Below, piece by piece: positions 1-26,531 of a stretch of 26,531 nt of DNA. The position numbers and the translations under genes were made by a program. The notes under the pieces are model-generated. The model did not search any database. It was not told the origin of the DNA and was given only the letters and a program-made list of their open reading frames with translations. Each line of letters starts with the position of its first letter. Position 1 is the first letter of the stretch. Source of the stretch: a virus; the IMG/VR virus record IMGVR_UViG_3300002835_000930, positions 1-26,531 of that record; one strand, given 5' to 3'.

Positions 1-146
1 TCTAAATCTATATGATATGGAAAGCCATCATCAAATTCTGAACAAATTTTTGTTTTCTTACTTATGCCCTCTAATATAAATTCTTTATCATTAATCTGCG
101 TAACTACTCTATTTGGAAAACATCCTTGTGTAGAATTATTTGACAC
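1..146 (-). CDS. Hypothetical protein, GTG start, C-terminus outside window
   Basis: Forty-eight residues are visible, beginning MSNNSTQGCFPNRVV, and the frame stays open to the window edge. The GTG start is chosen because GAGG sits about 6 nt upstream and no in-frame ATG exists. The start overlaps the stop of the preceding gene by 11 nt, matching the packing used throughout this region. The product is not recognised. Confidence 0.6.
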   Translation of the reverse strand, partial: MSNNSTQGCFPNRVVTQINDKEFILEGISKKTKICSEFDDGFPYHIDL

Positions 147-336
147 TTACTACCTCATACTCATAATCACAATCTTCTTTATTTATAGATGTTAGATTGT
201 TAAGAACATCTTTTAGATTTTGATTTTCTTTTTCCAAAACCATAACCATATTTTGTGCTTGAGATAAAGCAGAAGATAGCACTTTTACTTTATTTGCCAG
301 TTCATCCCCAATAAAACTATTTACATTTGATTTCAT
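136..336 (-). CDS. Small coiled-coil-like hypothetical protein
   Basis: A 66-residue acidic protein. Residues about 12-50 are rich in Leu, Val, Asn, Lys and Glu with heptad-like spacing (KVLSSALSQAQNMVMVLEKE), suggesting one long helix or coiled coil. The ATG follows AAGGAG at good spacing. A TATACT box at 363-368 lies just upstream but has no convincing -35. No family is recognised. Confidence 0.75.
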   Translation of the reverse strand: MKSNVNSFIGDELANKVKVLSSALSQAQNMVMVLEKENQNLKDVLNNLTSINKEDCDYEYEVVSVK

Positions 337-369
337 AATTAGTCTCCTTAAAGGATGTATTAGTATACA

Positions 370-651
370 CTATTTAGTTATCAATTCGCACAGAAATTTA
401 CTAATATCTTTGATTTGTTGATGATTAATAACAATCTGATCTGTATATGGGTGTCTGTCTGTTAAAATCTTCCATATATAGCGTATTTTCTGAAACCAAC
501 TAGAATTATTTTTATAGGCCGCATAACTTTCATACATGGCTAAGTCCAGCGTCTTAGTCTTTTCATCATAATTTAATACCAAAACCTCTTGATTACAATC
601 ACATAATACGCAAATAATATGATCTTTTGAGAAGTTGGTGATTGTTCCCAT
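370..651 (-). CDS. Conserved phage hypothetical protein
   Basis: A 93-residue protein. The N-terminal half has a CVLCDCNQEVLVLNYD stretch, probably beta-strands with a Cys cluster. The C-terminal half carries WFQKIRYIWKILTDRHPYTDQIV and a final helix. This layout resembles a small uncharacterised protein seen in many large phages (recalled, not searched). AGGA lies 7 nt before the ATG, and the start overlaps the methyltransferase stop by one base (TAATG), implying coupled translation. Function unknown. Confidence 0.8.
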   Translation of the reverse strand: MGTITNFSKDHIICVLCDCNQEVLVLNYDEKTKTLDLAMYESYAAYKNNSSWFQKIRYIWKILTDRHPYTDQIVINHQQIKDISKFLCELITK

Positions 652-1199
652 TATTTTTTCCTAAGTAACCAACTAGAATCCTCAAACAAAATTAAATCTT
701 TTTGACTATAGTTTGAGTTTGAGATAAAAAAGTTAACAGCATCAATAACGCCCGGCCAAGACTTATTATAATCGTGTCCACATAAAAAACCACCAACCAC
801 CAACTTACTAATAGATAATTCTATATCCTGTTTTACCGAATCATAATTATGATCACCATCTATATAAACACAATCTATACTATTATCTAAAAAGGATGGA
901 AGAATTTTTTCTGAAAGATCGTTATAGATAACGCATTGATGAGCATTAATTTTATTCTCAAATTTTTTACTAAGTAATTTACAAGAATATTCTGATTGTT
1001 CAATTATATGTATTTTTTTAATCTGAGGAAAACCCAATAATAAAGTTGATGATTCTCCTAGATGAGATCCAATTTCTATCCAATTATTGATTGGTGATTG
1101 ATGATTGATAATATAATTAATCAGATATAAAAATCCAGTAACTTGTAATATACTAGTTTCATCCCAATTAGGAAAGAATCTAACAGACTTGAGACTCAT
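651..1199 (-). CDS. Class I SAM-dependent methyltransferase (Methyltransf_24/TylF-like)
   Basis: A 182-residue Rossmann-fold methyltransferase. Motif I is WIEIGSHLGESS (residues 40-51), an acidic strand end follows (IHIIEQSE), and VYIDGDHNYDSVKQDI (about 111-126) with VGGFLCGHDY gives the metal-binding signature of the Methyltransf_24/TylF group, which often act on sugars or small O-linked acceptors. The ATG has SD GAGGATATAA and overlaps the preceding gene by 20 nt. It lies a few genes from a glycosyltransferase and a sulfotransferase, so glycan methylation is plausible. The substrate is inferred, not shown. Confidence 0.8.
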   Translation of the reverse strand: MSLKSVRFFPNWDETSILQVTGFLYLINYIINHQSPINNWIEIGSHLGESSTLLLGFPQIKKIHIIEQSEYSCKLLSKKFENKINAHQCVIYNDLSEKILPSFLDNSIDCVYIDGDHNYDSVKQDIELSISKLVVGGFLCGHDYNKSWPGVIDAVNFFISNSNYSQKDLILFEDSSWLLRKK

Positions 1200-1890
1200 T
1201 TATATCCTCAAATACCCATGACCAATACCTACTATCATCTTTTTGTTGGACACTATCCCAGTATAAACAACGAGCAATATAGGATGGAACTTTTAGTTTA
1301 CCACAATTAATACTCCAGTGGCGCTCCATTTGTTTGTACATTTTAAGCCCAGCACCACTCTTGTACTTTAAATGTTCCATACCATACAAGCGTAAAATAT
1401 GAACATCTCCACAAAGAACTCGACACTCATTGGGATGAATAGTTTCTAGGGCGAAAGAAACTTTAGCCTGAGAGATACCCTTGATTTTGTCAACAATATT
1501 ATCTCGTTTCTTAACGTGATACTTTTTGGTTGTAAAATAAAAATCTTTCGGATTGCTCCAAAACTTATTCTGAAAGTCCCAAATATATTCTGTACGATTA
1601 TTATGAAGTCCAACACCGGACTTATGTAATTTGGTTCTTAGAGTTTCTTTGTCTGATATCCATTCATTAAAGTTCTTAATAGCATTATAGCCCTTCACAT
1701 TTCCTTGCCAAGTGGTATGTACAGAGCAGTATGCAAACAGATATCGTCTAAAGATTTCATCGTTATTTTGAGGCTTAACACTTTCCCAATAATCCTTATA
1801 TGACACAATCTTATCTTTTGGAAAATTGGCAAAAAATTCATCAACTTTGCTAGTGGTATACTCAATCTTTTTTTCTGTTGCGTTTTCCAT
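1180..1890 (-). CDS. HhH-GPD-like putative DNA glycosylase
   Basis: A 236-residue protein. KIKGISQAKVSFAL (136-148) resembles the helix-hairpin-helix of endonuclease III-type glycosylases, and CGDVHILRLYG (160-170) resembles the following VDTHVxR segment with its catalytic Asp (here D162). No Fe-S cysteine cluster is evident. The ATG at 1890 is chosen over the one at 1917 because GGAG lies just before it, and because the promoter -10 at 1924-1929 would start the RNA near 1917. A base-excision repair role would fit the nearby DNA ligase. The family call is moderate. Confidence 0.55.
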   Translation of the reverse strand: MENATEKKIEYTTSKVDEFFANFPKDKIVSYKDYWESVKPQNNDEIFRRYLFAYCSVHTTWQGNVKGYNAIKNFNEWISDKETLRTKLHKSGVGLHNNRTEYIWDFQNKFWSNPKDFYFTTKKYHVKKRDNIVDKIKGISQAKVSFALETIHPNECRVLCGDVHILRLYGMEHLKYKSGAGLKMYKQMERHWSINCGKLKVPSYIARCLYWDSVQQKDDSRYWSWVFEDINESQVC

Positions 1891-1923
1891 CTTATCTCCA
1901 AATGCTGTAATGCCCATATACTG

Positions 1924-1952
1924 ATTGTATACTACAGTTATCGACTTGTCAA
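1924..1952 (-). promoter_or_regulatory. Sigma70-type promoter
   Basis: -35 TTGACA (1947-1952), 17 bp spacer, -10 TACAAT (1924-1929). The spacer contains CGATAACTGTAGTAT, similar to other promoters in this window. It lies between the ligase stop and the HhH-GPD-like gene. Confidence 0.8.
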
Positions 1953-1962
1953 GCGTGTTTCT

Positions 1963-3279
1963 TTAAACTGTTCTAGCCTCGCCGTGTAAAATTTTAAATG
2001 TTGGAAATCTTAAACTAATACCACCATCTTGATTTTGACTTTCTTGAAAATATTGTACTGTGATTATCTTTCCAAGAATTTTGTTAGGATTCTTGTGAAA
2101 GTCCTGTCTTTGCTCAATAGTGAAGCCAGATCCAACACGCACATTATATCCTTTATGTTTAATAGTAACACAACTTAGCATAGTTTCTTCGTGTTCCTTA
2201 CCATTCAATACATAACGAAATGGACCCATTTCAACATCTACTACTTCGTATTCATTATCACTAAAACTCTTATACTTGAGCAAGTCCTTACTACGCTTTC
2301 CTTTATAGGATTCATCTGCCCTTAGCACCAACCCCTCCCAAGAATTCTCATTTGCTTTTGCTACCCATTCAGCAAAATGATCATCATTTTTAACCCTATC
2401 CTGTTCAAGAACACTGAGACATGGGCAAGAGTTATTCTTCATAACTTCTTTGAGATTATTCAATCTGTGAGAGTAAGTCTTATTAGACTTGCCTTTCTTA
2501 GTATAAAATTCATCATGACTAATCATGTCAAAAATCTTAAAAGATGGATTAGGAATAGTATGATCCTTCTTCTTGAGTTGTTTCATAACTCCCTGAAAAT
2601 CTTCATTACCATCGTCATCTACAAGACAAAGTTCACCATCAAATACTACATTAGTAACACCAAGATTCTTAATGCCACCAGCAACAACGCCAAGAGTATC
2701 AAATTCTTTTCCTGTACGGGAATAGAAAGTAGTATCGCCATTACTATCAACAATAGCGATACATCTAGCACCGTCAATTTTTCTGCTAACATACCATCCA
2801 TCCTTCCAGTCTACAATATTCGGGTCATATTTATCTGCTAGAGCAACACTGAACTCTGGAATATGGTCAGCAATAGCCTTGTTGATAATCTTATCACCAG
2901 CACGGGTTTTCAAATCCTTATCAATAATGCAATAAATGAGTTCTTCAATATTGTCTTTATTTGACTGACTATCAATAAAAGTATGGACCGCTCCGATAGC
3001 ATCGTGGCCCGTTATCTTGCGAGTCTTTAGGTCATCCAAAAGATCAAAGAAATTCTTATAACTCTTACCTCTCAGAGAATTTTTCTTTTTCAGATTATCA
3101 CTTGTGACATTATACTGCCAAAGAGGATGATAGGTGTAAAGAAGAATCTTCTTAGCAAAATTTGCAGCCTCAGAATTATGATTGCAATAGTCCTCAATAA
3201 TTCCTTGCTTATCAATAGTGCTGCTTGTGGCCCTAAGATCACGAACCATTCCCCAAACATAATTAAAATCGTGAGTCAT
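1963..3279 (-). CDS. ATP-dependent DNA ligase
   Basis: A 438-residue ligase that seals nicked DNA via an enzyme-AMP intermediate. Motif I is SRKIDGARC with the nucleophile Lys at 167. Motif III is TFYSRTGKEF, motif IIIa VFDGELCLV (about 212-220), motif IV EGLVLR (315-320), and motif V KYK (335-337). An N-terminal helical domain and a C-terminal OB-like part (NVRVGSGFT) complete the normal architecture. The start at 3279 follows AGGAG. The longer reading to 3324 is rejected because a perfect promoter lies inside it. It probably acts in phage replication and repair. Confidence 0.95.
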   Translation of the reverse strand: MTHDFNYVWGMVRDLRATSSTIDKQGIIEDYCNHNSEAANFAKKILLYTYHPLWQYNVTSDNLKKKNSLRGKSYKNFFDLLDDLKTRKITGHDAIGAVHTFIDSQSNKDNIEELIYCIIDKDLKTRAGDKIINKAIADHIPEFSVALADKYDPNIVDWKDGWYVSRKIDGARCIAIVDSNGDTTFYSRTGKEFDTLGVVAGGIKNLGVTNVVFDGELCLVDDDGNEDFQGVMKQLKKKDHTIPNPSFKIFDMISHDEFYTKKGKSNKTYSHRLNNLKEVMKNNSCPCLSVLEQDRVKNDDHFAEWVAKANENSWEGLVLRADESYKGKRSKDLLKYKSFSDNEYEVVDVEMGPFRYVLNGKEHEETMLSCVTIKHKGYNVRVGSGFTIEQRQDFHKNPNKILGKIITVQYFQESQNQDGGISLRFPTFKILHGEARTV

Positions 3280-3305
3280 CCAAATAGTCTCCTGTGTGTA
3301 TGTCG

Positions 3306-3334
3306 AGTATACCACAACGCTCAAACACTGTCAA
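3306..3334 (-). promoter_or_regulatory. Sigma70-type promoter of the ligase gene
   Basis: -35 TTGACA (3329-3334), 17 bp spacer ending TGTGG, -10 TATACT (3306-3311). Its -35 overlaps the end of the glycosyltransferase gene. The predicted RNA has a short leader with AGGAG before the ligase ATG. Confidence 0.9.
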
Positions 3335-4298
3335 CCTCTATATCGTCATCCTCTCTGCGAAACTCAAGATATTGTTTCAAATCTTTGACGATAGGATGTA
3401 TAATTTTCATCTCAATAACACCATCAGAGTTTTTAGAAAATTTTATTGGACCAGGAATAAATCTATCTTGATTACCGTACTCTCTATTTTTTGGATGACC
3501 ATGAAATAGATGTAAACCACAATTATCTTTTAAATAATTAACATCTTTTATTGGATCGCATAATTTTAATATATTATTTTTATATTCTATGTATTTTTCT
3601 TTTACTTCTTTAAATCTTGGAGCAGAAAATAGGGCGCAACAATAAGGTTCATAGTCTTTTACAAAAGAAGCCCAAAATAAAGTATCTCCAGCGGTTCCAT
3701 GAGCATATTCAAATAATCTGCCAATTTTATGATAAAAATTTCTCTCGATACAAATATTATAGCCCGGATGAACATTGTTAAATTCAAAAGACTTTTGTTT
3801 AATAATAGATTTGACAACTGTGTGCTTGGTATCGCCAGCGTTCAGATTTACATTATCATAAATGTTTTTTCTATAAATATCTTTATATAGATATTCGCAA
3901 CCATGAATAACTTTATATGTGTCTAATAGAATAGAAATTTTATCAATCCAATCTGGATCAGAGTATAGTATATCTACATCAGTAAATATTAATTTAGTAT
4001 ACTTATCTGGAATTTTAGATTCTATTATATTCCATAGATTCTCTTTTGAAAAGAAAAAAGAGTCTGCTCTTACAATATAATTTGCTTGTGGGATAGATTG
4101 TTTTTGTTGTGGATAAAGTAGTTCTATTATATAGAATGGAATATTTGTTTTATTTAATTCTTGAATAATTAATTGTAAGTTTTTTACTGTAGATTTATAA
4201 TTTAGAGCATTATAAAAACTCATAACTAAACATATATCATCGGATTCAATATCTGTGTATCCGGTATACGATTTATTTGTATTTGGTTTTATTATCAT
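3321..4298 (-). CDS. GT-A-like glycosyltransferase
   Basis: A 325-residue protein. The DxD metal and nucleotide-sugar motif is in LIFTDVDILYS (D107/D109). HPGYNICIERNFYHKIG (177-193) followed by AHGTAGDTLFW resembles the acceptor-side motif of Glyco_transf_7C-like enzymes (GY..R...GG.D..W). The N-terminal strands (DICLVMSFYNAL) fit a GT-A fold. It overlaps the sulfotransferase-like gene by 26 nt, so the two are probably made together. Substrates are unknown; a phage-borne surface glycan or modified base is possible. Confidence 0.65.
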   Translation of the reverse strand: MIIKPNTNKSYTGYTDIESDDICLVMSFYNALNYKSTVKNLQLIIQELNKTNIPFYIIELLYPQQKQSIPQANYIVRADSFFFSKENLWNIIESKIPDKYTKLIFTDVDILYSDPDWIDKISILLDTYKVIHGCEYLYKDIYRKNIYDNVNLNAGDTKHTVVKSIIKQKSFEFNNVHPGYNICIERNFYHKIGRLFEYAHGTAGDTLFWASFVKDYEPYCCALFSAPRFKEVKEKYIEYKNNILKLCDPIKDVNYLKDNCGLHLFHGHPKNREYGNQDRFIPGPIKFSKNSDGVIEMKIIHPIVKDLKQYLEFRREDDDIEVDSV

Positions 4299-5091
4299 AT
4301 GGTAAAGTATTAATTTGAAATTTAATATTTCTACATCTTAAAAAATTAAATAGTTTATCTGGCGAATCTTTTTCTATATTAAATACAAATAATCTATGAA
4401 TATTTCTATGAAAATATTTTTTAATATTATTATGATGTTCTTTCCAGTCGTTTTTCCAAATTTTAATAATTTCTGATTTTATGTTTGTGTTATATACTTT
4501 TTTAAATAAATCTATATATTGAATTGTGTTATTATCAGTATCGACGAAAGAATGATTTGTTCTACTTCGTATCCAATTATCCATATTCCTAGTATTTAGT
4601 ATGAATAAACTTTCAGGATAATTAATATCAAGGATATCAAAAAAATCTTTATATATTTGTATATACTTTATTACATTTTGTTCTTTTATAAAACATTCCA
4701 TGTCTCCAAAATAAGTATAGTTTTCATAAGAGTCTAATGGCAAATGATTATCAGAGTAAACATTACTATATATTTTTTGGGCCAAGTTTCCATAGTCCCA
4801 GTGAATAGCCTTTAATTTACTATAACTATTAAATAAATTCCATAATGATAAAGTGCCACATTTATTAAAACCAATTTGAAATATTTTATTACAAGAAAGT
4901 TTTTCTTTTGGATAACAATATTTTCTATTTTCTTTTCTTCCCCAATTTATGTAATGATATTTTGCGAGATTTTCGGTATCGAAACCTGCTTGTTGTACAT
5001 CAGAGTAATAATAAGTATAAAATTCCCAATCAAAATCTTGTGGAATAAATTCTTTATATTTTTCTAAAAAATCATCTAGTTCTTTGTCCAT
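4273..5091 (-). CDS. Sulfotransferase-like protein with N-terminal FDxxFY..HY..WG module
   Basis: A 272-residue protein. KIFQIGFNKCGTLSLW (69-84) matches the PAPS-binding P-loop of sulfotransferases, and LFILNTRNMDNWIRSR (162-177) matches the 3'-phosphate-binding segment. Residues about 19-57 (DFDWEFYTYYYSDVQQAG, then KYHYINWGRKENR) match a short module known mainly from the N-termini of bacterial glycan-synthesis enzymes (FDxxFYLxxNPDV ... HYLxxGxxEGR). A PAPS-dependent sulfotransferase acting on a glycan is the likeliest role. No SD is visible; the start overlaps the DUF6356 gene by 20 nt. Confidence 0.7.
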   Translation of the reverse strand: MDKELDDFLEKYKEFIPQDFDWEFYTYYYSDVQQAGFDTENLAKYHYINWGRKENRKYCYPKEKLSCNKIFQIGFNKCGTLSLWNLFNSYSKLKAIHWDYGNLAQKIYSNVYSDNHLPLDSYENYTYFGDMECFIKEQNVIKYIQIYKDFFDILDINYPESLFILNTRNMDNWIRSRTNHSFVDTDNNTIQYIDLFKKVYNTNIKSEIIKIWKNDWKEHHNNIKKYFHRNIHRLFVFNIEKDSPDKLFNFLRCRNIKFQINTLPYDNKTKYK

Positions 5092-5287
5092 TAGAGAATC
5101 TTTTATTTAGTTTTTTAACTAGATCACTACCTGTTGTTTGTAGTATACAAGGAAATATGGAATGTATAATTAGAGAAATTCCTGCTAGGACACATAGATA
5201 TCCATAAAATAAAGCAAAAAACATATGTTGACAATATGTCATTTTGTTTTCTTTTAGATGCTCACTCCATCTGTTTATTAATCTCAT
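5072..5287 (-). CDS. DUF6356-like small membrane protein
   Basis: A 71-residue protein. MTYCQHMFFALFYGYLCVL and AGISLIIHSIFPCILQ form one long or two short membrane segments, followed by TTGSDLVKKLNKR. The order YxxHM...A...G...IH..FPC..Q.TGSD.V..L matches the DUF6356 family of phage and bacteria (recalled). Both ends overlap neighbours, by 26 nt at the start and 20 nt at the stop. Function unknown. Confidence 0.75.
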   Translation of the reverse strand: MRLINRWSEHLKENKMTYCQHMFFALFYGYLCVLAGISLIIHSIFPCILQTTGSDLVKKLNKRFSNGQRTR

Positions 5288-5633
5288 TTTGTTTTCTATT
5301 CTTAGACATTATTAAATAGTTAGCAGCCTTAATAACACCTTCTAAGTTATCTCCTAGTTTCCCTATTCCAGTATTACACCTATCGCATGTCCAGCCCCTA
5401 AAACTATCATCATCATGATCATGGTCTAATCTCCATTCTGATGGAATTTTACCACAACATTCACAATATAATGGTTTTGGTGGTGCTAATTTATGTAGTT
5501 TATGTCTAATTTTAGCGTGTTTTTTGATACAAGATCGACATCTCTTGTCTAGATTATCTTTAAAGTGACAATGTTTTGGGAAAGATTTTGGATTCTTTCT
5601 TTTGCCACAATATGTACAAATTTTTCTACTCAT
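5262..5633 (-). CDS. Endonuclease VII-like HNH nuclease
   Basis: A 123-residue protein. An N-terminal zinc ribbon (CTYCGKRK, then CRSC) precedes the recombination endonuclease VII signature: CECCG, then LDHDHDDDSFRGWTCDRCN and TGIGKLGDN (about 69-96). This is the T4 gp49-type treble-clef HNH fold. Relatives resolve branched DNA or nick DNA; a homing role cannot be excluded. The ATG lies only 7 nt from the tmRNA 3' end and has no SD of its own, which is unusual. Confidence 0.85.
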   Translation of the reverse strand: MSRKICTYCGKRKNPKSFPKHCHFKDNLDKRCRSCIKKHAKIRHKLHKLAPPKPLYCECCGKIPSEWRLDHDHDDDSFRGWTCDRCNTGIGKLGDNLEGVIKAANYLIMSKNRKQNEINKQME

Positions 5634-5866
5634 AATTTATTGGAGGCGGGCAGAGTCGAACTGCCGTCTTGCGATATTTCTAATTATACTTTCTACAAGT
5701 TTATTTCATTCATAAGTTTTAAGAAAGATTAAAGAACAAACAACATTCATCTTTCCGTACCAACTAATCTCAGGCCAGAACCCGTTGGTTATTCTAGCAG
5801 CCGAAGGATTTTACGACAGTTTTTTGGACGCTACCTTCATCGCTTCCTAAAACTGTTGCTACTTAA

Positions 5867-5905
5867 TTAAGCAGCAAGGGCTAACTGTGTTTCGCCAGTT
5901 AAAGC
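5867..5905 (-). other. tmRNA tag reading frame (ALTGETQLALAA)
   Basis: Reading from GCT at 5905 gives A-L-T-G-E-T-Q-L-A-L-A-A then TAA, the classic ALAA degradation end. The likely resume codon is GCU, about 87 nt from the RNA 5' end as in E. coli. AAC one codon earlier is a less likely alternative. Confidence 0.8.
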
Positions 5906-5910
5906 GTTTA

Positions 5911-5948
5911 GTATGGTTTTAAAGTAGCCGCCATACCACCTACTACTT
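5911..5948 (-). other. tmRNA pseudoknot PK1
   Basis: Stem 1 pairs AAGTAG (5948-5943) with CTACTT (5927-5922). Stem 2 pairs GTATGG (5936-5931) with CCATAC (5916-5911). The order S1a-S2a-S1b-S2b is an H-type pseudoknot just upstream of the resume codon. Confidence 0.8.
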
Positions 5949-5981
5949 GCTTATATAGTCTTCAATATCCAATCGATACCA

Positions 5982-6521
5982 TTACGCCCCCGTATTTGTT
6001 TGATATAAATGCCTATAATAACTCATAATTATACCACTTGTTGTACCAACATTTAGTGATCTTACGCTACCATAGTTTTGTAAAGTAATAATTTCGTCAC
6101 TATTTTCTAGTATATAATCGCTCAGTCCCATATTTTCTGAACCAAATACGAAAACTGGTCTATAGTAAAGGTTATATTTTGTGAACAAATCTACTGTTTT
6201 GTTAGCAAAATTTGGAATATTATTCTCTACAGCAATAATTGTACGATCTCTATTGTTTTCTATAAAATCTTCTTCAGTATAAAAATGTTGTATTGTAGTA
6301 TAGTGATGAGTTCCAACACTACCTCTTTTGTCCCATTTTTTTCTTGGACTAATATTGTATACTCTATCAAAACCAAAAAAATTAGCATTACGAATCATAG
6401 TGCTAATATTAAAGTCTCCCTCAATATTTACCATAGCAACTATAGCATCTATTGTTTTTTGCTTACAATAGTTTTTAACGTCGCTAACAGAAAATCCTTT
6501 GAGATTATCAATCACATTCAT
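5982..6521 (-). CDS. SpoU/TrmH-family RNA 2'-O-methyltransferase
   Basis: A 179-residue SPOUT enzyme. Motif 1 is DFNISTMIRNANFFG (36-50), motif 2 is FVFGSENMGLS (124-134), and motif 3 is SVRSLNVGTTSGIIMSYY (152-169). These form the trefoil-knot SAM site of the TrmH class, which methylates the ribose of tRNA or rRNA. No extra N-terminal substrate-binding domain is present. The last residues (TNTGA) and the stop are encoded inside the tmRNA acceptor stem. It starts 14 nt inside the previous gene with poor SD. The RNA target is unknown; the adjacent tmRNA is a tempting candidate (inference). Confidence 0.9.
   Translation of the reverse strand: MNVIDNLKGFSVSDVKNYCKQKTIDAIVAMVNIEGDFNISTMIRNANFFGFDRVYNISPRKKWDKRGSVGTHHYTTIQHFYTEEDFIENNRDRTIIAVENNIPNFANKTVDLFTKYNLYYRPVFVFGSENMGLSDYILENSDEIITLQNYGSVRSLNVGTTSGIIMSYYRHLYQTNTGA
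6028..6036 (-). promoter_or_regulatory. Possible extended -10 promoter for the tmRNA
   Basis: TGGTATAAT matches an extended -10 (TGnTATAAT) about 37 nt upstream of the mature tmRNA 5' end. No good -35 is present, and the bases also encode the conserved SGII of motif 3, so chance is possible. Confidence 0.3.
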
Positions 6522-6669
6522 TTGAAGTACACAATTCCTTTAATATCTTTTCTAAGGAGAATAATTCCTCATAGCACTTTTTGTAGTTAATATTTTCGCC
6601 AGACGCAATATTTAATTTAAGTTCATGAATCTGATTCTGTATCAGCCATATTTGGTCTTGAGTATTCAT
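6508..6669 (-). CDS. Small hypothetical protein, paralogue of its upstream neighbour
   Basis: A 53-residue protein (MNTQDQIWLIQNQIHELKLN...) predicted to be helical. Its N-terminus aligns with that of the preceding gene (MNLSQDQIMQIQDQIDSIKE), so the two are tandem duplicates. It starts 47 nt inside that gene and overlaps the methyltransferase start by 14 nt. SD is weak (GAG). Function unknown. Confidence 0.65.
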   Translation of the reverse strand: MNTQDQIWLIQNQIHELKLNIASGENINYKKCYEELFSLEKILKELCTSNECD

Positions 6670-6802
6670 TTAATAAATTCTCACACGACACTAATCTAGT
6701 TTTCATTTCCTCACACATTTTGCATATGTCAGAGTTCATATATTCTTTTATAGAATCAATTTGATCCTGAATTTGCATTATCTGATCTTGACTTAGGTTC
6801 AT
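6623..6802 (-). CDS. Small helical hypothetical protein
   Basis: A 59-residue protein beginning MNLSQDQIMQIQDQIDSIKE, followed by a Cys-containing helix (CKMCEEMKTRLVSCENLL). The third of three clustered ATGs (6802) is preferred because GGAG lies 6 nt before it; the ATG at 6805 and the one at 6814 are alternatives. It starts 47 nt inside the upstream gene, the same overlap length as that of its paralogue downstream. Confidence 0.65.
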   Translation of the reverse strand: MNLSQDQIMQIQDQIDSIKEYMNSDICKMCEEMKTRLVSCENLLNEYSRPNMADTESDS

Positions 6803-7136
6803 CATTTTCTCCATTATGACTTACCCAAAATACCATATTATTTTCCTCATCGTCCCAAGCACATTCTATCAAGTTTTTAGATGCTAATCGTGATAAGGCT
6901 ACTCCATAAATCCAATCGGCAGTTGCATAAAAAATATCATCAATAGCATCATCATCTAAAATGACTCTATCCTGCTCATCTATTCCACTAGAATATTGCT
7001 TTATCAAATTCTTGAGTTGATGAATAGTAATAAAATCATCCAAATTTTCTGAATAATCTTTACTAATACTATTTGCTGCTGCTACTCTCATTTCATCAGC
7101 ATAAGCATCCAAGTTACTTATCGCATAAATATTCAT
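6756..7136 (-). CDS. Conserved hypothetical phage protein
   Basis: A 126-residue acidic protein. Residues about 30-85 (DFITIHQLKNLIKQYS, then DDDAIDDIFYATADWIYG) look helical, and a short C-terminal domain holds CAWDDEENNMVFW. The last about 16 residues (EPKSRSDNANSGSN) are low complexity and read from DNA shared with the start of the next gene. The ATG follows TTGGAGATATC. Function unknown. Confidence 0.8.
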   Translation of the reverse strand: MNIYAISNLDAYADEMRVAAANSISKDYSENLDDFITIHQLKNLIKQYSSGIDEQDRVILDDDAIDDIFYATADWIYGVALSRLASKNLIECAWDDEENNMVFWVSHNGENDEPKSRSDNANSGSN

Positions 7137-7147
7137 GATATCTCCAA

Positions 7148-7426
7148 TTAGAATATATATTTCTTTACACCTTTTGAGGACACATTTTTATCAGAAATTT
7201 GATCATTTAAGTTATCAATAGTATTCTGTAATGTATATTCTCCTCTTGGTAGCCAACTTGAATCATTAGTAAGAGCGGTAATAATCTGTGGAACATAATG
7301 AGAATGGGCCAGATAATATTCTTTTTCACATTCCTTGTTTTGTCGTAAAATATTCTCAATAGATTCTAAGCATTTAAGAATTTGATTTCTATAATCACAT
7401 AATTCTTGAATGGTTTTTTTGTTCAT
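7148..7426 (-). CDS. Hypothetical protein
   Basis: A 92-residue protein with an N-terminal helix (TIQELCDYRNQILKCLESIENIL) and a middle section containing HSHYVPQIITALTNDSSWL. The start forms an ATGA overlap with the zinc-ribbon gene and has a GAAGAAG SD. It is likely co-translated with it. No family is recognised. Confidence 0.75.
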   Translation of the reverse strand: MNKKTIQELCDYRNQILKCLESIENILRQNKECEKEYYLAHSHYVPQIITALTNDSSWLPRGEYTLQNTIDNLNDQISDKNVSSKGVKKYIF

Positions 7427-7827
7427 ACTTCTTCTTTCTTTTTGATTTTAAGTAGAGTATGCGGAGTTTTTCTCAAGCCAGTATTTTTATCATGATAAGT
7501 TGGTCCCATATAAATGTGACAATAACCACCATCTTTTTCCGTACTCCATGCTAAGATACCTTTGTCATCAACTCCCTGTACACTAAATCTTCCACGGTAG
7601 CCCATAGGAACGTATTCGCCGTCATTATTCATAAAGTATGGACCGCCATTAACCTTAATTAAATCACCGCGAACCAGTTGGTGCCAATCAAAATCTCGTA
7701 CTACTCTATTTTTTCTACCCTTGTTTTTGATTTTTAATACAAACGGAGTATTGCACTTTGGACAAATATACGCACGGGGACCAGTGCAAAAACCGCACGA
7801 CGAGCATGACTTACAACCTTTTGGCAT
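7423..7827 (-). CDS. Zinc-ribbon protein of unknown function
   Basis: A 134-residue protein. Three CxxC-type pairs occupy the first about 25 residues (CKSCSSCGFC, then CPKC). The next part, DWHQLVRGDLIKVNGGPYF and MGYRGRFSVQGVDDKGILAW, looks like an SH3-like beta-barrel. Similar zinc-ribbon plus barrel proteins occur in large phages (recalled). The start at 7827 has AGGAG at 8 nt; a longer reading to 7893 is excluded because it contains the promoter. Nucleic-acid or protein binding is likely but not shown. Confidence 0.8.
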   Translation of the reverse strand: MPKGCKSCSSCGFCTGPRAYICPKCNTPFVLKIKNKGRKNRVVRDFDWHQLVRGDLIKVNGGPYFMNNDGEYVPMGYRGRFSVQGVDDKGILAWSTEKDGGYCHIYMGPTYHDKNTGLRKTPHTLLKIKKKEEV

Positions 7828-7861
7828 AGTAAATTCTCCTTTAATTGCCGAATCATCTCTA

Positions 7862-7889
7862 AGTATATCACACTTATCGGCTTTGTCAA
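7862..7889 (-). promoter_or_regulatory. Sigma70-type promoter
   Basis: -35 TTGACA (7884-7889), 16 bp spacer, -10 TATACT (7862-7867). The spacer contains CCGATAAGTGTGA. CTAAAGAC just upstream is shared with other promoters here. Confidence 0.88.
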
Positions 7890-7899
7890 CCACCAGTCT

Positions 7900-8142
7900 T
7901 TAGTTTTTTTGTTTTGGGTTGTTTTTACTAGAGAAATCTATATATTTTCTGTTATCTGTAGTAAATAAACTATAATGATCACTGTTTATAGTGAGTTCTA
8001 GTTCTTCACATAATATTCTATAGTCGCTAAAACTTTTGTCTTTATTATAAACCCTAAATACAAAATCTTGAGCTTTAGTATTCCACATTAAAAAACCTTT
8101 TGTTCCACTAGCATTTTTTTCATTAATCATTTTATTTTCCAT
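7900..8142 (-). CDS. Conserved hypothetical phage protein
   Basis: An 80-residue, probably beta-rich protein with GFLMWNTKAQDFVFRVYNKD followed by a DYRILCEELELTI stretch and RKYIDFS. It resembles small phage proteins of unknown function (recalled). The first ATG overlaps the upstream stop by 11 nt and lacks SD; the second ATG at 8130 has GGA 6 nt upstream and may be the real start. It ends in PKQKN right at a promoter. Confidence 0.7.
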   Translation of the reverse strand: MENKMINEKNASGTKGFLMWNTKAQDFVFRVYNKDKSFSDYRILCEELELTINSDHYSLFTTDNRKYIDFSSKNNPKQKN

Positions 8143-8416
8143 CTAAAGGATAATAACTATTTAAATTAGCATCACAATTTAAGAATGAATATCTTCTTTC
8201 TTTCAGATATTTTATAGTACTTTTAAAGCATGATTCACATAAATGTATTTCATATTCTTTACCATCCATAGTTGATCCATATCCCCACACCGCTTCTATC
8301 GAGGCATATTCGTGACCAAAGTTTTCATATGAGCAAGATCCACCACAAATATCACAAATTATTTCTGCTAAAATGTCAACGCTTTTCTTTTTGAACCTTT
8401 TCATATTACCATACAT
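8132..8416 (-). CDS. Cys-rich putative zinc-binding protein
   Basis: A 94-residue protein with ICDICGGSC near residues 20-28 and LCESCF near 59-64, consistent with one zinc site around a central strand pair (YASIEAVWGYGSTMDGKEY). The start is either 8416, inside the end of the upstream gene, or 8404, right after its stop (TAATATG). Function unknown. Confidence 0.75.
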   Translation of the reverse strand: MYGNMKRFKKKSVDILAEIICDICGGSCSYENFGHEYASIEAVWGYGSTMDGKEYEIHLCESCFKSTIKYLKERRYSFLNCDANLNSYYPLDGK

Positions 8417-8783
8417 TCCTATAAATGCCGGATTCTAATTTTGGTTCATACGGTTTAATAAACCATCCCAAATTTAGTAAATCATTTGTAATTTCTGATG
8501 AAACCTCTCCCTCTGGAAGATATCCTTCAATATCTACCATACCAGAACAATACCAATCCACATAATATTCTTTTTTTGTCAAATCGTCTTTAAAAGTATT
8601 TCTTAGTTCTGCAACTATTCCGCCAGAATGTCTCCACGAACAAGTCCATTCTTCATCGTTCTTAAAAAATCTATTATTACAAAGAGCAGCATAAAGATTT
8701 TGAGCATATTTAGAGTTCTTGCACTTAGATACTATCCAATCTGTTTTAAATAAATCATACTCTAAATCTGCTTTCATGTCCAT
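8406..8783 (-). CDS. Conserved hypothetical phage protein
   Basis: A 125-residue protein. The core contains EEWTCSWRHSGGIVAELRN, then YYVDWYCSGMVDIEGYLPEG and a helix ending LGW. This order (WrhSGGIvAelR ... DWYCSG ... e.t.ei...L..lGW) is seen in a common uncharacterised phage protein (recalled). The ATG has GGAG 6 nt upstream and overlaps the preceding gene by 10 nt. Confidence 0.82.
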   Translation of the reverse strand: MDMKADLEYDLFKTDWIVSKCKNSKYAQNLYAALCNNRFFKNDEEWTCSWRHSGGIVAELRNTFKDDLTKKEYYVDWYCSGMVDIEGYLPEGEVSSEITNDLLNLGWFIKPYEPKLESGIYRNVW

Positions 8784-9499
8784 AAATGACTCCTAATATT
8801 AATTAGTTCAATTAACTTATCAGTATCTTCTCTATCATAACTTCTTTCCATCTCATCTATTAAACGATAGTAATGTTTCCCATGGGTTTTTTTTGTGATA
8901 ATATCATAAGGGTCTTCTCGATTGGGTCTAGTTTTAGTCCACCACTCATACAATGCTCGTATCTTAATTGATGCTTCTGCTTGTGGAGTCAATTTATTAT
9001 AATCTGGATCATTAGGATCGCATCCATAGTCTTCTTCATTAAATCTTAAATTACTTGCCCACTCAAAATAATCATATGCCGCTTCAACAGATCGGCCATT
9101 TTTAAAAGTGTACTTTTTATTTCGATCCCATTTGCTTAGGTGAGACAGTTCTTTCTCTACAAATTCTACTAATTCATTAAATAAGCCGTGAAGAATTCTG
9201 GTATCAAGATCGTACCATTGTCCTTTTTTTAGATCTGTTTTTAGATTGTGTGTTTGTGTTATATATCTATTACGAACATAGCATTTTATGCTATAACAAA
9301 GATCAGATGGATAACAAACTAGATTTTGTAATTTGTGTAGTAATGTGTCGCTCATCCAATATCTCCACGGTCTTTCTTTTTTTTGTTTGTTTCTCCAACT
9401 TTCCCAATCTTCTAAAGATAGAGCAAATGGTTTCCTTTCTCCCCTAATCCAATCTGCAATTTTAGAGCAACTCCAGTATTTGATTCGGCTTCTTATCAT
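8774..9499 (-). CDS. Conserved large-phage protein of unknown function
   Basis: A 241-residue protein rich in Trp and Tyr. It has an N-terminal SKIADWIRGERKPFALSLEDW, then RPWRYWMSDTLLHKLQ, a WYDLDTRILHGLFNELVEFVE helix, and a C-terminal HYYRLIDEMERSYDREDT helix. This order is familiar from many aquatic myoviruses but has no known activity (recalled). SD AAGGA precedes the ATG. No catalytic motif is recognised. Confidence 0.85.
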   Translation of the reverse strand: MIRSRIKYWSCSKIADWIRGERKPFALSLEDWESWRNKQKKERPWRYWMSDTLLHKLQNLVCYPSDLCYSIKCYVRNRYITQTHNLKTDLKKGQWYDLDTRILHGLFNELVEFVEKELSHLSKWDRNKKYTFKNGRSVEAAYDYFEWASNLRFNEEDYGCDPNDPDYNKLTPQAEASIKIRALYEWWTKTRPNREDPYDIITKKTHGKHYYRLIDEMERSYDREDTDKLIELINIRSHLWT

Positions 9500-9503
9500 T
9501 ATT

Positions 9504-9854
9504 TCATTCCTTCTCTGCTTCCATTATAATATCTATATTCCATCCTATTGGAGCAAAATATTCTGAACCGGAAACTCTAAGATTACCACTAGTATTAGGA
9601 TATATTTTTGGTTTTTGATGTAAACTTGTGATACTTATAATTTGTTCATGGCCGTCTGGTCTAGTAACTTTAATCTTGTGATTATAAGTTTCACAACCAA
9701 CGAAACACGCAAACAAACACACTATTAGTAGTAATCTACTCTTGAATTTTATTGCCGATATCATAGCATAACCATTTTCGGGATCATTACTATAAACTCC
9801 TTCGTATTCATTATCCCACCAAGACGGTGATACATCTGGAAGTTCTTTATCCAA
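9504..9854 (-). CDS. Putative membrane or lipoprotein-like protein, start uncertain
   Basis: From the TTG at 9854, which has GGGGAGGA 7-8 nt upstream, the protein has 116 residues with one hydrophobic segment in the middle (RLLLIVCLFACFVGC) and a periplasm-like beta domain after it (KIKVTRPDGHEQI). An ATG at 9764 would instead give an 86-residue lipoprotein with signal peptide and lipobox FVGC, but has no SD. The region before TTG may be part of a frameshifted ORF. Function unknown. Confidence 0.6.
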   Translation of the reverse strand: MDKELPDVSPSWWDNEYEGVYSNDPENGYAMISAIKFKSRLLLIVCLFACFVGCETYNHKIKVTRPDGHEQIISITSLHQKPKIYPNTSGNLRVSGSEYFAPIGWNIDIIMEAEKE

Positions 9855-9957
9855 TTTTTGGTCCTCCCCAATAATCTTTGTCAATTTTTAAATCTGGATT
9901 TATGAGATATCCATTTGGATAATGTCTTTTATAGTATCCTTCTTCGAGTCTATCTTG
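9850..9957 (-). other. Orphan open frame without a start codon (possible frameshift relic)
   Basis: Following the TAA of the upstream gene, the same frame stays open for 35 codons with protein-like composition (DRLEEGYYKRHYPNG, later DKDYWGGPKIG) before its own TAA. No start codon with SD is present. Removing one A from CCAAAAATTGG would join it to the next gene. Confidence 0.4.
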
Positions 9958-10248
9958 TTATTTATAATCTGTTGACATTTCTTCACTATGCCATTGTTTA
10001 ACTGTTTTTAATGCTTCGTTTAAAGTATCAAAACAATGATTTCTAGACGAACCAAGAACATAACTATATATCGAGACTCCAGTAATTTTACATTCACATT
10101 CTTTATCGCTCCAATAATCTCCAAACTCTAAACTTATATTACCTTCAACACTTTTACAATGACCATCAGAGTGTTGAAAATAGTGGTCGTATGCTTCTTT
10201 AAGAAGTTTGCGTATTTGTATTAATTTATCGTGATCAGTTTTGTTCAT
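9958..10248 (-). CDS. Conserved hypothetical phage protein
   Basis: A 96-residue protein. An N-terminal helix (DKLIQIRKLLKEAYDHYFQ) is followed by strands (ISLEFGDYW, CECKITGVSIYSYVLG) and a final helix (TLNEALKTVKQWHSEEM). The ending resembles small phage proteins of unknown function. The start overlaps the upstream gene by 14 nt without SD. The reading frame continues open after the stop. Confidence 0.75.
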   Translation of the reverse strand: MNKTDHDKLIQIRKLLKEAYDHYFQHSDGHCKSVEGNISLEFGDYWSDKECECKITGVSIYSYVLGSSRNHCFDTLNEALKTVKQWHSEEMSTDYK

Positions 10249-10435
10249 TTAGATTTCTCAAAGTATCAGTAATAGTAAATAAAGTATCAGATGAGAACTC
10301 AGTTTCTATTGGCACAAAAACCCATTCGTCTTTTAAAATAAAATATCCATATTCACATTTGTAAACTTTGTCGCTCAAAGTAAAAACATGGGGACCATTA
10401 CATTGATATGGACTAACACAATTAGGACAAACCAT
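10235..10435 (-). CDS. Small Cys-containing protein, possible zinc ribbon
   Basis: A 66-residue protein with CPNCVSPYQC at residues 3-12 and a further Cys at KCEYGYF, so an incomplete zinc ribbon is possible. The strands GYFILKDEWVFVPIE follow. The start lies 14 nt inside the end of the epimerase gene. Function unknown. Confidence 0.7.
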   Translation of the reverse strand: MVCPNCVSPYQCNGPHVFTLSDKVYKCEYGYFILKDEWVFVPIETEFSSDTLFTITDTLRNLNEQN

Positions 10436-11315
10436 AAAATGATAATACCCATTCTTTTAGATCTTGTTTTGGTTGCCAGTTTAATTTAACTTTTGCTAAT
10501 GAAATATCTGCTAATGTTATTTTAGGTTCTATTCTAGTTTCATTGTATTGTTTTTCAGCGTTAAGCCAATTAGCAATAGTGTTTATACTATAACTTTTTC
10601 CATTACCAATATTTAGAATACTATTATTAGCATAATTATTAAGAGATAATATATTGGCATTAGCAACATCTTTTACATAAACAAAATCTCTTTCTTGATT
10701 ACCATCATTACAAATATTTAGTGGTTGATTATTCTTTAATGATCTATAAAAATGACTCAATACACTAACATAAGAGCCAGTAGAGGTCATTCTTTCGCCA
10801 TAAACATTAAAGTATCTTAGTATCACATAATTTATATTGTATAGTTTATTATACAGATAAATATACTCTTCGCCTATATATTTTTGTAGAGCATATGGAC
10901 TAATTGGTTTAATATTTTCTTTTTCGTTGGTTGGAAAATCTTCGCAGTTTCCATATACTGATGATGAACTACTATAAATAATTTTAGTAACATTATTTTG
11001 TCTCATACACTCTAAAATTTTAATAGTGGTATCAACATTACTGTTATTTGATTCATACGGATAATCTATAGAAAATTGAACATTTGGTAAAGCAGCACAG
11101 TGAAATACAGCATTGACTTCTTTAAAGTATTGTGATAGATCTTTGATCGGAGTTAATGATAGATCAATATTAATATAAGAACAAGACGCATTAATATTTT
11201 CTAATGATCCAGTTGATAGATTATCTAGTACAATAACTTCGTGACCATTCTGTATTAATTGGTCAACTATATGACTTCCTATAAATCCGGCCCCACCAGT
11301 TACTAAATATTTCAT
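10422..11315 (-). CDS. NAD-dependent sugar epimerase/dehydratase (extended SDR)
   Basis: A 297-residue extended short-chain dehydrogenase. The NAD motif is VTGGAGFIGSH (5-15). The catalytic triad is suggested by the SSSSSVYG segment (115-122) and Y141xxxK145 in SPYALQKY. RYFNVYGER is the typical UDP-hexose epimerase signature. Length matches UDP-glucose 4-epimerase-like enzymes. The ATG forms an ATGA overlap with the phosphoesterase. It probably makes a nucleotide sugar for the glycosyltransferase in this region (inference). The exact sugar cannot be read. Confidence 0.92.
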   Translation of the reverse strand: MKYLVTGGAGFIGSHIVDQLIQNGHEVIVLDNLSTGSLENINASCSYINIDLSLTPIKDLSQYFKEVNAVFHCAALPNVQFSIDYPYESNNSNVDTTIKILECMRQNNVTKIIYSSSSSVYGNCEDFPTNEKENIKPISPYALQKYIGEEYIYLYNKLYNINYVILRYFNVYGERMTSTGSYVSVLSHFYRSLKNNQPLNICNDGNQERDFVYVKDVANANILSLNNYANNSILNIGNGKSYSINTIANWLNAEKQYNETRIEPKITLADISLAKVKLNWQPKQDLKEWVLSFYGLS

Positions 11316-11977
11316 ATAAACTCTAACTCCACTTGACCATCTTTTAAAGTCAAATAAGAACAATCTTTTTCTGTCCAGCATCCACTATTAGTATACCACA
11401 CAGAATGGCTTTTGTCAATGATCGGATGATGAGTATGCCCTAAACATACAATGTCAACGCCTTTTGATACTGCATATTTGCGAGAACTACTAATCATATT
11501 TTCTGTGCATCTTAAATAGATTTTGGATCTATTCTTTATAAGTTTAGGTAGGAATCTTTTATCGAATCTTTGGATTGTTCTATATAAATAATCTGCTATC
11601 TTTGTGGTTTTAGGATATTTGTATATAAAATCATCAAATTTATCACCATGTAAACATAATACTATTTTATTTCCACTCACAAAAGAGTATTCGTCTTTAA
11701 AATCTACTCCTATTAAGTGAGAAATAATCTCAGAATCGCCATCGTGATTTCCTCTTATCCAAACTATTTCCGTATTTTTGCTCAATGTTCTAAGCAAAGA
11801 TAGTATATTCCAATGATTCTTTTTTAGTCTGCGAAAATCTAAATTATCAAACAGATCGCCATTGATAATCAATCTATTTGTTTTAGAATCTATCAACTCT
11901 AAAAAATCATATAGTTTTTTACTTTCGCAAACATCACTACCCAAGTGAATGTCGCTAATTATAATAGCATCATTCAT
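11312..11977 (-). CDS. Calcineurin-like metallophosphoesterase (LpxH-like)
   Basis: A 221-residue phosphoesterase. All metal motifs are present: SDIHLGS (8-14), INGDLFDN, IRGNHDGD, LHGDKFD and GHTHHP. The order and HGDxFD spacing resemble LpxH (UDP-2,3-diacylglucosamine hydrolase), but the lipid-binding part cannot be judged. The ATG at 11977 starts directly at the motif-bearing strand; it lacks a clear SD and overlaps a 23-residue ORF by 8 nt, so coupling is likely. It might act on nucleotides, lipids or phosphoproteins. Confidence 0.88.
   Translation of the reverse strand: MNDAIIISDIHLGSDVCESKKLYDFLELIDSKTNRLIINGDLFDNLDFRRLKKNHWNILSLLRTLSKNTEIVWIRGNHDGDSEIISHLIGVDFKDEYSFVSGNKIVLCLHGDKFDDFIYKYPKTTKIADYLYRTIQRFDKRFLPKLIKNRSKIYLRCTENMISSSRKYAVSKGVDIVCLGHTHHPIIDKSHSVWYTNSGCWTEKDCSYLTLKDGQVELEFI
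11390..11418 (-). promoter_or_regulatory. Intragenic sigma70-type promoter before the epimerase
   Basis: -35 TTGACA (11413-11418), 17 bp spacer ending TGTGTGG, -10 TATACT (11390-11395), inside the phosphoesterase coding sequence. The match is as good as the intergenic promoters, and the epimerase ATG is 75 nt beyond the -10. Confidence 0.65.
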
Positions 11978-12041
11978 ACAGTGTATAAACAAACAATCCA
12001 ACAGAAAATACTATAAATGCTATCATTATTGTTGTATACAT
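11970..12041 (-). CDS. 23-residue membrane microprotein
   Basis: MYTTIMIAFIVFSVGLFVYT followed by LYE and TGA. Almost the whole peptide is one membrane helix. AAGGA lies 8 nt before the ATG, and the stop overlaps the phosphoesterase start by 8 nt. It may be a real microprotein or a coupling leader. Confidence 0.6.
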   Translation of the reverse strand: MYTTIMIAFIVFSVGLFVYTLYE

Positions 12042-12045
12042 AAAA

Positions 12046-12195
12046 TTATCCTTTAGTTTCGATTAACTGATCATATTCTTTCAGTTGTGGGAGTTTAAAC
12101 TTATCATAACCAATAAAAACTTGGCTAGTAATAACCCCCATCCCGGTAATGAGAGTTATAACTAGACCAACTATAAATATAGTAAAGTTACTCAT
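12046..12195 (-). CDS. Small membrane protein
   Basis: A 49-residue protein. Residues 4-27 (FTIFIVGLVITLITGMGVIT) form a membrane segment, followed by a charged tail (YDKFKLPQLKEYDQLIETKG). ATGA-type overlap with the upstream gene suggests coupled translation. The end of this gene carries the SD for the next microprotein. Function unknown. Confidence 0.65.
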   Translation of the reverse strand: MSNFTIFIVGLVITLITGMGVITSQVFIGYDKFKLPQLKEYDQLIETKG

Positions 12196-12350
12196 TTGAC
12201 AAGGTTTCCTAAACTAAGAATACTAGGAACCCAAAGTCCAACGAAAATGGCCTGATCCCTATTAACATCACCATCTCCAAGAAACCATAAAGTTACGCTA
12301 AAAACAAAACTAGCAAACGCAGCAACCACAAAATAGCCACAACTCTTCAT
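12192..12350 (-). CDS. Small two-segment membrane protein
   Basis: A 52-residue protein. Hydrophobic stretches YFVVAAFASFVFSVTLWFL and AIFVGLWVPSILSLG flank a polar turn (GDGDVNRDQ), suggesting a hairpin in the membrane. AAAGG precedes the ATG. It is first in a run of three overlapping membrane microproteins before the phosphoesterase. A holin-like or envelope role is possible but unproven. Confidence 0.65.
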   Translation of the reverse strand: MKSCGYFVVAAFASFVFSVTLWFLGDGDVNRDQAIFVGLWVPSILSLGNLVK

Positions 12351-12365
12351 ATAATTAACCTTTCT

Positions 12366-12551
12366 TTAAAAAGTATTTCTAATTTCTCTCAGTATTTTTC
12401 GTGCCAACGCGGCACCACCAACTATCCTACCTTCATTATAGTCATCAAGACCATAACCAACAGTTGATTCTCTATCTTTTTGATCTTGTATAGCCTCTAA
12501 ACAAAGTTTTTCTACTATACTTTTAAGTTCATAATATTGTTTGTTAATCAT
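12366..12551 (-). CDS. Small hypothetical protein
   Basis: A 61-residue protein with helix YYELKSIVEKLCLEAIQDQ, a DYNEGRIVGGAALARKIL segment and a basic end. No SD is visible; the ATG is 16 nt beyond the upstream stop. Function unknown. Confidence 0.65.
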   Translation of the reverse strand: MINKQYYELKSIVEKLCLEAIQDQKDRESTVGYGLDDYNEGRIVGGAALARKILREIRNTF

Positions 12552-12566
12552 AAATTAATATTGAAT

Positions 12567-12986
12567 TCAAATGTAGCCTTCATCATTTGCTCCAAAATGT
12601 TTCATAACTCCATCACGAACAACAAATACTTTTACTTTACCACTAGACCTAATATAATCACGCCCACCATCAATCATATTACCATTATCGAAACTCTTAT
12701 AATCATGACGATGAACGCTATATTCTAGATTTCCCTCATCATTTTCTACCATACCGAAAGTTAAATTTTCTACTCCATCAGCATTGGCTATATATGGTTT
12801 ATCATTACGAAACAATATTGCAAAATATTTATTACCAAATTCTGGATGTGGAGTTTCTCTGTAAAATACATCAGCAATTGCATTATTAAATTCTGTAGTG
12901 CAAACGTGTTTGATTGGTACTCCGTCTTTCTCAGAATACAGTTCGCAAACTTTCTCAGTATTGGTTATAGGGCAGTGTTTGATCAT
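12567..12986 (-). CDS. Conserved hypothetical phage protein
   Basis: A 139-residue protein. The N-terminus has Cys residues (HCPITNTEKVCELY, then HVCTTEF). The rest contains IADVFYRETPHPEFGNKYFA and YSVHRHDYKSFDNGNMIDGG, ending in VKVFVVRDGVMKHF strands. A compact alpha/beta enzyme-like or binding fold is possible, but no motif is recognised. TAATG overlap with the upstream gene. Confidence 0.8.
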   Translation of the reverse strand: MIKHCPITNTEKVCELYSEKDGVPIKHVCTTEFNNAIADVFYRETPHPEFGNKYFAILFRNDKPYIANADGVENLTFGMVENDEGNLEYSVHRHDYKSFDNGNMIDGGRDYIRSSGKVKVFVVRDGVMKHFGANDEGYI

Positions 12987-13186
12987 TAGAATAGTTTTCC
13001 AAGAAGTTCTTTGATTGTGTGGGTAATGTTCACGCCATTAACAATTAGTTCTTTATGTGTATCCCCGTAGCGATTACTGGCTATTTCGTAGCACCAATTT
13101 ATAGCATACTCTTGATCCTTTGTCAAGCGAATTCTTTGTGGTTCATCTTTTTTGTTTTGTAGATAATCTGGTGGCGGCAGTATCAT
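12986..13186 (-). CDS. Small hypothetical protein
   Basis: A 66-residue protein starting MILPPPDYLQNKKDEPQRI, then a helix (DQEYAINWCYEIASNRYG) and LIVNGVNITHTIKELLG. It overlaps both neighbours (ATGA upstream, TAATG downstream). Not recognised. Confidence 0.75.
   Translation of the reverse strand: MILPPPDYLQNKKDEPQRIRLTKDQEYAINWCYEIASNRYGDTHKELIVNGVNITHTIKELLGKLF
13098..13126 (-). promoter_or_regulatory. Possible intragenic promoter
   Basis: -35 TTGACA (13121-13126), 17 bp spacer, -10 TATAAA (13098-13103), inside a coding sequence. The fit is good but the spacer lacks the TGTGG feature shared by many promoters here, so chance is possible. Confidence 0.35.
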
Positions 13187-13620
13187 GATTTATTCCTACA
13201 ATTATCGCACAATGTACTTATCCATCCACCTTTATTTGGTTTGCCACTATTACCACAAGCCTCACACACTTTATAACTATATTCTTCTGCCATGTCTATA
13301 ATACCCTCAACATAATCGTCGCCGCCACTAAAATATATGCGAAGCCCACCAAACTTTTCCTTTATCTGATCAAATTTAACAGGAACGTAGTCTAAATCTG
13401 ATTGATCATTTTCTTTATTATTCTCATTTCTAATCCTTACTCTGTCTGCTATATTATTCTCATGCTGGAAGATTCTCCAACAAACAGAAGATAATAGTTC
13501 ATACCAGCCATTATTACATTCTATGCCCCAACACATACATGATTCCATACAAGATTTGCTCGTATTGGAAAATAGTTGTGGATATTTTTCAAATAGGGTA
13601 TTTTGTAATTCTTGATCCAT
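13183..13620 (-). CDS. Conserved phage protein with C-terminal zinc-ribbon
   Basis: A 145-residue protein of a type common in phages: KYPQLF near the start, CMCWGIECNNGWYELLS, then FDQIKEKFGGLRIYFSGGDDYVEGIIDMAEEYS split over a turn, and a C-terminal CEACG...CDNC zinc ribbon. The family is known only as hypothetical (recalled). SD is AAGG/GAG. Likely nucleic-acid-related because of the ribbon, but no activity is established. Confidence 0.85.
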   Translation of the reverse strand: MDQELQNTLFEKYPQLFSNTSKSCMESCMCWGIECNNGWYELLSSVCWRIFQHENNIADRVRIRNENNKENDQSDLDYVPVKFDQIKEKFGGLRIYFSGGDDYVEGIIDMAEEYSYKVCEACGNSGKPNKGGWISTLCDNCRNKS

Positions 13621-13624
13621 AGTC

Positions 13625-13846
13625 TCAAACCTTGTTAGAACTGTGTATAATATCTAATTTTGACTTGTTAACTAGTCTAGCAAAATAACTTCCACAAATT
13701 CTTTTCTTAACAAGTTGATCTTCTTCAAATTCACAATATAGGTTTATTCTATACTTATCGTCATAAACATTTACGATCTTGTTACCAATATAGTTTTTAG
13801 GCTTAGAGATTTGCTTAAACAATAATCCTTCTACTTGAAGTTCCAT
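13625..13846 (-). CDS. Small hypothetical protein
   Basis: A 73-residue, probably beta-rich protein (QVEGLLFKQISKPKNYIGNK, RINLYCEFEEDQLVKK). One-base TAATG overlap with the upstream gene. No family is recognised. Confidence 0.75.
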   Translation of the reverse strand: MELQVEGLLFKQISKPKNYIGNKIVNVYDDKYRINLYCEFEEDQLVKKRICGSYFARLVNKSKLDIIHSSNKV

Positions 13847-14046
13847 TAGTCTTTCTCCACATTGGTCATTAAAACAAACTTTGTTACTTTAGTTTTTTCG
13901 TCTGTGAGAAAATAAGTGTCACAATAATTTAGTTCATCATTTGCGGCATCATAAACTTTTACTTCTCCCTGCCAATCAAAAGTTCCATGCTTACTAATAC
14001 TATTTGCTTGTTCGTGCAAAAAATTGTATAGTTCTAACCAAGTCAT
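13846..14046 (-). CDS. Conserved small phage protein
   Basis: A 66-residue protein with MTWLELYNFLHEQANSI, then FDWQGEVKVYD and a CDTYFLTDE strand. This short alpha-beta arrangement is found in other phages without known function (recalled). ATGA overlap with the zinc protein gene upstream. Confidence 0.8.
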   Translation of the reverse strand: MTWLELYNFLHEQANSISKHGTFDWQGEVKVYDAANDELNYCDTYFLTDEKTKVTKFVLMTNVEKD

Positions 14047-14261
14047 CTTGCTCTCCTATTTGCTCTATGTAAAATACGGATTGTTTCTTTTGCATTAGAT
14101 GGAACCATAACTAAACTAGGCGCTGTTTTATGTCCCCAGTCCATGAAACCTACTGCTTTACTTTCAACACTACATTCCTTACAAATAATTTTTCGTCCAG
14201 TTTCCACAAGAAACTCGTAGCGATCAATCCCAACATCAGTTTTGCAATAAATACAATTCAT
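14043..14261 (-). CDS. Small zinc-binding protein with nearly leaderless mRNA
   Basis: A 72-residue protein. CIYC (3-6) and CKEC (27-30) form a likely four-Cys zinc site, followed by SKAVGFMDWGHKTAPSLVM and a basic helix (RILHRANRRAR). It resembles a conserved phage protein of unknown role. The first CxxC needs the start at 14261, yet the -10 box ends only 10 nt upstream. The transcript leader would therefore be very short, with GAGG partly or wholly missing. Confidence 0.82.
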   Translation of the reverse strand: MNCIYCKTDVGIDRYEFLVETGRKIICKECSVESKAVGFMDWGHKTAPSLVMVPSNAKETIRILHRANRRAR

Positions 14262-14271
14262 AGTAACCTCA

Positions 14272-14299
14272 ATTATACCAAAAGGTTTGAACGTGTCAA
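14272..14299 (-). promoter_or_regulatory. Consensus sigma70-type promoter
   Basis: -35 TTGACA (14294-14299), 16 bp spacer ending TTTTGG, -10 TATAAT (14272-14277). Both boxes are perfect. It overlaps the stop of the deaminase-like gene. Confidence 0.9.
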
Positions 14300-14728
14300 G
14301 GACGAATAAAAAATATCTTCAGAGTTGTTGGTAAAATAATCTTCATTCGTACTATAAAAAATGTTGTACAGTTCAAGGGCATCGAGAATTTTTTGACAAT
14401 TCTGACATGGCTTGCTCAGTAATATTCTTCCTTCTCTATTAATCCTAAGAACAACAATCTTCCAATTAGTATCAATGGAATTATAGCGATCCAACAATTT
14501 AGAAATAAGATGACTTTCAGCATGAGGAAACGGATACTCCTTATAGGTGGATATATTAAATCTTTCGCCCATTCTAAATGCTTTTGCACTAAATCGTATG
14601 GGATTATTTCCTGCAAATGCTATCATCTTGTTGTTATCAAAAGCCGCAGCATAATGATAACAACGTATAAGAGGATGAGGTTGCCAACTCTTATATGCTC
14701 TTTTGATTGTTTTGTCCAATATCTTCAT
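14273..14728 (-). CDS. Cytidine/dCMP deaminase-fold protein
   Basis: A 151-residue protein. HAESHLISKLL (69-79) gives the His-Ala-Glu zinc ligand and proton-shuttle motif, and KPCQNCQKIL (106-115) gives the paired Cys ligands, the signature of the cytidine deaminase superfamily. FAGNNP (38-43) fits the substrate strand. Nucleotide (dCMP), base or tRNA deamination are all possible. The start at 14728 is chosen because the upstream promoter's -10 overlaps the longer reading; SD is weak (GGAAA). Confidence 0.75.
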   Translation of the reverse strand: MKILDKTIKRAYKSWQPHPLIRCYHYAAAFDNNKMIAFAGNNPIRFSAKAFRMGERFNISTYKEYPFPHAESHLISKLLDRYNSIDTNWKIVVLRINREGRILLSKPCQNCQKILDALELYNIFYSTNEDYFTNNSEDIFYSSLTRSNLLV

Positions 14729-14762
14729 AAGTGTTTCCAAAACGGTAGCGATCCATGCTACC

Positions 14763-14791
14763 ATTGTAGCATATACTACTTATCGGGTCAA
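14763..14791 (-). promoter_or_regulatory. Sigma70-type promoter of the deaminase-like gene
   Basis: -35 TTGACC (14786-14791), 17 bp spacer with CGATAAGT, -10 TACAAT (14763-14768). CTAAAGACGG upstream resembles the sequence before the promoter at 7862. Confidence 0.75.
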
Positions 14792-14805
14792 GAGCAAGAC
14801 CGTCT

Positions 14806-14994
14806 TTAGTTTTTTTTGTCTACCGGCTTATAAATGCTATCATTATCTGGTCTAATATAGATATCATTACTCATAGAAATATCATAATGATCTATTTCGG
14901 TAGAGTCTAAAGGAGGCATCGGTATCTTACTAACACTTTTATGTATCGGTGTTTCTAGATTTAGTTTAAGTCTTGTTGGTTCTGGAGTTTTCAT
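14806..14994 (-). CDS. Small polar hypothetical protein
   Basis: A 62-residue, Pro/Asp/Lys-rich protein (MKTPEPTRLKLNLETPIHKS), probably poorly structured. It starts one base after the stop of the membrane protein gene upstream. It ends in VDKKN, with the stop codon falling in the conserved upstream part of a promoter. Not recognised. Confidence 0.65.
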   Translation of the reverse strand: MKTPEPTRLKLNLETPIHKSVSKIPMPPLDSTEIDHYDISMSNDIYIRPDNDSIYKPVDKKN

Positions 14995-14995
14995 T

Positions 14996-15142
14996 TTATT
15001 TGCTCGCTAACAAATAAAGTCCTATATTACTAAAAGAATACCCCAAATATGCTATAAACATACCAATATTTCCTCTGTATAATTGCTCAAGGCTAACATA
15101 CAAATATACACAACCAGTAAAAGCAATTAACCATGCACTCAT
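14996..15142 (-). CDS. Small two-helix membrane protein
   Basis: A 48-residue protein with hydrophobic segments AWLIAFTGCVYLYVSLEQL and IGMFIAYLGYSFSNIGLYLL around a short YRGN turn. Very similar short hairpin membrane proteins occur widely in phages (recalled). SD AAAGGA precedes the ATG, which forms an ATGA overlap with the UvsE stop. Function unknown. Confidence 0.78.
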   Translation of the reverse strand: MSAWLIAFTGCVYLYVSLEQLYRGNIGMFIAYLGYSFSNIGLYLLASK

Positions 15143-16053
15143 ACTAATATTCCTTTACATATTTGTTCGTATTTCTCTATTGCTAAATCTTTCGCTTTTA
15201 ACTCCATATCTAGATCAAAATCTAATCCATAAGTTTCAAATGGGATTTCAGCATAATCAGCATGGGCGCGTGGATTATTTCCTGGTCTACTTTCACTATA
15301 ATGAAAAAGTGGACGAGTTTGCCAAGTATCATAACACATATTAATTGCTTCAACTTCTGTGGTATTATTTGGATGACACTTATGATGCAAATAGTCGAAA
15401 CAAATTGGTATGCGGGTTATCGGATGAAAAATATCGACTAATTCACGAACACTCCAGCAATTTAGTTTGTCGTCATTTTCGATAGTCATTCGTTTTTGAC
15501 AATTTTCATCAAGACGTTTGAAATTTTCATAAAATCTATGACTAATTTCTTCGCGTGTTCCGTTGTTATTATGAACATGAAGATTCATGGCAGCATTTGT
15601 ATTGGCCGGCAAACCAATCCTATCAAAAAAACTGCTATAAAAGTTTAATTCAACAATGGTTTTCTCAATAACTTTGGGAGTTAAACTAGATAAACTATTA
15701 AATTCGCTTGGATGACAAGTTACGCGAACAGTAGAATTGGATATTGTTGATTGTATATTATCAAATTCATCTTGAATTTCATCATGATTAGGCAAATCTT
15801 CTAAACTAACATTAGCCTCATCATAAGTTATGAGAGGAAAAATATCGCTACTAACACGATACACATAGTTATTTTCTGCACAAAATTTAATGGTTTCGTT
15901 TGTTACCATCAGATTATTTTGAATTCTTTCGCCTAGAATTTTTAGGGCTTCTTCTCTTGGAAGCGAAGAAAAACGCTTGTATGTCATAGTCTGATGACTA
16001 AGACCTTGCTCTTTAAGTTTAAGACTAATACAACACAAACCAAATCTGATCAT
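15139..16053 (-). CDS. uvsE: UV damage endonuclease UvsE/UVDE
   Basis: A 304-residue TIM-barrel metal nuclease that nicks DNA 5' of UV photoproducts. The N-terminal RFGLCCISL, YRVSSDIFPLI (about 65-75), VTCHPSEFNSLS, NLHVHNN, TIENDD, CFDYLHHKCHP and HYSESR all match UVDE metal and substrate motifs. The length is typical of bacterial UvsE. AGGAG lies 6 nt before the ATG and a promoter is directly upstream. It would protect phage DNA from sunlight damage. Confidence 0.95.
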   Translation of the reverse strand: MIRFGLCCISLKLKEQGLSHQTMTYKRFSSLPREEALKILGERIQNNLMVTNETIKFCAENNYVYRVSSDIFPLITYDEANVSLEDLPNHDEIQDEFDNIQSTISNSTVRVTCHPSEFNSLSSLTPKVIEKTIVELNFYSSFFDRIGLPANTNAAMNLHVHNNNGTREEISHRFYENFKRLDENCQKRMTIENDDKLNCWSVRELVDIFHPITRIPICFDYLHHKCHPNNTTEVEAINMCYDTWQTRPLFHYSESRPGNNPRAHADYAEIPFETYGLDFDLDMELKAKDLAIEKYEQICKGILV

Positions 16054-16071
16054 AATGACTCCTTTGATAGC

Positions 16072-16099
16072 ATCTTACCACAGTATCGGCATTTGTCAA
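16072..16099 (-). promoter_or_regulatory. Sigma70-type promoter of uvsE
   Basis: -35 TTGACA (16094-16099), 16 bp spacer, -10 TAAGAT (16072-16077). The spacer GCCGATACTGTGG is identical to that of the promoter at 22323. Confidence 0.88.
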
Positions 16100-16698
16100 G
16101 AGTATTCTTGAATAATTCGATCCTGACGGTAAGTTTCCAAATTGTCCAAATTTAGGTAGAATTTATAATCATTTTTAAAAGTAGTACTCATAATATCAAC
16201 AGCATTTGTTGCGCATATTGGCAAATTTGGTTTCTTTCTAAAACGACGATTAAAATGGTAGTGCCATAAGTAAAGATTTGCTGCTTGAATATATTTTTTT
16301 GGGTCAAAATTCTCTATACAGTTTTGTATTGCAAAATTTAAACTCATCATTTCACAATCATGTTCAAGTAGAATTATGTCATGAAAACTTTGATCTAATT
16401 CTTCTTCAGTAGCAGAAACTTCACTATCTTCAAACCAATCAATTAAAACACCGTATGTATTGTCAATACTATCCCATAGTTGTCTCTTATTTTTCCATTG
16501 TAAATAGTGACAATATTCATGTATCATGGTTTCAAAACCAAAAGGATGATCTAATGACACAACAAATTCTTTATTTTCATCATCAGCATCAAACCATCCG
16601 CTCCATCCATTTATATCTACACATCTATTTAGATGGACAGAAAATCCATCGTTTAATAAATCATGAACAATCTTATTTATCAACTCTGTTCTGGTCAT
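16096..16698 (-). CDS. HExxH zinc metallopeptidase-like protein
   Basis: A 200-residue protein. MIHEYCHYLQW (58-68) contains H60-E61-x-x-H64, the zincin active-site helix. The preceding VVSLDHPFGF is a plausible edge strand. The third zinc ligand may be E or D in EHDCEMMSLNF. The family resembles uncharacterised phage and bacterial gluzincin-like proteins. It may cleave proteins or be a DNA-associated SprT-like peptidase; neither is proven. ATGA overlap with the next gene upstream. Confidence 0.75.
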   Translation of the reverse strand: MTRTELINKIVHDLLNDGFSVHLNRCVDINGWSGWFDADDENKEFVVSLDHPFGFETMIHEYCHYLQWKNKRQLWDSIDNTYGVLIDWFEDSEVSATEEELDQSFHDIILLEHDCEMMSLNFAIQNCIENFDPKKYIQAANLYLWHYHFNRRFRKKPNLPICATNAVDIMSTTFKNDYKFYLNLDNLETYRQDRIIQEYS

Positions 16699-16886
16699 GA
16701 ATTGTTAAGGTTTATTGCAGAATATACGTTTAGAATGTTGTGGGTAAAAGCAAATTTAGCATTAAATTGATTTCTAGCATCGTGTTCATCGCTTGCTTGA
16801 AAAGTATCATGCAAAATTAGGGTCTGCTTATAACTATCAGTTTTCTCATAGCCTTGACCTGTTACTAAATATTCTTCTAGCATCAT
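16695..16886 (-). CDS. Small hypothetical protein
   Basis: A 63-residue protein with EEYLVTGQGYEKTDSYKQT, a central helix (SDEHDARNQFNAKF) and an NVYSAINLN end strand. The ATG at 16886 forms an ATGA overlap with the thyX stop; the ATG three bases later has better SD spacing and may be the start. Confidence 0.72.
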   Translation of the reverse strand: MMLEEYLVTGQGYEKTDSYKQTLILHDTFQASDEHDARNQFNAKFAFTHNILNVYSAINLNNS

Positions 16887-17536
16887 ATACTCCATTCATT
16901 ATTTGAGCCACCGCAAGCATCTCCTATATTTGGAAATTGCTCGCAAAATATCTTCTTACACTGTTTTGCTATTTCTATGTGTTCTTTTTGAGTACCATTT
17001 TTTTCTCTCAGAGAAATATAGGTTATCCAAGAACGTAAATTACCATTCATATACAATCTAGTTGGTGTAGCCAGAGGTAAAATAAATCTTGCACACTCTT
17101 TTGCTATTCCATCTTGTATCATACCATCATATAAAGCCTTGCTTTTCGCAAAGTGTTCTCTGATTTTAGTATTCCACTTTGATCTTATTTTATCTGATAT
17201 ATCGTCTATACTATTTTGTCTATTTTTATTATCCTGACGACGCAATTCAAATAGTGGAATTTCTTCAGATAATAGTGTTGTATCAGCATATCTTTGACTA
17301 AATTCTTGAAAATTAAAACTTCTATGACGTAAAATTTGAGCCGCTAATCCTCTTGTTGTGTTTATTTCTAGAGTTAATTGAGCCATTTCAAATATTGACC
17401 AATGTTTATGATCAATACAATATTTTAGTAATTTAGTATAGTTATCGTTATCTTGACCTTTTGGATTAGATACTCTAGCACAATATGATATGATTTTTTC
17501 TGCGTCTGGTGTTACGCTAACTAATTTCACATTCAT
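16883..17536 (-). CDS. thyX: FAD-dependent thymidylate synthase ThyX
   Basis: A 217-residue flavin-dependent thymidylate synthase that makes dTMP from dUMP. The ThyX motif RHRX7S is RHRSFNFQEFS (70-80), followed by QRY. ECARFILPLATPTRLYMNGNLR contains the dUMP/FAD-contacting region, and LRSWITYISLR follows. Length is typical. SD GAGG and ATGA overlap with the preceding membrane protein. It supplies thymidine for phage replication. Confidence 0.96.
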   Translation of the reverse strand: MNVKLVSVTPDAEKIISYCARVSNPKGQDNDNYTKLLKYCIDHKHWSIFEMAQLTLEINTTRGLAAQILRHRSFNFQEFSQRYADTTLLSEEIPLFELRRQDNKNRQNSIDDISDKIRSKWNTKIREHFAKSKALYDGMIQDGIAKECARFILPLATPTRLYMNGNLRSWITYISLREKNGTQKEHIEIAKQCKKIFCEQFPNIGDACGGSNNEWSI

Positions 17537-17700
17537 AATTTTTCCTCTTTACTATGCCACCATTTAATGGTTTTTTCCCACATTGGTTTGAAAAAATATA
17601 CAGCAATATATGCTACTATTCCATTAATAGCGGCACCTATTATGGATGCTAATGTTACTGATAATGATTGTTTTTTAATGTCCTGTTTATCAGTTTCCAT
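17533..17700 (-). CDS. Small membrane protein
   Basis: A 55-residue protein. Residues about 13-38 (LSVTLASIIGAAINGIVAYI) are a membrane helix, followed by FFKPMWEKTIKWWHSKEEK, an amphipathic basic tail rich in Trp. It overlaps the upstream stop by 11 nt and thyX by 4 nt, so it is co-translated. Function unknown; the tail could suit membrane anchoring. Confidence 0.72.
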   Translation of the reverse strand: METDKQDIKKQSLSVTLASIIGAAINGIVAYIAVYFFKPMWEKTIKWWHSKEEKL

Positions 17701-17953
17701 AATCAGACAATGAAAAGGTTGGATCTTCTTTATTTAGTTGATATGCTGCTTGATAGTCAACAAATTTATTATCTGTTATATGGTTATATATATCTTTTGC
17801 TAATTTACTGACACTTATAGACAAACCAGTAGCAGTAGGATCATTATCCTTTGACCAATAATAGTCATAACTATTGTCTTCATCTTTGGTTTTTTCCCTA
17901 AATGTAGTATATCCTTTTTCTTTAGCCCAAGATCGTACTTGTGTCCATAACAT
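17690..17953 (-). CDS. Conserved small phage protein
   Basis: An 87-residue protein with MLWTQVRSWAKEKGYTTFR, DYYWSKDNDPTATGLSISVS, KLAKDIYNHIT and a YQAAYQLN helix. The order (W..vR.WAKe.Gy ... Y.W...dDPt.tGl..SVsKLA..IyNHi) is familiar from other phages, function unknown (recalled). Confidence 0.82.
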   Translation of the reverse strand: MLWTQVRSWAKEKGYTTFREKTKDEDNSYDYYWSKDNDPTATGLSISVSKLAKDIYNHITDNKFVDYQAAYQLNKEDPTFSLSDYGN

Positions 17954-17955
17954 AA

Positions 17956-18312
17956 TTACTTTTTACACTTTCCTCCAGAGCATTTTGGTTTACTAGAAAA
18001 TCCATTAGCATATCCTTGAAGATATGCTTTTTGTATTTTTTCTACTATGCTATGATCGTGCAAATCTAAAAGTTCATTTTTCCTTGTTGTTGCCCAAACC
18101 ATAAATGCCTTTTCTTCATCGCATAAATCATCAAAATTAGTATATAATAAAGAATATGGATAAGATTCTACAAACAAACCAGTATTAACACAAACTGCTA
18201 TATGCTCATTATTCTTTGAATCTGTAATTATTTGATTAATTACCAGTTCTTCTCTGAAGATATTGTATACGATATCTCCGATATTTAGTGTTAAGAATTC
18301 TTTGAGTAGCAT
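17956..18312 (-). CDS. Hypothetical protein with Cys/Lys-rich tail
   Basis: A 118-residue protein. The beta-rich N-terminus (LNIGDIVYNIFREELVINQI) resembles a small SH3-like barrel, followed by a helix (EKIQKAYLQGYANGF) and a tail SSKPKCSGGKCKK. Intergenic distance to the next gene is 2 nt. No family is recognised. Confidence 0.75.
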   Translation of the reverse strand: MLLKEFLTLNIGDIVYNIFREELVINQIITDSKNNEHIAVCVNTGLFVESYPYSLLYTNFDDLCDEEKAFMVWATTRKNELLDLHDHSIVEKIQKAYLQGYANGFSSKPKCSGGKCKK

Positions 18313-18321
18313 AAAACACCA

Positions 18322-18537
18322 CTACTTGACTGTGCCGTCACTATTAAAGTAATTTCTGAGTGTTGACAATTTGGAATCAGCATCATCCAACATATCTGTA
18401 TACTTTTTAATTTCTTCCAATATATCAGAATGTTCACCTATTCCAACACTCTTATTAAGGTAAAGATCAAGAGTAGCAATTGATTCTGTAATCTTAGAAA
18501 TATAGTGTTGTTCCAATGCGCTATAAAATCTATTCAT
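18322..18537 (-). CDS. Small helical conserved phage protein
   Basis: A 71-residue protein. Two helices (HYISKITESIATLDLYL and DILEEIKKYTDMLDDADSKL) flank NKSVGIGEHSD. The VGIGEHSD..EE segment recurs in other phage proteins of unknown role (recalled). It overlaps the upstream gene by 8 nt. Confidence 0.78.
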   Translation of the reverse strand: MNRFYSALEQHYISKITESIATLDLYLNKSVGIGEHSDILEEIKKYTDMLDDADSKLSTLRNYFNSDGTVK

Positions 18538-18727
18538 TGTTATGTCCTATTCTTAGTAGTAAATTTTGATCTGTATTAGTTATTTCTTTTAATGAACAAA
18601 CTAGAAGATATTGAGATAGATCAATATTCTGTTGAGAAAAATGATTTATCAAACCTTGTATATGATTACATATATAGTTACAATCCATCTGTTTGTCTAG
18701 TTTTATACTAACTTGTGTTTTAAGCAC
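18530..18727 (-). CDS. Hypothetical protein, GTG start
   Basis: A 65-residue protein (VSIKLDKQMDCNYICNHIQG, then LIN...LLVCSLKEI), probably alpha-beta. GTG is chosen as start because AGGA lies 6-7 nt upstream and no suitable ATG exists. It overlaps neighbours at both ends. Not recognised. Confidence 0.65.
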   Translation of the reverse strand: MLKTQVSIKLDKQMDCNYICNHIQGLINHFSQQNIDLSQYLLVCSLKEITNTDQNLLLRIGHNNE

Positions 18728-18818
18728 AAAAATATCCTATTAAAAATGCTAAACATATGATAATATAATCTATAGGTTGTAATACATTGTAATATAATTC
18801 GACTATATTAGTTATCAA
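18720..18818 (-). CDS. Possible membrane microprotein, TTG start
   Basis: The frame from TTG at 18818 gives 32 residues with one hydrophobic helix (YIIICLAFLIGYFCA at the end). It fills the only gap between two packed genes and its stop overlaps the next GTG start by 8 nt. SD is poor, so this is tentative. Confidence 0.35.
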   Translation of the reverse strand: MITNIVELYYNVLQPIDYIIICLAFLIGYFCA

Positions 18819-19014
18819 TTCTCTTAATACTCTCAATAGTGTATTTCCTAATTTGTGGAGAAGGTTGTCCAGAATACGGCCAGAGTTCTTTATTAGAATC
18901 ATCTGTCCACGGCTTAACTCTTATGTCTATTCTATTAAGAATATCGTTTATGGCAAAATCTTCATCATGAATTTCGCCACTAATTAGAAAAGTCGCTTTG
19001 GTTTTAAATTTCAT
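18808..19014 (-). CDS. Small beta-rich hypothetical protein
   Basis: A 68-residue protein (KTKATFLISGEIHDEDFAIN, then NRIDIRVKPWTDDSN and a basic RKYTIESIKRI end). ATGA overlap with the upstream gene. The competing frame on the same strand (to 18902) lacks a start. Function unknown. Confidence 0.7.
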   Translation of the reverse strand: MKFKTKATFLISGEIHDEDFAINDILNRIDIRVKPWTDDSNKELWPYSGQPSPQIRKYTIESIKRIDN

Positions 19015-19220
19015 ACTAGATTATTCTTCACCATACACACTACAACATCGTGAGCAGTATTTGGAACATTATTGCCACCCATATAATAACTCTCAACTAT
19101 ATGTTGAACAGACATCGGATACATTTTGTATGTTTTATAGTATTTGGACTTATACTCATTCTTAATATAAAACCCTACATTTTGTTTAAATTTTAGTATT
19201 TGTTTGCGAAGTTTATTCAT
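19011..19220 (-). CDS. Small basic hypothetical protein
   Basis: A 69-residue, Lys/Tyr-rich protein (MNKLRKQILKFKQNVGFYIK, then a MYPMSVQHIVESYYMGG segment). The ATG at 19220 is preferred to a TTG further up; it overlaps the upstream stop by 8 nt. Possibly nucleic-acid binding from its charge only. Confidence 0.65.
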   Translation of the reverse strand: MNKLRKQILKFKQNVGFYIKNEYKSKYYKTYKMYPMSVQHIVESYYMGGNNVPNTAHDVVVCMVKNNLV

Positions 19221-19458
19221 GGTACTGTGTTGCAAAATTGGGGGAATGTTTGTAGGAATCGAGTTTAAAACATTGACACATTGTGTCTAACATTTTTTCA
19301 GCATGAAGTTCAAGCATAACTTTTATACCACAGATAACATTTGAGATATTATCTCTTGACATATCATGCTCTAATATTCCTTCGTTCAAAGCATCTAACT
19401 GTTGAACAAAAGAATGTAATGTCGATATTTCGTCCTCTAAATTAAATCTATCTTTCAT
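19213..19458 (-). CDS. Conserved small helical phage protein
   Basis: An 81-residue protein, largely helical: DRFNLEDEISTLHSFVQQLD, SNVICGIKVMLELHAEKMLD, then TMCQCFKLDSY. The pattern (RfnLED.I......D......m....G...l.....EkmwDT..Q.FkLd.Y) is shared with other phage proteins of unknown function (recalled). Confidence 0.82.
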   Translation of the reverse strand: MKDRFNLEDEISTLHSFVQQLDALNEGILEHDMSRDNISNVICGIKVMLELHAEKMLDTMCQCFKLDSYKHSPNFATQYHE

Positions 19459-19634
19459 ACTTTGGTCTTTCTTGAAGTTAAATGCTTGAGAATAGACAAA
19501 TACTTTTCTGCATCAACTTTGTTATCAAATTCTGTCACAATTTTTGCACCATCGCTCTTTGGTAAGAGAATTGGTTCATTATTCTTAGTGACAACAAATT
19601 TACCATTCTTTTCAATAACACCAAAATTAACCAT
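19455..19634 (-). CDS. Small protein of the LPKSDG paralogue pair
   Basis: A 59-residue protein (GKFVVTKNNEPILLPKSDGA, then DNKVDAEKYLSILKHL), probably two strands and a helix. It is clearly related to the 52-residue protein at 21404-21562. SD AAGGAAG precedes the ATG; ATGA overlap at the other end. A promoter-like element lies 43 nt upstream. Confidence 0.78.
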   Translation of the reverse strand: MVNFGVIEKNGKFVVTKNNEPILLPKSDGAKIVTEFDNKVDAEKYLSILKHLTSRKTKV

Positions 19635-19645
19635 AGATTCTTCCT

Positions 19646-20056
19646 TTAGGGTGAAATAACACAGTTACTAACAAATATTATACCGCGTGAACGCGGCGGG
19701 TCAATAGGCTTATCAAACTTATTAATATTTGAAACTACCCAACCATATTTCTTTTTATTTTCATTCCAGTCACAAAATTCGTCTCCTTCTTCAACTTTAT
19801 GTCTGTTATAGTCATCTATCCAAGATTGTTTATCTGGATATTCAAAACTATGACTAAAAGTAATAGTTCCTATAATTTGAGACTTAAATCTACCATATTT
19901 ACCCGGCGTTTCAATAAGTGCCAATTCAACACCTTCGTACTTTACTGGAAGCGGATACGAGCGTGTCTCAACACTTTTGTCGCCATTTATTAAAAGACGC
20001 GACCAAGGAATCTGTACATTTAAACCAGAAAGTATGGTCATGTTTTTTAGTATCAT
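19646..20056 (-). CDS. ASCH-domain protein
   Basis: A 136-residue protein. LNVQIPWSRLLINGDKSVETR (split here as IPWSRLL and GDKSVETR) is the ASCH entry motif (PWa.lI..G.K..E.R). Later features are LALIETPGK, IIGTITFSHSF, YGWVVSNIN and PPRSRGIIFV. ASCH domains bind RNA or process modified nucleosides. The ATG forms an ATGA overlap with the gene upstream. The specific substrate is unknown. Confidence 0.82.
   Translation of the reverse strand: MILKNMTILSGLNVQIPWSRLLINGDKSVETRSYPLPVKYEGVELALIETPGKYGRFKSQIIGTITFSHSFEYPDKQSWIDDYNRHKVEEGDEFCDWNENKKKYGWVVSNINKFDKPIDPPRSRGIIFVSNCVISP
19677..19704 (-). promoter_or_regulatory. Promoter-like element with palindromic spacer
   Basis: -35 TTGACC (19699-19704), 16 bp spacer, -10 TATAAT (19677-19682). 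The spacer contains the perfect palindrome CCGCGTTCACGCGG arms (6 bp arms, 2 nt centre; 19683-19696). It lies in the 3' end of the ASCH gene, 43 nt before the next ATG. Confidence 0.55.
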
Positions 20057-20250
20057 TTCGATTCTGTTTTTGTTTCCAGAAAATTACTGATAAAATTTAC
20101 AAGACCGTTGAGTTCCTCTTTTGTCATTTTAACTCTTATAATATCCCAACTAATCACATTGCTTAACTCTAAAGTAATATCAAAGTCATTATTATATTCG
20201 ATATCGAATCGGTTAACATCTGTCTTAAAAAAGTCTTTTGTAACTAACAT
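20053..20250 (-). CDS. Small protein of the L..LvnFI family
   Basis: A 65-residue protein: strands NRFDIEYNNDFDITLELSN and WDIIRVKMT, then a C-terminal helix ELNGLVNFISNFLETK. The C-terminus resembles those of the proteins at 23068-23268 and 23412-23609. SD GGAG and a promoter directly upstream. Function unknown. Confidence 0.78.
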   Translation of the reverse strand: MLVTKDFFKTDVNRFDIEYNNDFDITLELSNVISWDIIRVKMTKEELNGLVNFISNFLETKTESK

Positions 20251-20283
20251 AATATCTCCAAGTTGGAACTCTTACGATTCCTC

Positions 20284-20312
20284 ATCATATCACAGTATCG
20301 ACCAAAAGTCAA
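20284..20312 (-). promoter_or_regulatory. Sigma70-type promoter
   Basis: -35 TTGACT (20307-20312), 17 bp spacer, -10 TATGAT (20284-20289). The spacer contains CGATACTGTGA, as at 16072 and 22323, and TTAAAGACG lies upstream. Confidence 0.82.
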
Positions 20313-20324
20313 GAGCGTCTTTAA

Positions 20325-20873
20325 CTATTTTGAACTACGAGGATGACCTTTGGGCAATAAATCATTGTCCTGTTTATAGTTAGGATTAGATGGCCTGCCA
20401 TTTCTTAAAAGATAAAGAAATGCTTTGATTCTTGCTATCCCCCAACCATGACGACTCATATTAGGATGATGAGTATTTGAAAATGCTCCTGCCCCCCTTC
20501 TATATACTGTTTTAACCATAGCAAGAGTAACTTTACTTCCTTTGTTTTTCTTGTTATGTTCTGTGACTAAATTTTTTAGTTGATCCTCAACCTCTTTGCT
20601 AAAATCTATGTTAGGATTTGGTTTTTTAGCACTACCGGGAGGATTCTTTTTTGAGCCTTTCTTCTGATCTTTTTTTGGAGCCGGAGTTTTTCTTGGATCA
20701 TTTGGTCCGGGTTTTCCATATTGTAATGCTTCTGTGGTTTCGCTTTTACTATGTTGACAATGCTGACGACAACTAAAGCCGGGAACTTGATTTGGCTTGC
20801 CACAATTACAATAACTCATATCTTTACTAGATACATAGTTTTGTATTGCTTCTAGATATTTATTGGTTCGCAT
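20325..20873 (-). CDS. DUF5824-like phage protein
   Basis: A 182-residue basic protein. An N-terminal Cys/His cluster (CNCGKPNQVPGFSCRQHCQH) is followed by a Pro/Lys linker (about 50-90). The C-terminal domain VYRRGAGAF, HPNMSRHGWGIARIKAFLYL and DNDLLPKGHPR matches the DUF5824-type domain found in phages (recalled; possibly virion-related). SD AAGGAG. Its role here is not established. Confidence 0.8.
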   Translation of the reverse strand: MRTNKYLEAIQNYVSSKDMSYCNCGKPNQVPGFSCRQHCQHSKSETTEALQYGKPGPNDPRKTPAPKKDQKKGSKKNPPGSAKKPNPNIDFSKEVEDQLKNLVTEHNKKNKGSKVTLAMVKTVYRRGAGAFSNTHHPNMSRHGWGIARIKAFLYLLRNGRPSNPNYKQDNDLLPKGHPRSSK

Positions 20874-20906
20874 ATTAATTCTCCTTATGGTTAATATACC
20901 CCAATT

Positions 20907-21098
20907 TTACCAATGGTGTATCACATTGGCTATAATAAAAGCACAAGTTATGAAATTAACCAAGATAATACTTAATTTGATCCAAAAAGCGGTCCATGCT
21001 TCGATTTGGGTTAAAATAGGAATATCTGGTGCATCATAGTCATCTTTTCCTACTCGATGATCTATTGCTCTGGCTAATATAAGAAGTTTTCTATGCAT
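20907..21098 (-). CDS. Small membrane protein with C-terminal helix
   Basis: A 63-residue protein. The soluble N-terminus ends in DAPDIPILTQIEAW, followed by a membrane segment (FWIKLSIILVNFITCAFIIA). Similar tail-anchored small proteins occur in other phages. It starts 8 nt inside the upstream gene. Function unknown. Confidence 0.75.
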   Translation of the reverse strand: MHRKLLILARAIDHRVGKDDYDAPDIPILTQIEAWTAFWIKLSIILVNFITCAFIIANVIHHW

Positions 21099-21360
21099 TA
21101 ATTAATAATAGTATGTAATTTACAATTGCAAATATTCCTAACATTGATAATGCAAATATACACATTATGTTGATTACTATGTTTGAATAAACATGAATAT
21201 AATAATAGTCACTTATAGCCCTATCCGCCTCAGTTTTGCTATAAAGTTTGTTCGCCAGATTATCATACATCTCTTGTTTTGTTATTTGTTCTGACCAATA
21301 TTGTTTGGCGGCATTATATAGTTCAATATCGGTATCTATATTTCTATATTCGTAGTCCAT
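21091..21360 (-). CDS. Membrane protein
   Basis: An 89-residue protein. The acidic, helical N-terminus (DTDIELYNAAKQYW) and ADRAISDYYYI segment precede a long hydrophobic end (IVINIMCIFALSMLGIFAIV and beyond). The ATG at 21360 is chosen for GGAGG 8 nt upstream. Function unknown. Confidence 0.75.
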   Translation of the reverse strand: MDYEYRNIDTDIELYNAAKQYWSEQITKQEMYDNLANKLYSKTEADRAISDYYYIHVYSNIVINIMCIFALSMLGIFAIVNYILLLINA

Positions 21361-21403
21361 AGCAAAAACCTCCATGATTTCTTGCCGCCACAAGAATAAT
21401 AGT

Positions 21404-21562
21404 TTAAGAACAAGCCTTTACATATCGTAAATACATTTCTGCATCTTCTATAGAATCAAATGTTGGTACAAATTCGGTTCCATCGCTTTTTGGTAATTTT
21501 AATAGTTGTTCATTCTTATATACTACAACATTACCATCTTCTACTGATATTCTATATTTCAT
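21404..21562 (-). CDS. Small protein of the LPKSDG paralogue pair
   Basis: A 52-residue protein (GNVVVYKNEQLLKLPKSDGT, then FDSIEDAEMYLRYVKAC). It aligns along most of its length with the protein at 19455-19634, sharing K(N)NE..L.LPKSDG and DAE.YL. ATGA overlap with the upstream gene. Role unknown. Confidence 0.78.
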   Translation of the reverse strand: MKYRISVEDGNVVVYKNEQLLKLPKSDGTEFVPTFDSIEDAEMYLRYVKACS

Positions 21563-21684
21563 TGTGTAACCTCAATATGCCACTTATTTCCATGAAGTTC
21601 CGCAACAACTCCCATATTTAGTTTAACAAGTTCGGACACAATTTCGGCCAATCGCTGAGTTTCATTTAGGTAAAGATAAATCAT
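21559..21684 (-). CDS. Small hypothetical protein
   Basis: A 41-residue protein (MIYLYLNETQRLAEIVSELV, then GVVAELHGNKWHIEV), predicted helix then hairpin. GGAG lies 8 nt before the ATG, and ATGA overlaps join it to both neighbours. Not recognised. Confidence 0.72.
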   Translation of the reverse strand: MIYLYLNETQRLAEIVSELVKLNMGVVAELHGNKWHIEVTQ

Positions 21685-21953
21685 GCTGTTTTCTCCAAAA
21701 TTTTTGTATCTCTAAGATTATGTTCGCCTTCTCTTATCAAGGGCAACCAATAGTATTGGTAAATATCATTCCATGATGGTAGTTCATAAAAAGGATATCC
21801 TTCATTTGCACACTGACCGTTACGCTCATAAACATCATAAAAATCTACCTTGCGATTATTATAGTTTGTCATATCACTATAACAAGCATAAACATCGTAT
21901 GTTCCATATGAAACACTAGAATCAAATATATAAGTGGCTACTAATTCATTCAT
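21681..21953 (-). CDS. Hypothetical Tyr-rich protein
   Basis: A 90-residue acidic, aromatic-rich protein (YIFDSSVSYGTYDVYACYSD, then a YPFYELPSWNDIYQYYWLP segment). The ATG at 21953 overlaps the upstream stop by 8 nt; the longer reading to 22043 runs through the upstream gene and is rejected. Function unknown. Confidence 0.72.
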   Translation of the reverse strand: MNELVATYIFDSSVSYGTYDVYACYSDMTNYNNRKVDFYDVYERNGQCANEGYPFYELPSWNDIYQYYWLPLIREGEHNLRDTKILEKTA

Positions 21954-22128
21954 TGTTATTCTCTTTAATCCATTGTTCAAAACAGTTAACTGCCTGAGTA
22001 TTGTTATCAAAAGTCCACAAGGTGGTAAATCTATGCAAACCAACTTCTCTAATTATTTCGCTGGCCCAAACCATTTCATTACCTTGAGGCTTGCCCAGTA
22101 AATCTGTCCAAGTTTTTTGAGTTACCAT
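21946..22128 (-). CDS. Small protein related to 23606-23821
   Basis: A 60-residue protein. GNEMVWASEIIREVGLHRF and FDNNTQAVNCFEQWIKENN align with GNELIWGRFILRMVGPHKF and SLSEANKAFYEWMEENK of the protein at 23606-23821. Probably a small alpha-beta fold. TAATG overlap with the gene upstream. Function unknown. Confidence 0.78.
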   Translation of the reverse strand: MVTQKTWTDLLGKPQGNEMVWASEIIREVGLHRFTTLWTFDNNTQAVNCFEQWIKENNNE

Positions 22129-22298
22129 TATTTATTCTCCACAAAACTATTATCAAAACTCTGGAAAAGACCGTCAACTTGATCAGCAGTCCAAGCATAA
22201 TTAGGACTATTATCTTCATAGTGTTTCAGATGTTCGCTCAAACATTCAAGAGCATCCAAAATCATTTCCATATCGTGTTTTTCAATGTAATAGTTCAT
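22128..22298 (-). CDS. Small acidic hypothetical protein
   Basis: A 56-residue protein (HDMEMILDALECLSEHLKHY helix, then an AWTADQVDGLF segment). GGAGG lies 5 nt before the ATG at 22298; a TTG four codons earlier is inside the SD and is not used. First gene after its promoter. Confidence 0.75.
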   Translation of the reverse strand: MNYYIEKHDMEMILDALECLSEHLKHYEDNSPNYAWTADQVDGLFQSFDNSFVENK

Positions 22299-22322
22299 AT
22301 CAGCCTCCAAGGTATACGTCTA

Positions 22323-22350
22323 AGCATACCACAGTATCGGCACTTGTCAA
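22323..22350 (-). promoter_or_regulatory. Sigma70-type promoter
   Basis: -35 TTGACA (22345-22350), 16 bp spacer with GCCGATACTGTGG, -10 TATGCT (22323-22328). The spacer is nearly the same as at 16072. Confidence 0.85.
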
Positions 22351-22371
22351 GACAGACTTTAATTTATTGCG

Positions 22372-22533
22372 TCATCTGACTATTTTTTCTACACTAATTT
22401 TCATATTGGTATGCTGTGTAGGAATTAAACAATTTGGATCATTAGTTACAGCATTAACAGCCTGCCATTCATTGTTAACATCAACTATTTCGTATTCGTA
22501 TTCTGTTGTAATGATTACTTTATAATTAGGCAT
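22372..22533 (-). CDS. Small hypothetical protein
   Basis: A 53-residue protein. Strands MPNYKVIITTEYEYEIVD and a C-terminal NMKISVEKIVR frame a helix (NEWQAVNAVTND). It starts 4 nt after the stop of the secreted protein gene. AAGG is 12 nt upstream, so SD is weak. Function unknown. Confidence 0.68.
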   Translation of the reverse strand: MPNYKVIITTEYEYEIVDVNNEWQAVNAVTNDPNCLIPTQHTNMKISVEKIVR

Positions 22534-22537
22534 TTAA

Positions 22538-22807
22538 TCACTTAACCTTAATATCTATGGTATGAGTCTCAGGAACCCCAAATCCATTCTTACAAGTAAA
22601 CTTTAGAGTCACGGTATTACCACTTACTTTTGTGCTAAACTCATGAAAAACAAGAGTATCTGGATAGTTCACCATTTTACGCACCATATCCTTAGCCTTC
22701 AGAATCTTATCAACATCATTTGCCACAACAATATTCGGATTGACTAGAATATCACCAATAAATAGAACGCCAAGACTAAGAACAAAAATCTTCATAAACT
22801 TTTTCAT
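22538..22807 (-). CDS. Exported small protein with signal peptide
   Basis: An 89-residue protein. MKKFMKIFVLSLGVLFIGD and onward to VVA-ND is a clear signal peptide, so the mature part is probably periplasmic or external. The mature domain has KAKDMVRKMVNYPDTLVFHE and VTLKFTCKNGFGVPETHT, a motif seen in other phage secreted proteins (recalled). SD AGGAG. Function unknown; possible superinfection or lysis-related role. Confidence 0.8.
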   Translation of the reverse strand: MKKFMKIFVLSLGVLFIGDILVNPNIVVANDVDKILKAKDMVRKMVNYPDTLVFHEFSTKVSGNTVTLKFTCKNGFGVPETHTIDIKVK

Positions 22808-22840
22808 AATTTTCTCCTATTAAAGATTTATCTATTACAT

Positions 22841-23071
22841 TCAAATAATATCTGCTGTCATAAAATCCATATCCAGATTGAGTTCATCCCAATCCTTCTG
22901 TGTAACATTTCCCACTACCAAATAGTTATCATCTTTGGAATAGTCTTGATGTTTGTCGTACTTAATATAAAAAGGATCAGATTGTACTGATTTCATTTGA
23001 TTCAAATCGACCACTAACTCTTGAGCCTCTTTATGACCAATAACATTACTAAAACACTGAATAAGATTCAT
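22841..23071 (-). CDS. Small hypothetical protein
   Basis: A 76-residue protein (MNLIQCFSNVIGHKEAQELV helix, then DDNYLVVGNVTQKDWDEL). ATTGGAG precedes the ATG, which forms an ATGA overlap with the gene upstream. Not recognised. Confidence 0.75.
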   Translation of the reverse strand: MNLIQCFSNVIGHKEAQELVVDLNQMKSVQSDPFYIKYDKHQDYSKDDNYLVVGNVTQKDWDELNLDMDFMTADII

Positions 23072-23268
23072 TTCTTTTCTCCAATACTTTCGTAGATAAA
23101 ATCGGCCAACGCCTTTAGTTCAAACTCATTAGCGTTAGGGTAAACATAACCCTTTGTTGGAGCCATAACAATATTGTACGGTTTTCCTGTAAAACTCTTT
23201 TGATAATCATCATTCTTATTAATAAAGAACTTAAACTGATTAGCATTAAAGACTGTACCAGTTGTCAT
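23068..23268 (-). CDS. Small protein of the LADFIY family (copy 1)
   Basis: A 66-residue protein. The N-terminal strands (NQFKFFINKNDD, KPYNIVMAP) lead into ELKALADFIYESIGEKK, nearly the same C-terminus as the protein at 23412-23609 (QLKGLADFIYDTIGEKK). The two are tandem paralogues separated by one small gene. No SD; the ATG directly follows the upstream stop. Confidence 0.78.
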   Translation of the reverse strand: MTTGTVFNANQFKFFINKNDDYQKSFTGKPYNIVMAPTKGYVYPNANEFELKALADFIYESIGEKK

Positions 23269-23415
23269 TTATTTTTCCTCAATAGTTTCTTCTAGGAGAC
23301 TAATTGCCGTTTCTAAAAATAAATCATAATCGGCCAACCCCATAGACTCATCATCAATAGTATTATCCCAACTAACAATAAAGTTTCGGATTCTATCTTT
23401 GAGTTCACTAGTCAT
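23269..23415 (-). CDS. Small acidic hypothetical protein
   Basis: A 48-residue protein (SELKDRIRNFIVSWDNTIDD, then DYDLFLETAISLLEETIEEK), two helices. GGGG(A) SD precedes the ATG, which forms an ATGA overlap with the upstream gene; the next ATG follows directly after the stop. Not recognised. Confidence 0.74.
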   Translation of the reverse strand: MTSELKDRIRNFIVSWDNTIDDESMGLADYDLFLETAISLLEETIEEK

Positions 23416-23609
23416 TTCTTTTCCCCAATAGTATCATAAATAAAATCGGCTAATCCCTTTAGTTGTTCTATGCTACAATCATGAGTAAAAACGGTGGTCA
23501 TAGTTTGATTGTTATGAATAGAAAAAAATATTCCTTTGGATGTATTTTTGATAAAAATATTCATATTCTGATTTTCATCAAAATAGTGATGTCCAGACTT
23601 TATTGTCAT
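23412..23609 (-). CDS. Small protein of the LADFIY family (copy 2)
   Basis: A 65-residue protein. Strands MNIFIKNTSKGIFFSIHNN precede a QLKGLADFIYDTIGEKK C-terminal helix shared with the protein at 23068-23268 and more weakly with that at 20053-20250. ATGA overlap upstream. Function unknown, but the repeated presence shows local gene duplication. Confidence 0.78.
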   Translation of the reverse strand: MTIKSGHHYFDENQNMNIFIKNTSKGIFFSIHNNQTMTTVFTHDCSIEQLKGLADFIYDTIGEKK

Positions 23610-23821
23610 TTATTTTCCTCCATCCATTCATAGAAAGCCTTGTTAGCCTCAGATAGACTGCTAAAATAGTCCACTTTCTTAAACTTGTGAGGGCCAACCA
23701 TTCGTAGAATAAATCGCCCCCAAATTAGTTCATTACCTTCCATTTTACCATATTTTTGGGTATGATGCCCAATAACGTCTGATTGTTTTGATTTCTTTCC
23801 CATTTCAACCCTATTTGCCAT
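23606..23821 (-). CDS. Small protein related to 21946-22128
   Basis: A 71-residue protein. A basic N-terminus (RVEMGKKSKQSD) is followed by GNELIWGRFILRMVGPHKFK and SLSEANKAFYEWMEENK, which align with the 60-residue protein at 21946-22128. The start overlaps the upstream gene by 11 nt. Function unknown. Confidence 0.78.
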   Translation of the reverse strand: MANRVEMGKKSKQSDVIGHHTQKYGKMEGNELIWGRFILRMVGPHKFKKVDYFSSLSEANKAFYEWMEENK

Positions 23822-23987
23822 AATTAAAGAATTGATTATTAGAAACTAGGGGCTTGATTTCCCTTAATCTGTTATGAATAATGGTCAAATTATTACGGTC
23901 AACACTAACTTTATCATGTAGAGTTTGACTAATTATACTCTTTAACAGTGCTATTTCTTTATCGGTCAATAATACGTTTCTATACAT
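23811..23987 (-). CDS. Small helical hypothetical protein, first gene after a promoter
   Basis: A 58-residue protein (LTDKEIALLKSIISQTLHDK, then VDRNNLTIIHNRLREIKP). The pattern LT..Ei.LlK..isQTL.d...vdr..L..I.n.L is found in other phage proteins (recalled). GGGG lies 7 nt before the ATG. Function unknown. Confidence 0.75.
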   Translation of the reverse strand: MYRNVLLTDKEIALLKSIISQTLHDKVSVDRNNLTIIHNRLREIKPLVSNNQFFNYGK

Positions 23988-24031
23988 TTTTTCCCCAATA
24001 TATTATACTTTCTACCATTACTAGTACTACC

Positions 24032-24060
24032 AGTATACAACACGGCACAAGGGTTGTCAA
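24032..24060 (-). promoter_or_regulatory. Sigma70-type promoter
   Basis: -35 TTGACA (24055-24060), 17 bp spacer ending GTGTTG, -10 TATACT (24032-24037). The predicted leader is about 38 nt. It drives the cluster of tiny genes from 23987 downward. Confidence 0.9.
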
Positions 24061-24182
24061 TAGGGTTTATCGACACTCTGCCATATTGGCCTTTAATCTA
24101 TTTTTTCACCACGGGCTAACAAAATAAGTGAATTTTAATAAGATTGACCGATTTATTTAGCGTAAAGTGATCAATTATAACC
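24061..24182. other. Non-coding stretch between two transcription units
   Basis: About 120 bp without a supported gene, between a membrane protein stop and the promoter at 24032. AT-rich; no strong terminator hairpin is seen. Confidence 0.5.
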
Positions 24183-24359
24183 TTATTGTGGTGAATTATG
24201 CAGAGAAGAAGAGTTATATTGGGTGTTATTATATGTTTTTGAATATAAACTGATAGAATATTCAACAAAAACCCTTGATACCATCATTAGTACTATGGTT
24301 AATATGAATGTTAGGGCTATTTTGTTGTTAAAATATGAAAAAAATTTGATTAGATTCAT
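24183..24359 (-). CDS. Small single-helix membrane protein
   Basis: A 58-residue protein. A basic start (MNLIKFFSYFNNK) precedes a membrane segment (IALTFILTIVLMMVSRVFV) and a Ser/Asn/Tyr-rich tail (YNNTQYNSSSLHNSPQ). ATGA overlap with the Cys-rich gene upstream supports it over the competing plus-strand frame. Function unknown. Confidence 0.68.
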   Translation of the reverse strand: MNLIKFFSYFNNKIALTFILTIVLMMVSRVFVEYSISLYSKTYNNTQYNSSSLHNSPQ

Positions 24360-24571
24360 GAATCACATTCCATACAAGTTCCTAAGATTCTTGTCCAAAA
24401 ATTACATTTGGGAGGTTTTGTTACGGGCCAACAAGAACAACACTTTTCAGAATTAATAAACTCTTTATTATTTGGACTTAATGCTCGCGTGACCGCCCAT
24501 GCTATTTCATCTTCTGTTAATAACAAGTCTAGGCATCTATTGTCTTTGATCATGGTAGTATGATATAACAT
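24356..24571 (-). CDS. Conserved Cys-rich small phage protein
   Basis: A 71-residue protein. LLLTEDEIAWAVTRALSP is a helix; the C-terminus has CCSCWPVTKPPKCNFWTRIL and GTCMEC, a Cys-rich motif familiar from other phage hypotheticals (recalled; CCxCWPV.KPpkC.FW.RiLG.C). A metal site is likely. AGGA lies 7 nt before the ATG. It is preceded by a copy of a repeat block shared with two other genes. Confidence 0.78.
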   Translation of the reverse strand: MLYHTTMIKDNRCLDLLLTEDEIAWAVTRALSPNNKEFINSEKCCSCWPVTKPPKCNFWTRILGTCMECDS

Positions 24572-24635
24572 AATGAGTTCCTATTTTGGCTGACTGTTCC
24601 CATAATTCCGAATCCATTACTTTAGGTGGGACTAT
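24572..24635 (-). repeat. Repeat block copy A (degenerate)
   Basis: Upstream of the Cys-rich gene. Shares ATAGTC, CCxCCTAA, TTCGGA, CAGTCAGCCAAAA and AGGA with copies B and C, with more changes. In one frame it reads IVPPKVMDSEL, compared with IVPPNPSDLR at copy C. Confidence 0.55.
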
Positions 24636-24648
24636 GAAAGAACTATTT

Positions 24649-24676
24649 ATTATAGCCTGACTATGATCGTTGTCAA
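24649..24676 (-). promoter_or_regulatory. Consensus sigma70-type promoter
   Basis: -35 TTGACA (24671-24676), 16 bp spacer ending AGTCAGGC, -10 TATAAT (24649-24654). Lies before the Cys-rich gene at 24571. Confidence 0.8.
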
Positions 24677-24734
24677 TAAATTTGTTATAAAAATCAACCG
24701 GGAAATTTCGACCCTAAATCTTTAGATAGTACAG

Positions 24735-25031
24735 TTAGTATCTTATAACTGGGCCGGACGGCGCCGGATAGAAAACTTGATTAGTATTTAACCATGGAAA
24801 TAAGCAGCACCTTTTCTGAACAACTACTGGTTGTGGAACATAGTAGTTATATACATAGTATGGTTGAGGTTGAACTATAATGCTAGGAACATAAACATGA
24901 ACCGGAACAACTGGTACTATCTGAACCAGTGGAACAACGGGCTGAATATATTGTCCGACTACTACTGTTTGAGCATGAGACAGTGTTGACCAACAAACTA
25001 TAAAAATAAATGCTAATATAATGTTTCTCAT
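24735..25031 (-). CDS. Secreted Val/Pro/Tyr-rich protein
   Basis: A 98-residue protein. MRNIILAFIFIVCWSTLSHA is a signal peptide with cleavage likely before QT. The mature part is low-complexity Val/Pro/Gln/Tyr (VVPVHVYVPSIIVQPQPYYV), then a Cys pair (RCCLFPW) and an aromatic end. Such proteins are known in other large phages without assigned role (recalled). SD AAAAAAGGA comes from repeat block B. It could sit at the cell surface or in the periplasm. Confidence 0.78.
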   Translation of the reverse strand: MRNIILAFIFIVCWSTLSHAQTVVVGQYIQPVVPLVQIVPVVPVHVYVPSIIVQPQPYYVYNYYVPQPVVVQKRCCLFPWLNTNQVFYPAPSGPVIRY

Positions 25032-25117
25032 AACTTCCTTTTTTGGCTGACTATGAACAACCAGAACAAATCCGAAGGATTAGGCGAGACTATCACCATA
25101 TCCAAATATCTTTTCAT
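25028..25117 (-). CDS. 29-residue leader-like ORF in repeat block B
   Basis: MKRYLDMVIVSPNPSDLFWL and onward to SQKRKL. It ends in an ATGA overlap with the secreted protein gene, suggesting translational coupling. VIVSPNPSDL resembles the C-terminus EIVPPNPSDLR of the protein at 25612-25824. It may be a leader peptide or the remnant of a duplicated gene. Confidence 0.5.
   Translation of the reverse strand: MKRYLDMVIVSPNPSDLFWLFIVSQKRKL
25032..25093 (-). repeat. Repeat block copy B
   Basis: Shares an exact CCTAATCCTTCGGATTTG core and CATAGTCAG-CAAAAAAGG with copy C at 25579-25644. It carries the SD of the secreted protein gene. Confidence 0.8.
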
Positions 25118-25127
25118 CACCTACCCT

Positions 25128-25155
25128 ATAGTAAAACCAAGGGAGGTATGGTCAA
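25128..25155 (-). promoter_or_regulatory. Possible promoter after the terminator
   Basis: -35 TTGACC (25150-25155), 16 bp spacer, -10 TACTAT (25128-25133). The boxes are imperfect, but the position just beyond a terminator and before the 25117 ORF supports it. Confidence 0.45.
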
Positions 25156-25169
25156 GCCTGACTACTACT

Positions 25170-25204
25170 AAAAAAAATTTTGGTCCATAAGAGAGATTGG
25201 ACCA
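25170..25204 (-). terminator. Rho-independent terminator
   Basis: TGGTCCA (25204-25198) pairs with TGGACCA (25187-25181) around a 10-nt loop, followed by AAA and a run of eight T on the minus strand. Confidence 0.88.
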
Positions 25205-25419
25205 TTGACAATAGAAGAATCTATATTATTATTGGTGCAGACGGCGAAGGTAGTATATAAGAATACTATAATGGGTACTAGTATTAAATAACACTGTACT
25301 CTTAGAATCTACAACATTCTGCTTGACATCGCCACCACCATGATATATGATAGTGTAGAAGTCCAGAGACTGGTCAATCCTTCATCACCCACCTATTGAC
25401 CATTTCTGGATTTCACAAA
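25205..25419 (-). other. Non-coding or decayed stretch with hairpin
   Basis: About 215 bp between the 25420 gene and the terminator. No frame has a start with SD. One frame is open for about 50 codons (DQSLDFYTIIYHGGGDVKQN and onward) without a start. A strong hairpin lies near its upstream end. It may be a structured 3' UTR, a small RNA or a gene relic. Confidence 0.5.
25363..25409 (-). other. Stable RNA hairpin
   Basis: TGGTCAAT (25402-25395) pairs perfectly with ATTGACCA (25378-25371); CCAGA (25409-25405) pairs with TCTGG (25367-25363) across a small internal loop. The 16-nt loop holds GGTGGG and GTGATGAAGG. No T run follows, so it is not a terminator. Confidence 0.65.
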
Positions 25420-25578
25420 TCAATTACTAATAATCCCGTTGAGTTTTTTAGTCAGATTATCAAAGATTTTATTTGTAGGACCAGTAAGAGCATAATCTTT
25501 CTGATAGCTTTTAATAGCATCAATAAGTTTCCATGCTTCATTTTTACTTATTGAAATACTAACAATTTTGTCTTGCAT
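25420..25578 (-). CDS. Small helical hypothetical protein
   Basis: A 52-residue protein (MQDKIVSISISKNEAWKLID, then YALTGPTNKIFDNLTKKLNG). The ATG at 25578 is chosen for AAAAAAGGG upstream, part of repeat block C; the longer TTG reading is only the repeat itself. Function unknown. Confidence 0.7.
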   Translation of the reverse strand: MQDKIVSISISKNEAWKLIDAIKSYQKDYALTGPTNKIFDNLTKKLNGIISN

Positions 25579-25644
25579 AATATATTCCCTTTTTTGACTG
25601 ACTATGAGCAACTAACGCAAATCCGAAGGATTAGGCGGAACAAT
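25579..25644 (-). repeat. Repeat block copy C
   Basis: The coding end (VPPNPSDLR, stop TAG) of the membrane protein at 25612-25824 plus the SD of the next gene. Very similar to copy B; it probably is the parent copy because it sits in an intact gene. Confidence 0.8.
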
Positions 25645-25824
25645 TTCAACATATCCTTGATCATTCATTATGGTGTGATAAAAAGCATTAATCATAAATC
25701 CTGCTTTTCTATTTAGATGTTCAACTCCTGCTTTAGAAATAAAGAGTCCGCTAAATACTCCGACTACTAGTATTGTTAGCAGATAAAACATCTCAAAAAC
25801 TATTCTAATTTTACTGAATTTCAT
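25612..25824 (-). CDS. Small membrane protein ending IVPPNPSDLR
   Basis: A 70-residue protein. Residues about 8-30 (IVFEMFYLLTILVVGVFSGL) form a membrane helix; the rest (KAGFMINAFYHTIMNDQGYV then EIVPPNPSDLR) is soluble. The C-terminal part is echoed in degraded form at 24590-24718 and in block B. ATGA overlap with the NUDIX gene. Function unknown. Confidence 0.75.
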   Translation of the reverse strand: MKFSKIRIVFEMFYLLTILVVGVFSGLFISKAGVEHLNRKAGFMINAFYHTIMNDQGYVEIVPPNPSDLR

Positions 25825-26222
25825 TTGAGATACTTATAATGTATAAGAGTTAATACCGTACTACTTAATCCGGGCACAATCTTATATTTAGCAACGTCCT
25901 TAATATCTGCCCAAACATAATCACTGTGTTCAAAATTAAGAACAACTTTATCACTATTTAAATTTGCCACAAAAACAGTTTTAATAGTATCTCTGTAACT
26001 AACATCTATGCTCTGAAATAACTTGGGCAAATATACAATCTTAGTTTCTTCATATAGTTCTCTACTAGCAGCATGGGCCAAACTTTCTCCATCTTCTACC
26101 ATTCCTCCCGGTAAACAATATCGACCCGGCATCCACGGCGAAGTTTCTCCACGCTTTAATAGTAACAATTTATTGTTGTATATAGCAGCAACAGTGGCGT
26201 TATTTTGAGAATTATTAGTCAT
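25821..26222 (-). CDS. NUDIX hydrolase
   Basis: A 133-residue NUDIX protein. The box is canonical: G40-MVEDG-E46-SLAHAAS-R54EL-Y-E58E-TKI. Upstream LLLLKRG and PWMPGRYCLPGG fit the usual NUDIX sheet. It would hydrolyse a nucleoside diphosphate-X, such as an oxidised dNTP, nucleotide sugar or RNA cap. The ATG at 26222 matches the domain start and overlaps the upstream stop by 8 nt; the longer reading to 26375 runs through the neighbouring gene. Confidence 0.92.
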   Translation of the reverse strand: MTNNSQNNATVAAIYNNKLLLLKRGETSPWMPGRYCLPGGMVEDGESLAHAASRELYEETKIVYLPKLFQSIDVSYRDTIKTVFVANLNSDKVVLNFEHSDYVWADIKDVAKYKIVPGLSSTVLTLIHYKYLK

Positions 26223-26484
26223 ATATTTCTTTCTTGATCTTATTAAACTCATCATAAAACTTTTGTGATACTTCAGCAACATCAAAATCTTTAGAACCAC
26301 ATAGTCTTGAGTTCTCGATAACTGGTTCAGCATAATTACAAACACTCCAACCCAAATTCTTTTCCATAAATTCACTATCCATACTCTCTAATACATCATA
26401 CAGAGTTTCATCATCATCACAATTAATAGCAAATTTAGTACTATAGGAGATAACATAATTCATTTCTACAAAATATTTAGGCAT
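26215..26484 (-). CDS. Hypothetical protein
   Basis: An 89-residue protein (MPKYFVEMNYVISYSTKFAI strand region, then DDDETLYDVLESMDSEFMEK helix and a C-terminal EVSQKFYDEFNKIKKEI helix). The ATG at 26484 is preferred to a TTG at 26493. Overlaps neighbours by 8 nt at both ends. Function unknown. Confidence 0.72.
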   Translation of the reverse strand: MPKYFVEMNYVISYSTKFAINCDDDETLYDVLESMDSEFMEKNLGWSVCNYAEPVIENSRLCGSKDFDVAEVSQKFYDEFNKIKKEIYD

Positions 26485-26531
26485 CTTTAACAATTTCCCT
26501 CATATAAATATTAGCAACTTCCAAATAACGA
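26477..26531 (-). CDS. C-terminal end of a CDS entering from the right edge
   Basis: An open frame from the window edge ends RYLEVANIYMREIVKDA and TAA, overlapping the next ATG by 8 nt as is usual here. Only 17 codons are visible, so its identity is unknown. Confidence 0.5.
   Translation of the reverse strand, partial: RYLEVANIYMREIVKDA

Follow-up and report, generated by a model that had tools for sequence, protein, structure and literature searches.

tmRNA genes were counted in 402 of 18,146 phage genomes, about 2% (PMC9004378). Phages listed elsewhere as carriers include mycobacteriophages Bxz1, Wildcat and others, and Bacillus phage G (PMC4131195). In a survey of complete bacteria, upstream Pfam coding sequences (CDSs) overlapped 250 of 115,660 t(m)RNA genes, about 0.2%. 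Overlap of smpB with ssrA was reported in Carsonella only, the authors noting that a non-stop mRNA is then to be expected from tmRNA maturation (PMC4131195). Phage tmRNAs as such are already known. The recurrent CDS overlap and the phage-specific tag family described below are new for phage tmRNAs, and the linked HNH genes are also part of the novelty.

The tmRNA gene and its phage genome

The window, that is the whole stretch of DNA analyzed, is a 26.5-kb IMG/VR virus record (26,531 nucleotides). Its ORFs match those at one end of a 197-kb contig and mostly follow the same order; this contig encodes a terminase at most about 25% identical to those of isolates. No DNA match to the window was found in 50,697 phage records. 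Judged by these sequences, the window comes from large phages of a family with no cultivated member. As guides to the host, the terminase, ligase, ThyX and UvdE were tried, and led to no close isolate. DNA-repair and nucleotide genes (Ogg-type glycosylase, ATP DNA ligase, UvdE, ThyX) reside at 1180-1917, 1963-3324, 15139-16053 and 16883-17536; ThyX is about 67% identical to cyanophage copies. A sulfotransferase-like ORF (4273-5091) and an ORF with no Pfam match (3321-4298) separate the tmRNA cassette from the DNA ligase gene, and neither lies beside the cassette in the 197-kb relative.

A tmRNA within a phage genome had been proposed in the initial annotation, with a covariance search as the check. 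ARAGORN identified a single tmRNA in the window (Table 1), and cmscan (Infernal) matched RF00023 at 5638-5991 over the full model (1-374 of 374) with 116.1 bits and an E value of 4.5e-45, the gathering score being 47. The G3.U70 pair, which confers alanine identity, is formed by residues 5989 and 5644. A second Rfam match, snoZ157 at 15907-15996, scored under its gathering score and was discarded as a chance match. A scan for a promoter and a terminator of the tmRNA performed no better on the window than on shuffled sequences.

Table 1. Features of the tmRNA locus (positions in the window)
Feature	Position	Strand	Basis or remark
SpoU-family RNA methylase CDS; UAA stop is tmRNA nt 8-10	5982-6521	-	PF00588, 78 bits
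10-nt overlap of SpoU CDS end and mature tmRNA	5982-5991	-	sequence
One-piece tmRNA gene, mature RNA without CCA	5641-5991	-	ARAGORN; RF00023; covariation in 41 non-redundant relatives
Acceptor stem, 5' strand GGGGGCG	5985-5991	-	pairs with 5642-5648
UUAACU ahead of resume codon	5897-5902	-	UAACU in 49/49 contexts
Tag frame GETQLALAA + UAA, resume codon GGC	5867-5896	-	ARAGORN; codon counts in 49 contexts
T-arm GGCAG-UUCGACU-CUGCC	5649-5665	-	CM alignment
Acceptor stem, 3' strand CGCCUCC	5642-5648	-	sequence
Discriminator A	5641	-	AUA comes next, so CCA is not encoded (UCCA-AUA)
Endonuclease-VII type HNH nuclease CDS	5262-5633	-	PF02945, 36.5 bits; phrog_2633
DUF6356 small ORF, next in row	5072-5287	-	PF19883, 57 bits

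Covariation was measured in 41 non-redundant phage tmRNAs at the 86 pairs of the Rfam structure. Standard pairs fill 87% of the pair cells, and double changes occur at 58 of the 86 pairs. Compensatory cells amount to 478; shuffled sets have a mean of 145 (maximum 181), and slid controls 47-89. G3.U70 is unchanged in 40 of 41 aligned and in 87 of 87 parsed RNAs, while acceptor pairs 4 to 7 vary with compensation. Such strong compensatory evolution across the whole tmRNA indicates that selection acts on the RNA itself. The conservation argues for function as an RNA; degradation of tagged proteins is a separate claim.

An encoded CCA is found neither in the window nor in any of the 87 parsed relatives. 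Since tRNAs at the relatives' loci likewise have no encoded CCA, addition by a host enzyme is presumed. The missing CCA, together with the habit of phages to catch host genes, might suggest a degraded tmRNA remnant captured from the host. This is scarcely credible, as it is contradicted by helices kept with covariation, by tRNAs of the same phages that also end without CCA, and by a conserved place in the gene row. The locus very probably encodes a functional one-piece phage tmRNA, which would use SmpB and AlaRS of the host. SmpB was not found in five phage records, and host SmpB is for this reason presumed; as the records are incomplete, a phage SmpB might be encoded outside them. The tmRNA would be transcribed within the minus-strand gene row, excised at both ends by RNase P (5') and 3' processing, completed with CCA, and charged with alanine via G3.U70. 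Bound to SmpB of the host, it would then gain access to stalled ribosomes and append A-GETQLALAA; the terminal LAA would serve as a ClpXP-type degron. Host trans-translation would in this way be supplemented with a phage-specific tag.

Changes in the D-loop are accompanied by changes in the T-loop. D-loop GG occurs together with T-loop UUCGANU in 66 of 72 RNAs, the other 6 having 6-nt loops. D-loop AG accompanies loops such as GGCAGAU and UGCAAAU (7/7), and D-loop UG accompanies 6-nt T-loops (8/8). Co-changes are seen at the tmRNA ends of loci L033, L114, L139, L005, L030, L012, L118 and L127. The AG class is scattered over several branches of the tree built from tmRNA bodies, which suggests that the tRNA elbow of these phage tmRNAs has switched several times. 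Those with variant D-loop/T-loop combinations are missed by ARAGORN.

The tag peptide and its distribution

The initial annotation had read the tag with an ALT prefix (ALTGETQLALAA). The prefix must be dropped: the tag is GETQLALAA, and GGC the resume codon. In some relatives the frame upstream is broken by a 1-nt deletion (GCTTAACT for GCTTTAACT), and G..QLALAA stays intact in these RNAs. The UUAACU motif places an A at -4 and a U at -5 of the resume codon, matching A86 and U85 of E. coli tmRNA, which set the frame (PMC2481249). The tag frame of the window thus has both a hydrophobic ALAA-type end and an A at -4. Tag codons vary at the third base (GCC/GCA/GCT, CTT/CTC), and UAACU followed by GGC is invariant (49/49), which fits translation of the tag with a frame-setting A at -4 (PMC2481249). 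A phage tmRNA in which the resume codon AGC replaces GGC (L177) has the tag SETQLALAA.

Searches with degenerate codons plus the UAA stop found the exact tag in at least 51 viral contigs, and in 1 of 84,980 cellular species genomes; the wider tag pattern marks at least 120 viral contigs. Tags of 90 distinct parsed RNAs, gathered with a search pattern to which QLALAA itself belonged, are GETQLALAA (34), GTNQLALAA (22), GVNQLALAA (8), GNNQLALAA (7), GNTQLALAA (7), GTTQLALAA (5), GKTQLALAA (3), GSHQLALAA (2) and GANQLALAA (2). Among 59 distinct loci gathered independently, through the neighboring nuclease gene, 47 carry a G..QLALAA tag; among the other 12, most either have their upstream sequence cut short or possess a tmRNA whose tag is different. 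A further clade has the tags GEVTLALAA/GEVSTLALAA. The tag strings searched for are absent, as tmRNA tags, from the open-licence papers searched.

The single cellular match (L064) resides in a genome of the Chloroflexota. Its tmRNA, at 2761-3119 (-), is a real chromosome locus beside smpB and encodes CCA; it is not that of a phage. Relatives of L064 in the same phylum (L184-L193) carry GERQLALAA, GDRQLALAA and similar tags, often of the form G-D/E-x-QLALAA and close to the phage tags; in view of these, the GETQLALAA of L064 is probably a convergent match.

The suggestion that the tag could differ from that of the host is supported indirectly by this near-absence from cellular genomes, a comparison that covers cellular species at large. 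The tag might even be a re-targeting device, by which tagged proteins would be kept from a tag-specific adaptor of the host or sent to a phage factor. The existence of a phage family of tags, G(ET/TN/VN/NN/NT/TT/KT/SH/AN)QLALAA, and the single cellular occurrence of GETQLALAA are in keeping with such a role. It is nevertheless improbable, because the C-terminal ALAA is an ordinary degron end, some Chloroflexota tags (GERQLALAA, for example) are near-identical, and no phage adaptor or protease has been identified. With 90 distinct phage tmRNAs having their own tag family, phage re-tagging during infection becomes testable.

Overlap with the upstream coding sequence

The first 10 nt of the tmRNA, GGGGGCGTAA, close the ORF of the SpoU-family methylase, as had been noticed for the methyltransferase CDS from the sequence and is now supported by the PF00588 match. 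The SpoU frame runs into the tmRNA and uses the conserved UAA as its stop. Cleavage by RNase P ahead of G1 would produce a non-stop SpoU message and, as the cut removes the stop, each transcript would yield either SpoU or tmRNA. The idea that processing would cut both messages may thus hold on the 5' side. The cut at the 3' end would release the message for the downstream nuclease with a 7-nt leader.

The overlap is real, but it is neither unique to this locus nor needed for SpoU, since a 98%-identical SpoU in relatives stops 6 nt ahead of a different tmRNA allele, with the tag GVNQLALAA. Distinct tmRNAs with upstream sequence (n=85) were examined for ORFs of at least 45 codons. An ORF ends within -30 to +12 of G1 in 72 of them. 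The stop lies inside the mature RNA in 23, at +1 (UA followed by G1) in 17 and at +10 in 6, and the overlapping ORFs belong to five unrelated gene families. At the same loci, an upstream ORF overlaps 6 of 68 tRNAs; five of the six overlaps are at +1, and may be miscalls, as the 5' end set by ARAGORN is maybe one base long. Overlap was observed at 2% of 176 random GG positions. On sequence grounds, overlap of a CDS with the tmRNA is recurrent in these phages.

The +1 and +10 stops are in one reading frame (UAG-GGG-GCG-UAA). Once the first stop (UAG) is lost, the UAA of the tmRNA itself serves, giving +10. Overlap appears to result mainly from compaction against an RNA with an unalterable 5' end, and the restriction of stops to the discrete sites 0, +1 and +10 would be accounted for in this way. 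The competing explanation is a selected switch: maturation would make the upstream message non-stop, its product would be tagged and degraded, and the output of the upstream gene would be coupled to the supply of rescue RNA. Overlap in 23 of 85 tmRNAs and five families, as opposed to 6 of 68 tRNAs and 2% of random GG positions, speaks for selection, as does the rarity of overlaps in bacteria, where smpB-ssrA of Carsonella stands by itself (PMC4131195). Selection of a switch looks unlikely all the same, because in 49 relatives the close upstream CDS ends ahead of G1, the stop drifts inside one gene family, and the discrete classes are those expected from compaction. If the switch were true, rescue RNA and upstream protein would be mutually exclusive, and the protein would receive a phage-specific degron. 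The same gene family occurs in phages with and without the tmRNA overlap.

Downstream nuclease genes and comparison with known systems

On the 3' side, the next ATG (5633) lies 7 nt beyond the end of the tmRNA, as initially annotated. It opens the gene of an endonuclease-VII (EndoVII) type HNH nuclease, which scores above the PF02945 cut-off (23.6 bits) and features the motif DHDH...RG..C..CN in the sequence LDHDHDDDSFRGWTCDRCN. EndoVII-type HNH genes are found within 1.5 kb downstream of the tmRNA in 65 of 87 relatives, and the gap is 30 nt or less in 31. In L081 (17767-19011, minus strand) and L094 a DUF1501 protein, scoring 345 bits in L081, is encoded between the tmRNA and the EndoVII gene. 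The nearest plasmid homologue of this protein is from a planctomycete (35%), a possible host hint too weak to name the host.

A second HNH-like family starts 54-64 nt past the tmRNA 3' end in all 11 carriers, which belong to diverse tmRNA lineages (L055, at 3300-3836, L009, L035, L046, L130, L204, L214, L220, L231, L277, L280). The protein, 178 aa in L055, is HNH-like by sequence, and the only Pfam match is a sub-threshold zinc finger. The gene has its own promoter-like sequence overlying an inverted repeat, and the T-stem in carriers is often GGCAG or GGGGA. The tmRNA of L055 is almost identical to that of the window, but the T-stem GGCAG/CUGCC is swapped for GGGGA/UCCCC just ahead of the extra HNH-like gene. 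Such a swap is the pattern expected if a homing nuclease had caused co-conversion, as with SegB (PMC2988022); ordinary recombination is a possible alternative source. A remnant of the old tmRNA 3' end was sought downstream in L055, and the candidate was rejected: TTGCCCGCCTCCA recurs in related HNH elements, and is part of a -35/-10-like promoter.

The fixed place and the one T-stem swap form a genomic pattern suggestive of free-standing homing nucleases, which are known to adjoin tRNA genes (SegB, PMC2988022). The tmRNA might accordingly be a passenger, spread and kept with HNH nucleases homing into its 3' end and of little benefit to the phage. The EndoVII-type genes close downstream in most relatives, the constant distance of the second family in its carriers and the swap exactly beside the HNH gene are all compatible with this. 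Compensatory evolution through the entire tmRNA weighs against it and makes a mere passenger doubtful; the functional phage tmRNA remains the preferred reading.

The locus resembles those of Bxz1, Wildcat and phage G in that a complete ssrA resides inside a phage genome. It differs in belonging to another, uncultivated family, with its own tags, frequent CDS overlap and linked HNH genes. Methylophilales phage Melnitz is likewise an aquatic phage with its own tmRNA (PMC9004378). The Melnitz tmRNA, however, is two-piece and comes with a glutamine riboswitch, whereas that of the window is one-piece, and cmscan against Rfam found no riboswitch in the 26.5 kb. In T4, SegB and MobE are similar in having a nuclease gene beside a structured-RNA or essential gene, with a co-converted flank (PMC2988022); here, in contrast, the putative homing genes are HNH genes at the tmRNA 3' end. 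In the endosymbiont Carsonella it is smpB that extends into ssrA, and maturation is likewise expected to leave an mRNA lacking its stop codon (PMC4131195). In the phages described here, the genes concerned are SpoU and no fewer than four others, all unrelated. Termination of a CDS within ssrA had been reported from Carsonella alone; with 23 of 85 relatives, it is now a recurrent arrangement in phages.
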